A stretch of DNA of 64,000 bases from Kangiella sp. TOML190 (GTDB lineage: Bacteria; Pseudomonadota; Gammaproteobacteria; Enterobacterales; Kangiellaceae), in the NCBI RefSeq assembly GCF_023706045.1, contig NZ_BQYL01000001.1:186001-250000 (forward strand), in the 5' to 3' direction. The translations under genes and the position numbers were made by a program. A model generated the notes under the pieces. The model was not told where the DNA came from. It made no database searches and saw only the letters and a program-made list of their open reading frames with translations. This document shows positions 1 to 64,000 of this stretch, piece by piece; positions within the stretch are counted from its first letter, which is position 1, and every line of letters begins with the position of its first letter.

Positions 1-616
1 TGACATAATCGGTTCCAGCCTTTTTCTTGCTCACATAAATAATATTTTTGCCTTCTGGGCCCCAAATATAATCTTCAGGCCCGCCAAAAGGCGATTGCGG
101 AGTTGAGTATGGCTCATCAGGCATAATGCCGACCATCTTTTCGGTCGCTAAATCCTGATAAAAAACATGATTAAAACTACCATCATTCCACTCATCCCAA
201 TGGCGATAGTCCAAATCATCAAATACATAGGCATCGGCATTTGATAACGAAGAATACCTTTCTTTAGCCAACACTTTATTCAGCTTTACAGGCTTATGTA
301 ATAATTTTTTTGTTCCATCCGGAGACAAGTCTCTATCAGCCATTAGGCCTTGATAATTTTCGACCAACTGAGTCGCGCCGTCTTTAATGGCAACTTGATA
401 AACTTTGCTACTGAAATCATTATCCTTAACGCTTGGTACCGTCACTTTATAAAACACATGGGTTTTCGCATGATTAATCCCCAATGGACTCACCCGCTTC
501 ACTTCCCACAGCAATTCTGGTGTCATCACTTTATCTTTGGCATCTAACTGCGGTGAAACTGTCGTCGCCAATCCTAGCAAGAGACCATAGTGAGTTATCA
601 TTTTTCTAAACTTCAT
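1..616 (-). CDS. S9 family peptidase, N-terminal part (cut by window edge)
   Basis: This is the first 205 residues of a secreted serine peptidase of the prolyl oligopeptidase (S9) type. I translated it from the ATG at 614-616 and the frame stays open to the left edge, so the catalytic domain lies outside the window. The N terminus has a signal peptide (basic MKFRK, then a hydrophobic stretch ending near QLDA). It is followed by MTPELLWEVKRVSPLG, the usual opening of S9 acylaminoacyl-peptidase-like proteins, and by beta-propeller-like segments such as DRDLSPDGTK and YIWGPEGKN. It probably degrades peptides in the periplasm or outside the cell. It is divergent from the flavoprotein gene at 784. 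The exact S9 subfamily cannot be told without the C terminus. Confidence 0.8.
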   Translation of the reverse strand, partial: MKFRKMITHYGLLLGLATTVSPQLDAKDKVMTPELLWEVKRVSPLGINHAKTHVFYKVTVPSVKDNDFSSKVYQVAIKDGATQLVENYQGLMADRDLSPDGTKKLLHKPVKLNKVLAKERYSSLSNADAYVFDDLDYRHWDEWNDGSFNHVFYQDLATEKMVGIMPDEPYSTPQSPFGGPEDYIWGPEGKNIIYVSKKKAGTDYV

Positions 617-783
617 ACCATCTACTCTTCATGAACATTAGCAGATAAGAATACAGAAACGAGTTTATAAAAGAAAGGTGCTAGTCAATGATCTAAAAGT
701 GGTGTATTTTTTATTCAAACAAAGAACACATCAGATCCAATTTCGGTTCGTAATGTCAGTGAAGCCAACAAAAAGTGAATTTT

Positions 784-1407
784 ATGGGCAACTCAAACTA
801 TCCACCGTCAATTCACCTAGAAGATGACATTAAGAAATTGACTCCTTTGATGCGTCAATTCCCTTTTGCAACCGTAATTTCTGTTCACCAAGGTGAAATT
901 GAAGTGACTCAAGCGCCTCTTGTATTTCAAGAAGTTAGTGGCAGGATATATCTTTATGGGCACCTAGCTGGAAACAATGCTCATGGCGATTATTTAGCAA
1001 ATGCTAACGTCACTGTGATTTTCCATGGACCCAATTGCTACATCTCGCCTAATGACTACGCAACGAAACAACTGCCTACTTGGAATAGTTTATCAGTACA
1101 TATCAAGGGCAATTGTCAAACCACCAAAGATCCTGATGAGCTTTACCGAATTTTAGAAATGATGGCCGATCAATTTGAAGAAGATAGCCCATCTGATAAG
1201 CCGAATTACAAGATACAAAGAACTGAAGAAAAAACCGCACGCCTGATTCTTCATATCACCGGTTTTAAGATTGAAGTTACCGAAATTATTGGCCGCTATA
1301 AACTATCGAAAGATAAAACAAGAGAAGATATTCAGTTGGCGGGAGAAAAATTGAAAAAATCAGTGCCAAGTTGTCCAAATGAAGTTATCGACCACTTAAT
1401 ACAGTAA
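784..1407 (+). CDS. PaiB-like FMN-binding protein
   Basis: About 207 residues, the usual size of the PaiB / FMN_bind_2 family, flavin-binding split-barrel proteins often annotated as negative transcriptional regulators. The N-terminal stretch NYPPSIHLEDD followed by PFATVIS is typical of the family, as is the central GHLAGNNAH (a PaiB-like GHxAxxNxH segment) and the later IEVTEIIGRYKLSK. I chose the ATG at 784; a GTG three codons upstream (775) is an alternative and neither has a strong ribosome binding site. The 3' end overlaps the convergent small gene by 12 bp. The in vivo role is unknown; PaiB has been linked to sporulation and protease control in Bacillus, which need not hold here. Confidence 0.75.
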   Translation: MGNSNYPPSIHLEDDIKKLTPLMRQFPFATVISVHQGEIEVTQAPLVFQEVSGRIYLYGHLAGNNAHGDYLANANVTVIFHGPNCYISPNDYATKQLPTWNSLSVHIKGNCQTTKDPDELYRILEMMADQFEEDSPSDKPNYKIQRTEEKTARLILHITGFKIEVTEIIGRYKLSKDKTREDIQLAGEKLKKSVPSCPNEVIDHLIQ

Positions 1408-1611
1408 TTCTATAACGCCTATTATCACCACTACCAACAAGAGTGCAAACCAAATAAATGATAAGCCAATATCTCCTACCATGTATGTTGTTGGTTTTTC
1501 TTTATAATATTCGTGATATTCTCTTCTATAGTTACTAGACGTTAAATATCTCCAAGCTTTAAAAAGATTAGAGAAACTAGTTATCGAAGACAGAGAATCA
1601 AATAATTCCAT
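1396..1611 (-). CDS. Small single-pass membrane protein, function unknown
   Basis: A 71-residue protein with a polar, Tyr/Arg-rich N-terminal half (about residues 20-45, including YRREYHEYYKEK) and one strong hydrophobic helix near the C terminus (about residues 48-69). A GGA-containing ribosome binding site lies about a dozen bases before the ATG. I do not recognise a family. It overlaps the end of the PaiB-like gene on the opposite strand by 12 bp. The membrane helix and clear start signal argue that it is real, but it could be strain-specific. Confidence 0.5.
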   Translation of the reverse strand: MELFDSLSSITSFSNLFKAWRYLTSSNYRREYHEYYKEKPTTYMVGDIGLSFIWFALLLVVVIIGVIELLY

Positions 1612-1646
1612 ATTGAGTCCAAATTCCTATATTTTTCTTTGTTCAT

Positions 1647-1765
1647 AAAATTCCTAGACTAAACTTAGGCGAGACAAATTTAAAATTTCTGAGAGGAGTT
1701 TACTCTAGTAAATGACCCGATGAAATTTTAGATTTAACAAAGCCTAAGTGACGGATAGGAATTTT
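1647..1765 (-). repeat. Palindromic 3'-end element, copy 1
   Basis: A 119-bp imperfect palindrome that starts at the stop codon of the hotdog protein gene (stop at 1764-1766). Nested arms pair as follows: 1647-1656 with 1756-1765 (AAAATTCCTA), 1663-1670 with 1742-1749 (ACTTAGGC), and an inner AT-rich 14-bp pair. The middle (1698-1716) is GTTTACTCTAGTAAATGAC, itself partly palindromic. The same core and the same unpaired blocks (CTTTGTTAAA on one side, TCTCGCYTAA on the other, read in the sense of the gene) recur at 47916-48035, and a looser version at 46225-46346. The RNA would fold into one long hairpin directly after the stop codon. Confidence 0.8.
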
Positions 1766-2255
1766 AACGACGTTTAGGAGTCCAAGCCCATACCATCTGA
1801 GCTCCAATGGGTTCTTTTCCTTCTTCATCGGTAACCGTAACTGCTACCTCAACTTCGCCTTTCTCGGTATTGAGAATATTTTCAATTTGCTCATCAGTTA
1901 AATGTGCTTTGGCGGTTAAGGCGCCAACCGCTCTTTTAACATAATTGATATTCATGGATTTAATCACAGGGATCTTATCGTCAGGCACATTCATACCTAC
2001 CACCATTCCTGTAGCGGTTTCCGCGACTAAGGCCATACCTGCGGCGTGGACTGTGCCGATATGGTTTTGTACTTTTTTGCGATTGTCCAGCTTAAAAACT
2101 GACTCGCGATTGGTCAATTTTATGACTTCGACCTTGCAAGTGCCGACTAACTTTACGGTGGTTCTCAATGCAAAATTTAACGCAGGCAAGCGTAAAAAAG
2201 CGGGTAAGGCCATGGTCTTGGCGACCACTTTGGCTAGGCGATTAGGTTTGGTCAT
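1764..2255 (-). CDS. DUF4442 hotdog-fold protein, probable thioesterase
   Basis: A 163-residue protein of the DUF4442 / YiiD C-terminal-like hotdog family, related to acyl-CoA thioesterases. The motif NHIGTVHAAGMALVAETATGM resembles the hotdog helix with its preceding N-H-xG-T-x-H segment, and the C-terminal strand VEVAVTVTDEEGKEPIG fits the end of the fold. No signal peptide is seen, so it is likely cytoplasmic. Substrate is unknown. It stands alone on the minus strand and its stop codon sits inside the arm of palindromic element copy 1. Confidence 0.75.
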   Translation of the reverse strand: MTKPNRLAKVVAKTMALPAFLRLPALNFALRTTVKLVGTCKVEVIKLTNRESVFKLDNRKKVQNHIGTVHAAGMALVAETATGMVVGMNVPDDKIPVIKSMNINYVKRAVGALTAKAHLTDEQIENILNTEKGEVEVAVTVTDEEGKEPIGAQMVWAWTPKRR

Positions 2256-2442
2256 TGGCGAATCTCGTTGCGGTTACGAATGCTCACCAAGATTACCTGC
2301 TCACTAACCGGATGTAAAGTGGTCTGACCTTGTTAGGTTTTTGCTCGAAACTTTATCGTAAAGAGTTGTTTCAAACCACTTTTTTTACCAGATATTATGC
2401 TAATCTTAGCCCAGCTAATTGTTATTGACAGGAAATAATTAT

Positions 2443-4299
2443 ATGAACAAATCATTGATCACCATAGCCATCAGCGCCGCCCTTACTACTGGACTGGTCG
2501 GCTGCAATCAAACGGATACTGAACAAGTTGCTGATAGCAAGCAAGCAGAAGCGGTAGCAACTGAAAAAGTCGCGGTGCAAGCTCCAGAAATGACACCGGA
2601 GCAAGCCTCGGCAAGGTTGAACAAGCTATTCCAAGAAAATTTTCAGGCAGGGTTAAAATATAATCCCATTCAAGCCACTGCCATTGGAATTCCGGGTTAT
2701 AACGATAAGTTGCCTAACTTTTTGTCGCCAGAATTCCAAGAAGAAACGCGCGCCTTTACCGATGAATGGTTAGAAAAAATAAAAGCTATCGATCGCAACT
2801 TATTATCCGGTCAGGATCGACTCAGCTATGAAGTTTATTTGTATAACGCTGAGTTAAGCAAACAAGGCGAACAGTTCCCCGGAGAATTAATTCCCATCAA
2901 CCAATCGTCCAACATTGCAAGTTTTTTTGCGCAACTTGGCTCTGGTCAATCATTCCAGCCTTTCAAAACGGTTGAGGATTATGACAACTGGTTAAAACGA
3001 ATTGATGCTGGCGCGGTTATTATGGATCAGGCCAAAAAGAATATGCAATTAGGCATAGAAAAAGGCGTAACCCAGCCGCAAGCTTTGATGGAAAAAGTTT
3101 TGCCGCAGTTAAAAGCACATGTCGTTGATGACGTAACAAAAAGTGTCTTCTATCAGCCAATTACGAATATACCTGAAGAATTTTCTGATGAAGATAAAAA
3201 ACGCCTAACCGAAGCCTACAGCCTAGCGATTAGTGAAAAAGTGGTTCCAACTTACAAAGAATTGCATCGGTTTATTGAACAAGATTATTTGCCAAAAGCT
3301 CGAACCAGTTTTGGTCTAAGCGAACATCCTAATGGCGAAGCTTGGTACAACTATCAACTCAAAACCTTCACCACTATTGATTTAACCGCAGAGCAAATTC
3401 ATCAATTCGGGCTGGATGAAGTGGCTCGAATTCGCCAAGAGATGGAAGGGGTAATGCAGCAGGTTGGCTTTGAAGGCGATTTGGCGGATTGGTTTAAATA
3501 TGTTCAGACTAATCCAGAGTTTTATTATGACAACGAAGAAGACTTGCTACAGGGTTATCGCGACTTGCAGGAAAAAGTGAATAAGCTTTTGCCGAGTATG
3601 TTCGATGTCCAGCCGAAAGCGGATTACGAGGTTCGAGCAGTCGAAGCTTATCGCGCTGAATCGGCAGCCGGCGCCTCTTATATGCCCGGAGCGCCAGATG
3701 GTTCACGACCAGGTATTTTCTACGTCAATACCTTTAACTTAAAAGGTCAACCCAAATTCGGCATGGAAACCTTATCCATCCACGAAGCGGCACCTGGCCA
3801 CCACTTCCAAATTTCCTTGCAACAAGAAGTTGAAGGATTGCCGATGTTTCGCCGCTTTGGTGGCTTGAGCGTCTTTTCTGAAGGCTGGGCACTCTACACC
3901 GAATCTATCGGTAAAGAAATGGGGATGTTCACCGATCCGATGCAATACTATGGTCGCTTAAGCGATGAAATGCTACGCGCGATGCGCTTAGTGGTGGATA
4001 CTGGCCTGCATGCTAAGGGCTGGTCACGCCAAAAAGCGATTGATTATATGATGGAAAATTCATCCATGGCCGATACTGATGTAGTTTCTGAAGTGGAGCG
4101 CTACATCGCTTGGCCAGGACAGGCGGTGTCCTACAAAATTGGACAGCGTGAGATCTCCAATATGCGTGCCAATGCCGAAAAACGCTTAGGGGATAAATTC
4201 GATATTAAAGAATTTCACCGTCAGGTACTGATCGATGGCGCTCTACCCATGCCAGTATTAGGTAATAAAATTAACGAATGGGTTGAATCTAAATTGTAA
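2443..4299 (+). CDS. DUF885 family lipoprotein, putative metallopeptidase
   Basis: A 618-residue secreted lipoprotein. The start at 2443 follows an AGGAAA ribosome binding site and gives a clean lipoprotein signal peptide ending LVGC, lipidated Cys near residue 20. An earlier in-frame TTG at 2419 is less likely. The DUF885 family carries a zinc-peptidase-like signature, seen here as HEAAPGHH (residues 447-454) followed by SEGWALYTE and, further on, RYIAWPGQAVSYKIG. Family members are thought to be carboxypeptidase-like enzymes; the exact substrate is not established. It probably faces the periplasm and trims peptides, in keeping with the other peptidases in this window. A small palindrome follows it (4311-4337). 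Confidence 0.85.
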   Translation: MNKSLITIAISAALTTGLVGCNQTDTEQVADSKQAEAVATEKVAVQAPEMTPEQASARLNKLFQENFQAGLKYNPIQATAIGIPGYNDKLPNFLSPEFQEETRAFTDEWLEKIKAIDRNLLSGQDRLSYEVYLYNAELSKQGEQFPGELIPINQSSNIASFFAQLGSGQSFQPFKTVEDYDNWLKRIDAGAVIMDQAKKNMQLGIEKGVTQPQALMEKVLPQLKAHVVDDVTKSVFYQPITNIPEEFSDEDKKRLTEAYSLAISEKVVPTYKELHRFIEQDYLPKARTSFGLSEHPNGEAWYNYQLKTFTTIDLTAEQIHQFGLDEVARIRQEMEGVMQQVGFEGDLADWFKYVQTNPEFYYDNEEDLLQGYRDLQEKVNKLLPSMFDVQPKADYEVRAVEAYRAESAAGASYMPGAPDGSRPGIFYVNTFNLKGQPKFGMETLSIHEAAPGHHFQISLQQEVEGLPMFRRFGGLSVFSEGWALYTESIGKEMGMFTDPMQYYGRLSDEMLRAMRLVVDTGLHAKGWSRQKAIDYMMENSSMADTDVVSEVERYIAWPGQAVSYKIGQREISNMRANAEKRLGDKFDIKEFHRQVLIDGALPMPVLGNKINEWVESKL

Positions 4300-4310
4300 A
4301 ATCAACTAAC

Positions 4311-4337
4311 CGTCATTCCCGCGGAAGTGGGAATGAC
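4311..4337. repeat. REP-like palindrome (GTCATTCCCGC type)
   Basis: Short inverted repeat GTCATTCCC-GCGGAAGT-GGGAATGAC, 12 bases after the DUF885 stop codon. Two closely related copies form an inverted pair at 46115-46195. This unit, usually CGTCATTCCCGCGAAAGCGGGAATC, is a common dispersed repeat in Proteobacteria. Here it may also act as a transcript-end hairpin for the DUF885 gene. Confidence 0.75.
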
Positions 4338-4377
4338 CAGCCTACTTTAACTTGATTTTATGTTTAGCACTGGTCGC

Positions 4378-4923
4378 TCAAACAAGTTTTAGATCGGATT
4401 TTAAAACACCATAAACCAATTCATCTTGCCACTCGTCACCCATCTTATAATGCTCTTTTAACCAGCCTTCTTGTTGCATACCATAACGCTGCATCAATTT
4501 ATAAGAGGCGGTATTTCGCGGGTCACAATAGGCAACCAGCTTATGGAACGGCCAGTGACTTGCTATGTGCGCAATTAATGCATCCATCGCTTCTGAGCCA
4601 TAGCCTTTGCCATGAAAGTCCTTGTGAAATTTATAGCCAAGCTCAATTTGCTCATGAACTTTACTATGATACCGAAAGCCGACATCGCCAATTAAATCGC
4701 CAGTGTCGATAAGCTCCACCGCTAGTGCCATCCATTGGCCTTCTTCGCCAAGCCATGCTTTTTGAAAGCCAGCAAAGGCTTCTTTGACTTCGGCTTTAGT
4801 ACCAATTGGACGAATATACTGCATCACTTCGGGATCCATCGCATAGTGACAGTAGGCTTCGAAGTCGCTCTCCAGCATGGGTCTTAATAGCAAGCGTTGG
4901 GTTTTAATTCTGGGGGTATCCAT
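4378..4923 (-). CDS. GNAT family N-acetyltransferase (RimJ/RimL-like)
   Basis: A 181-residue acetyltransferase of the RimJ/RimL-type GNAT group. It opens with the typical IKTQRLLLRPMLESDFEAY and has the acetyl-CoA binding loop as KDFHGKGYGSEAMDALI (Q/RxxGxG/A pattern), then YCDPRNTASYKLMQRYG, the conserved C-terminal segment of the family. It acetylates an unknown amine, protein N terminus or small molecule. It begins 4 bp after the helicase-nuclease stop codon, so it is most likely the last gene of the repair operon, though nothing in the sequence ties it to DNA repair. Confidence 0.85.
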   Translation of the reverse strand: MDTPRIKTQRLLLRPMLESDFEAYCHYAMDPEVMQYIRPIGTKAEVKEAFAGFQKAWLGEEGQWMALAVELIDTGDLIGDVGFRYHSKVHEQIELGYKFHKDFHGKGYGSEAMDALIAHIASHWPFHKLVAYCDPRNTASYKLMQRYGMQQEGWLKEHYKMGDEWQDELVYGVLKSDLKLV

Positions 4924-4927
4924 TTCT

Positions 4928-7900
4928 CTAGTCCACTTCTACAAACGTTTTTAGCATTGGAAAATACAGCGCTGTTTTCACTGGCAATACATCTAATGAT
5001 TGCATTAACTGCCGATAATTGTGTAATTGTGGGCGGTAGCGCTCTACTTCCGATTGGATAAATTGATCAACATCCTGTTCAAGATGAGCTCCCGATTTGT
5101 AATCGATGATCCAGCGAACTCCCCCATCAATAAAAGTTCGGTCAATAACAAATGATTTGTATTGGCCATCGATTTGCCCAGTCAAAGCTAACTCGCAGGC
5201 GGCATCTTCATGCTCACGCAAGATCCAATCAGCTTGCGTATCGGATAATACGTTTAATAACCCCTGCTGTAAGCGCTCTTTGGCATATTGGGCCTGCTCT
5301 TTGCTCGAACCATGGGTGAGCAAATGTTGATAAGCTTTTTCGACAAAAGCCTCAATAGATTCAGCCGATAATTGCCATTGGTTTTTCGCTACTAACTCCA
5401 ACTGGCGATGCATCAAAATACCAATGATCTTGGCAATGTCGGTAGCCCAATCAAATTCTAACTTTGTAGCTTCTGTTTTAAGTTGCTCAAAGGTTAGCTG
5501 GGATAATTCTGGCGAATAATCGGCATAAGCCCAAGCCGATGTTAATCTAGGCCAACCCTGTTCAGTGGTTTGTTGCTGCCTACTAATAGGCTGAACCGCA
5601 AGCTCTGCAAAGCGTAAAAAAGCTGATTCAATATGACGTTCAAAAATTGGACTCAACAAACTCATTAAACTGTCTGGAGCAAAATGGGTTTGTTGCCATT
5701 GCTCAGTCTTACTGCTCCAACTGACTTTGCCACAAGCGGTTAAATAAAGACGATGCTTGGCTCGAGTGGCCGCCACATACAACAGGCGTGCCGTTTCTAG
5801 CCGGTCTTTATCTTTAGAAAAGCGACTGACCAATTTATACAAAGACTCGAGTTGTCCTGCTTGATCGACCGGAGCTAGCAGATACTGACTCTGCTCAGTA
5901 TCGCTTGGAAATTCTTCCCATATCATCAGTGGTTTATCATTCGAGCCGCCTTTTTTATCGAGTCTAGGCAGAAATACCGTATCAAACTCTAAACCTTTGG
6001 ATTTATGCATGGTCATGATTGAGACTTGGCAATCATCGCCTCTTAACGCTGGCGAAAATAGCTTCTTTAGCGAATCTTCAACTTGTTGGTAATCATCTAT
6101 TGCCCCAGCTTGTTCTAGCTTTGCAATATAATCCAAAGCGGTATAAAGTTGCTCACACTCGACAGTTTCCAACGCTAAAGCCCCGCCCAATTGCAACCAC
6201 AAGGCTTCAAGCTGCATCGCTAGCGGTTGCTGATATAAACTTGCTCGATATTTCTGTATTTTAGGTGCTTGTCTTTGCAAAATGCGTAACGCGTCTTGCG
6301 ACAAATTCTCCACCGACGCAAATTCCTCTAAAGCTTGAGAAAGATCTTCAGCAAAAGCTTGGTTGAGTAAGGTGATGTCTTTAAGACTCAGTCCAAACCA
6401 AGGCGTTTTAAAGAGTCCAATCCAGCCAATTTTATCGAGCGGATGCAGTAACACTCGCAACAAACTCATCAGATCTAACACAGGCTGTTTTAAAGCCAGT
6501 TGCTCCAACTCCTCTGCGACATAAGCAATAGCATTCGCTCTTAAAGCCTGAATAAGGGGCACTGCATGATTTCTAGCGCGGACCAATACCGCAATCTGTT
6601 GCTTAGGATCTTGCTCTAAACACTGCTTGATGGTTGTAGCAATAAAATCAGCTTCAGCATCGGCCGCATTTTCTTGCGAATAAAAAACTTCAAAGCTGAC
6701 CAAATCCTGTGGTTGCTTGGCAATAGTGGATTCTGCAGTTGCCAGTTTTACAGCACCTAAAACCGGATCATCATAGTCAGGGAAAATCTTGGCGAAACTT
6801 TGATTGACCCAATTAACCACTAGTTCGCTGGAGCGGAAGTTACTGCTTAGCTGTAAAAATTCCAATGCAATATCACCAACTCCTTGCTCGCGGGCTTGAA
6901 TAAACAAACCGACGTTGGCTTCACGAAAACGGTAAATGGACTGCATCGGATCGCCAACCACAAATAAGGTTCGGCCATCACCTGGTTGCCAGCCACTAGT
7001 CAACTGCTCAATCAATTGAAATTGACTAAAAGAAGTGTCTTGAAATTCATCTACCAAAAGGTGTGAAATGGCATAATCAAGTTTTAATGCTAATTCGCTG
7101 GGATTTTGGATGTCGCCCAAAGCACGGCCAGCGGCCATGGAAATTTCCGAATAGTCCACCTCTCCGTGATTTTTAAATTCCACTTTTAAGCCGGCAGCGG
7201 CAATTTGCATTAGCACTGTTAAAGACTCGATCACTTCCCATTGTTCTTGCTGCAAATACAAATCTGGAAAGTCGCGAATGGCTTTTAATTTTTCGGCCAG
7301 CAAGGGAATCGTTTTAAACTGTTCGAACAGCTCATTGGCCTGCATTTTTTGTTCACGCAGAACTGCTTCTTCCTCTTTAGTTTCTGCAACTTTTAATGCT
7401 GGTAAAGGTGCATTAGCGCGGAGAGTTCCTGTTTTCGTTAAACAAAAATTGGTTAACGACTTCCAAACCGTTACTTGCTCGCTAGTCGTCGCGGGCCATT
7501 GCTTAAGCGGTTTTAACGCTGCCAGTTCATGCTTTTCATCAAAATAATCGCTGGCAAAAATAATCGCTGACAGCAATTGTTGCTTTTGTTCATTGGTAAA
7601 AGCCAAGTCGAGTTGTTTTAAATTTGCTTTTAACAAATCTTTAAAACCTTGCTCTAAAACTTCGCGCTCATTAGCACCCTCTGCTTGCAGTCGTAGCCAT
7701 TGGTCACGCTTAGCTAGTTGCTGCGCCAATAAGTCTTGCAGGTATTGCACCTTATTATCGGTATGAGCTAAAACACGATGCAGATGTTCCGCCCAAGACT
7801 CTTGGGTTTTTATCCCATCAATAACCGTTTTTGCCGCTTGTTGATAAAGATACTCTGGACGCTCAGTGGGACTTAGTTGACCACCAAAATTGGCCAAAAT

Positions 7901-8284
7901 TGGCATTTGATTAGCCAGTGAAGCGCACAAAGAATCAAAGGTTTTGATCTGCAAGCGTTGCGGGCTTGACAATAGTTCCCAATTCAAATGCCGATCACGC
8001 TCAACTACCGCATTAGCAAGATTCCAAGTTAACACTTTATGCGGCTCAGTTGGCGACGGCTCAAGAGCACTGTATAACGCTTCGATAATACGATTTTGCA
8101 TCTCGCGCGCGGCTTTGCGGGTAAAGGTGATCGCCACCACTTCTTCCGGATTTTCAACCAAACTGAGCAACTTTAATACCCGCTGAGTCAATAGCTCGGT
8201 TTTACCTGAACCCGCTGGCGCCTGCACGATAAAGGAGCCTTGATGATCGATCGCCTCTTGGCGCGCTTGCTGATCTCTGATCAT
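4928..8284 (-). CDS. AddA/RecB-like UvrD-family helicase with C-terminal nuclease domain
   Basis: A 1,118-residue double-strand-break repair enzyme. Near the N terminus is a Walker A motif APAGSGKTELL (about residues 20-30), followed by helicase motif VAITFTRKAAREM. The Walker B box is VDEFQDTS with Asp412, then GDPMQSIYRFR and SIMTMHKSKGLEFDTVFLP (motif V) and YVAATRAK (motif VI). The C terminus has a PD-(D/E)XK nuclease core with IIDYKSG (Asp1061, Lys1063). This layout is that of AddA/RecB superfamily 1A helicase-nucleases. It overlaps the stop codon of the AddB-like gene by 4 bp (ATGA), a sign of translational coupling. Expected to resect broken ends with its partner. Confidence 0.9.
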   Translation of the reverse strand: MIRDQQARQEAIDHQGSFIVQAPAGSGKTELLTQRVLKLLSLVENPEEVVAITFTRKAAREMQNRIIEALYSALEPSPTEPHKVLTWNLANAVVERDRHLNWELLSSPQRLQIKTFDSLCASLANQMPILANFGGQLSPTERPEYLYQQAAKTVIDGIKTQESWAEHLHRVLAHTDNKVQYLQDLLAQQLAKRDQWLRLQAEGANEREVLEQGFKDLLKANLKQLDLAFTNEQKQQLLSAIIFASDYFDEKHELAALKPLKQWPATTSEQVTVWKSLTNFCLTKTGTLRANAPLPALKVAETKEEEAVLREQKMQANELFEQFKTIPLLAEKLKAIRDFPDLYLQQEQWEVIESLTVLMQIAAAGLKVEFKNHGEVDYSEISMAAGRALGDIQNPSELALKLDYAISHLLVDEFQDTSFSQFQLIEQLTSGWQPGDGRTLFVVGDPMQSIYRFREANVGLFIQAREQGVGDIALEFLQLSSNFRSSELVVNWVNQSFAKIFPDYDDPVLGAVKLATAESTIAKQPQDLVSFEVFYSQENAADAEADFIATTIKQCLEQDPKQQIAVLVRARNHAVPLIQALRANAIAYVAEELEQLALKQPVLDLMSLLRVLLHPLDKIGWIGLFKTPWFGLSLKDITLLNQAFAEDLSQALEEFASVENLSQDALRILQRQAPKIQKYRASLYQQPLAMQLEALWLQLGGALALETVECEQLYTALDYIAKLEQAGAIDDYQQVEDSLKKLFSPALRGDDCQVSIMTMHKSKGLEFDTVFLPRLDKKGGSNDKPLMIWEEFPSDTEQSQYLLAPVDQAGQLESLYKLVSRFSKDKDRLETARLLYVAATRAKHRLYLTACGKVSWSSKTEQWQQTHFAPDSLMSLLSPIFERHIESAFLRFAELAVQPISRQQQTTEQGWPRLTSAWAYADYSPELSQLTFEQLKTEATKLEFDWATDIAKIIGILMHRQLELVAKNQWQLSAESIEAFVEKAYQHLLTHGSSKEQAQYAKERLQQGLLNVLSDTQADWILREHEDAACELALTGQIDGQYKSFVIDRTFIDGGVRWIIDYKSGAHLEQDVDQFIQSEVERYRPQLHNYRQLMQSLDVLPVKTALYFPMLKTFVEVD

Positions 8285-10941
8285 CCTGCACCACCAGCAC
8301 TATCAAGCTCATCATCTAGTATCTGTCGCCGCTGATTGATACGACAAGCCGAACTAAAATCGCAATAATCGCAGGTTCGCGGATTAACAATCGCAATGCC
8401 TTGCTTGATACCTTTTGCCACCGCTTCAAGCTGCAACTTCCAATTTTCGATAAAGCTGCTCATTGGCGTTTTTATGGCGCTGCGCTTACCGAGCGCTAAG
8501 TTTTCAATAGTATCGGCAATCCCTTGGTAGCGAGTTTCTTTAGCATTGATATTAAAAAAACTCACCCCTGCAACATTTTGTTCCTTCTGATTAATCGCGT
8601 ATAAGGCCAATTGTGGCTCTTCAGGTGGTTCAGACAGCAGAGCCTTGCGCTGAGGATTACCCGTTTTGTAATCAATAATGAGCAAACCATCTTCAACCTG
8701 ATCAATCCGATCCACTTGTAAGTTAAAAATCAATTCCGCCACTTCAATACTTTGAGTTTGTTCATGATGCAAAGGAGTAAATGGTAAACGCCGCGCGTCC
8801 ACCATCAGCGCTTGGGTCAACTGTTGCAACAATCGATGTTTTTCGTTGGCAAAAAACGAGTCAATTTGCAGAAAGTACAAGCTCTGCTTAAATTCGATTA
8901 ACACCTGCTCCAGATAAGGCAGAATAACTTCCAAAAGTTGCTGCTGGGTTTTATCCTGCAAGATCTCGCTCGAGGCTTGAGCTTTCCAAAAACGCTCTAA
9001 TACTTTATGCACAATTTGCCCACGCTCTAAAGCGTTCAACCCTTCTTCAGCCTCTTCAAAAGCCTTGGCTCGCAGCCGATAGCTTAAATAAGCTTTGAAA
9101 GGGCAATTGATCTGATCCTTAAAAAATCCCGTGCCGCCTTTAATTTGCTTATCGGTCAACTCAATCCCCTGCTCATCTTGATATTCATCCAGTTGCAAGT
9201 TGCTCAACTGCCTTAAGGGGGTTGGTATCAATGAAGTATCTGCCGTCGCTGCTTGATGTCGATATTGACTCAACAAAGGGCTTGGTAATAATTCACTTTC
9301 CCCTTCAAATAAAGGATAAGAAACTGTTACCTGTGGGCTGGCTGACAATACACTAGTGAACAGCTGCTGCGCATAGTCGAGCTCTCTTTGTGCTGAGCAG
9401 CCGGGCATCTGGTGTTGTTTTAACAATGACTTCTCAATAAAAGGATTCGGATTAGCTTTGCTTGGCAAAACTTGATAGGTAGCACCCGTAAGCCATACTT
9501 TGTCAAACTCCAAGCCGACCGTTTCCAGCAGCCCCATAATTTGGATCGGAGCTTTAGGCTGTTCTTGATGAAATTGTTTTTCGGCTATCACAACCAACAA
9601 TAACTCTAACAACTTGCTAAAACTAATGGCATCGCGATAAAACAATTGGTGGCTTTTTAAACCATTAAAACTCTCCAGCAAGCTTTGTTGGATTTGATAT
9701 TCACGGCTGCTCAGCTCTCTATGACCAGGCCATTGTGCTGTCGCCAGTATTTTAGGAATTAACGACATCCACTCAGCGATCGACTTTGATTGTTTGGTCA
9801 GCTTTATAGCATTGCTGACATCGTCGATTAGCTCAGACAAGTTTCCTTCCGGATCATACTGAGCAATATCTTTTAGACTAAAGCGCGGCTTGGAACTTGC
9901 CCGAATAGCCACTTCGATTTTTGCTTTGTCGCGGGTTATTTTGCTATCGTTTCCCCAATAAGGACTCATCAAAAGTCGCCGCATGGTATCTCGTTCCACA
10001 CTGCCATTGACTAATTTCAACAGATTGGTTGCTGTAGCAACTAGCGAATGCTTGGCTAACGGCTCGCCCAGTGAAAAGTCATAAATGCCCTCAATTGGCG
10101 AATCTTCTGGTTTAAAACAAGGGGTTAATTCTTGCCATAACAAGCGCTCTAGTAAGGGCTTATGCTGCTCAAGCTCGGGAACCACAATCGCATATTTATA
10201 ATCGGGGTTACTCGTCGAATGCTCCAACACAGCGGCCTTAGCATCTAAAATAACGTGACGGAATTCTTCGCGCGCGTTGTTGAACTTGATAATACTGGGT
10301 TTAGTGGGAGGGCTGCTAGATTTTAGCCACTCAACCGCGCTAGACTGGCTCATCAAATCAAAAAGCTCTTGTTGCTGCGGTGTGATCTGTTCAAAACCCG
10401 CTAGATAAATCTTGTCAGGCAAGAATTCGGCTATCGAATCAAACTGTTGACTCAAAAGATTCACACTTGCCGCTGCGTCCAACCAATGATTATCCGCCAG
10501 CTTTTGCGAAAAACTATTGCTCCACTCAATAAAAGCTCGCAAATCTTTGTCCCAAGCAGCAGCTGGGTTAATGCTTAATTGCCACTGCTCATATTGCTGC
10601 CACGCCTGCCAAGCTTTTTTGGAAGTCGCCGGAATTTGCAATAAAAAGCTGTTCCAAGAGGATTGCTCGACGATTTCTTGCCACAGGTGTTGAGCTTGCT
10701 GCTCGCTTAAAACATACGGTAATGGCTCGCTTGTTGGCGAACGTTGCTCAGCAAGCCATTGCCATAATAAATTAGTCCAAGCGCCCCAGGGCATCACTTG
10801 CAAGCTATGCCATACGCTTTTACCGTCTCGATTTTGCTGTTTATTAAATTCTTCTCGCAAATGGCGCGACAAACGCTGACTTCCGGTAATGATCACGCTA
10901 TTTTTCGGATCGATCTGGTTGAGTGGATAACTCGACTTCAT
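8281..10941 (-). CDS. AddB-like PD-(D/E)XK nuclease, predicted Fe-S protein
   Basis: An 886-residue partner of the downstream helicase-nuclease, of the proteobacterial 'probable DNA repair protein' group that resembles AddB. The middle has helicase-like folds without an obvious intact Walker A motif. The C-terminal nuclease has GQIVHKVLERFW and LLIIDYKTGN (Asp757). Four cysteines are placed as in the AddB iron-sulfur cluster: Cys613 in the INCPFKAY segment, then Cys857, Cys860 and Cys866 (C-x2-C-x5-C) near the C terminus. Both the Fe-S staple and the nuclease motifs therefore look intact. It lies 30 bp downstream of the oxidoreductase gene and its stop overlaps the next start. Confidence 0.85.
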   Translation of the reverse strand: MKSSYPLNQIDPKNSVIITGSQRLSRHLREEFNKQQNRDGKSVWHSLQVMPWGAWTNLLWQWLAEQRSPTSEPLPYVLSEQQAQHLWQEIVEQSSWNSFLLQIPATSKKAWQAWQQYEQWQLSINPAAAWDKDLRAFIEWSNSFSQKLADNHWLDAAASVNLLSQQFDSIAEFLPDKIYLAGFEQITPQQQELFDLMSQSSAVEWLKSSSPPTKPSIIKFNNAREEFRHVILDAKAAVLEHSTSNPDYKYAIVVPELEQHKPLLERLLWQELTPCFKPEDSPIEGIYDFSLGEPLAKHSLVATATNLLKLVNGSVERDTMRRLLMSPYWGNDSKITRDKAKIEVAIRASSKPRFSLKDIAQYDPEGNLSELIDDVSNAIKLTKQSKSIAEWMSLIPKILATAQWPGHRELSSREYQIQQSLLESFNGLKSHQLFYRDAISFSKLLELLLVVIAEKQFHQEQPKAPIQIMGLLETVGLEFDKVWLTGATYQVLPSKANPNPFIEKSLLKQHQMPGCSAQRELDYAQQLFTSVLSASPQVTVSYPLFEGESELLPSPLLSQYRHQAATADTSLIPTPLRQLSNLQLDEYQDEQGIELTDKQIKGGTGFFKDQINCPFKAYLSYRLRAKAFEEAEEGLNALERGQIVHKVLERFWKAQASSEILQDKTQQQLLEVILPYLEQVLIEFKQSLYFLQIDSFFANEKHRLLQQLTQALMVDARRLPFTPLHHEQTQSIEVAELIFNLQVDRIDQVEDGLLIIDYKTGNPQRKALLSEPPEEPQLALYAINQKEQNVAGVSFFNINAKETRYQGIADTIENLALGKRSAIKTPMSSFIENWKLQLEAVAKGIKQGIAIVNPRTCDYCDFSSACRINQRRQILDDELDSAGGAG

Positions 10942-10971
10942 ATCAATAGATTATTAGTATTCTAGCCGTAG

Positions 10972-11955
10972 CTATTGGCAATTGACGATTAAGCGTCCAC
11001 GGTGTTGGTTATCAATAAGCTCATCAAAATAAGGCGAGATTTCTTGCAAAGCAATTTCTTTACTTAAAATTTTATCGAAATCTGGCAAGGGCATTTCTTG
11101 ACCAAACTGTTGCCACAATTGATTACGCAGCGGCATTGGGCAGTTGGTCGAGCTGACTCCCAACAAACTGACACCACGCAAAATCATCGGCAAAACGGTC
11201 GCATTTAATTGAGCGCTTTGCGCCAGACCAATACAAGCCACATTGCCCCAAAGCTCGATATTAGCCATCAATTTACTTAAGGTCTGGCCACCGATATTAT
11301 CAATAAGTCCCGCATAAATGGACTTAGCTAAAGGCTTATCGCTTAGCTCTAACTCGTCTAGCGTTTTAACTTCGCTTGCGCCTAAATCTTTTAGGTAATC
11401 GTGCATAGAAGCTTGGCTGGTCAAGGCGAGTGTTTGGTAGCCTTTTTTGCTCAATAAATTAATCGCAAAGCTGCCCACCCCGCCGCTGGCACCGGTTACT
11501 ACTATGGGGCCCATGTCAGGGGTTTGCCCATTCACCTCCATCCGATGAATCGCCAAAGCGGCAGTAAAACCGGCCGTACCAATAATCATCGCTTGTCGTG
11601 CCGAATAGCCTGCAGCTTGTTTCATCAGATAGTCACTATTTACTTTGGCATATTGAGCCAAACCACCATCAAAGCTTTCGCCCAAACCGCAACCGTTGAC
11701 AATAACCGCATCGCCTGCCTGAAATTTATCCGATGCAGATTCCACCACCGTGCCCGCCAAATCAATCCCGGCATTTAACGGAAAGGACTTTAAAATAGCA
11801 CCGCGCCCACTGGCGGCCAGCGCATCTTTGTAGTTGATGCTCGAATAATCGACCTTGATTAAGGTGTCTGCTTGACTTAACTCACTTGGCTCCATCTCAA
11901 CTAACTGATGATGAATAGTTGGTTCCTTAAAAACACGGCAGGCTAAAAATGGCAT
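10972..11955 (-). CDS. acuI: YhdH/AcuI-type zinc-independent alcohol dehydrogenase family oxidoreductase
   Basis: A 327-residue MDR-superfamily enzyme of the YhdH/AcuI group, which reduces acrylyl-CoA with NADPH in characterised members. The N-terminal catalytic domain has DYSSINYKDALA and PLNAGIDLAGTV, both typical of the group. The nucleotide-binding domain has the Rossmann motif VVTGASGGVGSFA. It lacks the cysteine and histidine set for structural zinc, as expected for this branch. It sits between the AlkB-like gene (8 bp gap) and the AddB-like gene (30 bp gap). A role in detoxifying reactive acrylyl species would suit a repair operon, but that link is inference. Confidence 0.85.
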   Translation of the reverse strand: MPFLACRVFKEPTIHHQLVEMEPSELSQADTLIKVDYSSINYKDALAASGRGAILKSFPLNAGIDLAGTVVESASDKFQAGDAVIVNGCGLGESFDGGLAQYAKVNSDYLMKQAAGYSARQAMIIGTAGFTAALAIHRMEVNGQTPDMGPIVVTGASGGVGSFAINLLSKKGYQTLALTSQASMHDYLKDLGASEVKTLDELELSDKPLAKSIYAGLIDNIGGQTLSKLMANIELWGNVACIGLAQSAQLNATVLPMILRGVSLLGVSSTNCPMPLRNQLWQQFGQEMPLPDFDKILSKEIALQEISPYFDELIDNQHRGRLIVNCQ

Positions 11956-11963
11956 AAAAATTC

Positions 11964-12596
11964 CTAAGTTGTGATTATTTTTCTAAAAGTAAGGTTAATT
12001 CTGGGCTCTAGCACCGCACGCTCCTTTGGCACTTGGTGCAACCAGTGGCTTTGCGTCTTACCTTTCATTAACAATAGACTACCAGATGTTAAGGCAATTT
12101 TGTGGCTTAATTTTGGCTTGGTTTTACGCTTTAGTTGGAAGCTACGCGTTGCCCCTAAACTGACCGAGGCTATCACTGGATTTTTACCCAGTTCCGGCTC
12201 ATCATCACTGTGCCAAGCAACGCTATCCTGACCATCACGGTACAAATTTGCTAACACGCTGTTAAAAGTTTCACCGGTTTGCTGCTCAAGCAAAGACTTG
12301 ACTTGCAGTAGCTCTGGTATCCAAGCCAATGGCGCATGCTCAACCCCTGAATAGCGGTAACGGGCTTGTGGATCGCCATACCAAGCCGTCAGTCGCGGCA
12401 CTAGCCTATCCACACCCGCAATACGGATAGTTTCTTGTTGCCATTGAATCCGCCCATATAGCCGCTGGAAAAAAGCATCTGCGGTCTCGGCTAACTCATT
12501 ACTAGGTGATAAAAATTCGGGCCAAAACAACAGCTGCGCATCTGGCAGGCTAATTTCTTCAACCGAATCGGCGGCTAATAAATCAAATTGCAGCAT
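11964..12596 (-). CDS. AlkB-like 2-oxoglutarate/Fe(II)-dependent dioxygenase
   Basis: A 210-residue dioxygenase of the AlkB family, which removes alkyl groups from DNA or RNA bases by oxidative demethylation. The iron ligands are visible as WHSDDEPELG (His129, Asp131) and a later HQVPK histidine, and the 2-oxoglutarate-binding arginines as RINLTFRKI near the C terminus. The substrate-side WYGDPQARYRYSG segment matches short ALKBH2/3-like bacterial AlkB proteins. I chose the ATG at 12596, preceded by AGG at 9 bases. The longer GTG start at 12638 lies inside the terminator hairpin of the upstream gene. It appears to be the first gene of a run through the oxidoreductase, AddB-like, AddA-like and GNAT genes. 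Confidence 0.85.
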   Translation of the reverse strand: MLQFDLLAADSVEEISLPDAQLLFWPEFLSPSNELAETADAFFQRLYGRIQWQQETIRIAGVDRLVPRLTAWYGDPQARYRYSGVEHAPLAWIPELLQVKSLLEQQTGETFNSVLANLYRDGQDSVAWHSDDEPELGKNPVIASVSLGATRSFQLKRKTKPKLSHKIALTSGSLLLMKGKTQSHWLHQVPKERAVLEPRINLTFRKIITT

Positions 12597-12627
12597 CAAG
12601 ATAACCTGTTTTATTTTCCATAACGAA

Positions 12628-12661
12628 AAAGTGGCCAACCAAGCTAATGGTTGACCACTTT
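12628..12661 (-). terminator. Rho-independent terminator of the POT transporter gene
   Basis: Inverted repeat of 13 bp (12628-12640 with 12649-12661, one mismatch) around an 8-base loop, followed on the minus strand by TTTTT. It lies 36 bp after the transporter stop codon and before the AlkB-like ATG, so it separates the two transcription units. Confidence 0.85.
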
Positions 12662-12696
12662 AGAAGCGTTAAAAAAGAACTTAATACACTATTATA

Positions 12697-14202
12697 TTAA
12701 GCGTCTTCCCCTTCTTTGCTTTCAACCACTTCTTGTTCCCACTTCTTAGTAAACATACCAATCAGCAATACTACCGCGCCAACGCCAATACTGAAAGTCG
12801 CGATGAATTGGAACAAGCTAGGCATTTCAGCAACATTGTTTGGATCAAACTTACCCGCCATTAAGCCAGCGATAATATTACCAATAGAGTAAGTAAATAC
12901 GAACAAGCCCATCATCTGACCCATGTAACGTCTTGGAGACAGTTTACTCACAGCACTTAAAGCAATTGGGCTTAAGCATAACTCACCCACCGTGTGTAAG
13001 AAGTAAGTTAAAATAAGATAGAAAGCCGCAGACTTACCACCGCCCGCAGCAACTTGAGCAGCAAAAATCATAACGATAAAACCACTACCCATAATGATCA
13101 AACCCACTGCCATTTTCAATCCATAGCCAGGAGTAACCATTCTTTGTCCTAATTTAATCCAGAAAGCCGCGAAGAATGGCGTTAATAGAATAATGAAAGC
13201 CGAATTAACACTTTGAAACCAAGTGGTTGGGATTTCAAAACTACCAATAAATCTATCGGTGTAATCACGAGTAAATAAGTTTAATGAAGAACCGGCTTGC
13301 TCGAATCCTGACCAGAAACAGGCCGAAGCCACACAGATAAGCAACAAGGCCCACATACCCTTCTTTTCAACTTGATTCAAATTGCCGCGGAAAAAGATAA
13401 TGGCAAAGAAGATAAAGAAAGTTGCGGTTAACACGATTGCCGTTTGTTGAGCCAAGCTCACTGCATTAATTGAAATGGTACCAGCTAGAGTAAGAGCGGT
13501 AACAATAGCCACGCCAACTAAGAAGATGCCAATGCCAACCCAGCTTTTCTTACGCGCGCTTTCGCTAATTTCGACAGAAGGTTTGGCGCTTACTGCCGGT
13601 AAGTTTTTATTGGTTAAATAGAATTGGATTAGACCTAACGCCATACCAACCGCTGCCGCACCAAATGCCCAGTGCCAGCCAGCGTTTTCCATCAAGTAGC
13701 CACAAACGAAGTAACCGATTAATGAGCCAATGTTGATACCCATATAATAAATTGAATAACCCGCATCACGGCGCTCATCTTCACTGCTGTATAACTGGCC
13801 TACAACCGCAGTAATATTAGGCTTTAATAAACCAGTACCCAATGCCACCAGTATCAGACCAATAAAGAAGCTGCCTTCGTTTGGAATAGCTAACACTATG
13901 TGACCACACATAATGATAATACCGCCATACCAAATGGCTTTTTGTCCGCCAATTAGTCGGTCAGCAATCCAGCCGCCGGGTAGACCCATAAAATAAACTG
14001 AGCTGGTGTATAAACCGTAGATAGCCGCAGCCGTTGCAGCGGTTAGACCTAACCCACCTTCTTGCAAAGCCGCAGTCATAAATAGCACCAAAATGCCGCG
14101 CATACCGTAATAACTCATGCGCTCCCACATCTCGGTCATAAACAATGTTTGGAGACCCTTTGGATGACCAAAGAAGGACTTATCTTTTGATTGATCTGTC
14201 AT
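12697..14202 (-). CDS. POT family proton-coupled peptide transporter
   Basis: A 501-residue inner-membrane importer of di- and tripeptides driven by protons (POT/PTR2 family). It has the family signature EMWERMSYYGMRGIL (the ExxERFxYYG motif, residues about 24-38, with Met in place of Phe), then FMGLPGGWIADRLIGG and the second signature GINIGSLIGYF. About 14 hydrophobic segments can be followed through the protein, typical of bacterial POT carriers, and FLHTVGELCLSPIALS is the conserved helix 10 region. It is a single-gene unit with its own terminator. It would take up the peptides released by the many secreted peptidases in this window. Confidence 0.92.
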   Translation of the reverse strand: MTDQSKDKSFFGHPKGLQTLFMTEMWERMSYYGMRGILVLFMTAALQEGGLGLTAATAAAIYGLYTSSVYFMGLPGGWIADRLIGGQKAIWYGGIIIMCGHIVLAIPNEGSFFIGLILVALGTGLLKPNITAVVGQLYSSEDERRDAGYSIYYMGINIGSLIGYFVCGYLMENAGWHWAFGAAAVGMALGLIQFYLTNKNLPAVSAKPSVEISESARKKSWVGIGIFLVGVAIVTALTLAGTISINAVSLAQQTAIVLTATFFIFFAIIFFRGNLNQVEKKGMWALLLICVASACFWSGFEQAGSSLNLFTRDYTDRFIGSFEIPTTWFQSVNSAFIILLTPFFAAFWIKLGQRMVTPGYGLKMAVGLIIMGSGFIVMIFAAQVAAGGGKSAAFYLILTYFLHTVGELCLSPIALSAVSKLSPRRYMGQMMGLFVFTYSIGNIIAGLMAGKFDPNNVAEMPSLFQFIATFSIGVGAVVLLIGMFTKKWEQEVVESKEGEDA

Positions 14203-14243
14203 TGAAATACCCTTAATACTCGTGATCTGTAACGCTTTTTCTG

Positions 14244-14259
14244 GAGAAAGCGCTTTTAT
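14244..14259. promoter_or_regulatory. Possible LacI-family-like operator in the POT leader
   Basis: GAGAAAGCGCTTTTAT lies 42 bp or more upstream of the transporter ATG, with an AAAGCGCTTT perfect palindrome at its centre (14247-14256). The shape is like operators of LacI/GalR regulators. It is also part of a wider hairpin with 14231-14242, so a structural role in the leader RNA is equally possible. Confidence 0.3.
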
Positions 14260-14403
14260 AATTTATTCGAGAGCAGTTGGATCTGCCTAAATAAAGCCAA
14301 TCATTGTTATATAATGCTCGGCATTCGTCCAGATCTTTTTATTGGGTGGGTTACTTCTTGCTAAGTTATTGAAAGTTAGTGTTTTAAGCGGGATTAGAAG
14401 GCC

Positions 14404-15228
14404 TTATTGTCGACTTAATCGAATATTATCAACTTTCCTAGCTGCCACATTGGTTCTAAAAGGGTTGATGTCCAAACCACCGCGGCGGGTATAGCGCGCA
14501 TAAACGCTTAGCTGCTGTGGTTGGCAGTATTTCATTAGATCAGTAAAAATACGCTCTACACACTGCTCGTGAAATTCGTTATGGCTGCGAAATGAGATCA
14601 GGTATTTCAGCAAAGTTTCGCGATCAACTTTAGCACCTCGGTACTCAATCATAATACTGGCCCAATCTGGCTGATTGGTGATCAGGCAATTGCTTTTGAG
14701 TAAATGACTGAACAAGGTTTCTTCCACTATCTCATCGCTGCTGTTGGCTTTTAATAAAGTCGGATCATAGTCATAGCCCGTTATCTCAAGCTCTAAATCA
14801 TCAATACAGAGTCCCGAAAAATCTTGCACTGGATACTGATACTGATACTGCTTAAGAGTTAATAGCTCAACCCTTACCTTACTCTTGACAGCTTGTGATA
14901 AATCTTTTTCAAGTGCCTCATGAACTTGAGGCCAATTATCAAAACGGGTTTGATTAAAGGAATTTAAATAAAGTTTAAAAGATTTCGATTCCACGATATT
15001 GACGCTATCAAAAGCAAATTCGAACAAACCAATGGCTACTTGCGGTTTTCCTTTGGCATCTAGCCACGACATCTCATAAGCATTCCACAGATCACTGCCA
15101 GTAAAGGGTAAGTCATTATTAAGCCCCAATTCATCGCGCTTAATCTGACGTGCGATCGGAAACAGCAAAGCCGCATCGTATTGCTCTGGATATTGGGTTG
15201 CTTTACCTAACGGGATGTCATCAGTCAT
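14404..15228 (-). CDS. queF: NADPH-dependent 7-cyano-7-deazaguanine reductase QueF
   Basis: A 274-residue enzyme of queuosine synthesis that reduces preQ0 to preQ1, of the long two-domain proteobacterial type. The nucleophile is Cys181 in the motif SNCLITNQPDW and the proton donor Asp188 follows seven residues later, the same spacing as in E. coli QueF. The NADPH-binding signature is ESKSFKLYLNSFNQTRF (E-S-K-S-x-K-L-Y). I chose the start at 15228 (MTDDIPLGKATQYP, a typical QueF opening); upstream in-frame codons run into rlmM. It lies 25 bp after rlmM, so the two RNA-modification genes probably share a transcript. Confidence 0.92.
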   Translation of the reverse strand: MTDDIPLGKATQYPEQYDAALLFPIARQIKRDELGLNNDLPFTGSDLWNAYEMSWLDAKGKPQVAIGLFEFAFDSVNIVESKSFKLYLNSFNQTRFDNWPQVHEALEKDLSQAVKSKVRVELLTLKQYQYQYPVQDFSGLCIDDLELEITGYDYDPTLLKANSSDEIVEETLFSHLLKSNCLITNQPDWASIMIEYRGAKVDRETLLKYLISFRSHNEFHEQCVERIFTDLMKYCQPQQLSVYARYTRRGGLDINPFRTNVAARKVDNIRLSRQ

Positions 15229-15253
15229 AACAAATATACTTTCATAGTTAAGG

Positions 15254-16329
15254 CTACTTAGGCATTTGCCGTCTAAAATAGACCGTGATCTCCTCGCGGT
15301 CATGATAGAGATGTTTGGCCTGCCAAAAATAATCAATCTCTTGCGCTTCTAGTTGATCACAAATTTCACCAATACAATCCGAAACTTCTTGAAAACGCTT
15401 TTTCATGGGTAATTTCAAATTAAAGATCGCGTGTGCGGCTTTAGCCTGAAGCAACCATTTTGCCATTAAATTAGCGACCAGCGACGGCTTTTCCACCATA
15501 TCACACACTAGGATCTGTACCGGTTTTTCTGGCAACCAGGTTAAGGCATTTTCTTTAAGATGAACCACCTGCTCAGTTGCCATCAATTTTTTATCCATCG
15601 GGCCATTATCAATAGCCGTCACTTGCAGCCCACGTTGCACCAGTTGATAGGTCCAACCGCCGGGCGCTGCACCGAGATCCACCGCAGTATGGCCTAAGCG
15701 AAATGTTGCCTTGCGCTGTTTATTCGACATCAGGACCTGAATCGCTTCGTCAAGCTTTAAACTGGAACGGCTTGGCGCATCTTTAGGCGATTTTAGCCGC
15801 AAAATACCACCCTTAAGATTGGAAGCCCTGCCCCATGGCGAATAACCCACTAGGCAGTGGTTATTCGCTAAAAAAGAATATGCAGCTGCAACTGGTTATT
15901 ACTATCCGCGTCTTTTGCCAAAATTCCCTCACGCTCACAACTAATGGTCAATGGCGTGGTAATCTTCTTGCAAAATTTGGAAAGCTCGCGGCCTAAGCCA
16001 CTATCTAGATGCTCCACCAACAAGGACTGGACAGTGTTCAGCTCCATAGCAGCTTCCACAATTGGGGTTACTCGATCGGTTGGCGCTAAGTCTTGTAACT
16101 CGGTCTTGGCCCAAAACCATTGACGCGTGAAAATTAACTCGTCTAAATCCAATTCGCTAAAAAAGCTTTCCGCGCTGGACTCATCAAACACATAAAAACG
16201 CACACAGCCATCGTTTGGCTTAGCATTGGCATAGCCTGCTAAATCCAACTCATTAGCCAGAGCCTGCACTTCTGCAGCACAATCATTCTCAAAGCCGGGA
16301 CGGCAAAAAAAGATAAAAGGGCTTTGCAT
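15254..16329 (-). pseudogene. rlmM: 23S rRNA C2498 2'-O-methyltransferase RlmM, frameshifted
   Basis: RlmM methylates C2498 of 23S rRNA. Here it is split. The N-terminal part (15868-16329, 153 residues) has the opening FFCRPGFENDCAAEV and the THUMP-like domain. The C-terminal part (15254-15850 and upstream in frame) has the SAM motif VDLGAAPGGWTYQL and catalytic residues in SSLKLDEA, CDMVEKP, NLKLPMKKR and DREEITV. The break is at a run of six T: the first frame reads CTT TTT TAG, while one extra T (or a -1 slip on TTT) gives L-F-L-A-N-N-H and continues smoothly into GYSPWG, matching E. coli RlmM without a gap. Apart from this the gene looks intact. It could be a recent mutation, a homopolymer base-calling error, or a slippage site. 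Confidence 0.88.
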
Positions 16330-16532
16330 GGGAATCGGAGGTTACTATCATTACTACTATTTTAACAGCAATATAGATCTCTGTATAAAATTATCAACAG
16401 CCTATTCTTTACCTCTATTTGCCGCTTATCGGCATTTTAATACCACACAGAAGTAAAATTGAGCGTATTTATAGAAACTTTGGTGAAAATTGGGTAATGT
16501 TAAGCTGTCAAGAAATAACCTATGGTACGATT

Positions 16533-16802
16533 ATGATGAAGCTTACACTATTAACACTGAGTATATTTGCTGTTGCCCAGAGTCAAGGAGCACTAGCCAA
16601 TACCAGCAAAGAAAAAGATTCGCTTCTTAAGAATGGATTCTATGAAATTGACGAAGATAGAAGCGAAACCATCTCGAAAAAAGAAGCAAAAGACAATATA
16701 GAGAGTCTAGAATTCACCTCTATCGACTCAAATAATAACGGCGTTTTAACCATGGATGAGTGGCTCAAGTATTATAAACTCAAAAAAAGAGCCCAAAATT
16801 AG
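16533..16802 (+). CDS. Small exported EF-hand protein
   Basis: An 89-residue protein with a signal peptide (MMKLTLLTLSIFAVAQSQG, cleavage near ALA-N) and two canonical 12-residue calcium loops: DEDRSETISKKE and DSNNNGVLTMDE. Both have Asp at position 1, Asp or Asn at 3 and 5, a hydrophobic residue at 8 and Glu at 12, so both should bind calcium. It is likely a periplasmic or secreted calcium buffer or sensor. I chose the ATG at 16533 because it begins the signal peptide; longer in-frame starts give an implausible hydrophilic leader. A clear terminator follows 20 bp downstream. Confidence 0.8.
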   Translation: MMKLTLLTLSIFAVAQSQGALANTSKEKDSLLKNGFYEIDEDRSETISKKEAKDNIESLEFTSIDSNNNGVLTMDEWLKYYKLKKRAQN

Positions 16803-16822
16803 CGGCTTAAAGTGACTTATGT

Positions 16823-16850
16823 AACGCCAGCCCAAACCGCTGGCGTTTTT
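16823..16850 (+). terminator. Rho-independent terminator after the EF-hand gene
   Basis: Nine-base stem AACGCCAGC (16823-16831) pairs with GCTGGCGTT (16839-16847) around a 7-base loop and runs into TTTTT. Confidence 0.9.
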
Positions 16851-16985
16851 ATTTATATATTTTTCCCAAAACTCGCTCTAAGATATAATGCACTTCTTGA
16901 GCTGAATAGAAATATTAGTGATATTCAGTTAAGCAATGTTAAAATCTCGTCCACTTAACCAGTATCCAACGATTACCTTGGTATT

Positions 16986-17582
16986 ATGGCGCATTACAGC
17001 AAAGAGCAAATAGCCGATCTTAAAAATGACCTTACGATAACCGATCGAGTCTGCGGTTTTGATATGCAATTTAAAACCACTTGGGGACTCTTTTCGCCCA
17101 AAGCTATTGATGATGGCTCGCTGATGCTGCTCAAATACCTTGAGGTGCAAGCAACAGATAAATGCTTAGACCTAGGTTGTGGTTACGGAGTTTTGGGCTT
17201 AACCATGGCCAAACAAGCACCGCAAGGACAGACCATTATGGTCGATAAGGACTATTTAGCGGTAGAATACGCTAACAAGAACGCCCAACTCAATCAGCTA
17301 CCTCATGCCTCTGCCCGCTTGAGTAATGGCTTTAGCGATGTTCCTGAGCGGCATTTCGATGTCATTGTTTCTAACATTCCGGCAAAGGTTGGTAATGAAC
17401 TGCTGTATATCTTTCTCAACGATGCTTATGAGCGTTTAAAGCCGGGTGGAACTTTTTATGTGGTGACCATTACTGGCTTACGCAACTTTATGAAAACTGG
17501 CTTCAAAGAAGTATTTGGTAATTATAAAAAGCATAAGCAAGGGCCCGCTTACACCGTAGCTAGCGCCAGCAAAGGACCCTAA
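16986..17582 (+). CDS. Class I SAM-dependent methyltransferase (RsmC-like C-terminal domain)
   Basis: A 198-residue methyltransferase. The SAM-binding motif I is CLDLGCGYGVLGLTMA, motif II ends in VDKD, and the catalytic-loop position carries VSNIPAK in place of the NPPF/Y of N6-adenine and RsmC-type enzymes. The WGLFSPKAIDDGS segment before motif I is like the FSxxxxDxGT region of the RsmC/RlmG family. It may modify rRNA or a small molecule; the SNIP variant argues against a standard base-flipping NPPF chemistry. A TATAAT -10 box sits at 16883-16888. No partner genes are adjacent. Confidence 0.75.
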   Translation: MAHYSKEQIADLKNDLTITDRVCGFDMQFKTTWGLFSPKAIDDGSLMLLKYLEVQATDKCLDLGCGYGVLGLTMAKQAPQGQTIMVDKDYLAVEYANKNAQLNQLPHASARLSNGFSDVPERHFDVIVSNIPAKVGNELLYIFLNDAYERLKPGGTFYVVTITGLRNFMKTGFKEVFGNYKKHKQGPAYTVASASKGP

Positions 17583-18194
17583 CCAGCGTTTATCAACCCT
17601 AATATAGCTTGCGGCTTTCTTAAAAATTCAGCGTTAAAATTCGCTGTGACCTATGTCAGCATAAGTATGTCTAGCTTGTCATATTTTCTTCACAGTTTCT
17701 GTGGATAACTTTGGGGAAAAAATCTAGAAAAAGGCTCAAAAGCAACAAATTCAGGGCTTGCAGCACAAACTGTATGTTTTTTAACCAGCAAATACTCTTT
17801 TCCTTAAAAATCAATCGCTTATTAGTTTTTCTATAGCCTTTTTATACACCGCTCATTAAATAAACAGGCGCAAAGCCTTATTTTTAGGGCTCTTGCGCCG
17901 ACTTGTGGATTTTTTTATTGGCTGTCGAAACTTTTTTCACTTTTTTTTTGTAAGTTTCTTGACAAAAACAAAGGTTAATTTCGTGGTAACTGGCAGGTTA
18001 GTAACTACTTTTCTTACAATCAGGTATGAAAAAACTCAGACCCAACAAGCTAATGTTGTAGATTTCATTGAGTAGTTGCTTATGCTTACTTAGCGGACAA
18101 CTTCAGTAGGAGCCAGTAAAAGCGACTGAATACACCTTCGCTTTACATTGTATGCCAAACTCTTATGGCCTATAGTTAAGAAAAGGAGATTTTT
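17583..18194. other. 612-bp AT-rich stretch without a convincing gene
   Basis: No open frame here looks coding; a 60-codon frame at 17893-18075 is Phe-rich and lacks a ribosome binding site. Visible items: one perfect DnaA-box sequence TGTGGATAA (17700-17708), a partial one TGTGGATTT near 17904, TTATACACC near 17841, and a strong hairpin at 17867-17899 (GGCGCAA with TTGCGCC, extended by AGCC with GGGCT) followed 9-16 bases later by a run of T. The hairpin could end a short RNA. The promoter of the next gene occupies the right end. Confidence 0.5.
18148..18176 (+). promoter_or_regulatory. Sigma-70-type promoter for the Cys-rich protein
   Basis: TTGTAT (18148-18153) and TATAGT (18171-18176) are separated by exactly 17 bp. 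The ribosome binding site AAGGAG (18183-18188) and ATG at 18195 follow closely, so the leader would be only about a dozen bases. Confidence 0.55.
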
Positions 18195-19010
18195 ATGTCT
18201 TTAAATAGCATCAGGATAGTTTCCAGCTCTAAATCATCAATTATGTTACCCTTTGCACTAGTTCTTTTTTGTGGACTCCCAGCGCAGAGCAGAGACAAAA
18301 TCTCTGATATTAATACCGAATTAAATTTGAGGAAAAAAAGTTGTGCTGCAGTTACTCCTGCTACCTGGGAGTCTAGCCATTGTCAGCGAGCATGTGGTTT
18401 CGCAAATCCAAGAGCAGACCTCGTACTGATAGAACAGGTGCTAGCCCGCTGCCGAACCGCGCACCAGAATGCTGGAGCGAAGGCTATTGAAGCACCTACA
18501 GTGGCTGACAATAGGGACCGCGCGGCACTGATCGCAGAAGCTAAAGCCAAGAACGACTCTTGCAGGCGCGTTCGACCCGTAACGTCTGCATCCGAACAAT
18601 GTAGCCGCCAATGCGGTGGTGCTGTGGGCCGAGGTGGCATTACCTTAACGGGCAGTTCTGAGTCAGCACAAAAATCGATACAGTTGTGCCGAGAGGCGCA
18701 TGCCGCTGTGGGCTTTTCAACGGCCACTCCACCAAACTTAGAACCAACGGAGCAAGAGAAGATCAACGCAATGCCATCCAATGCAAGTTTTTGCCAACAA
18801 AAGGCACCATCTATAAAGTGTGGCTATGGTGATTTTTCTGATCGTAACGGCCTGTGCGCGTCTTTACGTGCTTGCGCTACCTCTTGTGTAAAACCCAATG
18901 TCAAAACAGAGCTAGAAAGTCGAAGAAAAATCGTTCGTGTGAAGGCGCGTAAGGCTATCGAACACTGTTATGACGCCTATACTCGTACAAAAGCATTGTT
19001 AACGAACTAG
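18195..19010 (+). CDS. Cysteine-rich exported repeat protein, function unknown
   Basis: A 271-residue protein I do not recognise. A signal peptide is likely (hydrophobic SIMLPFALVLFCGLPAQS, residues about 15-32). The mature part holds two clear repeats with the spacing C-x12-C-x3-C-x(18-25)-C-x3-H: one beginning KKSCAAVTP and ending ARCRTAH, the next beginning NDSCRRVRP and ending QLCREAH. A third, looser unit starts at ASFCQQKAP and ends EHCYDAY with six cysteines. The even Cys count per unit suggests disulfide-bonded helical hairpins in the periplasm or outside. It has its own promoter and a strong ribosome binding site. Codon choice looks richer in GC than nearby genes, which hints at acquisition. 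Confidence 0.7.
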   Translation: MSLNSIRIVSSSKSSIMLPFALVLFCGLPAQSRDKISDINTELNLRKKSCAAVTPATWESSHCQRACGFANPRADLVLIEQVLARCRTAHQNAGAKAIEAPTVADNRDRAALIAEAKAKNDSCRRVRPVTSASEQCSRQCGGAVGRGGITLTGSSESAQKSIQLCREAHAAVGFSTATPPNLEPTEQEKINAMPSNASFCQQKAPSIKCGYGDFSDRNGLCASLRACATSCVKPNVKTELESRRKIVRVKARKAIEHCYDAYTRTKALLTN

Positions 19011-19050
19011 TGAGAACTCGCAAACGCCAGTTGAGGTAGATCGACTTTAA

Positions 19051-19182
19051 GCTTACAACAGAGCAATCAAAAAAGTAGACGACAAACTTTCCGATAGTGA
19101 CCAATAGCGAATTAAGGCAGGGTTGTTGGTGCTTTATGCTGTTGCGATAGCGATTTTGGAAGATTTAAGACAGCTCAATTAA
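19051..19182 (+). pseudogene. Short decayed gene remnant
   Basis: In one frame the stretch reads AYNRAIKKVDDKLSDSDQ, an in-frame TAG (19105-19107), then RIKAGLLVLYAVAIAILE and a final TAA. Amphipathic helix followed by a hydrophobic helix looks protein-like, but there is no start codon or ribosome binding site and the upstream frame is closed by a TAA. It is best read as the tail of a lost gene next to the Cys-rich protein. Family unknown. Confidence 0.35.
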
Positions 19183-19221
19183 GCGCCAAACAACAATGTG
19201 TAGTGAAAAACCACTCTGCAT

Positions 19222-19256
19222 AAAAAAGCTCAGACCCTAGGGCCTGAGCTTTATTC
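19222..19256 (-). terminator. Terminator of the S8 peptidase gene (two-way)
   Basis: AAAGCTCAG (19225-19233) pairs with CTGAGCTTT (19244-19252), with an inner CCC/GGG pair. The minus-strand side runs into TTTTTT; on the plus strand the tail is weaker. It sits 15 bp beyond the peptidase stop codon. Confidence 0.85.
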
Positions 19257-19270
19257 TTACAAAACCAATG

Positions 19271-22200
19271 TTAGCTTTGTTTAGCGAAACGCTGTCTGAA
19301 GAAGACTCCTAGCATTGCTAGTAGAATCCAACTGATAGCACCACCACCTGAGCCGCCGTCACCATCGCCTTCTGGATCTGGTGTTACTGGTTGCGCAGCC
19401 ACTTCAACTTGAACGGTTTGTTCAACCGCTAAATTGCCGTCGCTGACCATCACAACAAAGCTGTGCGAACCTGCCGCTAAGCCCGTTACGCTGGTTGCAG
19501 CGGCAGAAGCGTCAGCAATAGTACCGTCGCCTGACCATTCGAAGCTTAAGACATCGCCATCAGGATCATAGCTTGAAGATGCATCCAAGTTAACTGTCTC
19601 ACCTTCTGTGATACTAATTTCGCTAGCCGCAAGTTGCACGACCGGCGCATCGTTCTCACCAGTAATGGTCACTTTAAAGCTAGTGCTCATTGCGTCTGTA
19701 GGCTGATTATTATCACTTACCGTTACGGTCACTTCAGTAACACCACTAAAGTCCTTGTTACCGGTAATGTCAAAGGTTGAACCATTCTCATGGCCGTTGA
19801 CAACCGCAGTGATGCCTTCGCCAGAAACACTGATGGTATTGGAAACATTATCGTTATCCATATAAGCCACTTGAATGCCTTCGATAGTGCCTTCTTCTAT
19901 CATTTCCTGATCATCAATACTAAATAACATGATGTTGGAAGGAACGGTTAAAGTTTCCATCAAGTGTTTAGTTTCAGTTCCATCAAGGTCAAGCTGGGTA
20001 TTGATGACAAAATCTTGGCCAATCGCTTCAGGCTTAACCTTAACTTTAAACTCAACTTCAAAGGCAGTAACTTCTGGCCCATTGTAATCTAAACAAACAA
20101 CCATATCGTCTTGCAGGAAACTATCGAGTCCTCCAAAACCATTATTATCAGGGATGATGCTTTGGTTAATATAGCCATCTACCGGAGCACCTGCCCAAGG
20201 GCTAGCGCCGCCATGAACACCAGCGGTTGCTGTTTTTTCAACGGTTACAGATTGCTGAAACTCAGAACCATTGCCTTGATAATCAGCAAAGTTTAGATTG
20301 TCGTAGGCATAGACAAGTTCATAATCACCCGGGGCACTACTATAATCACGTGCGATAATCAACTGCGCATCCACTTGAGTGCTAGAATTAGGGTTTGGCC
20401 CCCAACCGGCACAACCTCGGAAGTTACAACCCACCCCTTCTAGGTGCTGAAGATTATCCCACTCGATAATAACATGAGTGCCTTGGTTATTTTCATCCAC
20501 CAATTGAACAAAACTAATACCCGAAGATTCGGCTTCGTTTTCACTCGCAACGTAGGGAGCACCAAACTCCATACCTTGAGAGCCAAAACCAGCAACACCA
20601 TACCAAAACACGCCCATATTAGCGAAAGATGGTGCTTTGTAATTGTCATTAAAAGCTACATTTTGGTAAGAACCAAAGAAACCTGGCGCTATACCATGCA
20701 AATCAACCATGCCGTTACCCCAAATATAGAAGCTATTGCTGTTGAAAACATAACCATCATGGTAGTTGTAGAGTGAGTAAGTTTCTCCTTCAGTAGCACG
20801 CGAATCTTGGTAGAGTTCACTCAAGGTTAGCTGTAAAGCAGGCTCACGATTACTTTGCGGAGCGTTTTCTAACGGCATATAACCGTAATCAAACAAATTA
20901 ATGTAACCGCCGTCTTCAACAGGCGTACGACAAGAAGCATCCGTGATCGAGTTAGTAATTAAGTACTCGCGTGCTCGATCGCGACTGTTAGTTTGGATAC
21001 CTGAAAAGCTAAAACTATTTGCTTCTTGAGTAGCTTCACCGTTAATGAAGCGGTTTTGGACTAACTTCACGCTATCGCTAACCAGCTCTAACCCATCAGG
21101 AATTTGCGAAGAAAGATTAAAACTACGATCAGATCCGCTTAAATTAGCCATCACTGATACTTTATAGTCGATCACATCCTCGACAACCGCACCATTTTTA
21201 CTGGATGTCATCCGAACATTGTCTTGACCGCGCATAAAGTTGACTCCAATAATACCTAAATTACCAGAATCATTTTCTCCAGAGCTAAATTCAATCGCGG
21301 TATAATACTTTTCTCCATCAGCAAAAGACGGGGCATTAAGCTGTAAAGCGATATCCGAAAAAGCCTCTTCATCGCTATAGCTAGGAGCTTCTACGGTTAG
21401 ATTATCAGCTGGTTCATTCAATACCACCGCAGTAGCTACTTTGTGTTGAAAGACTGCGTCTTCAATACCTTGATAGCTACGCTTGTTATGGTTGTGTTCT
21501 TGCCATACAACCCAGTAATTACCTGCCTGAGGGTTTGGTATATTACACCAATCTTTAAGCTCAAAAGACTTAGCAACTGATTTACAAATCGCTTCGTTGT
21601 CATAGTCAATCACACCATCTTCATTAAAATCAATACCGACATAAATACCAGCATTACCCACAGGATCTGTATGTTCTTTAGGATCAATGGCTCCTCGACT
21701 TTCAATCACCTCGGCGACAAAGCGCTTTGCATTTTCAGGAACTGTAACCCAGCTTACTTTTACTCGCTCTAAATCTTGCGCAATTTCAAAAAGGTTTTCA
21801 CCGTTTCCATTCACTCGCTCAATCAGCTCAAGCTCTTCAATATTAGCTAAAACTGGTTGATAAGCTTTACTGATAATCTGCGGCGCAACCCCAAAAGCAA
21901 CTTGATTGATACTATGGCTCGTTTTAGATGAGTCAACTTTATATTCAACAACCTCAGGTAGCTTACCACTATCAAGCTGCATCTCGACATTCATCTGAGC
22001 TACTGGAGTAGAAGCATTTTCGTGAGTTAATAAAACTTTCCCGAATACACTTTGACCTCGAGCCGAAGAAATTGCGCTTTGAGAATCTACCCATGAACCG
22101 GTAATGAGCAGTCGCTGAGTTTCGCCAGCCGCCAAAGTGAAGCTTGCTGGAAAAACCTCAACACCAACACTATACTCGCCCGTTTGAGTAGTAACTTCCC

Positions 22201-24565
22201 AGCTGCCATCAACGGTTGCGGTCACTTCGCGCACCCAGCTGCACGACTTGAAACACTTCGAATCAACCATGTTCGGAGTATTCAAAGCACCCAAATTACC
22301 GCCTTGGTAAGGATTCGCAATTTCATAATGTTCTACAGGCACATTCATAATCAAACCCGAATGAATGGCTTTGTCTACTTGCGCAATTCCTGAGCCATAG
22401 AACCAAGGATTAGTTTCATCAGGGCGACCGAATTTATCACCAACTTGATCATTAGCTGTTAATTGCAATGCAGACATTACCTCAGAAGGCGTCCAATTCG
22501 GTCTGGCTTGCTTAATCAAAGCCATAGCACCAGCGATATGGGGGCTGGCCATAGAGGTACCGCTAATCGTATTAAAGGCTGTGGGGCTAATATATTGCGT
22601 AAAAGGTTGATCTTCAGAATAAGCAGAATAAATGTCTGAGCCTGGCGCGGTAATAGACGGTGCTGTTGCTTCTCGATACTCGTCAAGCCAAGCGTAACCT
22701 ATCGAACTAAAGGATGAAATAGCGTCCACCAAGCCTTCATTAACCGATGAACTGGATTGAGTTGCTGGAATCGTGCCCATATGACCATCAGAATCATTTA
22801 ACCAATCCACCATCGTTTGAGCATCATATCTGTCCATCTGCATGGCAGGAATTGTATGTGGTAGTTGTGCATAAAAGTCTTGTGAAGACTCTTCTGTATT
22901 ATAAATTACAACCCCAGCACCGCCGCCAGCAGCAACGTTTGCAGATTTGTCAATTAAAGGAACATCTCCACGCTCACAAAAAACGATCTCGTTGTTGCTA
23001 AATGTACCTGCCATAAAAGGCGAAGAACAAAGTGCATCACCATAATTAGAAGCTAGAACCAAGCTTCCAGTAACACTCTCGATATTAATTCCTTGAATGT
23101 CAGTTCGATAGCTAGGAGGAATTGCCGTCCCATTGTAACTCAAGTTTTCAAAACGCTTTGCGGTTTGTACATTAAAACTTCGCCCATGCTGACTTGAAGC
23201 TACTGATAAAACCCAAGGTGAAACGTGGTTCACCGAACGAAAAGCACCAGCATTACCTGCCGAAGCAGCAACATTAATGCCAGCTTCATGCGCCGCTAAG
23301 AAAGCCAACTCTACAGGATCGTTGTGCGAGTCATAACCACCAGAAATTGAGTAGTTTAAAACATCTACGCCATCTAAAATGGCTTGCTCAATAGCTTGTA
23401 TGGCAACACTTGTAGGACAACCTGCCCATTTATCACCACTATTTCCTGGATAGCAAGCCTGATAAGAAATAACATTAGCATGCGGCGCTATACCGGACAT
23501 TTGATTGATGGTTAAGCCAGTATCAATACCACTACTTGAGATGGCTTGGGCTGGTAATTTGTAAGGAACATCGTACAAGACATTACCAGCGGCGATGCTA
23601 GCAGTATGTGAGCCATGACCTTGGTAATCTTCACCGTTAGCTGGGCGAGACTCTTCAAATTCAGGATCGCTAAAAGCATGGGTTATGCTAGGTGTCGACC
23701 AAACCCCGATCAATTTATCATTACATAAGTTAGCAAATTCTTCAGCGCTACAATCGTGTAAATAATTGCCTGTGCCCAGTGGGTTTTCCACGGTATAACC
23801 ATCGTCACCAGTTGCAGCAAAAGATGGATGTTGAGTATTAATACCAGTATCAATAACCCCTACTAACATCCCCTCGCCCTTAATACCATCAGGGCTTCCA
23901 GCTGTGCTAGTGTCAGCCCAAACCGCTGGAACATTTGTACGCTCAGGGGCAACATCCATTAATAATTCATGTTTAACATTGCGAGAAATATGGATTACTT
24001 CACCAAGCTTAGCTAATTGCTGGGCTTCTTGCTGAGTCATCTCGGCAACTACCGCATTTACCGCAATTTGATGTTGTCTTTTAATATTTAAATTAACGCC
24101 TACCGAACCTGCTTTGCTGATAAAGGCGTTTTGCTTAGACTGTAACTTACTAGTATAAGCGGCGACCGCAGAGTGAGATTTTAGATTGGCACTTCTTGGC
24201 CCCATGGTTTTATTCGAAAATAAATGCTTGGTAGCTCCTTGGCCCTTTGCATCACCAGTGTATAGCGCTGCTGGTGCATCTTTTAGTTGAATGATGTAAG
24301 TATGAACCCCACCAAGATTTTTCTCGGCAGTGAATTTACGTTTTGGGGTTAATTTAACATTGGCCCCATAGCCTTCGAGCAAAGCATCGGTCGAATCCTG
24401 TGTCTGATTTTTACTGGCTTCCACCCGAGCTTTAACCGCTAGAGGGCTAATATCAATCTTTTCCAGCTGATAGTCTTTTTTACCTATCGCGTCGCTGGCA
24501 GCTGCCGTCATTCCTGCTGAATAAACAGCAGCGGCAACAACTGTAGCTATAGTCTTAATTTTCAC
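19271..24565 (-). CDS. Large secreted subtilisin-like (S8) peptidase with GlyGly-CTERM-like tail
   Basis: A 1,764-residue exported serine peptidase. Order: signal peptide (1-about 24), inhibitor I9-type propeptide with THTYIIQLKDAP-like strands (about 85-205), catalytic domain with Asp239 (VGVIDTGI), His317 (GHGSHTAS) and Ser671 (SGTSMASPHIAG). A PA domain fits the long His-Ser insert (about 480-620). Fibronectin-like and beta-rich segments follow, with EF-like DFNEDGVIDYDNE near residue 1000, a cadherin-like repeat with ITGENDAPVV, and a PKD-like domain with DASSSYDPDGD. The end is GGSGGGAISWILLAMLGVFF then RQRF, a Gly-rich, helix, basic tail as in GlyGly-CTERM proteins processed by rhombosortase and exported by type II secretion. 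It is divergent from the MipA/OmpV gene across the shared operator region. Confidence 0.92.
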   Translation of the reverse strand: MKIKTIATVVAAAVYSAGMTAAASDAIGKKDYQLEKIDISPLAVKARVEASKNQTQDSTDALLEGYGANVKLTPKRKFTAEKNLGGVHTYIIQLKDAPAALYTGDAKGQGATKHLFSNKTMGPRSANLKSHSAVAAYTSKLQSKQNAFISKAGSVGVNLNIKRQHQIAVNAVVAEMTQQEAQQLAKLGEVIHISRNVKHELLMDVAPERTNVPAVWADTSTAGSPDGIKGEGMLVGVIDTGINTQHPSFAATGDDGYTVENPLGTGNYLHDCSAEEFANLCNDKLIGVWSTPSITHAFSDPEFEESRPANGEDYQGHGSHTASIAAGNVLYDVPYKLPAQAISSSGIDTGLTINQMSGIAPHANVISYQACYPGNSGDKWAGCPTSVAIQAIEQAILDGVDVLNYSISGGYDSHNDPVELAFLAAHEAGINVAASAGNAGAFRSVNHVSPWVLSVASSQHGRSFNVQTAKRFENLSYNGTAIPPSYRTDIQGINIESVTGSLVLASNYGDALCSSPFMAGTFSNNEIVFCERGDVPLIDKSANVAAGGGAGVVIYNTEESSQDFYAQLPHTIPAMQMDRYDAQTMVDWLNDSDGHMGTIPATQSSSSVNEGLVDAISSFSSIGYAWLDEYREATAPSITAPGSDIYSAYSEDQPFTQYISPTAFNTISGTSMASPHIAGAMALIKQARPNWTPSEVMSALQLTANDQVGDKFGRPDETNPWFYGSGIAQVDKAIHSGLIMNVPVEHYEIANPYQGGNLGALNTPNMVDSKCFKSCSWVREVTATVDGSWEVTTQTGEYSVGVEVFPASFTLAAGETQRLLITGSWVDSQSAISSARGQSVFGKVLLTHENASTPVAQMNVEMQLDSGKLPEVVEYKVDSSKTSHSINQVAFGVAPQIISKAYQPVLANIEELELIERVNGNGENLFEIAQDLERVKVSWVTVPENAKRFVAEVIESRGAIDPKEHTDPVGNAGIYVGIDFNEDGVIDYDNEAICKSVAKSFELKDWCNIPNPQAGNYWVVWQEHNHNKRSYQGIEDAVFQHKVATAVVLNEPADNLTVEAPSYSDEEAFSDIALQLNAPSFADGEKYYTAIEFSSGENDSGNLGIIGVNFMRGQDNVRMTSSKNGAVVEDVIDYKVSVMANLSGSDRSFNLSSQIPDGLELVSDSVKLVQNRFINGEATQEANSFSFSGIQTNSRDRAREYLITNSITDASCRTPVEDGGYINLFDYGYMPLENAPQSNREPALQLTLSELYQDSRATEGETYSLYNYHDGYVFNSNSFYIWGNGMVDLHGIAPGFFGSYQNVAFNDNYKAPSFANMGVFWYGVAGFGSQGMEFGAPYVASENEAESSGISFVQLVDENNQGTHVIIEWDNLQHLEGVGCNFRGCAGWGPNPNSSTQVDAQLIIARDYSSAPGDYELVYAYDNLNFADYQGNGSEFQQSVTVEKTATAGVHGGASPWAGAPVDGYINQSIIPDNNGFGGLDSFLQDDMVVCLDYNGPEVTAFEVEFKVKVKPEAIGQDFVINTQLDLDGTETKHLMETLTVPSNIMLFSIDDQEMIEEGTIEGIQVAYMDNDNVSNTISVSGEGITAVVNGHENGSTFDITGNKDFSGVTEVTVTVSDNNQPTDAMSTSFKVTITGENDAPVVQLAASEISITEGETVNLDASSSYDPDGDVLSFEWSGDGTIADASAAATSVTGLAAGSHSFVVMVSDGNLAVEQTVQVEVAAQPVTPDPEGDGDGGSGGGAISWILLAMLGVFFRQRFAKQS

Positions 24566-24658
24566 CGCGAACTCCTAGTTGTGTTAGTAATACAATATGA
24601 AATATTTTTTTAGCGGCGCTAGGTATAGCACAGAGATATTTAATAAGCGGAGTAAAGA

Positions 24659-24725
24659 TTTGTACGAAATTGTACGATTAATGAACGATCAATGAGTTCG
24701 CCAAACTTTGTACGAATTTGTACGA
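24659..24725. promoter_or_regulatory. Two tandem operator boxes, likely for an OmpR-type regulator
   Basis: Two near-identical 19-bp boxes, TTTGTACGAAATTGTACGA (24659-24677) and TTTGTACGAATTTGTACGA (24707-24725), start 48 bp apart. Each holds two direct TTGTACGA half-sites exactly 10 bp apart, the arrangement bound head-to-tail by OmpR/PhoB-family regulators. Such a regulator is encoded at 26232. The second box ends 14 bp before a TTGGAC that could be a -35 element for the MipA/OmpV gene, which suits activation. The boxes could also act on the divergent S8 peptidase gene. Confidence 0.65.
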
Positions 24726-24821
24726 ATAACCGTTACTGGTTGGACAAGACTAATCGGCCATTGATAGACTAGACGCCACTTATATTAGGAGATGTGCGCC
24801 TTTTATCGCTTACCCATTTTT

Positions 24822-25751
24822 ATGAAATATTTGATAAAATATTTGCTAACTTTTTTCATACTGATCTCATTAGCCTCTGTGGCTGCCGAGCCAGTAGAAG
24901 TTAAGCTGATCTCCAGTGTTAGCAAGAAAATGACTAGTGAGAATCCAAGCGACTCTCTAAAAGAGGCTGATTCAAAAAACTCGGAAGAGCTAGACCATGA
25001 TCAAGTTGCAGTAGGAGAATGGAATTTTTCCTTAAGTCTAGGGTATGGCCAAGTAGAAAGCCTGATCACAGGAGTGGATGACTTCGATCTTTACCTGCTG
25101 CCCAATATCAGTTATTACGGTGAAAAGTTTTATCTAGAAAATACTACTTTAGGATACAGCCTGTTTGAACAGGAAAACTTCTATATTGATCTCGTTGGAC
25201 GCCTCAACGAAGACGGAGTTTATTTTAAACTCGATGATTTCGGCGTCTTTTCAGCACTGGGGGTTCCGCCGCCTGGCCGTGGGCCTAATCCACCCCAACC
25301 CGAAGATGTGGATAGACATCTATCCTATCTAGCCGGTTTGGAGCTGAATTATCAAATTGCCGGCTTTGATCTACGCACGGGTTACTACCACGATATCAGC
25401 GGTGTTCACCATGGTTACGAGCTGGATTTATCGGTTGCGCGCTACTTTACTATCAGCGAACACTGGTCATGGTACTTGGCAGCTAGCGCAACCCATAAAA
25501 GTAAGAAACTACTTAACTATTATTATGGTTTGGATGAAGATGAGAGTTTAACCAGTTTTTTCAGCTATTCACCTAATTCTTCTGGAACCAATTATTACTT
25601 AACGTTAAGTACCGAATACATGATTAATGACGACTGGTCATGGCATGGTTTTGTTAAACGGAACTATTTAGCTGATGAAATTCAGGATAGTTTGATCATA
25701 GAGAGGAAGCATATAGATACCTATTTTCTTGGCGTGAAATACCGATTCTAA
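24822..25751 (+). CDS. MipA/OmpV family outer membrane protein
   Basis: About 309 residues with a signal peptide (MKYLIKYLLTFFILISLASVAA), a short acidic linker, then an outer-membrane beta-barrel of the MipA/OmpV type. The family traits are YLLPNISYYGEKFYLEN near the start, alternating aromatic strands such as YLAGLELNYQIAGFDLRTGYY, and the C-terminal FLGVKYRF ending in Phe. A longer start at 24792 (adding MCAFYRLPIF) is possible; AGGAG at 24787-24791 is too close to it and far from the chosen one, so the start is unsure. It heads the run with the DUF3019 protein, response regulator and kinase and lies directly downstream of the tandem operator boxes. Confidence 0.82.
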   Translation: MKYLIKYLLTFFILISLASVAAEPVEVKLISSVSKKMTSENPSDSLKEADSKNSEELDHDQVAVGEWNFSLSLGYGQVESLITGVDDFDLYLLPNISYYGEKFYLENTTLGYSLFEQENFYIDLVGRLNEDGVYFKLDDFGVFSALGVPPPGRGPNPPQPEDVDRHLSYLAGLELNYQIAGFDLRTGYYHDISGVHHGYELDLSVARYFTISEHWSWYLAASATHKSKKLLNYYYGLDEDESLTSFFSYSPNSSGTNYYLTLSTEYMINDDWSWHGFVKRNYLADEIQDSLIIERKHIDTYFLGVKYRF

Positions 25752-25770
25752 GACTTATGAATAAGGGCTT

Positions 25771-26226
25771 ATGAATAAAACGGGGAGGACTCTTAATAAT
25801 TTTTGTCTCTTGTTGCTAACAGGGATAGGACTTCTTTATGCCGCAAATGACGCCCAAGCTGCCAGCCCTTGGAAAAAAAACCCACGTGAATCAAGAAGCG
25901 ATTCTGCCAAACTGGCTATCACACCTTCTGTATGCGTTATTAAACAAAAGGGCGATAGTTGCCAGCAAAGGCTCACCCTCTTATATCGCAGCAAACAACG
26001 GCATAATATTTGCATTTACCACTCTTTTAGTAACGAACCTATTTGGTGTGACAACCAAGTCAAACAAGCCGATTTGGAAGTGACTATTACGGCCAGCAAA
26101 AATATCAAACTAACGGCGAAAAATAATGATAATAACGACACTCTTGCCACAGCAACATTTGCTCTTAGCGTTTTTCAACCCGTGAAAAAAAGAAAGCGTC
26201 GTCATTACGGCATAGGTATACTGTAG
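25771..26226 (+). CDS. DUF3019 family exported protein
   Basis: A 151-residue protein with a signal peptide (cleavage near AQA-ASPWKK) and the DUF3019 pattern: ITPSVCVIKQKGDSCQQRLTL, then HNICIYHS and PIWCDNQ, giving four conserved cysteines that probably pair. It ends in a basic tail KKRKRRHYG. DUF3019 proteins have no proven function; they occur next to MipA/OmpV proteins and an OmpR-type two-component system in several marine Gammaproteobacteria, so a role as periplasmic signal input or envelope stress factor is a reasonable guess. It starts 19 bp after the MipA/OmpV gene and ends 5 bp before the response regulator. Confidence 0.8.
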   Translation: MNKTGRTLNNFCLLLLTGIGLLYAANDAQAASPWKKNPRESRSDSAKLAITPSVCVIKQKGDSCQQRLTLLYRSKQRHNICIYHSFSNEPIWCDNQVKQADLEVTITASKNIKLTAKNNDNNDTLATATFALSVFQPVKKRKRRHYGIGIL

Positions 26227-26231
26227 TAGCC

Positions 26232-26927
26232 ATGTTAGATTGCAAAATACTCTTAATTGAAGATGACCTGCCGCTGGCAGAATTGATCCAGGAATACTTG
26301 GAGGCTCAAGGGTATAGGCTCAAACATCTGGCGAAAGGGCTTGATGTCCACCAGCTAGCCGATGATGAAAATTTTGATTTGATTCTATGCGATGTGATGC
26401 TACCCGATATCGATGGCTTTAACTTAAATGGCATACTGCAAGAAAAATTCCAATGCCCTATTATCTTTTTAACCGCGCTTAGCGATGACGAAGATCAAAT
26501 TAAAGGTCTAGAGCTAGGAGCAATTGATTACATCGTTAAACCTGTAGAGCCCAATGTACTGTTGGCGCGTATTCGGGCTAACTTAAGAAAAAATCAAAGT
26601 CCAGTTTCTGCTGAAAACATTACCATTTCTGATCTAACGCTTGATAAACATAAGCAAGTTGCAACGCTCAACGGCTCAGCGCTGGATCTAACTAGCCAAG
26701 ATTTTGAATTACTCTGGATTTTTGCCCAAAACCAAGGGAAAATTTTATCCCGTGAATTTTTATTTCAAGCCATTATTGGCCGCGAATATAATGGACTTGA
26801 TCGAACAGTTGATGCAAGAACCAGCCGTCTACGCAAAAAAATAGAAGACTTTAATGTTCCTGGTTTAGTGATCCGGACGGTTTGGGGTAAAGGTTATTTA
26901 TTCACCTACACCAAGGCTCTCGGCTAG
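26232..26927 (+). CDS. OmpR/PhoB-family response regulator
   Basis: A 231-residue two-domain regulator. The receiver domain has the acidic pair Glu10/Asp11-Asp12, phospho-acceptor Asp54 in LILCDVMLPDIDGF, Thr in FLTALSDD and Lys in DYIVKPVEP. The C-terminal winged helix (about 130-228) ends with the typical RTVDARTSRLRKKIE and IRTVWGKGYLF. It is translationally close to the kinase gene (2 bp gap). The TTGTACGA tandem boxes at 24659-24725 have the spacing expected for this family, so it probably controls its own operon and perhaps the S8 peptidase; this is inference. Confidence 0.92.
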   Translation: MLDCKILLIEDDLPLAELIQEYLEAQGYRLKHLAKGLDVHQLADDENFDLILCDVMLPDIDGFNLNGILQEKFQCPIIFLTALSDDEDQIKGLELGAIDYIVKPVEPNVLLARIRANLRKNQSPVSAENITISDLTLDKHKQVATLNGSALDLTSQDFELLWIFAQNQGKILSREFLFQAIIGREYNGLDRTVDARTSRLRKKIEDFNVPGLVIRTVWGKGYLFTYTKALG

Positions 26928-26929
26928 CC

Positions 26930-28165
26930 ATGAAGTTTCAGTTTTACCGCTTTTACGCGCTTATTATTTTGGCCGCTGCGTTATTGGTTTGGTCTTTTAA
27001 TTCCATTTACGAAGCAACCCAAACGCCCAATAGCAGTTACCAAGTTGAAGTAGATGACTTAATCCAACGTTTTCACCATGACAGCGATTTGTCTGCCGAT
27101 AAAGAGCAACGATTACCTACTTTTGAAATTATACAATCGCAAACGCTAGCCCTACCGGAAGATTTAGCCGCAATGCTCGAACAAGGAAAAACCATCGCCA
27201 TTGCAGATAATAACAACCGAACTTTTTATTACAAAAAAAACGATGCCGAATTACTAACTCGCTTCGGCCCCTTTGAGCACCAATCCAACGATTCGCAATT
27301 TGAACCTTATGTGATCCCATTGTTTTACAGCAGCCTAGCTTGCTTGTTGTTGTTTTTAATGCGACCAATTTTTCGTGACTTGCAGCAGCTACAACAAGAT
27401 GCGCTAGAATTCGGGCGTAAGCCAGTCGCCATGCAACGGTCTATTAAGGAATCATCCAATATCTACCCCTTGGCCAATTCCTTTTACGGTATGTCCAACA
27501 AGATCTTAAACTTTATTCAGATGAACAAAGATTTGTCGCGCACTATTTCTCATGAAATCCGAACTCCACTCGCGCGCATGAAATTTATGCTAGAAATTAT
27601 TGAGCCAAACATCAGTGCCAACCAAAAAATGCGTATGAAAAATGATATTGCGGAAATTGAATCACTGGTTAACGATTATCTATCTTTTGCCAAAGTTGAG
27701 AATGAAACAGATAACATTCATAGAGAGTTTCATTGCATGAAAACCTTTTTACAGGAAATTTATGATAAGTTTTCCATCTATCAAGATCAGATCTTAATTG
27801 ACTGCCATAGTGAGGATGTTCAGGCTTATTTCGACAAAGGGTCTATGTCAATTGCTGTGCAGAATTTGCTAACCAATGCTTTGCGCTTTTCTAAAGAAAA
27901 AATCAGTTTGGACTTCTACCTTGATCAAGAGCAGTGCTTGTTGTCAGTGGAAGATGACGGTCCTGGGGTGGGTGATAACGCCGCTAAACTGATGCAACCT
28001 TTTAGCCGTGAAAATGCTAAAGAGCAAAACCATAAAGGCTTTGGTCTAGGGCTTTATATTGTACGAAAAGTTGCGATCTGGCACGAGGGTGAGTTTACGA
28101 TTTCGCAGTCCAGTAAACTTGGTGGCGCCAAAATGCAGATCCGCTGGCCTAACCAAAGCAAATAA
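26930..28165 (+). CDS. Sensor histidine kinase of the OmpR-type two-component system
   Basis: A 411-residue inner-membrane kinase. One transmembrane helix at about residues 7-25, a small periplasmic sensor domain of roughly 100 residues, and a second helix at about 128-146. The phosphorylated His208 is in SHEIRTPLARMKF. ATP-binding boxes follow: NLLTNALRFS (N), VEDDGPGVG (G1) and GFGLGLYIVRKV (G2). The layout resembles RstB/QseC-like sensors. No clear HAMP consensus can be seen by eye, though the linker of about 50 residues leaves room for one. The signal is unknown; the DUF3019 protein encoded upstream may be involved. Confidence 0.9.
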   Translation: MKFQFYRFYALIILAAALLVWSFNSIYEATQTPNSSYQVEVDDLIQRFHHDSDLSADKEQRLPTFEIIQSQTLALPEDLAAMLEQGKTIAIADNNNRTFYYKKNDAELLTRFGPFEHQSNDSQFEPYVIPLFYSSLACLLLFLMRPIFRDLQQLQQDALEFGRKPVAMQRSIKESSNIYPLANSFYGMSNKILNFIQMNKDLSRTISHEIRTPLARMKFMLEIIEPNISANQKMRMKNDIAEIESLVNDYLSFAKVENETDNIHREFHCMKTFLQEIYDKFSIYQDQILIDCHSEDVQAYFDKGSMSIAVQNLLTNALRFSKEKISLDFYLDQEQCLLSVEDDGPGVGDNAAKLMQPFSRENAKEQNHKGFGLGLYIVRKVAIWHEGEFTISQSSKLGGAKMQIRWPNQSK

Positions 28166-28207
28166 CTACCCCAGCGCTTTGCCTTGACCAAGCAATATTA
28201 AGACAAA

Positions 28208-29437
28208 TTAAGCGAAAAACCAGTAACTTAATAAAATTGCGGCAACAATACCCGCCAAGTCAGCAATTAAACCACAACCCAATGCATGGCGGATTTTCTT
28301 AATACCTACAGCACCGAAATACACCGTTAGAACGTAAAAAGTGGTCTCTGTGCTACCTTGAATAATCGCTACCAATTTACCTGCAAAAGAGTCGACTCCT
28401 TGCGTTTCCATGGTTTCGAGCATCATGGCTCGCGCGCCGCTGCCGCTAAAAGGACGCATTAAAGCGGTTGGAATAGCATCTACAAAATCAGTATCGCCGC
28501 CCAAGCTGGATACCAATTTAGCCACCAATGCGGAAAAGAAATCAATGACACCGGATACTCGTAAAGCACCAATGGCTGTGAGCATTGCAACCAAATAAGG
28601 AATAATGGTCACCGCAACCTTAAAGCCCTCCTTAGCACCTTCAACAAAAGTTTCATACACCGCAACCTTTTTGCGCCAACCAAAAAGTAAAATACCAACA
28701 ATCGCCAACATCAATAAGAAGTTTCCCATTGCTGAGCTAATTTCGGTCATTTGTTCAGCTGGCAGCCTTACTAAAGCCCAAACTATTAACCCGATCACTC
28801 CTATAAATACGGCCGCATAAGCTGCTATAACTCGATTAAATAACGATATTTTTTGCATAATTGCCACGGCTAACAGACCAAAAAAAGTCGAGGCGCAGGT
28901 TGCTAACAATAGGGGTAAAAACACTGCGGCCGGATCAGCCGCACCCATTTGCGTTCGATAGAGCAAAATGGTGATTGGAATGATGGTAACTGCTGAGGTA
29001 TTTAACACCAAAAATAAAATTTGTGCATTTGAAGCAGTATCTTTTGTCGGATTAAGTTGTTGCAACTGCTCCATAGCTCGAATCCCCATAGGGGTAGCAG
29101 CATTATCCAAACCTAGCATATTGGCCGCCATATTCATGCTGATAGAACCTAGCGCAGGATGCCCAGCGGGCACTTGCGGCATTAACTTTCGGAATAATGG
29201 CGATAAAGCTTTTGCCAATAAATTGACCAAACCACTTTTTTCCGCGATTTTTAATAAACCAAGCCAAAAGGCTAGAATCCCTATCAAGCCGATGGAAATT
29301 TCTACACTCAGTTTAGCCATATCGAATATAGCTTTAACCAAGTCGGGAAACGATTGGCTATCACCGCCCACTAGCCACTGATAAAGCGCTAATACAAAAG
29401 CAATCACAAAAAACAACAGCCACAGGATATTTAGCAT
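28208..29437 (-). CDS. Nucleoside-recognition (Gate) domain membrane protein, SpmA-SpmB-like fusion
   Basis: A 409-residue, very hydrophobic inner-membrane protein holding two Gate domains in tandem. The N-terminal half has GLLKIAEKSGLV and SISMNMAANMLGLDNAATP, the SpmA signature. The C-terminal half has MRPFSGSGARAMMLE and IQGSTETTFYVLTVYFGAVG, the SpmB signature. In Bacillus the two halves are separate proteins needed for spore core dehydration; in Gram-negative bacteria fused forms are common and their role is unknown. It converges with the histidine kinase gene across a 42-bp gap. Confidence 0.87.
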   Translation of the reverse strand: MLNILWLLFFVIAFVLALYQWLVGGDSQSFPDLVKAIFDMAKLSVEISIGLIGILAFWLGLLKIAEKSGLVNLLAKALSPLFRKLMPQVPAGHPALGSISMNMAANMLGLDNAATPMGIRAMEQLQQLNPTKDTASNAQILFLVLNTSAVTIIPITILLYRTQMGAADPAAVFLPLLLATCASTFFGLLAVAIMQKISLFNRVIAAYAAVFIGVIGLIVWALVRLPAEQMTEISSAMGNFLLMLAIVGILLFGWRKKVAVYETFVEGAKEGFKVAVTIIPYLVAMLTAIGALRVSGVIDFFSALVAKLVSSLGGDTDFVDAIPTALMRPFSGSGARAMMLETMETQGVDSFAGKLVAIIQGSTETTFYVLTVYFGAVGIKKIRHALGCGLIADLAGIVAAILLSYWFFA

Positions 29438-29499
29438 AAAATTTGCGTCAAGGTTAATCCAATAGCTGCAACTTACTGTAAATCCAAACTATCGACAAC

Positions 29500-29536
29500 A
29501 AAAAAAGCCCTTGAACTGAGCAAAACAGTCAAGGGC
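29500..29536 (-). terminator. Strong terminator 165 bp past the glycosylase gene
   Basis: GCCCTTGA-A-CTG (29507-29518) pairs with CAGTCAAGGGC (29526-29536), one bulged A, and runs into TTTTTTT on the minus strand. The stretch 29537-29700 before it holds no clear gene; a 25-codon frame and a possible short RNA can be drawn there but neither is convincing. Confidence 0.85.
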
Positions 29537-29700
29537 AGGGGTTTCTCTTACTTTAGTATCAAAGTTGGTAGTCGATAGGTATTTATTCTTATTCCATGTA
29601 TCCGTTTATTATTGTTAAGCTCCATTGGCGTTAAGTATAGGCGCTTTTAACCAATGCTATTATCAAGTTTGAGACAAAAAGTTCTAACAAAAGGACATTT

Positions 29701-30348
29701 TCAGCTGCTATCGGCAATTTTCCATAAATACCAGCTAGCGATACTTCGGTAAGGCTGCCAAGGTTTGCTAATCTTTAACATCTGCTCGGCGCTAGGTTTT
29801 GTTGGCAATTGATACAGTTTCTGCATCCCCCTTTGCAAGCCCACATCCGCAGTTGCCAACACATCAAGATGTCCTAAAGCAAAAACACAAAACATTTGCG
29901 CGGTCCAAACGCCGACACCCTTCAAGCCAGTTAGGGCAGTGATTACCTCGTCCGTACCTTGTCCATACAGTTCCTTAAAGCTAATCTTGTTATCGATTTC
30001 CGCTTGAGCAATCGCATGACAATAGCTAACTTTGGCATTCGACAAACCGCACTCTCGCAGCTGCCGATGACTGAGCGCCAAAATATTTCGCGCATTTATC
30101 TTTTTTCTGCCAAGTGCTCGCTCAACTCGTCCGACAATAGTGCTGGCAGCCTTAGATGATAGCTGTTGTGAAATAATACTGCGAACCAAATACTCAAAAG
30201 GCGAGCGCGAAAAAGGCATTATTTGACACTTTCCAAAGCATCCTATTAAGTCTATAAAGTTTCGCTCCACCGCACATAAATGCTTTTCTCCGCGTCGTAA
30301 GCGCAGTTTAAAACCATGAAAAGATGTCGCAGCGGTAGTCGATTGCAT
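29701..30348 (-). CDS. AlkA-like DNA-3-methyladenine glycosylase
   Basis: A 215-residue base-excision enzyme of the HhH-GPD superfamily. The sequence SPFEYLVRSIISQQLSSKAA is the standard AlkA/MAG opening, the helix-hairpin-helix is ALTGLKGVGVWTAQMF, and the catalytic aspartate is Asp168 in ATADVGLQRG. It lacks the four-cysteine Fe-S cluster of MutY/Nth, in keeping with the AlkA/MAG branch, which removes alkylated purines. It is divergent from ttcA. Together with the AlkB-like dioxygenase it gives two alkylation-repair routes in this window. Confidence 0.87.
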   Translation of the reverse strand: MQSTTAATSFHGFKLRLRRGEKHLCAVERNFIDLIGCFGKCQIMPFSRSPFEYLVRSIISQQLSSKAASTIVGRVERALGRKKINARNILALSHRQLRECGLSNAKVSYCHAIAQAEIDNKISFKELYGQGTDEVITALTGLKGVGVWTAQMFCVFALGHLDVLATADVGLQRGMQKLYQLPTKPSAEQMLKISKPWQPYRSIASWYLWKIADSS

Positions 30349-30406
30349 CAGCTCAATCTACTGAATTTTGCTAATAAATCCTAGCGTAATCGACTAAAAA
30401 TTCGGC

Positions 30407-30412
30407 TATAAT
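30407..30412 (+). promoter_or_regulatory. -10 box of ttcA
   Basis: Perfect TATAAT with its last base 31 bp before the ttcA ATG, in the divergent gap between the glycosylase gene and ttcA. No good -35 hexamer is seen at 16-18 bp. Confidence 0.5.
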
Positions 30413-30443
30413 AACGCCTTTCGAGATTTACCATTAGCACATC

Positions 30444-31331
30444 ATGCTGGCCAAGAAAGAAAAAACCAATTTCAATAAATTGCAAAAATGCCTAAGACGT
30501 AACATGGGCGAGGCAATCGCCGACTACAATATGATCGAAGACGGCGATAAGATCATGGTCTGCCTATCTGGCGGTAAAGACTCCTACACCCTGCTTGATA
30601 TTTTGCTGAGCTTACAAAAAAGCGCACCGATTAAGTTCGAGCTAATCGCGGTTAACTTGGATCAAAAGCAACCTGGATTTCCTGAGCAGGTTTTGCCTAA
30701 TTACTTAAAATCCATCGAAGTGCCCTTCGAGATTATTGAGGAAGACACTTACAGCGTGGTTAAGCGGGTGATCCCAGAAGGCAAAACTACCTGTGGTCTC
30801 TGCTCACGATTAAGGCGTGGGGTGATCTATGGCTGGGCAGAAAAAAATGGCATTAACAAAATCGCTTTAGGTCACCACCGTGACGATATCATTGAAACCT
30901 TGTTCTTGAATATGTTCTTTGGCGGCAAACTAAAATCAATGCCGCCAAAGCTCAATAGTGACGATGGTAAGCATATCGTCATTCGACCACTGGCCTACGC
31001 TAAAGAAAAAGATATCGCTCAGTACGCCAAATTCAAAGAGTTTCCGATCATTCCCTGCAACCTATGCGGTTCGCAAGAAAATCTACAACGGCAGAATATC
31101 AAAATGATGTTACAAGATTGGGACCGAAAATATCCTGGCCGAATCGAAACCATCTTCAAATCCATCACTAATGTTGCGCCATCGCATCTTGCCGATACGG
31201 ATTTGTTCGATTTTAAGAGTTTACAGCAAAGCTCGAATGAAGAAGACTTACTATTTGACGCGCCGGAATTTAATTCTGCAGCCGAAGATAAAGGCGCGCT
31301 CAACCCACTCAACATCGTGAATTTATCTTAA
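30444..31331 (+). CDS. ttcA: tRNA 2-thiocytidine synthetase TtcA
   Basis: A 295-residue enzyme that installs 2-thiocytidine at position 32 of certain tRNAs, using ATP and an iron-sulfur cluster. The PP-loop SGGKDS is at residues 42-47. The cluster cysteines are Cys117 and Cys120 in [12 protein letters not shown], with the third in PCNLCGSQ further on. [11 protein letters not shown] is the conserved ATP-site segment. The thioesterase gene follows 13 bp later and is probably cotranscribed. Confidence 0.95.
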
Positions 31332-31344
31332 GGATACTTTGTGC

Positions 31345-31797
31345 ATGACACCTGAAGAATTTAAAGCCGCCTTTCCAGTTATCCAACCAGTAACCGTTGC
31401 TTGGGGCGAGATGGACGCCTTTCAACACGTTAATAATGTTGTCTACTTACGCTATTTTGAATCGGCGCGGATTGCTTATTTAGAAGCCATGGGCTTAAGC
31501 GCCAAATTAGAAGATAAGAACCCTGAGCAACAACCGATTGGGCCCATCTTGGCGGACAATTATTGTCGCTATCGCCGTCCGGTCACTTTTCCCGATCAAC
31601 TGTTTATCGGCTGTAAGATCACTGAACTGCATGAGTTTGGCTTTTCTATGGAATACCAAGCTTATAGCGCACAACAAAAAACCGTAGCGACCAAAGGCAC
31701 TTCCCGAGTGGTGATGATCAATTATGTCACTGGTGAAAAAGTCGCCATGAACGACGACTTATTAGCGAGAATTAAAAAAATACAGGCGCTACCCTAA
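31345..31797 (+). CDS. Acyl-CoA thioesterase, 4HBT/YbgC-like hotdog fold
   Basis: A 150-residue hotdog thioesterase. WGEMDAFQHVNNVVYLRYFE carries the catalytic Asp24 of the 4-hydroxybenzoyl-CoA thioesterase motif and His28, with the hotdog helix following. I chose the ATG at 31345, 10 bp after AAGGA; a TTG at 31339 is in frame. The enzyme should hydrolyse a short or medium acyl-CoA; the substrate is unknown. It is directly downstream of ttcA and converges with the LpxR-like gene. Confidence 0.85.
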   Translation: MTPEEFKAAFPVIQPVTVAWGEMDAFQHVNNVVYLRYFESARIAYLEAMGLSAKLEDKNPEQQPIGPILADNYCRYRRPVTFPDQLFIGCKITELHEFGFSMEYQAYSAQQKTVATKGTSRVVMINYVTGEKVAMNDDLLARIKKIQALP

Positions 31798-31809
31798 GCA
31801 CTATTCCGA

Positions 31810-32844
31810 CTAGCCACGCCAAGCGAGGGTTACCGTACCGTACTTATAGTAATCAGTTTCAAAAGTATCGAAAGCATCATTACCTAAGTCACGATCAGCC
31901 ACAGCAACGGTAAGACTCCAATTGCTCCAAGAATACGCAAAACCAATGGATGCACCATAAGTAAAGTTATTGTAGTCAACTGAATTACTGTCAGCAAAGG
32001 TATTACCATCCAAGAATACGGAATAGCCACGGTAGTTGGCTCCGACTTCCATATAGAAATACCAAGACTCTTTAAAGGCTAATGGGTTGGTCACTCGCGA
32101 GCTTTGCAATGGCACACTACCAAAAGAGTTTTCAAGTGAAGTACCCCAGCGCATTGTAGCTGAAGCGGCCAACGAAGTATCAATCGTGCCTATACCTAAC
32201 TCCGCTCGACTCAAGAAATCAAAAGTATCGTTCTCACTCACCCAGTTTCTGAAGGTGCGACCTCGTTTCAATTGGAATACAATTTCATTAGAGCTTTGAT
32301 TGCCCCAGCCTTTGGGGTCATCAGAACCGGTTATATCGTGTACCGCTATCTGAGTTTCTTTGGCAAGTGAAGCAGGACCAATAACCCCTAAGGTTAAACT
32401 GACATCATCAGCAAAATCATCTGCTACCACAAGATAAGTATTTGAAAAATAAAGCAAACCGGTATAAGGCAAATCATCGGGTATATACTCTTCTACTTCA
32501 ATATCATCAGGGGTAGACATGGTTTGTCCAAAAGTATAGATATTGACAGAGTTACGCAGAGGCGAATCTGTGACTAAACCTGCTAACGGCGAAACAAGGC
32601 CGCCAGGGCCCACTGCATCGGATACCCCAACATCATACCAAGATATCATCAATCCGTTGGTATAGCCGCCATCACCGCCCACAATAATATCGTTATCTAT
32701 AGTGACGGATGTCCAAGAGTTAATCTGAGAATCTTTCGAATTTTTGTCATCCTGGTCGTCAGCATAACTGACGGAGGTTGAGAAAAGCATTGACACGAAA
32801 GTGCTTAACAAAAGACTTTTTAGAAAAAGAGATTTGATATTCAT
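31810..32844 (-). CDS. LpxR-like (DUF2219) outer membrane protein, probable lipid A deacylase
   Basis: A 344-residue outer-membrane beta-barrel with a signal peptide (cleavage near SYA-DDQ). Family landmarks of LpxR are in order: TIDNDIIVGG with Asn51-Asp52 matching the catalytic Asn-Asp pair, GYTNGLMISW, DDLPYTGLLYFSNTY, GVIGPASLAKETQ, then HDITG...GWGNQSSNEI, which supplies the catalytic His and Glu. LpxR removes the 3'-linked acyloxyacyl chain of lipid A and depends on calcium. The C terminus ends in a strand with an aromatic residue near the end. It is a single gene, divergent from the M13 peptidase. Confidence 0.82.
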   Translation of the reverse strand: MNIKSLFLKSLLLSTFVSMLFSTSVSYADDQDDKNSKDSQINSWTSVTIDNDIIVGGDGGYTNGLMISWYDVGVSDAVGPGGLVSPLAGLVTDSPLRNSVNIYTFGQTMSTPDDIEVEEYIPDDLPYTGLLYFSNTYLVVADDFADDVSLTLGVIGPASLAKETQIAVHDITGSDDPKGWGNQSSNEIVFQLKRGRTFRNWVSENDTFDFLSRAELGIGTIDTSLAASATMRWGTSLENSFGSVPLQSSRVTNPLAFKESWYFYMEVGANYRGYSVFLDGNTFADSNSVDYNNFTYGASIGFAYSWSNWSLTVAVADRDLGNDAFDTFETDYYKYGTVTLAWRG

Positions 32845-32946
32845 AAGCTATTCCTTTGGCCTAACACGATAATTTCATTGTGAGTCATTAAAACTCTAGT
32901 GTCAAACTTAAAACTGCCAAGTAAATCAAAGAGTTAATAATTATTG

Positions 32947-32961
32947 TAACACTCTGTTACC
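32947..32961. promoter_or_regulatory. Palindrome in the lpxR-like / M13 peptidase divergent gap
   Basis: GTAACACTCTGTTAC: arms GTAACA and TGTTAC around CTC. It lies about 100 bp before the LpxR-like start and 130 bp before the M13 start, a fair place for a shared operator. The regulator is unknown. Confidence 0.35.
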
Positions 32962-33092
32962 ATAAAATAGTTGCTGTAAAAGTTGACGACTTTCTATTGC
33001 CCCTAGTTCTGGTAGTATATCCGGCTGAAAATATTTTTTATTAAAGTATCAACAACTTAGTCAAATTAAGTTTCTTAAAGAAAGGTGTCATT

Positions 33093-35195
33093 ATGAAAAA
33101 GTTTGTGATCAGCGCCGTATGTTTAGCAGTAGTTGCTGCCTGTTCAGACGGTTCTAAAGAGAAAGCAAAAAGCAGCGCTGCTGGCGAGCAAAATGTCCAA
33201 TCCAAGGTTGAAAAGCCCCTTGAGAAAAAGGTCGAAGCGCCAAAAGCTTTAGTATCAGGCATTGATAAATCTAACTTTGATATGTCAGTCCGCCCGCAAG
33301 ACGATTTGTTTCGTCATGTAAATGGCACTTGGCTTAAGGAGTTTGAAATTCCAGCAGACAAATCTAATTATGGCGCCTTTACCCTTCTGGCTGAAAAAGC
33401 AAAGGAAGACGTGAAAGCCATTATTGAAGAAGCCTCTAAATCAAATGCAGAAAAAGGCTCTGACGCGCAAAAAGTGGGTGACTTGTTTAAAAGTTACATG
33501 AATGAAGACAAGCTGGAAGCGCTAGGAACTGCGCCACTTACTCCTGAGTTTGCCAAAATCGACGCGATCGAGAATTTAGATGATTTGTCGGAATATTTGG
33601 CCTATGCGCAAATGATCAGTACCGCACCAATTGGGGTGTTTGTTTACGTTGATCCGCGCGATACCGAAAACTACATCACTCAAATGGGTCAATCAGGGTT
33701 AGGCTTACCTAGCCGCGAAACTTATCTTGATGAAGATGAAAAAAGTGCAGAAATTCGCAAAGCTTACGTTGAACATATGAGCAAAATGTTCGAATTAGCC
33801 GGAATAGACAAGCCCGAAGAAAAAGCGGCATCCGTAATGAAACTGGAAACGGAATTAGCTGCAAAGCAATGGGCGAAAGAAAAACTGCGTAACCCAGTAG
33901 CCACCTACAACAAAAAATCACTCGATGAATTAAAAGCGTTAATGCCTAATACCAATTGGGAGCTTTGGAAAAAAGCAGCTATGGTTAGCTCAATGGACAA
34001 GGCTATTGTCGGCCAACCCGATTATTTCACGGCAGTAGACAAAATGCTCAAAGAAGTCTCGCTGGACGATTGGAAAACCTATTTTAAATGGCATCTAATA
34101 ACTAATGCCGCCCCCTTCTTGAATAAAGCGATGGATCAAGAAAACTTCCGCTTCTACCAAGGCGTTTTAAGCGGCGTTAAAGAACAAGAGCCTCGCTGGA
34201 AACGCGGTGTTGATGTGATTAACGGTGTTTTAGGCGAAGTGGTTGGTAAAATTTATGTAGAAAAACACTTTAAACCGGAAGCTAAAGCTAAAATGACCAG
34301 CTTGGTTGAAAACTTACGTAAAGCTTATGGCCAAGGTATCAAAGAGCTTGAATGGATGGGCGAAGATACCAAAAAGCAAGCCTTGGATAAATTGGCTAAA
34401 TTTGATCCAAAAATCGGCTATCCGGACAAGTGGAAAGACTACTCTGAACTCGACATTGATGCCGCTGATTTAGCTGGCAATATGCGTCGCGCCACTATGG
34501 TTGCCGTCAAACAAAATCGCGAAAAGCTAGGGCAACCTATCGACCGCACTCAATGGTTTATGAATCCGCAAACGGTTAATGCTTACTACAACCCAGTGAT
34601 GAATGAAATCGTTTTCCCAGCAGCTATTTTGCAACCACCCTTCTTTAACCTTGAAGCAGATGATGCGGTTAACTATGGTGGCATTGGCGCAGTCATAGGG
34701 CATGAAATGGGGCATGGTTTTGATGATTCCGGCTCACAATTTGATGGTGATGGCAAATTACGCAACTGGTGGACCGAAGATGATCGTAAGGAATTTGAAA
34801 AGCGCACCGATAAGTTGGTCGCACAATATAACGACTTTACGGTGTTAGATGGCGTTCACGTCAACGGTGAATTTACCCAGGGCGAAAATATCGGCGATTT
34901 GGGCGGCTTAACCATTGCTTATAAAGCTTATCAATTGTCCAAAAATGGCAAAGAAGCCCCTATTATTGACGGCATGACCGGCGACCAAAGAGTCTTTTAC
35001 GGCTGGGCGCAAGTGTGGGCGCGTAAATATCGTGACGAAGAGTTGCGTAAGCGAATCAAGACGGATCCGCACTCGCCAGCAGAGTACCGCGCCAATGGTA
35101 CTGTTATGAATATGCCAGAGTTCCATCAATCCTTTGATGTTAAACCTGGTGACAAGATGTATAAGGCTCCAGAAGATCGTGTCAAAATCTGGTAA
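33093..35195 (+). CDS. M13 family (neprilysin-like) metallopeptidase, lipoprotein
   Basis: A 700-residue zinc peptidase anchored to the envelope. The signal peptide ends VVAAC, giving a lipid-modified Cys at about residue 17, then a Lys/Glu-rich linker. The M13 N-terminal domain starts at SVRPQDDLFRHVNGTWL. Zinc-binding HEMGH is at His537-His541, followed by GFDDSGSQFDGDG, and the third ligand is Glu598 in ENIGDLGG. NAYYNPVMNEIVFPA is the substrate-binding NAYY motif. It should cut short peptides in the periplasm or at the outer membrane. A clear ribosome binding site precedes it and a two-way terminator follows. Confidence 0.95.
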   Translation: MKKFVISAVCLAVVAACSDGSKEKAKSSAAGEQNVQSKVEKPLEKKVEAPKALVSGIDKSNFDMSVRPQDDLFRHVNGTWLKEFEIPADKSNYGAFTLLAEKAKEDVKAIIEEASKSNAEKGSDAQKVGDLFKSYMNEDKLEALGTAPLTPEFAKIDAIENLDDLSEYLAYAQMISTAPIGVFVYVDPRDTENYITQMGQSGLGLPSRETYLDEDEKSAEIRKAYVEHMSKMFELAGIDKPEEKAASVMKLETELAAKQWAKEKLRNPVATYNKKSLDELKALMPNTNWELWKKAAMVSSMDKAIVGQPDYFTAVDKMLKEVSLDDWKTYFKWHLITNAAPFLNKAMDQENFRFYQGVLSGVKEQEPRWKRGVDVINGVLGEVVGKIYVEKHFKPEAKAKMTSLVENLRKAYGQGIKELEWMGEDTKKQALDKLAKFDPKIGYPDKWKDYSELDIDAADLAGNMRRATMVAVKQNREKLGQPIDRTQWFMNPQTVNAYYNPVMNEIVFPAAILQPPFFNLEADDAVNYGGIGAVIGHEMGHGFDDSGSQFDGDGKLRNWWTEDDRKEFEKRTDKLVAQYNDFTVLDGVHVNGEFTQGENIGDLGGLTIAYKAYQLSKNGKEAPIIDGMTGDQRVFYGWAQVWARKYRDEELRKRIKTDPHSPAEYRANGTVMNMPEFHQSFDVKPGDKMYKAPEDRVKIW

Positions 35196-35212
35196 TTTAT
35201 CGTTTTGTTAAC

Positions 35213-35241
35213 AAAAAGGCCTACCACTGTAGGCCTTTTTT
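35213..35241. terminator. Two-way terminator between the M13 peptidase and the sugar-dehydrogenase-like gene
   Basis: GGCCTAC (35218-35224) and GTAGGCC (35229-35235) around CACT, flanked by AAAAA on the left and TTTTTT on the right, so it can serve both convergent genes. Confidence 0.92.
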
Positions 35242-35259
35242 AATGCTCTCTAAACTCGA

Positions 35260-36369
35260 TTATTTTGCTGATCCGTTATAACTGACTCGGTAAATCTTAC
35301 TAAAACCATCGTCAGAAATGAGTAGCGAGCCATCGCTAAGCATAATCACGTCCGCAGGACGCCCTAACGTCTCTTCTCCATCCAACCAACCAGTGGCAAA
35401 ATCGGTTTGCGAAACCACCTTACCCTGCTCATCCCTTTGAAGATTCACCACCTTATAGCCAACCTTGGATGAGCGATTCCAAGAGCCATGTTGCGCCACA
35501 AAAATCGAATTTTGATATTCCTTAGGAAACTGTTCTCCTTGATAAAAAAGCATTCCTAAAGGCGCTACATGCGCTTGGAACTCCCAAGCAGGCTCGACAA
35601 AATCCATCTTGGGTCGATCATTTGCAAAGCGTTTATAAAATTTTGGATCTTTTACCGCTTTACCGTGCACATAAGGAAAACCAAAAAACTGCCCCGCTTC
35701 ACTAACTTGGTTAAGCTCGCATGGCGGTACATCATCACCCATCATATCGCGGCCATTATCGGTGAACCACAAGTGCTTAGTTTTAGGATCCCAATCGAAA
35801 CCGACACTATTTCGAACGCCGTTGGCAACCACTTCCGACTCACCATTGGTCACATCAATGGCAACGATGGTTCCAAACCGCTTATCTTCCGACAAACAAA
35901 TATTACAAGGGACACCTATAGGAACATAGAGTCGCCCGTCAGGGCCAAACTTGGTGTACTTCCAACCATGATGGGACTTATCGGGTAAATTATCGTAAAC
36001 CACCTCACTTTTGGGCGATTTATCGTAACTAGTATCAATATCCTTGATCCGAATCACCTGATCCACTTCAGCAATATAAAGATCACCATCTTTATAAGCT
36101 AGACCACTAGGTAAGTTCAGCCCATCCATAACCAACACGGTTTTATCTGCTTTAAAATCACCGTCAGAATCGATAACCGCGTGCACTTTGCCAGCCCGCA
36201 TAGAACCCACATAAATAATGCCCGTTTTAGATAAAGCCATTTGTCGCGCACCTTCAACCTCGCTGGCGAAGACATCAATTTGGAAGCCTTTAGGAACCTC
36301 AGCACTGTGTACAAATGTTACAGTGGCGTAAAGTAGCGTAAAAAGCGCCAATTTAATTTGATTAATCAT
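35260..36369 (-). CDS. Secreted PQQ-dependent sugar dehydrogenase-like beta-propeller protein
   Basis: A 369-residue exported protein (signal peptide to about residue 22, HSA-EVP) of the soluble glucose/sorbosone dehydrogenase family. Conserved points are IYVGSMRAGKVHAV, LPSGLAYKDGDLYIAEVDQVIRI, KSHHGWKYTKFGPDGRLYVPIG, WFTDNGRDMMGDDVPPCELN and FVAQHGSWNRS. The HHGW and NGRDxxGDD segments are the propeller landmarks of the family and include likely PQQ or calcium ligands. Whether it binds PQQ and which substrate it oxidises cannot be told from sequence. Confidence 0.85.
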   Translation of the reverse strand: MINQIKLALFTLLYATVTFVHSAEVPKGFQIDVFASEVEGARQMALSKTGIIYVGSMRAGKVHAVIDSDGDFKADKTVLVMDGLNLPSGLAYKDGDLYIAEVDQVIRIKDIDTSYDKSPKSEVVYDNLPDKSHHGWKYTKFGPDGRLYVPIGVPCNICLSEDKRFGTIVAIDVTNGESEVVANGVRNSVGFDWDPKTKHLWFTDNGRDMMGDDVPPCELNQVSEAGQFFGFPYVHGKAVKDPKFYKRFANDRPKMDFVEPAWEFQAHVAPLGMLFYQGEQFPKEYQNSIFVAQHGSWNRSSKVGYKVVNLQRDEQGKVVSQTDFATGWLDGEETLGRPADVIMLSDGSLLISDDGFSKIYRVSYNGSAK

Positions 36370-36379
36370 AGTATCCGTT

Positions 36380-36408
36380 TGACCCTCTTAGGTTGAATCT
36401 TTACTATT
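36380..36408 (+). promoter_or_regulatory. Promoter of the first TPR paralog
   Basis: TTGACC (36380-36385), 17-bp spacer, TACTAT (36403-36408). The same two hexamers with the same spacer length, and GAATCTT within the spacer, recur before the second paralog at 38975-39003, so the promoter was duplicated with the gene and kept. Confidence 0.7.
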
Positions 36409-36447
36409 AAACTACTGAATTTTCTAAAGTTACAATACTATAAACCT

Positions 36448-38748
36448 ATGTCTGATAATACTGGCTTTTTCTCACAACTCACAAAAAGGCGCCTCCCTCA
36501 ATTTTTGGGTATTTTCCTAGCCGGTAGTTGGACCGCTTTAGAATTTACCCAATGGGCGGTAGGACGCTATTCGTTGTCTCCTGATTGGGAAGAAGTTTTA
36601 GTAGTATTCTTATTACTCTGCTTACCACTGATTTTAGTGTTAGCTTGGCACCATGGTGCACCAGGCAAACAGCACTGGACTCTGTTTGAAAAAATCTTCA
36701 TTCCGCTATACGGCATAGCAATCCCGCTAACTCTGCATCAAATTTATCAAGATACAGACTTAAGCAGAACCGTTGAAACAGTAATGGTGCAAGATGCTTC
36801 CGGTAAGATGCAAAAAAAAGCGGTTGCCAAGTCAGAATTTATAAAACCACTGATCGTTTACCCACTCAAAAATCTCACTAACAAACCCGAACTAGATCCC
36901 TTGGCGGCTATTAGTTCGGAAGTCATTAATCGCGATTTACAACAAAACATTTTTTTCTCAAGTCTCGATGTAAGTATGGTCAGCAATGCTTTTAAGAGCG
37001 ACAACCAAAGCTTTAAAAATCAGCCTTTATCTTTCCAAATAAACTTTGCTAAAGAGCGAAAACGTGATTACCTAATTAATGGCAGCCTAAACCAAGTTGG
37101 CAACAATTATCAGATTAAGATTGCGCTATACAACAGCAAAAACGGTCGTAAAGTCAGAGATTTTTCTGCTGAAAACAGTAACTATTTTTCGGCAATTGAT
37201 GAGCTCACCCAAAAGGTCAATGACCACTTTTTTCCGAACGGCCTAGAGTTTACCGATCTGCCTATTGAAGATTTATACACTAACAACTGGTCAGCGTTTG
37301 AAAGCTATGTCCAAGCACGAATTATTGAGCTCTTTGGTAACAACAAACAAGAATCCGAAACTCTCTATATCAAAGCCCTTGAGCAAGATCCTACGTTTTC
37401 GATGGCAGCGTTTGTGTATTCACTCTATAACATCCAACAAAATAAAATTGTTAAAGCCCGCGAATTATCTCTGCAAGCGCAAAAACATCACAATTACCGC
37501 TTTACTGATAGGGAGCGCTTCCCAGTAAATGCCACTAGCTATTTTTTGACCCAACAAAGGGACAAAGGCTTTCATGCTCTTGATCAATGGATTCTGCTTT
37601 TCCCTACCGATTGGCAGGCTTACTTTATGAAAGCCCAATTTCTACAGTTTAATAAAGGTAGTGAAGACGAGGCCGTAACTAACCTTAAAAAAGTTATAGA
37701 GTTGGATCCATCTCAAAGCTACCTGTGGGATATGATTGGCGATATCTATAATGCTGCTGGAAAATATCAACTGGCATTAGACGCCTATGAAAAATATTCC
37801 CAAAGCAACCCCAACAATCCTATTGCTTACAAAAACTTAGGCGATCTTTACATCAAAGAAGGCAACTTCGATTCCGTTATTAGTAGCTACCAAAAAGCCT
37901 TGAGTATTGACCCTAACAACCCTAATGTGCTTGCCAACCTTGCCAATGCCTATTCTCGTACCGGCCAATTTCAAAGAGCCGAGCAGAACTTCTTACTCGC
38001 GATTGAAAACAGTAATACGCCAGCGGTACTTTTGGGCAACAGAAGAAGGCTTGCTGATTTTTATTGGCAATATGGAAAGCGTAAGGAAGCAGTTAAGTAC
38101 TTGCGTCAAGGTTTTGCAGACTACTCGCAAACAGAATCAAAAACCAAAGCTATGCAAGTGGAAGCATTGCACCTTTGGCAATACCATCTTGCTGGCGAAG
38201 TTGATCTCGCAAAAGAATTAGTCGAGCAGGCAGTACAATACGCTCAAGAAAATGAAGAAGATATTTTAATTATCAATACCCAGATTGGCAAAGCCATGCT
38301 GCTCAATCAACTTGGACAGTCCGATGTGGCACTAACGGTCTTTGATGAACTCATACGAATTGGAGAGTCCTACGCTGATTCCAACACAGCAGTGATCAAT
38401 TATCATAAGGGTATGAGTTATTTCCATAACCAACAATACTCGCAAGCCCTAGAAGCTTTTGCAGAGCTCAACCAACGCTTCCCTGACCGCGTCGACATTA
38501 TGGAGTGGCCAGCAAAGACCTCTCTTGCCATGCAGGATTGGGATAAAGCTAAAGAGCAGTACGAACAGCTGCTAATCCTGGCTCCAGCGTTCCCTGCTTA
38601 TAACTTGGCTATGGCTAAAATCATGATCGCCAACCAACAAATCCCGCAAGCCAAGGAGCATTTGCAAAAGGCACTTGATGGTTGGCAGAACGCCGATATC
38701 GAGTTTGAAGAAATGCTCGAAGCTAAAAAACTACTGGCTTCTTTGTAA
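36448..38748 (+). CDS. Membrane-anchored TolB-like/TPR protein, copy 1
   Basis: A 766-residue protein. The N terminus holds three hydrophobic helices (about 17-40, 45-68 and 88-106), in the style RRLPQFLGIFLAGSWTALEF and EEVLVVFLLLCLPLILVLAW seen in proteins with a TolB/FlgO-like sensor domain. Residues about 130-270 form a soluble alpha/beta domain of that type (IVYPLKNLTNKPELDPLA; YLINGSLNQVGNNYQIKIAL). The rest (about 280-766) is a chain of tetratricopeptide repeats, for example AYKNLGDLYIKEGNFDSVIS and YQKALSIDPNNPNVLANLAN. It is probably a scaffold or sensor at the inner membrane. No kinase, cyclase or DNA-binding domain is fused. A near-copy follows directly. Confidence 0.8.
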   Translation: MSDNTGFFSQLTKRRLPQFLGIFLAGSWTALEFTQWAVGRYSLSPDWEEVLVVFLLLCLPLILVLAWHHGAPGKQHWTLFEKIFIPLYGIAIPLTLHQIYQDTDLSRTVETVMVQDASGKMQKKAVAKSEFIKPLIVYPLKNLTNKPELDPLAAISSEVINRDLQQNIFFSSLDVSMVSNAFKSDNQSFKNQPLSFQINFAKERKRDYLINGSLNQVGNNYQIKIALYNSKNGRKVRDFSAENSNYFSAIDELTQKVNDHFFPNGLEFTDLPIEDLYTNNWSAFESYVQARIIELFGNNKQESETLYIKALEQDPTFSMAAFVYSLYNIQQNKIVKARELSLQAQKHHNYRFTDRERFPVNATSYFLTQQRDKGFHALDQWILLFPTDWQAYFMKAQFLQFNKGSEDEAVTNLKKVIELDPSQSYLWDMIGDIYNAAGKYQLALDAYEKYSQSNPNNPIAYKNLGDLYIKEGNFDSVISSYQKALSIDPNNPNVLANLANAYSRTGQFQRAEQNFLLAIENSNTPAVLLGNRRRLADFYWQYGKRKEAVKYLRQGFADYSQTESKTKAMQVEALHLWQYHLAGEVDLAKELVEQAVQYAQENEEDILIINTQIGKAMLLNQLGQSDVALTVFDELIRIGESYADSNTAVINYHKGMSYFHNQQYSQALEAFAELNQRFPDRVDIMEWPAKTSLAMQDWDKAKEQYEQLLILAPAFPAYNLAMAKIMIANQQIPQAKEHLQKALDGWQNADIEFEEMLEAKKLLASL

Positions 38749-38775
38749 CAATTAAACTTACCTATTATAAAATCA

Positions 38776-38799
38776 CAAAGGCAGCTAAGGCTGTCTTTG
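38776..38799 (+). terminator. Weak hairpin after TPR copy 1
   Basis: CAAAGGCAGC pairs with GCTGTCTTTG with one G-U pair. It resembles the hairpin after copy 2 (41364-41391) but has no T run, so it is probably a decayed or weak terminator. Confidence 0.4.
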
Positions 38800-38974
38800 C
38801 AGCCTATCGTTGGCAACTTTAAACTGGGTTAACGAGTTTGTTACAATGCTTTTCGATTGCCAAAAGGACTCCTATTTATACACTCGTCAAAACTAAGCTA
38901 GTGTTTCTAACGATTAACCACAAGTAAAGTAGCGTAAAAGCTAATAGTGTTGTTAACACTTTCTTTCTATTTAT

Positions 38975-39003
38975 TTGACCCTAACCTTTTGAATCTTTAC
39001 TAT
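38975..39003 (+). promoter_or_regulatory. Promoter of the second TPR paralog
   Basis: TTGACC (38975-38980), 17-bp spacer ending GAATCTT, TACTAT (38998-39003): same hexamers and spacing as 36380-36408. The ATG is 36 bp further on. Confidence 0.7.
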
Positions 39004-39039
39004 TTAAAATAGCATTAAACTATTCACCCGAAGCATACC

Positions 39040-41339
39040 ATGTCAGAAACGACCGGTTTCTTTTCCAAAATACTAGAAAGGCGCATCCCTCAATTTTTGG
39101 GTATTTTTCTAGCAGGTAGTTGGACTGCACTTGAGTTTACTCAATGGGCCGTTGGTCGCTACTCCTTGTCGCCCAACTGGGAAGAAGTACTAGTAGTATT
39201 CTTATTACTCTGTTTACCTCTAATTCTAGTGTTAGCTTGGCACCATGGCGCACCAGGGAAACAAGAGTGGCGTTTGTTTGAAAAAATCTTTATTCCACTG
39301 TATTTACTCACCATCCCTGTGACACTTCATCAGCTGTATAAAAATGAAGATCTTGGAAAAACCGTCGACACAGTGATGATGACTGATGACTCTGGGAATA
39401 CCCAGCAAAGAATGATTGCGCGCAAGCAGTACTTAAAACCAATCGATATTTTCCCTTTCGAAAATATTTCTAGCGTTGAATCCCTAGACTCTGTTGCCAT
39501 TGTTACTTCTGAAGTATTGAACCGAGATTTAAGGCAAAACATTTTTTACTCATTGTTGGATATTGGGGCGCTTGAAATCGCTCTCGAAAGAGCTAAATTT
39601 AAAGGTGGAAGATTGCCACTAACCCTACAAATCGATATAGCCAAGCGAAAATCTCGCCAATTTTTTATTAATGGTCAACTCAACTATGACAATTCAAGTT
39701 ACCATGTGGCTGCCAATTTATATAATGCTAAAACCGGAAGGCTGGTAAAGCAGTTTACTACCAATAATAAAAATTATTTTTCTGCCATCGATAATCTTTC
39801 AGAGCAAATCAATGCACACTTAAATGCCAATAATCAAGATTATACCGATCTACCGATTGAAGACCTCTACACCAACAATTGGAATGCTTTTCTAGACTAT
39901 TCAAAAGCCTATAGTATTCAACTATTTGGTGATGAAAAAGCAGCCGCAGATCCACTCTACCGCAATGCATTAGCACTAGACGAAACCTTTTCTCAGGCCG
40001 CAATGCGCTATGCAAACTTCCTTATTCGTTTTAAAGGCATTCAAACCGCTCAGAAATATACAGAGCTAGCTCAAAAACATCAGAGTTACCGCTTAACAGA
40101 AAGAGAAAGATTTCAGTCAACGCCAGTAACTACTTCTTTTCAAAAAAATTAGATAAAGCATTTGAAACGCTAGATCAATGGTCAACTCTCTACCCAACCG
40201 AATACGACTCCTATTACCTAAAGGCCTTAATGGCAAACTTTAGCAATAAACTTCCAGTAGCCATTGAAAGCTGGTTGAAAGTCATCGAGTTAGATCCCTC
40301 GCAAAGCAGCCTCTGGGATCAAATCGGAGATACCTATACCGCGCTGGGTCAGTACGACAAAGCCATTGAAGCCTACGAGAACTACCAAAAGCACTACCCC
40401 AGTCAGCCATTAGCTTATAAAAACCTCGGCGATTTATACAGCCAAACTGGTAATATAGATTCCGCAATTTCTAATTATCAAAAAGCTTTGAGTATTGATC
40501 CTAATTATTCAAATGGCTTGCGCGAGCTTGCTAAGATTTACGCTCGAAATGGTCAATACAACAATGCAAAGGAATATTACCTAAAGGCTATTAGCCAAAG
40601 CGATACTCCTAACGAAGAATATACCGCTCGTCTAAACCTTGCTAGTTTTTATTGGGAATACGGTCAATTACTCGAAGCCACGAAAGTCTATCGAAATGCC
40701 TATCAGTTTTTTGCCGAAAAATTCTCGCCTACTGAAGCTGCGCGCGCAGAGTCTGGCAGAGCATGGAACTACTTTAAAGCTGGACAAAAAGAGGTTGCGC
40801 AAGCAGTCATTGAAAATGGTTATGCTGCGGCTGAAGACAGTAATGAAGAAATCGTGTTGATTAACACCCAAGTAGCGCATGCTATGTTATTAAACGCGCA
40901 AGGCAAAGCCCAAGAAGCAATGCCGATGTATGATAATGTGTTCAAAATCGCTCGTGAATATTTAGCTGATGGTAACGATTTACAAATTAATTTTTATAAA
41001 TCGCAAACTCTTTTTGCACTTGGCGAATACCAAGAGGCGGTTGTTGGGTTTGAAGCTATTAATAATCAATTCCCCGATCAACTCTATTTTTTAGACTGGC
41101 TGGGCAAAACCTATCTCGCCTTAAAAGATAAAGAAAATGCCGGAAAACACATCCGTCAAATGAATCAAATGGCGCCAGGTTACCCCAATACCGCCTTGGC
41201 CATGGCGAAGTTAATGATTCTCGAAGAAGATCAAACCGCGGCAAAAGAATATATTGAGAAGGCATTATCAGCTTGGCAACATGCCGACATGGAATTTAGC
41301 GAAATAATAGAAGCTAAAAAACTACTGGCTTCTTTATAA
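39040..41339 (+). pseudogene. Membrane-anchored TolB-like/TPR protein, copy 2, broken by a 1-bp deletion
   Basis: A tandem paralog of the gene at 36448. The first part (39040-40152) ends early after RERFQSTPVT; the second part resumes in another frame and is open to 41339 (from ATG 40230, or earlier without a start). Comparing with copy 1, RERFPVNATSYF should be read as RERF-[P]VNASNYFFSKK, which needs one more C near 40113-40115 (TTTCAGTC here, TTTCCAGTC expected). The span is 2,300 bp against 2,301 bp in copy 1, so this is the only net length change. The first 80 or so residues, holding the first two membrane helices, are almost identical to copy 1; the middle has diverged; the last residues EAKKLLASL are the same. 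Could be a fresh mutation or a sequence error. Confidence 0.88.
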
Positions 41340-41363
41340 AATTATCACTCTCTTCTTTAAAAC

Positions 41364-41391
41364 AAAAAAGACAGCTCAAGCTGTCTTTTTT
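41364..41391. terminator. Two-way terminator between TPR copy 2 and the DPP-IV-like gene
   Basis: GACAGCT (41370-41376) and AGCTGTC (41379-41385) with CA between, flanked by AAAAAA and TTTTTT. It serves both convergent genes. Confidence 0.9.
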
Positions 41392-41405
41392 TAGTTGCTT
41401 ACGCC

Positions 41406-43643
41406 TTACTTTAAATGCTTTTCAAAGTAATCGCTGATGGTATTAAAAACGTGCGTACGAGTTTTCTTACCCCAAATCGAGTGTTTTGAACCAGGGTAAT
41501 TCATTTGATCGAATGGCTTGTTAGCATCCTGTAGGGCTTTATACAGTTTTGTGCTGTTGGTGAATAACACATTGTCATCAGCCATACCGTGGATCACCAT
41601 TAAATCACCTTGTAAGCCGTCCAAATAGGGAAATACATTCGAAGCCTCATAACCCTCTTTATTATTTTTAGGATGATCTAAATAACGCTCGGTATAATGC
41701 GTATCGTATAAATACCAGTCGGTTACCGGCGCTACCGAAACACCCACTTTGAAAATTTCTGGCTCTTTAAACATCGCCATAATGGTCATATAACCACCAT
41801 AACTCCAGCCAAACATACCAATTTTATCCGCATCCACATAAAGCAAGCTTTTCAAGAACTCGACACCCTTGACCTGATCTTGGATTTCCACCTCACCAAG
41901 CTTACGATAAATCGGATCTTCAAATTTCTTGCCCCGATTCCAGGAACCACGATTATCCAACGAGAAAATAATAAAACCTTTACTCGCCATTAAATGATGC
42001 CAATAGGTATTGCGTGCGCCCCACTGATTACGTACCCGCTGCGCGTGCGGCCCACCATAAACATCCACAATCACGGGATATTTTTTGTTAATATCAAACG
42101 GCACTGGCTTATACAAACGATACTGCATTTCTTGACCATCAACGGCCTTGATAGTGCCAAACTCAGGTTTCGAAGCCTTTTGGTAATAATCAAAATAGGG
42201 ATGGGTTTTATCTAACTTATTTTGTTCAAGCCAAGTAATCAACTCGCCATCGGCTTTGCGTAAGCTGACCTGCGAGGGCTGCTCCACAGATGAAAAATAA
42301 TCCACAAACACATCCATCGACTTGGCGAAACTCACATTATGCACCCCATTGCCTTGGGTTATCCGTTTAATCTCACCGCCCGCTAATGGCACAGAGTATA
42401 GCTGCTGCTCTAATGGTGAGTCTTTATTGGCATCGAAATACACCAGCCCCGCTTTTTCATCGATACCGTAAACCTCATCCACCACCCAGTCGCCTTTAGT
42501 GAGTTGGCGGATCAGTTTGCCATTCAGATCATACAAATAAATATGACGAAAACCATCGCGCTCAGAAGTCCAAATAAACTGCTCTGCCTTTTTTAAGAAG
42601 CGTAAATCTTTAGTTAAGTTTAACCAGGTATCAGCCTTTTCCGTCAATGCCACTTGATACTCGCCACTAGCAATATTGGCGAAACGCAGCTCCAGCGTTT
42701 TTTGATCGCGGCTTTGCCATTGATAGGAAAGTCTTTTCGAATCTTGCAACCACTTAACTCGCGGAATATAAATATCGGTCGCTTTGCCTGTATCGACCCA
42801 AGTGATTTGGTTAGATTCCAAATCCAAAACCGCCAACTTAATCAACACATTATTAGTGCCAGTACTTGGATAACGCTGCTCGAAAACCGTAAAGTCCTCG
42901 GCGTTAATCTCATAACGTTTTTCGATATTCACCGGTGACTCGTCCACCTGCAAATAAGCAATTTTTTTAGAATCCGGTGACCACCAATAGCCGGTCAAGC
43001 GGCCCATTTCTTCCTGTGCCACAAACTCTGCCATACCGTTTTTAATGGTATCTTTGCCATCAAAGGTCAGCTGCTGCTCTTTACCCGTTTTCACATTAAC
43101 CAGATAAATGTTTTGCTCACGAATAAAAGACACAAAATCACCATTGGGCGATAGTTTAATATCCGTTTCGTAGGTTTCGGTCTTGGTTAGCTGCTTAGTA
43201 GCCTTGTCAGCTGGCTTGGTTAAATCATAGGCGAAAATATCGCCGCCTAGAGGAAACAATAAGGTTTTGCTATCGTCGCCCCAATAGTAGCTAATAATTC
43301 CTTTGGCAAATAAACGCATCCGCTCACGGCGCGCCTTTTCTTCGTCAGAAAGGTTTTCTTCCCCTGGCAACAAAGCTCGCGAATCCACCAAAATGCGCGA
43401 TTTTCTATCTTTTAAATTATACTCCCATAAATCCAAACGCTCTTGCTCGTCCTCTTTGCCTTTTAGGAAGGTCACCCGCGAGCCATCGGGCGACAGCTTA
43501 ACCGAGCGCGGCGCAGGGCCATCGAGTGACGGATCCGAATAGATCCGCTCTACCGTTAACTCATTGGCCGTTAATTCATTGACCGTTAGGTTAGCAGCCA
43601 TGATTGAAACTCCAATCACCATACCAATTGCTAGTTTTTTCAT
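41406..43643 (-). CDS. Dipeptidyl peptidase IV-like S9 peptidase, exported
   Basis: A 745-residue secreted serine peptidase of the DPP-IV branch (S9B). It has a signal peptide, an eight-bladed propeller domain with the DPP-IV landmark NGMAEFVAQEEMGRLTGYWW (the glutamate pair that holds the substrate amino terminus), and a C-terminal hydrolase domain with Ser614 (FGWSYGGYM), Asp689 (HGMADDNVLF) and His721 (PGSKHSI). It should release X-Pro or X-Ala dipeptides from peptides. Just after the signal helix the sequence has a small tandem repeat, NLTVNELTANELTVERI, copied at the DNA level in units of 15 bp. It is a single gene, convergent with the TPR genes. Confidence 0.93.
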   Translation of the reverse strand: MKKLAIGMVIGVSIMAANLTVNELTANELTVERIYSDPSLDGPAPRSVKLSPDGSRVTFLKGKEDEQERLDLWEYNLKDRKSRILVDSRALLPGEENLSDEEKARRERMRLFAKGIISYYWGDDSKTLLFPLGGDIFAYDLTKPADKATKQLTKTETYETDIKLSPNGDFVSFIREQNIYLVNVKTGKEQQLTFDGKDTIKNGMAEFVAQEEMGRLTGYWWSPDSKKIAYLQVDESPVNIEKRYEINAEDFTVFEQRYPSTGTNNVLIKLAVLDLESNQITWVDTGKATDIYIPRVKWLQDSKRLSYQWQSRDQKTLELRFANIASGEYQVALTEKADTWLNLTKDLRFLKKAEQFIWTSERDGFRHIYLYDLNGKLIRQLTKGDWVVDEVYGIDEKAGLVYFDANKDSPLEQQLYSVPLAGGEIKRITQGNGVHNVSFAKSMDVFVDYFSSVEQPSQVSLRKADGELITWLEQNKLDKTHPYFDYYQKASKPEFGTIKAVDGQEMQYRLYKPVPFDINKKYPVIVDVYGGPHAQRVRNQWGARNTYWHHLMASKGFIIFSLDNRGSWNRGKKFEDPIYRKLGEVEIQDQVKGVEFLKSLLYVDADKIGMFGWSYGGYMTIMAMFKEPEIFKVGVSVAPVTDWYLYDTHYTERYLDHPKNNKEGYEASNVFPYLDGLQGDLMVIHGMADDNVLFTNSTKLYKALQDANKPFDQMNYPGSKHSIWGKKTRTHVFNTISDYFEKHLK

Positions 43644-43820
43644 CTTTTTGTCTCTTAAAAATCATCCGCCCATAATAGAAGCTCGAGCGCTTTTATTCAA
43701 ACTGAGATTAACCCCTGACGTAAACCAAGTCTCAGCCCCATATTCAATACCAGAAATGGCTAGTGTCACTTGATAAATTACTGCATAATCGCCTCTTAGT
43801 CTTTACCCGAGAAATTGAAG

Positions 43821-44759
43821 ATGCACACGGTTTCAGGTCGCTGGAAATTAGGATTGGCGCTATCGCTTATCACAGCCTTATTGTGGGGGCTCTTGCCAAT
43901 TGCTTTAAAAGGCTTGTTGCTGCAAATGGACGCGGTCACCGTGACTTGGTATCGTTTTTTAAGCGCCGCCTTGATCGTCTTTATTTTTCTATTCTCGCGC
44001 AAACGTCTGCCCAATTGGCGCAAACTCAAAGGCTCTGTCGGCCTACTAATGCTGATCGCCATTTTAGGGCTTGGTGCTAACTATGTGTTTTATCTGTTTG
44101 GCGTTGAGCTGATCACGCCAAGTTCCGCCCAAGTTATGATTCAAACTGCGCCCATGCTGATGCTAATCGGCAGCCTGATTATTTTTAAAGAGCAATTTAA
44201 CCGCTGGCAATGGCTGGGTTTTATCACTTTCGTCTTGGGCCTGATGTTGTTTTTTAATCTTCGCTTTGGCGAAATCTTTGCTGAGCTTGGCAGCTACAGC
44301 CTCGGACTATTGTGGATTTTCGCAGCCGCAGTAGTTTGGGCAGCCTATGCTTTGGCACAAAAACAACTGCTGAATGACTTTTCTTCTAACCAAATCATGT
44401 TTGTGATTTACCTAGCTTGTGTCCCCTTGCTAGCACCTTGGACTGAAGCCAGCCAAATCACTAGCCTCAATGGACTCGGCTGGTTTTTGTTAATTTTTTG
44501 CTGCCTAAACACCCTAGTCGCCTATGGTGCTTTCGCCGAAGCATTGGCGCATTGGGAAGCCAGCAGGGTTAGTGCCGTACTCGCCATTACGCCCTTGCTA
44601 ACGATTTTATTTATGAAACTGTTGGCGCTAGTTTATCCTGATTACCTAGCATCCGAGCCGCTCAATGCCCTTAGCCTGATTGGCGCCGCCATGGTCGTTT
44701 TTGGTTCCGCCATTACCGCCCTTGCTGGACGAAAACGCATAAAACCAACGTTTAAATAG
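43821..44759 (+). CDS. EamA/RhaT family (DMT) transporter
   Basis: A 312-residue inner-membrane protein with ten hydrophobic helices in two EamA repeats. The first repeat begins GLALSLITALLWGLLPIALK and includes TVTWYRFLSAALI; the second begins YSLGLLWIFAAAVVWAAYALAQK. It ends in a basic tail AGRKRIKPTF. These carriers export or exchange amino acids, nucleotides or other metabolites; the substrate cannot be told. I chose ATG 43821 over an in-frame TTG two codons earlier. Confidence 0.87.
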   Translation: MHTVSGRWKLGLALSLITALLWGLLPIALKGLLLQMDAVTVTWYRFLSAALIVFIFLFSRKRLPNWRKLKGSVGLLMLIAILGLGANYVFYLFGVELITPSSAQVMIQTAPMLMLIGSLIIFKEQFNRWQWLGFITFVLGLMLFFNLRFGEIFAELGSYSLGLLWIFAAAVVWAAYALAQKQLLNDFSSNQIMFVIYLACVPLLAPWTEASQITSLNGLGWFLLIFCCLNTLVAYGAFAEALAHWEASRVSAVLAITPLLTILFMKLLALVYPDYLASEPLNALSLIGAAMVVFGSAITALAGRKRIKPTFK

Positions 44760-44853
44760 ATCCATTAAGAGCACAATCAACGAATTTGTTTAAATTATCT
44801 AAACTGCTAGAATAAATTTCAAATACCAGTCACCTTTAACCAAAGAGAATTCA

Positions 44854-45282
44854 ATGTTTGAAATAGTAGCTTTATTATGTTGCGGTACTTTTTTTGGCGC
44901 ATCCATTTATATTAATTTAGCGCAGCACCCTGCAACACTGGACGCAGGTGGTGATTTTGCAGGCCAATTTTTCCCACCGATGTATGCTAAAGCCTCGACC
45001 CTGCAAATTGCTTTAGCGGTATTAGGGTTTCTTTTTGGGTTAGTCTCTTGGTACCAATCAAACGATATACTTTGGATAATTGGTTCCTTATTTCTTATAT
45101 CAGTAATTCCAATTACACTTTTTTTTATCAAGCCTATTAACGATCAGTTGCTTGATGAAAACAATGACCTTAGCTCTGAGCAAATCGAAAGCCTACTAAA
45201 AAAATGGAACCCAAGACATGGAGTTCGTAGCCTTGTAAGTGGAATTGCTTTTATTAGCTTTGCTGTTAGTTTAGCTGGCTAG
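44854..45282 (+). CDS. DUF1772 family membrane protein
   Basis: A 142-residue protein with four hydrophobic helices. The family pattern is clear at the start, CGTFFGASIYINLAQHPA, and towards the end, LLKKWNPRHGVRSLVSGIAF. DUF1772 includes anthrone-oxygenase-like proteins but most bacterial members have no known role. A hairpin follows the stop at 45298-45323. Confidence 0.78.
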   Translation: MFEIVALLCCGTFFGASIYINLAQHPATLDAGGDFAGQFFPPMYAKASTLQIALAVLGFLFGLVSWYQSNDILWIIGSLFLISVIPITLFFIKPINDQLLDENNDLSSEQIESLLKKWNPRHGVRSLVSGIAFISFAVSLAG

Positions 45283-45297
45283 TTTTAGCAAGCGTGG

Positions 45298-45323
45298 GTT
45301 GGGGTGAGTTCTCGAACCCCAAC
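45298..45323 (+). terminator. Hairpin after the DUF1772 gene
   Basis: GTTGGGGT (45298-45305) pairs with ACCCCAAC (45316-45323); TTTTT follows after 8 further bases, so termination is plausible but not ideal. Confidence 0.55.
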
Positions 45324-45352
45324 AGTCTAACTTTTTAACAAACAATTTGGCG

Positions 45353-45835
45353 TTAATTTGATTCCTGATTAAATAAACTCTCTAACTCTAATTTTCCTAC
45401 CTTCTCTACTGGAATAGTGCCTAAAAATAGCTTATCAGTATGGATCTTGGCATTCATCGAATAATCCACCACCGGATTTTCTTGCTTAGATAAATTCAAC
45501 AATGCGCGGCCAGCTTGTAGCCAATTGGTGGTCACTTTAAAAGTCACAACCTCTTCACTAAAAGGTTTTAGCAGGATTTTATCGTCGTTAACGCCAGTGG
45601 CAAATTTTGCGCCCATTAAGTTCAAACGATAGGACATTCCTTTAATCGGAAACTCCAAATCATTCGGATTCTGGATCCGCAATTTGACTTCATATAGCTG
45701 CTCAAAACCCTGCGATTCCAGCATAGTGATATTAACCAAGCTCAAATCCGGTGCTTGATAATCGCTACGCCAAGTTGCGCAACTATTGATAAAGATTATA
45801 ACTAAAAATATAAATGCTGTTGATACAAAGCGCAT
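45353..45835 (-). CDS. LEA type 2 (WHy) family lipoprotein
   Basis: A 160-residue lipoprotein: signal peptide ending FINSC with lipidated Cys at about residue 19, then one LEA14/WHy-type beta domain. Typical strands are LSLVNITMLESQGFEQLYEV, RIQNPNDLEFPIKGMSYRL and FSEEVVTFKVTT. The N-P-N-D segment is the family hallmark. In bacteria these proteins are linked loosely to stress and desiccation; the exact role is unknown. It stands alone behind a repeat-rich spacer. Confidence 0.85.
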   Translation of the reverse strand: MRFVSTAFIFLVIIFINSCATWRSDYQAPDLSLVNITMLESQGFEQLYEVKLRIQNPNDLEFPIKGMSYRLNLMGAKFATGVNDDKILLKPFSEEVVTFKVTTNWLQAGRALLNLSKQENPVVDYSMNAKIHTDKLFLGTIPVEKVGKLELESLFNQESN

Positions 45836-45885
45836 GGCTATTTCCTTTTATTAAGTTTCGTTCAGCATAAAGAAGTTTTGAGCGT

Positions 45886-45910
45886 AAAAAAAGGCCTTCT
45901 TTCGAAAGCC
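45886..45910 (-). terminator. Terminator with GAAA tetraloop upstream of the LEA gene
   Basis: On the minus strand GGCTTTC-GAAA-GAAGGCC (one G-U pair) runs into TTTTTTT. It would end transcripts coming from the pyruvate dehydrogenase operon before the LEA gene. Confidence 0.8.
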
Positions 45911-46040
45911 CTCTAAAGGTTAATAAATTAGGATTTTTATTTAGAGCGCAACATAAATCTTTTGCGTTAAAAAAGCACCAATAAGCTCAAGAGGTTCAAG
46001 AGGTTCACCAGTTCTGGACTTCTTGAACTTATAGAAAGAC

Positions 46041-46068
46041 AAAAGCCCTTAATTTTAGGGGCTTTTTT
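46041..46068. terminator. Two-way terminator-like hairpin in the lpdA-LEA spacer
   Basis: AAAAGCCC (46041-46048) pairs with GGGCTTTT (46059-46066). A-run and T-run flank it, so it could act either way. Next to it, GTTCAAGA (45994-46001) pairs with TCTTGAAC (46021-46028). The 511-bp spacer 45836-46346 has no gene; it is filled with these hairpins and the two repeat units listed next. Confidence 0.65.
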
Positions 46069-46114
46069 AATTTCCAGTCAGCAACATTCTAAATGAATAT
46101 TTACTTACTCAATA

Positions 46115-46195
46115 CGTCATTCCCGCGAAAGCGGGAATCTATTCCAATGCTTGTATGATAGTTTAAAGTGGATTCCCGCTTTCGCGGGAATGACA
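46115..46195. repeat. Inverted pair of REP-like units (GTCATTCCCGC type)
   Basis: Unit CGTCATTCCCGCGAAAGCGG continuing GAATC at 46115-46139, and the reverse-complement unit at 46172-46195, 32 bp apart. Each unit is itself a palindrome. A single diverged unit is at 4311-4337. This is a well-known kind of dispersed intergenic repeat. Confidence 0.88.
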
Positions 46196-46224
46196 GAAAA
46201 ATCCAGTTTGGGTTAGAGCCTTGC

Positions 46225-46346
46225 AATAAGCTTAGATTTTTTTGCAGTAGCTAGGCGTTAGCGCGCGGAAATGCGCAGTGTATATTAATACATGAGCACT
46301 TGATGCACGCTAACAACAACGCTAACGCTAAAAAAGATAGCTTATT
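46225..46346 (-). repeat. Palindromic 3'-end element, copy 2
   Basis: A 122-bp imperfect palindrome that ends one base before the lpdA stop codon (46347-46349). Outer arms AATAAGCT (46225-46232) and AGCTTATT (46339-46346); inner arms GCGTTAGCG (46255-46263) and CGCTAACGC (46320-46328). The core AGTGTATATTAATACATGAGC (46278-46298) aligns with the core of copies 1 and 3 at about 15 of 21 positions, with the same orientation to the upstream gene. It is the most diverged of the three. Confidence 0.65.
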
Positions 46347-47765
46347 TTATTTTTTCTTGCGCGCAGGAGGAAGGTCTGTACAAACCCCCTCATAAACTTC
46401 TGCAGCGAAACTGATCGACTCAGACAGTGTTGGGTGAGCATGAATAGTCAAACCGATATCTTCCGCATCACAGCCCATTTCAATCGCTAGCCCAACTTCG
46501 GCAATCAATTCGCCAGCATTAACGCCTACAATGCCGCCACCAATCACACGATTGGTTTTCTTGTCGAACAATAATTTAGTAAAACCTTCTGAGCGGTCAA
46601 CTCCAATCGCGCGACCGGAAGCTGCCCACGGGAAGTTACCCACGCCATAGTCCAAGCCTTCGGCTTTGGCTTCTTTTTCGGTGTAACCGACCCACGCGAT
46701 TTCCGGATCGGTGTAGGCCACTGATGGAATGGTTAATGGATCGAAGAAGTGTTTTTGGCCTGCGATTACTTCGGCAGCAACGTGCGCTTCGGCAGTTGCT
46801 TTGTGCGCCAACATTGGTTGACCAACGATGTCGCCAATAGCGAAAATATGCGGCACATTAGTACGCATTTGCTTATCAGTTTCGATAAAGCCACGCTCAG
46901 AAACGGTAACGCTTGCTTTTTCCGCGTCTATTAAATCACCATTTGGACGGCGACCAACCGCAGACAAGATCATGTCGTACTTAACTGGCTTCTCAGGTGC
47001 ATTTTTGCCTTCAAAAGTCACATACAAACCGTCTTTTTTCGCTTCAACCGCAGTTACGCTGGTTTCGAGCATAATGTCTTCGTATTTCTTAGCAACGAAT
47101 TTTTGTAGTACCTTAACCACGTCTTTATCAGCCGCTGGCACTAATTGATCCGCCATCTCAACGATAGAGATTTTCGCTCCTAACGCACGATAAACGGTCG
47201 CCATTTCAAGGCCGATAATACCGCCTCCCAATACCAACATATGCTTAGGCACTTGGCGCAACTCTAAGGCACCCGTTGAATCAACGATACGATCATCTTC
47301 TGGCAAGAATGGTAGATTCACTACGCGCGAGCCCGCCGCGATAATGGCGTGTTCAAACTCGATAGTTTGGGTTTTGCCTTCGTGCTCAACTTCTAGAGTG
47401 TGAGAACCGGTGAATTTACCGTAACCTTGTACGGTTTTCACTTTGCGCATTTTCGCCATGCCCGCGACGCCTTGCGACAAGCGGCCAACTACACCTTCTT
47501 TGTACTCGCGAACTTTGTCAATATCAATTTTAGGCTTGCCAAAACTTACCCCGTGCTTTGCAGTTTCTGCTGCTTCATCGATCACTTTAGCCGTGTGTAA
47601 CAAGGCTTTTGACGGGATACAGCCAACGTTCAAGCAAACGCCGCCAAGCGCTGCATATTTTTCGACCATGACCACGTCCATGCCTAGATCGGCTGCACGA
47701 AATGCCGCTGAATAGCCGCCAGGGCCACTACCTAAAACAACAACTTGAGTTTTGATATTACTCAT
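46347..47765 (-). CDS. lpdA: Dihydrolipoamide dehydrogenase (E3)
   Basis: A 472-residue flavoenzyme, the E3 subunit of pyruvate dehydrogenase and probably of other 2-oxoacid complexes. FAD-binding GSGPGGYSAA is at residues 12-21, the redox-active disulfide is Cys44/Cys49 in GGVCLNVGCIPSK, the NAD-binding motif is VLGGGIIGLEMA, and the C-terminal active-site base is in HAHPTLSES. It is the last gene of aceE-aceF-lpdA. The 264-bp gap to aceF is unusually wide and holds palindromic element copy 3. The strong GAGGAA ribosome binding site could allow independent translation. Confidence 0.97.
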   Translation of the reverse strand: MSNIKTQVVVLGSGPGGYSAAFRAADLGMDVVMVEKYAALGGVCLNVGCIPSKALLHTAKVIDEAAETAKHGVSFGKPKIDIDKVREYKEGVVGRLSQGVAGMAKMRKVKTVQGYGKFTGSHTLEVEHEGKTQTIEFEHAIIAAGSRVVNLPFLPEDDRIVDSTGALELRQVPKHMLVLGGGIIGLEMATVYRALGAKISIVEMADQLVPAADKDVVKVLQKFVAKKYEDIMLETSVTAVEAKKDGLYVTFEGKNAPEKPVKYDMILSAVGRRPNGDLIDAEKASVTVSERGFIETDKQMRTNVPHIFAIGDIVGQPMLAHKATAEAHVAAEVIAGQKHFFDPLTIPSVAYTDPEIAWVGYTEKEAKAEGLDYGVGNFPWAASGRAIGVDRSEGFTKLLFDKKTNRVIGGGIVGVNAGELIAEVGLAIEMGCDAEDIGLTIHAHPTLSESISFAAEVYEGVCTDLPPARKKK

Positions 47766-47915
47766 GAGTTTCCTCTGAAAATTCTTTCTTTAAATGACTT
47801 AACTGATTCACGATTAAGCCACCTCAATTTTGAAGTGGCGTATTTTACCTGAATTGGGCGAAAAACAAAGCGATTTACCCCAATTACTGCCTATTATTTG
47901 ACCTTTATTGCACGG

Positions 47916-48035
47916 CTTTAAGCGAGAGAAATTGCTGAAATTCGAGGCAAAAGGAAAAATTGGCAGCGGATTTTACTCCAGTAAATGACAATTTTTCCTT
48001 TTAACAAAGAAGCTCCGCAATTTAGCCGCTTAAAG
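47916..48035 (-). repeat. Palindromic 3'-end element, copy 3
   Basis: A 120-bp imperfect palindrome that covers the aceF stop codon (48030-48032). Outer arms CTTTAAGCG (47916-47924) and CGCTTAAAG (48027-48035); then ATTGC with GCAAT; then a 14-bp perfect pair, AAAAGGAAAAATTG with CAATTTTTCCTTTT. The core ATTTTACTCCAGTAAATGAC (47970-47989) and the flanking unpaired blocks match copy 1. It separates aceF from lpdA inside the operon. Confidence 0.8.
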
Positions 48036-49706
48036 AATTATCCGACGAATATCTTCTAGCATTTTGCTTAGATGAACAATAAACCTTGCTGCTACTGCAC
48101 CATCAATCACTCGATGATCATAAGACAAGGACATTGGCAGCATCATGCGCGGCTGGAATGCTTTACCATCCCAAACTGGCTGCACTTTATTGCGCGATAA
48201 CCCTAAAATCGCCACATCCGGCCAATTGACAATCGGCGTAAAGACAGTGCCGCCAATACCGCCCAAGCTGGAAATGGTCATGGAACTACCTTGCATATCT
48301 TTGGCGGTTAGTTTTTTATCCCGTGCTTTTGCCGACATTTCGCCAAGCTCGGTGGCTAACTCGTAAACCGACTTCTTATCCACATCACGAATAACCGGCA
48401 CCACTAAACCGTCTGGCGTATCCACGGCGACACCAATATTGAAGTATTTTTTCAAGACCAAAGTTTCGCCATCAGCAGCCAAAGAGCTATTAAATGTAGG
48501 AAACTCCTTCAAACTGGCAACCAAAGCTTTCATAATAAAAGCTAGCGGTGTTAACCGAACCCCTTGTTTTAAAGCTTCTTCTTTCATGGACTTACGGAAA
48601 GCGTCCATTTCGGTGATATCCGCATCTTCGTGTTGCGTAACGTGCGGGATCAGATTCCAATTGCGCTGCAAGGTCACGCTGGAAATTTTCTGAATACGGG
48701 TTAAAGAGGTAGTTTCAATCTCACCAAATTTGGAGAAGTCGATTTCCGGTAGATCGGGCGCAGCCTGCGCCGAACCAGCGGTCGCTTTCGGACGCGACAA
48801 TTCAAACTTGATAAAGGCTTGTACGTCTTCTTTTAAAATTCGATTTTTTGGGCCTGTACCTTTGACTTTCGATAAATCGGCGCCAAATTCACGAGCCAAA
48901 CGACGCACCGCAGGGCTAGCATGAATAATGCCATCTTTATTGGAGCTTTGTACCGGATAATCCGCGACTGGCGCTTTGGCAGGCGCAGCTTGCGATTTAG
49001 TTGGTGCTGATGATTCGACTTGCGCAGGCTCCGATTTGGGCTTTTCCTCTGCAGCTTTGGGTTCTGCAGAAGCCACTGCAGTTTTAGCTAAGATAGTACC
49101 AATTTGATCGCCTTGGCTAACCTTATCGCCAACTTTCACGCTTAACGACTCAATAGTACCGGCGCTTTCAGCGGGCACTTCCATAGTCGCTTTGTCAGTT
49201 TCCAACACAATCAAGCTGTCGTCTTTTTCAATCGAATCGCCAACCGAAACCGATATTTCGATGACATCCACTCCTTCGGCATCGCCTAAATCAGGAATGA
49301 TGATTGGTTGGCTCACGGCTGCTGATGCACTTTCAGGTTCAGACTCATTAACAGTTTCCTGCTCTGCGGTGGCTTGCTGTTGCGGTTCGCTAGCGGTTTC
49401 TTCATCTGCAGATTCTGAATCAGAGTCCGAAGAGGTAGCTTCCGTCGCATCACCAGCAACTTCGATTTCAACAATCAAGTCACCTTCAGAAACCTTATCC
49501 CCCACATTTACCGCAATAGATTTGATCTCACCGGCAGCACTAGAGGGCACTTCCATAGTCGCTTTGTCGGTTTCGAGCACGATCAAGCCGTCTTCTAGCT
49601 CCACCGTATCGCCAACCGCCACCAATAATTCAATAATCTCAACCCCATCGGCATCACCAATATCGGGAACATTGACTTTAGTAAGCTCTTTATTTGAATC
49701 GGCCAA
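48030..49706 (-). CDS. aceF: Dihydrolipoyl acetyltransferase (E2 of pyruvate dehydrogenase)
   Basis: A 558-residue E2 core subunit. Two lipoyl domains carry lipoylated Lys48 and Lys172, each in ETDKATMEVP, joined by Ala/Glu/Ser-rich linkers. The E1/E3-binding domain is at about 260-300 (HASPAVRRLAREFGADLSKV). The catalytic domain has His531 and Asp535 in SYDHRVIDG. Two lipoyl domains is between the three of E. coli and the one of many others. The start appears to be TTG (49704-49706) after a strong AAGGAG; no ATG lies nearby in frame. The stop lies inside palindromic element copy 3. The gene is 28 bp downstream of aceE. Confidence 0.96.
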   Translation of the reverse strand: MADSNKELTKVNVPDIGDADGVEIIELLVAVGDTVELEDGLIVLETDKATMEVPSSAAGEIKSIAVNVGDKVSEGDLIVEIEVAGDATEATSSDSDSESADEETASEPQQQATAEQETVNESEPESASAAVSQPIIIPDLGDAEGVDVIEISVSVGDSIEKDDSLIVLETDKATMEVPAESAGTIESLSVKVGDKVSQGDQIGTILAKTAVASAEPKAAEEKPKSEPAQVESSAPTKSQAAPAKAPVADYPVQSSNKDGIIHASPAVRRLAREFGADLSKVKGTGPKNRILKEDVQAFIKFELSRPKATAGSAQAAPDLPEIDFSKFGEIETTSLTRIQKISSVTLQRNWNLIPHVTQHEDADITEMDAFRKSMKEEALKQGVRLTPLAFIMKALVASLKEFPTFNSSLAADGETLVLKKYFNIGVAVDTPDGLVVPVIRDVDKKSVYELATELGEMSAKARDKKLTAKDMQGSSMTISSLGGIGGTVFTPIVNWPDVAILGLSRNKVQPVWDGKAFQPRMMLPMSLSYDHRVIDGAVAARFIVHLSKMLEDIRRIIL

Positions 49707-49734
49707 ACTAATTCTCCTTAATTCTCGATTTGGG

Positions 49735-52434
49735 TTATAGGGTCATTGGATCGGCTTTGTCAGCATCGATCTGATAACGCTTAATGGCTTTGGTGACTTC
49801 TTTAACATCAATCACCCCCTGATCCGCCAGCGCTTTAAGTGCAGCTACCGCTACATAGTAACGATCCACTTCAAAGAAACGACGAAGGTTTTCACGGCTA
49901 TCCGAACGACCAAAACCATCAGTGCCTAAAACCCGATAGTCCGCTTTCACAAAATTACGAATTTGTTCAGCATAGGCTTTCATATAATCGGTTGCCGCTA
50001 TCACGGGCCCTTCTTGCTTAGCTAAGGATTTTTCAACAAAAGTTAACTTCGCTTTCTTTTCAGGATGCAGCATATTCTCACGTTCCACCGCCTGACCTTC
50101 CCGCGCCAACTCAGTAAAGCTGGTCACCGACCAAATATCGGCGCTGACGCCAAAGTCTTTGTGCAATAGTTCTGCGGCCTTTTCCACTTCCGGTAAAATT
50201 GCACCGCACGATAACAATTGCACTTTCAAGCCTTTTTTCTTGGCTTTTTTACCTTTAGTCAGTTGGTACATACCCTTAATAATGCCTTCTTCAGCACCTT
50301 CTGGCATATCCGGATGGTTGTAGTTTTCGTTCAGGGTTGTGATGTAATAAAAAACATTTTCCTGATCTTTGTACATCCGGCGCATACCTTCACGCATGAT
50401 CACCGCCACCTCATAAGCATAGGTCGGGTCGTAACTAATGCAGTTCGGAATGGTGCTGGAAATCATGTGACTGTGGCCGTCTTGATGCTGCAAACCTTCG
50501 CCATTTAAGGTGGTACGGCCGGAAGTTGCGCCGATTAAGAAGCCGCGCGCCTGCATATCGCCCGCCGCCCAAGCTAAATCACCAATCCGCTGGAAGCCGA
50601 ACATGGAATAGAAAATATAAAACGGGATCATCGGCAAATCATTACTAGAGTAGCTGGTCGCCGCCGCCATCCAAGAGGACATAGCGCCCGCTTCGTTAAT
50701 TCCTTCTTCTAAGATCTGACCCGACTTATCTTCGCGATAATACATGATCTGATCCGAATCCACTGGCTCATAAAGCTGCCCTACCGACGAATAAATACCA
50801 ATCTGACGGAATAAACCTTCCATCCCAAAGGTTCGCGCCTCATCAGGCACAATCGGCACAATGCGCTCTTTCAGGGTTTTATCCTTTAATAAAACGTTTA
50901 AGGCGCGGACAAAAGCCATAGTGGTTGAAATTTGACGCTCGCCTGTCGATTTAAGCAAAGCCGAAAACTTGTCCAGCTCAGGAATATCTAACGACGCTGA
51001 TTCTTTACGACGCGCCGGCAAATAGCCCCCAAGCTTAGCCCGACGCTCGTGCATATACTTGATTTCAGGGCTGTCATTACCAGGATGATAAAATGGAACC
51101 TCTTCTAACTTATCATCAGGAATAGGCACATTAAAACGATCGCGGAAGTGCTTAAGCGCGTCCAGATTCATCTTCTTAACCTGATGGGAAATGTTTTTCC
51201 CTTCGCCCGAGTCGCCCATGCCATAGCCTTTAACCGTCTTGGCTAAAATAATGGTTGGCATCCCTTTGGTATTCACCGCTTCATGATAGGCCGCGTACAC
51301 TTTATGCGGATCGTGGCCGCCACGATTTAAGCGCCAAATGTCTTTATCCGACATATTGGCAACCATCTCGAGTAGCTTGGGATCCTTACCAAAGAAATGC
51401 TCGCGCGTATAAGCGCCACCTTTGGCTTTGCAGTTTTGATATTCGCCATCCACGGTTTCTTCCATCACTTTTAACAAGCGACCTTCGGTATCGCGCGCAA
51501 TCAGCGGATCCCAATAACGTCCCCAAATAACTTTTAACACATTCCAACCGGCACCACGGAATTCGCCTTCGAGCTCTTGAATAATTTTGCCATTACCCCG
51601 AACCGGCCCATCAAGACGCTGCAAGTTACAGTTAACCACAAAAATTAAATTATCTAACCCTTCGCGACCCGCAAGACTGATAGCGCCTTTGGATTCTGGC
51701 TCGTCCATCTCGCCATCGCCTAAGAAGGCCCAGACTTTTCGCCCTTTGGTATCGGCTAAACCACGATTTTCCAAATATTTTAAGAAGCGCGCCTGATAAA
51801 TTGCCTGAATTGGCCCCAAGCCCATAGAAACCGTGGGGAACTGCCAAAAATCGGGCATCAACCAAGGATGCGGATAAGACGATACCCCCTTGCCATCCAC
51901 TTCTTGGCGGAAATTAGCAAGTTGCTCTTCTTCCATTCGACCTTCTAAAAAGGCGCGCGCATAAATACCCGGTGCACAGTGACCTTGGTAATAAATTAAG
52001 TCACCGCCGTGTTTGCCGTCATCGGCGTGGAAAAAGTGGTTATAGCCCACATCATACAAGGTCGCACTGGAAGCAAAGCTGGATAAGTGACCACCCAGTT
52101 CCAAGTCTTTTTTCGAGGCTTGCAGCACCACCGCAATGGCATTCCAACGAATAATAGCTCTTAGTCGACGTTCCATTTCCTGATCGCCAGGCATATGCGC
52201 TTCTTGCGATGGTGGGATCGTATTAAGGTAGGCAGTAGTTAAATCAAACGGTAAGTGAGCGCCCGCTCCGCGTGCTTTAGCAACCAACTTTTCCAAGAGG
52301 TAATGAGCCCTTTCCGCCCCTTCGGCATTGATCACCGCATCGAGTGCGTCGATCCACTCTTGAGTTTCGATAGGATCAATATCGTTCTTTAAAGGATCCA
52401 TCGCTTGCGACCCCGACGATTGATTTTCTGACAT
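49735..52434 (-). CDS. aceE: Pyruvate dehydrogenase E1 (homodimeric type)
   Basis: An 899-residue thiamine-diphosphate enzyme that decarboxylates pyruvate and passes the acetyl group to AceF. It is of the single-chain AceE type. The thiamine motif is GDGEMDEPESKGAIS ending in the NCNLQRLDGPVRGNGKI segment, and the pyrimidine-side residues are in TSGRTTLNGEGLQHQDGHSH. Length matches E. coli AceE. It is the first gene of aceE-aceF-lpdA; no pdhR lies upstream in this window. The 332-bp upstream region has repeated palindromes (see 52479-52495 and 52601-52768). Confidence 0.97.
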   Translation of the reverse strand: MSENQSSGSQAMDPLKNDIDPIETQEWIDALDAVINAEGAERAHYLLEKLVAKARGAGAHLPFDLTTAYLNTIPPSQEAHMPGDQEMERRLRAIIRWNAIAVVLQASKKDLELGGHLSSFASSATLYDVGYNHFFHADDGKHGGDLIYYQGHCAPGIYARAFLEGRMEEEQLANFRQEVDGKGVSSYPHPWLMPDFWQFPTVSMGLGPIQAIYQARFLKYLENRGLADTKGRKVWAFLGDGEMDEPESKGAISLAGREGLDNLIFVVNCNLQRLDGPVRGNGKIIQELEGEFRGAGWNVLKVIWGRYWDPLIARDTEGRLLKVMEETVDGEYQNCKAKGGAYTREHFFGKDPKLLEMVANMSDKDIWRLNRGGHDPHKVYAAYHEAVNTKGMPTIILAKTVKGYGMGDSGEGKNISHQVKKMNLDALKHFRDRFNVPIPDDKLEEVPFYHPGNDSPEIKYMHERRAKLGGYLPARRKESASLDIPELDKFSALLKSTGERQISTTMAFVRALNVLLKDKTLKERIVPIVPDEARTFGMEGLFRQIGIYSSVGQLYEPVDSDQIMYYREDKSGQILEEGINEAGAMSSWMAAATSYSSNDLPMIPFYIFYSMFGFQRIGDLAWAAGDMQARGFLIGATSGRTTLNGEGLQHQDGHSHMISSTIPNCISYDPTYAYEVAVIMREGMRRMYKDQENVFYYITTLNENYNHPDMPEGAEEGIIKGMYQLTKGKKAKKKGLKVQLLSCGAILPEVEKAAELLHKDFGVSADIWSVTSFTELAREGQAVERENMLHPEKKAKLTFVEKSLAKQEGPVIAATDYMKAYAEQIRNFVKADYRVLGTDGFGRSDSRENLRRFFEVDRYYVAVAALKALADQGVIDVKEVTKAIKRYQIDADKADPMTL

Positions 52435-52478
52435 ATCTTTTAGCCTTTTGTTAGTTTGCCTTTTAGTTTGCCTGTAGC

Positions 52479-52495
52479 AGGTTTTACTAAAACCT
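52479..52495. promoter_or_regulatory. Perfect 17-bp palindrome in the aceE leader
   Basis: AGGTTTTACTAAAACCT with arms AGGTTTTA and TAAAACCT around one base, 45 bp before the aceE start codon. Could be an operator or a short leader hairpin. It does not match the E. coli PdhR box. A second hairpin, TTAAGAGG with CCTCTTAA, is at 52567-52595. Confidence 0.45.
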
Positions 52496-52600
52496 CAGCT
52501 TGTAACCGAAAGAACAGCATAAAAATGACAAGAATAGCAAAAAATTAACAGTTAAGTATTTGATAATTAAGAGGATTAATAAACCACCCTCTTAAAGTAT

Positions 52601-52768
52601 TTAACTTGAGTTAATTAAATGCAAAATTCTGAATAAAGGCAATATTAGTCTTTTTTACTGAAAAAAGATAGTCTGACAGCGCGATCCGTGCGCCATTTAA
52701 CAACAACTAAGACCAGTCATAGCTAGCCTTTGGCTTTTCCGAAATTAATTAACTTGTGTTAATTAATT
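52601..52768. promoter_or_regulatory. Repeated 20-bp palindromic motif upstream of aceE
   Basis: TTAACTTGAGTTAATTAAAT (52601-52620) and TTAACTTGTGTTAATTAATT (52749-52768) match at 18 of 20 positions and lie 148 bp apart, one at each side of the aceE upstream region. Each contains TTAAC...GTTAA arms. The second touches the ampE stop codon and may double as its hairpin. Together they look like paired binding sites for one regulator. The rest of 52435-52766 holds no gene. Confidence 0.45.
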
Positions 52769-53696
52769 AGTAGAATCCTAAACCCAAGAGCGACATTAGA
52801 GCCACTAAGGCGAAAATTATGACGGCCGCTCGTTCCATCAATTTCAGCGCCCAACGAGAAGGGCCACGCTTATCATCCGCTTCATAAAAACCTAAACTGG
52901 CTTCGCCAGCCTCTTGTACAAAGCTTAGTCCATCCTTATCAAAGTCAAAAAAGTCAGATTTAATTTTCTTAACTCCGGCACTCATATCGCCCGCCAATAG
53001 ATAAGCCAGCGCGCTAATTCTGGCAGGGATCCACTCCAAAATTAAGTTCAGCTTATAGGCGAAGCCCTGTTCATTACTCGGCTCTGTAGCTGCAGGTTCT
53101 CCGCTGTCAGTGTCTTCGCCACTGGCAACTTGGTTATCCAGATACCAATTGGTCAAACGATACAATAAAGCACCAGCAGGTCCTAGCAGCATAAACCACA
53201 ACACCACCGCAAAATAGCGGGTTTGCGCCTTCTTAAAAATAGTGCGCGATACTTGCAGATCGAGCTCCTCTATCGAGTCGGCGGTTGCCGCGCCGGTAAA
53301 TTCCCGCGCCGCTTCGAAAGCAGTTTGATCTTGATGATCCGCTCGCGCTTTGTAATAAGCGCGTAGGCTTTTACGCGGTGACTCCGGCCCTAGGCAGACC
53401 ACTAAAATGGCCACGGCCAGCACCAACATCAAAGCCGAAGTTAGAAAGCCGCCATGAAACCAACCATCATGCTCATACCATGCGAAAATCCAGTAAATGA
53501 TAAAAGCGGGGGCAACTAACAACAGCGCTTGGCTAACCCAGCCCTTGTTCCAAGACTGATCGCCAAACCATTCCAACATCTTTGCTTGGTAGCGGCTGAA
53601 CCAATTGCGATGGCTGACTTTTGCCCGCGCATCACCCGTATCCTTGTGGTAATAATGCTCAATAACTAAAGCGATAAGTAAAGCCAGTAACGCCAT
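52767..53696 (-). CDS. ampE: AmpE-like membrane protein
   Basis: A 309-residue inner-membrane protein of the AmpE/CobD-like family, linked to control of beta-lactamase induction and cell-wall recycling in enterobacteria. It opens MALLALLIALVIEHYYHK, and further helices are LLLVAPAFIIYWIFAW, ALMLVLAVAILVVCLG and YFAVVLWFMLLGPAGALLYR, with a last one at the C terminus (AAVIIFALVALMSLLGLG). The FMLLGPAGALLYRL segment is the most conserved part of the family. It follows ampD by 98 bp, the classical order. Confidence 0.88.
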   Translation of the reverse strand: MALLALLIALVIEHYYHKDTGDARAKVSHRNWFSRYQAKMLEWFGDQSWNKGWVSQALLLVAPAFIIYWIFAWYEHDGWFHGGFLTSALMLVLAVAILVVCLGPESPRKSLRAYYKARADHQDQTAFEAAREFTGAATADSIEELDLQVSRTIFKKAQTRYFAVVLWFMLLGPAGALLYRLTNWYLDNQVASGEDTDSGEPAATEPSNEQGFAYKLNLILEWIPARISALAYLLAGDMSAGVKKIKSDFFDFDKDGLSFVQEAGEASLGFYEADDKRGPSRWALKLMERAAVIIFALVALMSLLGLGFY

Positions 53697-53794
53697 GGTG
53701 TCCCCTAATGAGTAGCTTACGTTGCGGTTATAGTTTTCATGATAGCAAAACGACTATGTCAATTCGCCCTCTGATAAGTCGAAAATGTAACAAT

Positions 53795-54346
53795 TTAACC
53801 CAAACCAGCAAAATACCTTTGCCAATCGAAATGGCGGCCTGGATCGGTTTTTCGCTCAGGGGCTATATCCGAATGGCCAACAATTCGCTGCTGATTAATT
53901 TGCGGATAGGCTTGCAGCAAAGCGCGGGTCACCTGTGTCAATTGTTGGTACTGGGCCGAGGTAAAAGGAATCTCATCCCCTCCTTCAAGCTCAATGCCTA
54001 TCGAAAAATCGTTGCACTTTTCGCGCCCCTCGAAACTGGAAACGCCCGCGTGCCAAGCCCGCTTATGAAAAGGCACAAACTGAATCACCAAACCATCGCG
54101 CTGGATCAATAAATGACTCGAGACCCTAACCCCTTCTATCAGCCTAAAATAGGGATGTAAGCCTGAATCTAAATGGCCTTGGAAGAAATTCTTAATATGT
54201 TGACCACCAAATTGATTCGGCGGCAAACTGATATTATGGATCACCAATAAGCTGATGTCGGTGGCATCCTCGCGCTCATCGAAATGCGGCGAAAATAGCT
54301 GTTCAGCTTGAGTTAGTAAGCCCTTTTTAAGATCAATGGTTGGCAT
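53795..54346 (-). CDS. ampD: 1,6-anhydro-N-acetylmuramyl-L-alanine amidase AmpD
   Basis: A 183-residue cytoplasmic zinc amidase that splits anhydromuropeptides during cell-wall recycling. Zinc ligands are His37 (LLVIHNISLPP), His158 (IVGHSDIAPERKTDPG) and Asp168, with Lys166 as the catalytic aid; the spacing matches E. coli AmpD. FGGQHIKNFF and HPYFRLIEGVRVSSHLLI are also typical. It is divergent from nadC, as in many Gammaproteobacteria, across a gap that holds a small repeat element. Confidence 0.95.
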   Translation of the reverse strand: MPTIDLKKGLLTQAEQLFSPHFDEREDATDISLLVIHNISLPPNQFGGQHIKNFFQGHLDSGLHPYFRLIEGVRVSSHLLIQRDGLVIQFVPFHKRAWHAGVSSFEGREKCNDFSIGIELEGGDEIPFTSAQYQQLTQVTRALLQAYPQINQQRIVGHSDIAPERKTDPGRHFDWQRYFAGLG

Positions 54347-54414
54347 AGTTATGGCCTAGATTATCCTAAAAAGCATTGTAATTCGTCATTATCCTCATTA
54401 CGAGAAACTTTTTT

Positions 54415-54556
54415 AGGTCATTACGAGGAGCTCTAGCGACGCGGTAATCTCATATCAGCAATATGTAACCTTTAAATAAATACCATACAAGCCTTTGGAT
54501 ATTGAGACTGAAGGGAATACCTTTAGGTACCGCTGCTTTGCGGCTCGCAATGACCT
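54415..54556. repeat. 142-bp inverted-repeat element (MITE/REP-like)
   Basis: Ends AGGTCATTACGAG (54415-54427) and CTCGCAATGACCT (54544-54556) are inverted repeats with one mismatch. The inside contains GCGACGCGGTAATCTC and GGTACCGC...GCGG fragments, the hallmark of the dispersed GTCATTGCGAGGAGC-type repeat found in many bacteria. No coding potential. It sits in the ampD-nadC divergent gap and must leave the nadC promoter on its right side. Confidence 0.75.
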
Positions 54557-54635
54557 ACATCAAGCCGATAAATTATGACATCTCCAAAGCCAATGTATAT
54601 AATCACCCCAATATCATAAACCCAGTTAAACCACC

Positions 54636-55517
54636 ATGTTCGAAGTCCCTTATAAAGCAGCGCTACAAAAAGAAATTGACCGCGCCATTGAAATCGCGCT
54701 GGCCGAAGATCTAGGCGCTTTTAATTACGATAATCGAGGTATTGACGTTACTGCAGAGTTAATTGAAGCAGATAAAATTGCCGAAGGCCGTTTGATTACT
54801 CGTGAAGATGCGGTGATTGCGGGAAGAGCTTGGTTCCAAGCGGTATTCGATAAACTCGATCCGACTATTGAAATCGAATGGCTGTGTGACGATGGCGATA
54901 AGGTTAATGCCAACGACGTCATTTGCCGCCTAAAAGGCAACGCGCGTAACATCCTAACGGCAGAAAGAAGCGCCATGAATTTCTTGCAAACCCTGTCAGG
55001 AACGGCCACTACCACCGCGCGTTATGTGGCGGAACTAAAAGGAACCGATTGCCAGCTGCTCGATACGCGCAAAACCATTCCGATGCTGCGCTTGGCTCAA
55101 AAATATGCAGTCACTTGCGGCGGAGGTCGTAATCATCGGATAGGGCTTTTTGATGCCTTTTTAATTAAAGAAAACCATATCGCCTCGCACGGCTCTATCG
55201 AAGGGGCGGTAAAAAAAGCGCGTGCAAACCACCCTAATATTTTAGTGGAAGTCGAAGTGGAAAACTTTTCCCAACTCGATCAGGCGCTCGATGCCGGCGC
55301 TGACGTGATAATGCTGGATAATTTCTCGATTGAGGATATGAAAACTGGCGTTTCCATTAACCAAACCCATAAACATACCGCTAAAATCGAAGCTTCCGGT
55401 AATGTGACCATCGAAAGCTTGAACCAAATCGCCCAAACTGGAGTTGATTTTATCTCGGTTGGCGCTCTGACCAAACACGTCAGAGCCGTGGATTTATCGC
55501 TTAGATTGACTATGTAA
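54636..55517 (+). CDS. nadC: Nicotinate-nucleotide pyrophosphorylase (carboxylating), NadC
   Basis: A 293-residue enzyme of de novo NAD synthesis that turns quinolinate and PRPP into nicotinate mononucleotide. Conserved points: AEDLGAFNYDNRGIDVTAEL near the start, ERSAMNFLQTLSGTATTTA, then DTRKTIPMLRLAQKYAVTCG with the active-site Arg/Lys, GGRNHRIGLFDAFLIKENH, and VIMLDNFS. The ribosome binding site before the ATG is weak. It begins the conserved run nadC-pilA-pilB-pilC-pilD-coaE-zapD-yacG. Confidence 0.96.
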   Translation: MFEVPYKAALQKEIDRAIEIALAEDLGAFNYDNRGIDVTAELIEADKIAEGRLITREDAVIAGRAWFQAVFDKLDPTIEIEWLCDDGDKVNANDVICRLKGNARNILTAERSAMNFLQTLSGTATTTARYVAELKGTDCQLLDTRKTIPMLRLAQKYAVTCGGGRNHRIGLFDAFLIKENHIASHGSIEGAVKKARANHPNILVEVEVENFSQLDQALDAGADVIMLDNFSIEDMKTGVSINQTHKHTAKIEASGNVTIESLNQIAQTGVDFISVGALTKHVRAVDLSLRLTM

Positions 55518-55904
55518 TCGGTACTATCGTCCAACTTTTGACAGCAAAAAATTGGTTTACCGCTCTAGTAACTGACAAAAAACGTCAGTTTGTGGCTTAA
55601 ATAGCCGTAAATATAGCGTGCTAACAGCTTGTAGTTATGTAAAAGAAACCGTCAAAAACCTCAGTAAACCATTGTTTTGATAGGTTTTTTTGCATATATC
55701 AAGATTTTTTACATTTCAGCCTTGTGCGGTTGAACCAGCCCACTTACTATTATTTACAGAATTTGCTGACATAAGAATCTTTAACTGTTTCTTGTGATAG
55801 CACAAGCCTTCTACCGACAGTCAATTGATGATTTGGGGATAGTAAGGACACTAACGTAGAAGCAAATTCGACATTTTTATTTATGTTAACTAGGAGACAT
55901 TCTC
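55518..55904. other. nadC-pilA intergenic region with hairpins
   Basis: No gene is seen in these 387 bp. AACTGAC (55570-55576) pairs with GTCAGTT (55584-55590). CAAAAACCT (55653-55661) pairs with AGGTTTTTTT (55682-55691) around a 20-base loop and ends in a T run, so it may be the nadC terminator. CTTGTG-ATAG-CACAAG (55791-55806) is a short inverted repeat about 100 bp before pilA. I could not find a -24/-12 sigma-54 promoter (GG-N10-GC), which drives pilA in several relatives. Confidence 0.5.
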
Positions 55905-56330
55905 ATGCAAACTAAAAAACAAGCGGGTTTTACCCTTATCGAATTGATGATCGTTATCGCGATTATCGGTATTTTGGCAGCAATCGCAATTCCTGCTTAT
56001 CAAGACTTTACTATTCGTTCTAAAGTTTCAGAAGCTCTTGTAATCGCTGGTAAAGATAAAACTTCAGTATCTGAATATTATATTTCAACAGGCGCTCTAC
56101 CTGCTGCTGCTGCGGATGCGGGTATCAATGTTTCTAATGCTCAAAGTAATTACCTAACTGCAGATACGACTGTTGCTGCAGGTGTATTAACTTACACACT
56201 AGGTGCTTTAGGTTCTGCTGACGCTGTTGGTACATTAATCTTCGATCCGACAGCAACTGACAATGGGGTAAGCTGGGATTGTACTGGCGGTACCTTCCCT
56301 GAGAAGTACCGTCCTGCGAATTGCCGCTAA
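55905..56330 (+). CDS. pilA: Type IV pilin, major subunit PilA
   Basis: A 141-residue prepilin of the type IVa class. The leader MQTKKQAG is cut before Phe9, and the mature N terminus [20 protein letters not shown] is the standard pilin helix with Glu5. The C-terminal disulfide loop is formed by the cysteines in SWDCTGGTF and PANCR. Rich in Ala, Thr and Asp in the middle, and short for a major pilin. Ribosome binding site AGGAGA lies 7 bp before ATG. It is separated from pilB by a strong terminator, so pilin can be made in excess over the assembly machinery. Confidence 0.95.
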
Positions 56331-56338
56331 TAGAAAAA

Positions 56339-56376
56339 GCCAAAAAAAAGCGAGCTTAGGCTCGCTTTTTTTTGGC
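56339..56376. terminator. Strong terminator between pilA and pilB
   Basis: A perfect 17-bp stem with TTAG loop: AGCGAGC (56349-56355) pairs with GCTCGCT (56360-56366), extended outward by GCCAAAAAAA and TTTTTTTGGC. T8 follows the GC core. Confidence 0.95.
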
Positions 56377-56467
56377 CTTAAAAGCAGGGATTTCATTGAC
56401 TTTTTTGGCTTTTTATTCAAGGATATAGAATAATAAATTCGACTAAATTCTTGGGGATAGAGAATCC

Positions 56468-58168
56468 ATGCAAGCAAACTTGTCAGGACTGGCACATCTA
56501 TTGGTGAGTGAAGGGCTATTGACCGAAGAAAAGGTTATTGAAGCGAAAACCAATGCCGGACAAGAAGAATTAAAGCTTCTCGACTGGCTGATTTCCGCTA
56601 ACTGGGTTAACGCCAATGAAGTAGCTAAATTGCAGTCGATTGCTTTTGGTAATCCCTATTTTGATTTATCCAGTATTAACATTGCCGACATTCCTGATAC
56701 CCTAGTCGATCTAAAAATGCTGCGTAAGCATCGAGCCATTCCGCTCTATAAACGCGGCTCCCGATTGTTTGTTGGGCTTACCGATGCGACCAACTTAAAA
56801 ACTCTAGAAGAGTTGCGCTTTCAAACGGGACTTTCGATTGAAGCAGTGCTAGTCGAAGCCAATAAACTCGATTCCATGATCGAGAAAATTATTGAAGCTA
56901 AAGAAAATGAATCTTTTGCCAATATGGACGATGGCGATCTAGATAATATCAGTCTGGATACCATTGCTGAAGATGATGAAGATGATGCTCAGGCAAGCGA
57001 TGCTGACGATGCGCCGGTGGTTAAATTTGTCAGTAAAATGCTGGTGGACGCCATTCGTAAAGGCGCGTCGGATTTGCATTTTGAGCCTTATGAAAAAAAA
57101 TATCGGGTGCGCTTTCGTATCGATGGTATGTTACACGAAGTCGCCAGCCCGCCGATTCAATTATCGGGTCGTATATCAGCACGCTTAAAGGTCATTTCGG
57201 GGCTGGATATTTCGGAGCGCCGCGTACCGCAAGATGGTCGGGTAAAACTAAAAATCTCTAAGACCAAAGCGATTGATTTTCGTGTTAATACCTTGCCTAC
57301 TTTATATGGCGAAAAAATCGTGATGCGTATTCTTGATCCGACCAGCGCCATGCTAGGGGTTGATGCGCTCGGTTTTGAGGAAAAACAAAAAGAACACTTT
57401 ATGCACGCCATTTCCAAGCCGCAAGGTATGGTATTAGTTACAGGCCCTACTGGTTCGGGTAAAACGGTAACTCTTTATACGGGCGTAAATATCCTTAACG
57501 ATGAGCATAAAAACATTTCTACCGCCGAAGATCCTGTTGAGATTAATCTACAAGGCGTTAACCAAGTTAATGTGAATTTAAAAGCGGGCTTAACTTTTGC
57601 TTCGGCTCTACGTGCTTTTTTACGTCAAGATCCGGATATTGTTCTGGTCGGTGAGATCCGTGATTTGGAAACTGCCGAAATTGCGATTAAGGCCTCACAA
57701 ACCGGTCACTTGGTATTATCTACCTTGCACACCAACTCGGCGCCGGAAACGCTAACTCGTTTGGTTAATATGGGAGTGGCTCCTTTTAATATTGCCACCA
57801 CCGTTAATCTGGTAGTTGCTCAGCGCTTGGCAAGAAGACTATGTGAGCACTGCAAAAAGATTACCGATTTACCTGAAGAAGCGCTTTTAAAAGAGGGATT
57901 TAAGCAGCAAGAGCTGGCAGATTTAACCATTTATGAACCAATCGGTTGTGATAAGTGTACTATGGGTTATAAAGGACGAGTTGGTATTTTTCAAGTGATG
58001 CCTTTGTCAGAAGCCACCGGACGTATTATTATGGAAGGCGGTAATGCAATCGATATCTCCGATCAGGCGGAAAAAGAGGGAGTTCCTGATCTAAGACGAG
58101 CGGGTTTAAATAAGATAAAAATGGGCTTAACCAGCTTAGAAGAAATTAACCGCGTAACTCAGGAATAG
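56468..58168 (+). CDS. pilB: Type IV pilus assembly ATPase PilB
   Basis: A 566-residue cytoplasmic hexameric ATPase that drives pilus extension. The N-terminal MshE/GspE-like domain (about 1-160) is followed by an acidic linker (EDDEDDAQASDADD) and the ATPase core. Walker A is GPTGSGKT at 326-333, the Asp/His boxes include STAEDPVEINLQGVNQVN and STLHTNSAPETL, and Walker B is DIVLVGEIRDLETAEIA. The zinc-binding cysteines are Cys459/Cys462 (CEHC) and Cys494/Cys497 (CDKC). It is first in the pilBCD-coaE-zapD-yacG run. Confidence 0.97.
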   Translation: MQANLSGLAHLLVSEGLLTEEKVIEAKTNAGQEELKLLDWLISANWVNANEVAKLQSIAFGNPYFDLSSINIADIPDTLVDLKMLRKHRAIPLYKRGSRLFVGLTDATNLKTLEELRFQTGLSIEAVLVEANKLDSMIEKIIEAKENESFANMDDGDLDNISLDTIAEDDEDDAQASDADDAPVVKFVSKMLVDAIRKGASDLHFEPYEKKYRVRFRIDGMLHEVASPPIQLSGRISARLKVISGLDISERRVPQDGRVKLKISKTKAIDFRVNTLPTLYGEKIVMRILDPTSAMLGVDALGFEEKQKEHFMHAISKPQGMVLVTGPTGSGKTVTLYTGVNILNDEHKNISTAEDPVEINLQGVNQVNVNLKAGLTFASALRAFLRQDPDIVLVGEIRDLETAEIAIKASQTGHLVLSTLHTNSAPETLTRLVNMGVAPFNIATTVNLVVAQRLARRLCEHCKKITDLPEEALLKEGFKQQELADLTIYEPIGCDKCTMGYKGRVGIFQVMPLSEATGRIIMEGGNAIDISDQAEKEGVPDLRRAGLNKIKMGLTSLEEINRVTQE

Positions 58169-58195
58169 TAACAATTAATTATTAGGAACAACGTT

Positions 58196-59440
58196 ATGGC
58201 AACAGCAGTCAGAAAAAGAAATGTAAAAACTAAAAAGGTTAGATCTAAAACCTTCCAATATACTGGGGTTAATAAACAAGGCCAAAAAATTAAAGGCAAG
58301 ATGCAGGCCGAGGACGCTGCCTACGTTAAAACTCAATTAAGAAAACAAGGTATTACCCCGCAAAAGGTTCAAGCGGAACTCTTTTCTTTTGGCTCGGGGA
58401 AAAAAGCTATTAAGCCCGGAGATATTGCGGTTTTCTTACGTCAGATGGCTACTATGATTAAGGCAGGTGTGCCTTTAGTACAAGCTTTAGATATTGTTGG
58501 TAAAGGCCATGAAAACGCTTCCATGCAAGAGTTATTGATGAGCATTAAAGCGGATATCGAATCAGGTAGCCCCATTGCAGATGCGCTGCGTAAGCACACA
58601 AAATACTTTGATGATCTAGTTTGTGACTTAATTCATGCTGGCGAACAGTCCGGTACTCTAGAACAGATGCTTGATAGAATCGCTACTTATAAGGAAAAAA
58701 CCGAAGCATTAAAATCCAAAATTAAAAAAGCCATGATGTATCCAACTGCAGTAGTGGTGGTAGCCATTGCAGTAACGGCAATTCTCTTAATTTACGTCGT
58801 TCCTATGTTTGCTAATTTATTCCAAGGCGCAGGCTCTGATCTACCAGCTTTTACTCAAATGGTGGTTAATCTATCCGAAAATGTACAAAAGTACTGGTAT
58901 ATTTACCTCGGCGTTATCATCGCTACGGTTATAGCTTTTTCACAATTAAATCAAAGATCGCCAAAATTTAGAGCCTTAAAAGATAGATTTTTACTGAAAT
59001 TCCCGATTTTTGGCCCTTTAATTAATAAAGCTGCGGTGGCTCGTTTTGCTCGAACCCTATCCACCACCTTTGCTGCAGGTGTGCCTTTAGTCGATGCACT
59101 TAATTCAGCCGCAGGCGCATCGGGTAATACGGTGCATAAAAATGCGATTTTAAAAATTCGTGATGATGTAACAACCGGTATGCAAATCAATATGGCGATG
59201 CAATCTACCGGCGTTTTCCCCAATATGGTCAACCAAATGGTGGCGATTGGTGAAGAGTCAGGCGCGGTTGATGCCATGCTGGCTAAAGTTGCCGATATTT
59301 ATGAAGGGGAAGTGGACGATGCGGTCGATGGCATTAGCTCACTGATCGAGCCATTTGTTATTGTTTTCCTTGGCGTAGTCGTCGGTGGCCTAGTGGTCGC
59401 TATGTACTTGCCGATCTTCCAGATGGGTAATGCTTTCTAA
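58196..59440 (+). CDS. pilC: Type IV pilus inner-membrane platform protein PilC
   Basis: A 414-residue platform protein with two T2SSF domains, working with PilB to add pilins. FLRQMATMIKAGVPLVQALDI marks domain 1 and FARTLSTTFAAGVPLVDALNS domain 2. MYPTAVVVVAIAVTAILLIYVVPMF is the long helix after domain 1 and the C terminus ends GLVVAMYLPIFQMGNAF, the family signature. The N terminus is basic. It begins 27 bp after pilB. Confidence 0.97.
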   Translation: MATAVRKRNVKTKKVRSKTFQYTGVNKQGQKIKGKMQAEDAAYVKTQLRKQGITPQKVQAELFSFGSGKKAIKPGDIAVFLRQMATMIKAGVPLVQALDIVGKGHENASMQELLMSIKADIESGSPIADALRKHTKYFDDLVCDLIHAGEQSGTLEQMLDRIATYKEKTEALKSKIKKAMMYPTAVVVVAIAVTAILLIYVVPMFANLFQGAGSDLPAFTQMVVNLSENVQKYWYIYLGVIIATVIAFSQLNQRSPKFRALKDRFLLKFPIFGPLINKAAVARFARTLSTTFAAGVPLVDALNSAAGASGNTVHKNAILKIRDDVTTGMQINMAMQSTGVFPNMVNQMVAIGEESGAVDAMLAKVADIYEGEVDDAVDGISSLIEPFVIVFLGVVVGGLVVAMYLPIFQMGNAF

Positions 59441-59464
59441 AAAATTCTCGAAACAGATAACAAT

Positions 59465-60373
59465 ATGACAGAACTTTTATCTTCAAACCTACCCTTTTTG
59501 GTAGGTTTGGTTTTTATAGTGGGGCTTTTATTCGGCAGTTTTTTTAATGTGGTTATCCACCGACTGCCGATTATGCTCAATCGCGAATGGCGCGCTACCG
59601 CCACCGAAATATTAACCGAAGCGAAATGCTCGGTTTCCTGTCCTACCGACACGCTGCCGGAAAAGTATAACCTAGTCTCACCTCGCTCCAAATGCCCCAA
59701 ATGCCAACATCAAATTGGTGCATTAGAAAATATTCCTGTGATTAGCTGGCTGCTACTTAGAGGCAAGTGTAAAAACTGCCAAAGCAAAATTTCTGCCCGC
59801 TATCCGCTGGTGGAGCTATTAACCGCCACCACTTCCGCCTTATGCGCTTATTATTTCGGTTTTTCTTGGTCGTTAGCTTTTGCTTTGCTTTTCACCAGCT
59901 ACCTAATCATCGGCTCTTTTATTGATTACGATCATAAAATTCTACCCGATCAACTGACGCTGCCACTGATTTGGTTTGGCCTATTTGCTGCAATTTGGGT
60001 TTCGCCGAGCAAGATTCAGCCGTCTTTCGCTCCAGACTTACCAGCCGCGGTTATCGGCGCTCTAGCGGGCTATTTAAGCCTATGGTCAATTTACTGGCTT
60101 TTTAAACTGCTGACCGGCAAGGAAGGTATGGGACACGGCGATTTCAAGCTATTAGCAGCGATTGGCGCTTTTGTTGGCTTTAAAATGCTACCTTTAGTGA
60201 TAATCCTCTCTACTGTCACTGGCGCTGTTTTGGGCATTTTAGGGATGTTAATCAGTAAAAAAGGTCGTGATCATAAGATCCCATTCGGTCCTTTCCTCGC
60301 TATCGCAGGCTGGATCACGCTAATTTGGGGTCAGCCCTTAACCGAAAGCTACCTGCAATTTTTTAAGCTGTAA
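59465..60373 (+). CDS. pilD: Prepilin peptidase / N-methyltransferase PilD
   Basis: A 302-residue inner-membrane aspartyl protease that cleaves and methylates prepilins and type II secretion pseudopilins. The four zinc cysteines are Cys77, Cys80, Cys102 and Cys105. Catalytic aspartates are Asp154 (SFIDYDHKILPD) and Asp226 (MGHGDFKLLA). It should process PilA at 55905 and, if a type II system is present, support export of GlyGly-CTERM proteins such as the S8 peptidase. It begins 24 bp after pilC. Confidence 0.96.
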   Translation: MTELLSSNLPFLVGLVFIVGLLFGSFFNVVIHRLPIMLNREWRATATEILTEAKCSVSCPTDTLPEKYNLVSPRSKCPKCQHQIGALENIPVISWLLLRGKCKNCQSKISARYPLVELLTATTSALCAYYFGFSWSLAFALLFTSYLIIGSFIDYDHKILPDQLTLPLIWFGLFAAIWVSPSKIQPSFAPDLPAAVIGALAGYLSLWSIYWLFKLLTGKEGMGHGDFKLLAAIGAFVGFKMLPLVIILSTVTGAVLGILGMLISKKGRDHKIPFGPFLAIAGWITLIWGQPLTESYLQFFKL

Positions 60374-60412
60374 CCCTTTATCTGAACTATCTACCTATGA
60401 GCTACTAACACC

Positions 60413-61021
60413 ATGAGCTTTGCAGTTGCCTTAACCGGCGGGATCGCTTCAGGTAAAACAGCCGTATCCGATGCTTTTGCTCGGCTTGGAGTAACCGTTA
60501 TTGATGCAGACTTGGTGGCTCGCCAAGTGGTGTCTAAGGGCAGCTATGGTTTAGCACAGATTAAAGACTATTTTGGCTCACAAGTGATAAACAAGGACGG
60601 CTCATTAAATCGAAAGTTGCTGCGCTCTATTGTGTTTGAAGATGAAACCGAGCGCCAATGGCTCAATCAGCTACTACACCCACTTATTCGACAAGAAATG
60701 GTGCAACAAAGACAACAAGCGCAATCGGCTTATTCCATTAGCGTTATTCCCTTGTTATTTGAAACAGCATTTGAAACTGACCAAGCCAAAACTTTCGACC
60801 GAATATTGGTAATTGACTGCCCTGCTGAAGTCCAATTACAGCGTTTGATGGCTCGCGACCAAACAAACCAAACGCAAGCAAAAGCGATACTTGCCTCACA
60901 AGCAAGCCGCGAGCAAAGGCTTTCTATCGCCGACGATGTCATTGATAACAGCAAAGATTTGCAATACTTAGAGCATCAGGTTATAAAACTGCATAAGCAC
61001 TATGTAATGCTAGCAGAATAA
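60413..61021 (+). CDS. coaE: Dephospho-CoA kinase CoaE
   Basis: A 202-residue kinase for the last step of CoA synthesis. The P-loop is GGIASGKT (9-16), followed by VIDADLVARQVV with the catalytic Asp, LLHPLIRQEM and IPLLFETAFET (lid and substrate region), then RLMARDQTNQTQA and DVIDNSKD at the end. It is part of the conserved pilD-coaE-zapD-yacG order. Confidence 0.96.
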   Translation: MSFAVALTGGIASGKTAVSDAFARLGVTVIDADLVARQVVSKGSYGLAQIKDYFGSQVINKDGSLNRKLLRSIVFEDETERQWLNQLLHPLIRQEMVQQRQQAQSAYSISVIPLLFETAFETDQAKTFDRILVIDCPAEVQLQRLMARDQTNQTQAKAILASQASREQRLSIADDVIDNSKDLQYLEHQVIKLHKHYVMLAE

Positions 61022-61066
61022 CTCTCTGCTAGATTAAAACTTTGCGCAGCAGCTAGTAAGGAACTT

Positions 61067-61900
61067 ATGCCAACAGCAGCCAGCCCTGACTCACAAAGCA
61101 CCGTCGCTAACACCGTCGTTAATAATAAGGATAGCCAAATCATCCTCTACGAGTTCCCTCTTAATGAGCAGGTGCGAACCTATTTACGACTTGAGAATTT
61201 GCTCGATGCGCAGCTTAAGCTACAAAACCGCGACTCCAAAATTAGCCACGTTGGCGCTCTGCATAACCTATTAGAGATCCTCGACTGCCTAGACCGTGGC
61301 GATATTAAAGGCGACTTACTGAAAGAGTTAGAGCAACAAAAACTCCATTTTCAACAGCTAGCCGAAAGCCCTTATATTGACGAACTCAAATTAAAAACTT
61401 TTTTAACCCAGTTACAAAAGATTTTTCAATGGATCAGCCATTATCCGGGTAAATTTGGTTCAAAGCTAAGAAAGGAACGCTTTATCGAACTGATTAATAA
61501 TCGTATGCGTATCCCGGGTGGGTCTTGCAGTTTTGGCTTACCAGAGCTGCATCAGTTTTTACACCAACCTTTTGCTCAGCGATTGCTGCGATTTGAACAA
61601 TGGTTTTCGCACTTCTCAGGCTTGCATCAATGCCTAAAAATTTTATTGCGATTGTTTCGTGAAAACGCACCTTTCGCACTGAGAACTGCTTATGCTGGTC
61701 GCTACCAACATAATTTTGATAAAAGCAGTAATCCGCAAATGGTTCGAATAAAACTCGATAGTAGCGAGCCTTGCTTTCCCGAGGTAAGTGGCTCCAAACA
61801 CTGCTTCAATATTCGGTTTTTAATTCCCAATAAAAGCGAACACGAAGCTGATATAGTCGCTTGCGATCAGCAGCGCCAATTTGAAATTGCCATTTGCTAG
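61067..61900 (+). CDS. zapD: Cell division protein ZapD
   Basis: A 277-residue cytoplasmic protein that cross-links FtsZ filaments. The conserved opening is ILYEFPLNEQVRTYLRLENL, and RMRIPGGSCSFGLPELHQF with FSGLHQCLKILLRLFREN form the family core. The protein is about 20-25 residues longer at the N terminus than E. coli ZapD because of a Ser/Asn/Val-rich leader; an AAGGA site just before the ATG and the lack of a later start support this length. Confidence 0.93.
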   Translation: MPTAASPDSQSTVANTVVNNKDSQIILYEFPLNEQVRTYLRLENLLDAQLKLQNRDSKISHVGALHNLLEILDCLDRGDIKGDLLKELEQQKLHFQQLAESPYIDELKLKTFLTQLQKIFQWISHYPGKFGSKLRKERFIELINNRMRIPGGSCSFGLPELHQFLHQPFAQRLLRFEQWFSHFSGLHQCLKILLRLFRENAPFALRTAYAGRYQHNFDKSSNPQMVRIKLDSSEPCFPEVSGSKHCFNIRFLIPNKSEHEADIVACDQQRQFEIAIC

Positions 61901-61978
61901 TGGCATTATCTCTACACATCAAGCTAAACAGTAATAAAACAGCTCAAAGAGCACCACAAAAGAGAAATAAATTTTCCC

Positions 61979-62182
61979 ATGGCTAAAAAAGATCTAATCG
62001 TAGCTTGCCCGACTTGCCAAAAGTCAGTGGCGTGGCTCGAATCCAACCAAGATAAACCTTTTTGTAGTAAGCGTTGTAAACTAATTGATTTGGGCGAATG
62101 GGCTAGCGAGTTGCACAAAATAGCCGGACAAACACTGGATCCGGAAACCGTCACACAGCTGGCTAAAGAGACTTCGGATTGA
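61979..62182 (+). CDS. yacG: DNA gyrase inhibitor YacG
   Basis: A 67-residue zinc protein that binds GyrB and blocks DNA binding by gyrase. Four zinc cysteines: Cys10, Cys13 (CPTC), Cys29 and Cys33 (CSKRC), followed by [11 protein letters not shown], the usual family motif. It is the last gene of the pilBCD run and ends 3 bp before the convergent mutT. Confidence 0.94.
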
Positions 62183-62185
62183 TCA

Positions 62186-62584
62186 CTAAACCGCTCTAGA
62201 ATGACTAAGCAGTTCTAAGATGGACAGGTTAGCTTCTGGAAATTGGTATTCAGTCAGCTTATCTAGTGGACACCAAAATAGTGGCTGGCCTTCTAGGCCT
62301 TTGGGTACCCCTAAATAATCATTAACCCGCCAGACATCAAGTAACACCGACTTTTCAGGGTAATCATGCCGAATGGTCTTTAATGGGGTAAAACGCAAGG
62401 GGGTGATGGCCAACTCTTCTTGGCATTCCCGAACCAAAGCTGTCTGAACTGGCTCACCATTTTCGACTTTACCGCCGGGAAACTCCCAATAGCCACCTTT
62501 GTGTAGGTGTTGCGGACGCTTGGCGATCAGTATTCGATCTTGGATCTGGATTACTGCTACGGCGACGTGAAGACTATGATTCAT
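62186..62584 (-). CDS. mutT: 8-oxo-dGTP diphosphatase MutT
   Basis: A 132-residue Nudix hydrolase that removes oxidised guanine nucleotides from the precursor pool. The Nudix box starts GGKVENGEPVQTALVRECQE and ends EL (G-x5-E-x7-REUxEExGU). The N terminus VAVAVIQIQDRILIAKRP and the WEFPGGK segment are typical of MutT. It is downstream of secA, the common gammaproteobacterial order, with a terminator hairpin between. Confidence 0.93.
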   Translation of the reverse strand: MNHSLHVAVAVIQIQDRILIAKRPQHLHKGGYWEFPGGKVENGEPVQTALVRECQEELAITPLRFTPLKTIRHDYPEKSVLLDVWRVNDYLGVPKGLEGQPLFWCPLDKLTEYQFPEANLSILELLSHSRAV

Positions 62585-62621
62585 GGGAATCTCTCAACAA
62601 GAGAACTTTTCAACAAGACTC

Positions 62622-62650
62622 AAAAAAGGAAAGCTCCAGCTTTCCTTTTT
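62622..62650. terminator. Terminator between secA and mutT
   Basis: AAAAGGAAAGCT (62624-62635) pairs with AGCTTTCCTTTT (62638-62649) around CC. Both sides carry A/T runs. It lies 8 bp past the secA stop codon, so mutT expression needs read-through or its own promoter. Confidence 0.85.
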
Positions 62651-62657
62651 ATGATTA

Positions 62658-64000
62658 TTATTGGGTCACTTTACCATGACACTGTTTAAATTTTTTGCCT
62701 GAGCCGCAAGGGCAAGGTTCATTACGCCCCACTTTAGGCTGCTCTCGAACAAAAGTTTCCGCCTGCTTAGCGACCGTTTCTTCTTGCGGCATTGCCGAAG
62801 CCGAGTCGTGCTCAAAGTTCATGTTTTGCTGGGATGAAGTACGCTCCATCGCTTCAACTTCTTCCGGCATTTGGAACTGAACTTTCGATAAAACCGTCAC
62901 CACATCATTTTTCAAACGATCCAGCATATAAGAGAATAATTCAAACGCCTCACGCTTATATTCCTGCTTAGGATTTTTCTGCGCGTGACTACGCATCCAA
63001 ATACCTTGGCGAAGGTGATCCATGTTAGCTAAATGCTCTTTCCAGTGCATATCCAAGTGTTGTAGCATCACCTGCTTTTCCAAAGTGCGCATTAATTCTG
63101 GCTGCGGCAAGTTAGATTCTTTGGCTTGGTAAGCCGCTTGAATTTCTGCATAAATCTTTTCACGCAAACCATCTTCATCCAGATTGTCGTCATTATCGAG
63201 CCAAGTTTTGACTGGTAAATCAATCGCAAAATCTTGTTGCAAACGTTCTTCCAACGCAGGAATTTCCCACATATCTTCGATCGATTGACGCGGAATATAT
63301 TCACTAATGGTGTCATTGATCACATCTTCACGCATCGCCACTATCGTTTCAGATATGTCGTCCAGTTCCATCAAGTCATTACGTTGCTCGTAAATCACGC
63401 GGCGTTGATCGTTGGCCACATCATCATATTCCAACAAGTTTTTGCGGATCTCAAAGTTGCGCTGCTCGACCTTGCGTTGCGCATTTTCAATTGCTCTTGA
63501 GACCATTCGGTGCTCCAACGCTTCACCTTCTTCCCAGCCTAAGCGCTGCATCATCATGCCCAGACGCTCAGAGGCGAAAATTCGCATTAAGTCATCTTCA
63601 AGCGACAAATAGAAACGGCTCATACCAGGATCACCTTGACGACCTGAACGACCACGCAGCTGGTTATCGATCCGGCGAGATTCATGTCGCTCAGTACCGA
63701 TAATTGCCAAGCCACCAGCCTCTAAAACTTTTTGATGACGCTCTTTCCACTGCGCATTAGCAGTTTCAATTTGGCTTTCTTTTGGATTTTCGCCCAAAGC
63801 CTCAATATCCGCTTTTAAATTACCACCGAGCACGATATCAGTACCACGACCAGCCATGTTGGTCGCGATGGTCACGGTACCTGGACGACCTGCTTGAGCG
63901 ATGATTTCCGCTTCTTTTTGGTGGAATTTAGCGTTAAGTACATTGTGTTTGATTTTTGCTTGCGTGAGCTCATTGGAGATTAACTCTGATGACTCGATCG
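62658..64000 (-). CDS. secA: Preprotein translocase ATPase SecA, C-terminal part (cut by window edge)
   Basis: The last 447 residues of SecA, the motor of the Sec translocase. The frame is open to the right edge. Visible parts: the end of helicase domain 2 with [17 protein letters not shown] and [25 protein letters not shown], the helical scaffold and wing domain, and the C-terminal zinc tail [14 protein letters not shown] that binds SecB and lipids. The catalytic P-loop is outside the window. Orientation towards mutT is the common order. Confidence 0.97.

Follow-up and report, generated by a model that had tools for sequence, protein, structure and literature searches.

In Escherichia coli the response regulator RstA recognizes the RstA box, TACATNTNGTTACA, which carries tandem TACA sites, and in Klebsiella pneumoniae the RstA domains bind DNA head-to-tail, with R199 and R207 as contact arginines (PMC4117788). 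Related regulation of the cell envelope has been described in several other bacteria. The Burkholderia regulator BesR is RstA-like (45% to RstA) and its direct repeat has been likened to the RstA box; the BesRS system has a MipA/OmpV gene in its regulon and responds to envelope disturbance and to polymyxin (PMC9426598). Secretion of several type II-dependent proteins is reduced in rstA and rstB mutants of Photobacterium damselae (PMC6491958). In the Harveyi clade of Vibrio, RstAB is encoded beside envelope genes under its control, dgkA-eptA (PMC12064563). Finally, MipA and MipB of Pseudomonas aeruginosa are envelope proteins activated by ParR, proposed to act as polymyxin co-sensors that activate ParS (PMC10936184).

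The locus that we describe here belongs to Kangiella sp. TOML190, and lies within a stretch of 64,000 nucleotides (positions 186,001 to 250,000 of contig NZ_BQYL01000001.1), which we term the window. It comprises a pair of boxes placed between the gene of a giant S8 peptidase and an operon for a MipA/OmpV protein, a DUF3019 protein, a response regulator and a sensor kinase (Table 1). Our reading, to which we give a probability of about 0.75, is that both boxes would be operators of the RstA-like regulator encoded in the operon, box 2 serving the operon and box 1 the peptidase gene, with MipA and the DUF3019 protein as co-sensors.

Table 1. Features of the locus, in window coordinates
Feature	Position	Strand	Basis or description
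Block absent from empty sites (approximate extent)	18019-28206	.	About 10 kb; BLAST
Giant S8 peptidase, 1764 aa	19271-24565	-	S8, PA and PKD/Ig-like domains, GlyGly-CTERM-like tail
Candidate minus-10 of the peptidase gene	24622-24627	-	TATACC, 5/6 positions invariant in a conserved patch
Box 1, RstA-type, peptidase side	24660-24677	-	TTGTACGAAATTGTACGA; core TACA-N6-TACA at 24661-24674
Box 2, same motif, operon side	24708-24725	-	TTGTACGAATTTGTACGA; core at 24709-24722
Candidate operon promoter	24741-24770	+	TGGACA at 24741-24746, 18-bp spacer, extended minus-10 TGATAGACT
MipA/OmpV family outer-membrane protein	24792-25751	+	Open reading frame, Pfam
DUF3019 protein, probably exported	25771-26226	+	Pfam; modelled as all-beta
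RstA-like OmpR/PhoB response regulator	26232-26927	+	NCBIfam, Pfam, tree
RstB-like sensor histidine kinase	26930-28165	+	NCBIfam, Pfam

The original prediction, made from the letters of the window, had described two 19-bp boxes with a single difference between them, their starts separated by 48 bp and their half-sites repeating after 10 bp. All of this is exact in the sequence, the 19 bp being the 18 bp of each box with the preceding T, and both distances were reproduced. On the plus strand the boxes share the pattern TTGTACGA-NN-TTGTACGA; read on the minus strand, which is the better orientation for the motif, each becomes TACA-N6-TACA. The 48 bp from box to box do not make a whole number of helical turns. 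When the window was scanned with the 18-bp pattern (16 fixed bases), allowing up to 2 mismatches, the two boxes were the 2 matches found, against 0.04 expected from shuffled sequences. They are also the sole exact matches in the genome (2,454,686 bases, one contig), where the next-best site has 2 mismatches and falls within a reading frame of 460 aa, and where relaxing the scan to 3 mismatches gives nothing but noise (a total of 7 matches, against 27 for the reversed control pattern). No wider regulon was thus found in this genome: there is no third exact box, and the single 2-mismatch site lies in an open reading frame.

Pfam returned the genes in the order that had been claimed for the operon, namely MipA, DUF3019, Response_reg with Trans_reg_C, and HisKA with HATPase_c, and placed a Peptidase_S8 gene on the opposite side of the boxes, again as foreseen. 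The MipA score (130.5 bits, for a cut-off of 24.2) leaves us with an outer-membrane barrel encoded together with a two-component system; its gene may start at 24822 instead of 24792. The predicted structure of the DUF3019 protein is all-beta over residues 47-131, at modest confidence (mean pLDDT 69.5). A fold search with this model gave generic beta-sandwich matches and none at E<=0.001 in the PDB, while the sequence profile had no match at E<=1 among solved structures. Many DUF3019 frames in distant genomes end with W-x-x-F or W-x-x-Y after a run of basic residues; that of the window ends with YGIGIL. A full-text literature search for DUF3019, with subscription papers largely outside its scope, found no paper, and no paper on the MipA-DUF3019-RR-HK cassette appeared among the matches listed, as judged from titles and the starts of abstracts.

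The regulator had been left unnamed in the original prediction. We can now give it a family: on the grounds of sequence it is RstA-like, though far under the NCBI cut-off for RstA, and the motif is the RstA box. This rests jointly on the box match, on the motif of distant cassettes described below and on a branch shared with E. coli RstA. Its Pfam domains (Response_reg, 88.3 bits; Trans_reg_C, 73.4 bits, both above cut-off) make an OmpR/PhoB architecture. Against the NCBIfam models it scores 175.2 bits for RstA, below the equivalog cut-off of 330 and with VanR a mere 0.5 bit behind (174.7); the kinase scores 194.1 bits for RstB, likewise below its equivalog cut-off (478), EnvZ coming next at 130.3, 64 bits behind. 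Identity over the aligned parts to the E. coli proteins is 39% for the regulator and RstA, and 28% for the kinase and RstB. A maximum-likelihood tree of 47 cassette regulators with 12 E. coli regulators has a branch (support 100/97) with E. coli RstA and all 47 cassette regulators on one side, and OmpR, CpxR and nine further E. coli regulators on the other. RstA is nested among the cassette regulators rather than beside them, at lower support (86/96), and since ParR, BesR and CarR were left out of the tree the RstA-like group may extend past DUF3019 cassettes. Equivalents of the K. pneumoniae arginines R199 and R207 appear to be kept in the regulator alignment, with residues mapped by hand. 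A protein-pattern search of genome contigs with the regulator as query gave 8 loci, 3 in Kangiella and 5 distant ones that added nothing to the analysis.

Conservation of the boxes in front of orthologous cassettes was a test on which the original prediction had staked itself, and the proposed motif withstood it. An orthologue of the regulator is present in 7 of 20 Kangiella genomes (own included), with 75-81% identity to that of the window, the next regulators among the matches listed having at most 44%; one of the seven genomes, G002, is just 55% complete. Paired boxes precede the orthologous cassette in 7/7, spaced by 48 or 49 bp, the first box having one mismatch at its last base in four of them. 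A scan of the other 13 genomes, allowing 1 mismatch at most, gave no box pair, so that pair and regulator occupy the same 7/20 genomes (Fisher 1.3e-5, uncorrected for phylogeny). Lone 1-mismatch matches to a box were seen in G014, G018 and G008, and G010 has two further such matches. Aligned over seven Kangiella species, box 1 (columns 24659-24677) is invariant at 15/19 positions and box 2 (24707-24725) at 18/19, which makes 33/38 for the boxes against 31/125 for four flanking segments; the spacer between boxes has 8/29, and the peptidase side 11/56 and 9/31. Conservation resumes after box 2, where TTACTGGTTGGACA (24733-24746) is invariant at 14/14 positions and the minus-10 region (24763-24770) at 7/8. 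The minus-10 hexamer of the candidate operon promoter, TAGACT (24765-24770), has TG in front. A consensus promoter scan of 24560-24830 reported this one site (TGGACA/TAGACT); as 1.1 were expected, the scan alone does not rise above chance. In the window 42 bases separate the box 2 core from TAGACT, and in the six other Kangiella species there is 1 fewer.

DUF3019 genes are sparse, found in 25 of 61 genomes of relatives and in 9 of 369 drawn from the class (own included in both). Some genomes have two or three, for example G022, G025, G028 and G051. Besides the window, 46 loci were gathered. DUF3019 has a regulator gene no more than 500 bp away in 45 of them, the exception being L107 (2434 bp), and a kinase gene no more than 1600 bp away in 45, the exception being L079 (1726 bp); in both outliers the regulator or kinase is slightly further away, still in the same cluster. 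A tblastn match to MipA lies within 700 bp in 36/46; eight of the ten remaining loci have a frame of MipA size in place (judged on size alone), and L079 and L086 have none. DUF3019 marks a cassette of the MipA-DUF3019-RR-HK type in several families (L065-L093, L103-L112).

Do these cassettes also carry the box? A scan of relatives that carry the cassette was the check named in the original prediction. Of 39 non-Kangiella loci gathered, 36 entered our search, namely those with a mipA-like frame and 300 bp of sequence before it (L079, L086 and L093, with no full mipA-like frame upstream, were excluded; L104 and L106 have uncertain start codons). An expectation-maximization search from random starts, with no box as seed, converged on a related element, TTACAnTTTTTnACAatt, with a log-likelihood of 189.5; five dinucleotide shuffles, given 60 starts as for the real set, reached 64.0-68.7, and composition-only shuffles, with 25 starts, 59.1, 60.8 and 69.4. 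The controls, 180 regions taken upstream of other genes in these loci, were scored with the model fitted to all 36 sequences. In leave-one-out scoring, where the model was refitted without the tested sequence from the overall consensus, 27/36 cassettes exceed the 95th percentile of controls and 17/36 the 99th. Nine fall under the 95% level (L068, L072, L073, L090, L091, L092, L106, L111 and L112), including L112, a peptidase-linked cassette from another genus. Applied to the Kangiella boxes, the distant motif gives 12.9 bits for box 1 and 5.1 for box 2, the control 95th percentile standing at 10.4.

In 29/36 distant cassettes the highest-scoring site lies on the plus strand, whereas each of the Kangiella boxes matches on the minus strand. 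For the 28 plus-strand top sites above 10 bits, the median start is 96 bp upstream of mipA. Among the 25 distant cassettes with a plus-strand site above 12 bits, 11 have 38-41 bases between the 18-mer and the best minus-10 (binomial 7e-6, for a range picked after the peak had been seen). Measured from the TACA core, these gaps are most often 42 bases, as for box 2 in the window, a spacing that favours box 2 as an activator site of the operon at about -60. In L107, where the order is regulator, kinase, mipA, DUF3019, strong sites still stand before mipA, so that the element seems tied to mipA and not to the regulator gene.

On the other side of the boxes we find the peptidase. Its C-terminal tail scores 14.0 against the GlyGly-CTERM model, for a cut-off of 15.5, and the genome encodes a rhombosortase above cut-off (G000:C1:1732882-1733337); the tail and the rhombosortase together make a cell-surface peptidase a plausible output. 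Full-length orthologues (59-71% identity) exist in 8/20 Kangiella genomes, own included. The same eight carry DUF3019 and the other 12 have neither. They are the seven genomes with the box pair, of which G002 has an additional weaker match (41%), together with G018. In this latter genome the peptidase lies, at another genomic site (L064, 327-8960), beside a divergent DUF3019 cassette whose regulator has 42% identity, and which has no canonical box, a degenerate repeat, TTTGTCGACTTTTGTATC, being all that is present. It looks as if the sensing half next to the peptidase had been exchanged. Other S8 matches in the family are partial and away from the places of DUF3019.

The S8 peptidase gene and the MipA-DUF3019-RR-HK operon form one block, a finding which is new here. 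When six empty sites were compared with the window by BLAST, homology stopped at 17720-18018 and restarted at 28207-28215. In the window and five relatives (L058-L062) the block is bordered by a methyltransferase gene and a gate-domain gene, which adjoin directly in 10/10 block-free sites examined. These stem from 10 of the 14 Kangiella genomes that lack the block at this place, eight without the block and two with the block elsewhere (G019, G009, G012 and G003 were left out). The block sits at different genomic places in G006 and G018. One empty site between the methyltransferase and gate-domain genes, L134 of G017, holds the box-like TGTACACTTTTTGTAC. Within the block of the window, 18195-19010 on the plus strand is a cysteine-containing frame of 271 aa with no Pfam match, and tblastn over the block regions examined in other Kangiella gave no match to it.

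The position of the boxes between the peptidase gene and the operon, together with the joint presence or absence of the two in marine Kangiella bacteria, suggests a sensor that governs its own operon as well as the peptidase. Box 1, as predicted from the co-occurrence, the common block and the presence of a box on each side, probably drives the peptidase gene. One may argue, however, that both boxes serve the operon alone, box 1 being auxiliary and the peptidase separately controlled. We consider this unlikely, but it has its merits: box-like elements stand before mipA in distant cassettes with no peptidase as neighbour (in the stretches of distant loci, tblastn with the peptidase of the window found no match except in L112), and no clear minus-35 could be recognized for the peptidase. 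TATACC, which is 33 bases away from the box 1 core, is a candidate for its minus-10 that we deduce from conservation, and the consensus scan of 24560-24830 did not pick it up. Against such an operon-only arrangement stands first the strict co-inheritance just described, both present or both absent over 20 Kangiella genomes, in one block. Furthermore, the pairing recurs in another genus of the family, in two genomes that both have TGTA-N6-TGTA boxes between the peptidase and the mipA side: in G428 a peptidase (36%) diverges from a cassette whose regulator groups with those of Kangiella (99/87), although its branch is very long and was flagged as unsure by the program; in G031 a peptidase (38%) faces what is by eye a mipA-like start at the end of a contig, the rest of a cassette being found at the start of another contig. 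Finally, five distant cassettes with a divergent neighbour (L075, L076, L077, L084 and L085) have a second, opposite-strand site of at least 12 bits, and three more (L078, L083 and L089) have a weak one (8.0-9.3 bits); L109 and L110 have a second opposite-strand site too. Since L066 and L067, whose upstream gene is co-directional, have second sites as well, this pattern is suggestive only. Pfam analysis of 10 chosen neighbours identified four divergent PF09826 beta-propeller proteins and one divergent DUF2860 protein, the remainder being four co-directional upstream TonB-dependent receptors and one long repeat-domain protein.

A different regulator might bind the boxes, for instance a repressor of the TetR or MarR type with a taste for the GTAC palindrome, whose core is indeed internal to the TTGTACGA half-sites. 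We find this quite improbable: the distant motif drops the palindrome and keeps the TACA tandem at a 10-bp pitch, and in Kangiella the paired boxes track the cassette's own regulator. Tandem repeats about one helical turn apart are typical of OmpR/PhoB regulators. As for the repeats being remnants of the mobility of the block, such as recombination or transposase sites, the different locations in G006 and G018 would fit, but the idea is scarcely credible: the boxes sit within the block instead of at its ends and keep a constant distance to a conserved stretch that resembles a promoter, and the block proteins scanned include no integrase or transposase.

We come back, then, to dual control by an RstA-like regulator. 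In this scheme a phosphorylated dimer would bind each box head-to-tail, with one subunit per TACA half-site. From box 2, some 60 bp before the likely start, it would activate rather than repress mipA-DUF3019-rr-hk, creating positive autoregulation; from box 1 it would act on the divergent gene of the surface peptidase. MipA and the DUF3019 protein might be envelope co-sensors for the RstB-like kinase, with the peptidase as the output. Weighing against this scheme are the scores of regulator and kinase below the NCBI cut-offs, the lower support for the nesting of RstA, the poor score of box 2 with the distant motif, the minus-strand orientation of both boxes, the nine distant cassettes under the 95% level, the 48-bp spacing, the missing clear minus-35 of the peptidase gene, and G018, where a peptidase stands beside a divergent cassette with no canonical box. 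The original prediction spoke of a change in envelope porin; for MipA/OmpV a co-sensor role is at least as plausible, by analogy with MipA and MipB of P. aeruginosa (PMC10936184).

It is tempting to go further and to see here a portable block for envelope surveillance and, in DUF3019 cassettes at large, a general sensing module built on the RstA box. MipA and DUF3019 would sense a membrane-active peptide or a similar attack and switch on the RstAB-like pair, and through box 1 the giant surface-anchored subtilase would be induced and would destroy the attacker; each lineage would attach its own divergent output gene to the module, a peptidase, a beta-propeller protein or others. This combined picture is speculative and, in our opinion, rather unlikely to hold as a whole. 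As peptidase and cassette are present or absent together, removal of a single locus would suffice to test the chain from sensing to output.

How does the Kangiella locus compare with systems already described? The Vibrio Harveyi clade RstAB has other targets, and neither MipA nor OmpV appears in the available portion of PMC12064563. With P. damselae RstAB the common point would be the route, as a GlyGly-CTERM peptidase would also exit by type II secretion; the cargo is different, and the accessible text of PMC6491958 does not use the term 'RstA box'. BesRS was named for its control of a beta-lactamase, and what is available of PMC9426598 mentions neither DUF3019 nor a peptidase. ParR/ParS with MipA/MipB offers the same association of a MipA/OmpV barrel and a second envelope protein with a two-component system; as far as the consulted part of that work goes, MipB is a lipoprotein with a beta-lactamase fold, whereas the second gene in Kangiella encodes a small DUF3019 protein, modelled as all-beta. 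What the Kangiella pair has in common with RstA/RstB of E. coli and Klebsiella is a regulator placed together with RstA in the tree (39% identity), a kinase nearest to RstB among NCBI families, and the TACA-N6-TACA element. It differs in falling under the NCBI equivalog cut-offs and in being encoded with mipA and DUF3019, and it is predicted to act on its own operon and, probably, on a peptidase. The two-component cassette marked by DUF3019 thereby gains a candidate operator that can be tested and is linked, across several families of Gammaproteobacteria, to the RstA box, and a likely output of an RstB-like kinase receives a name, a giant surface peptidase.
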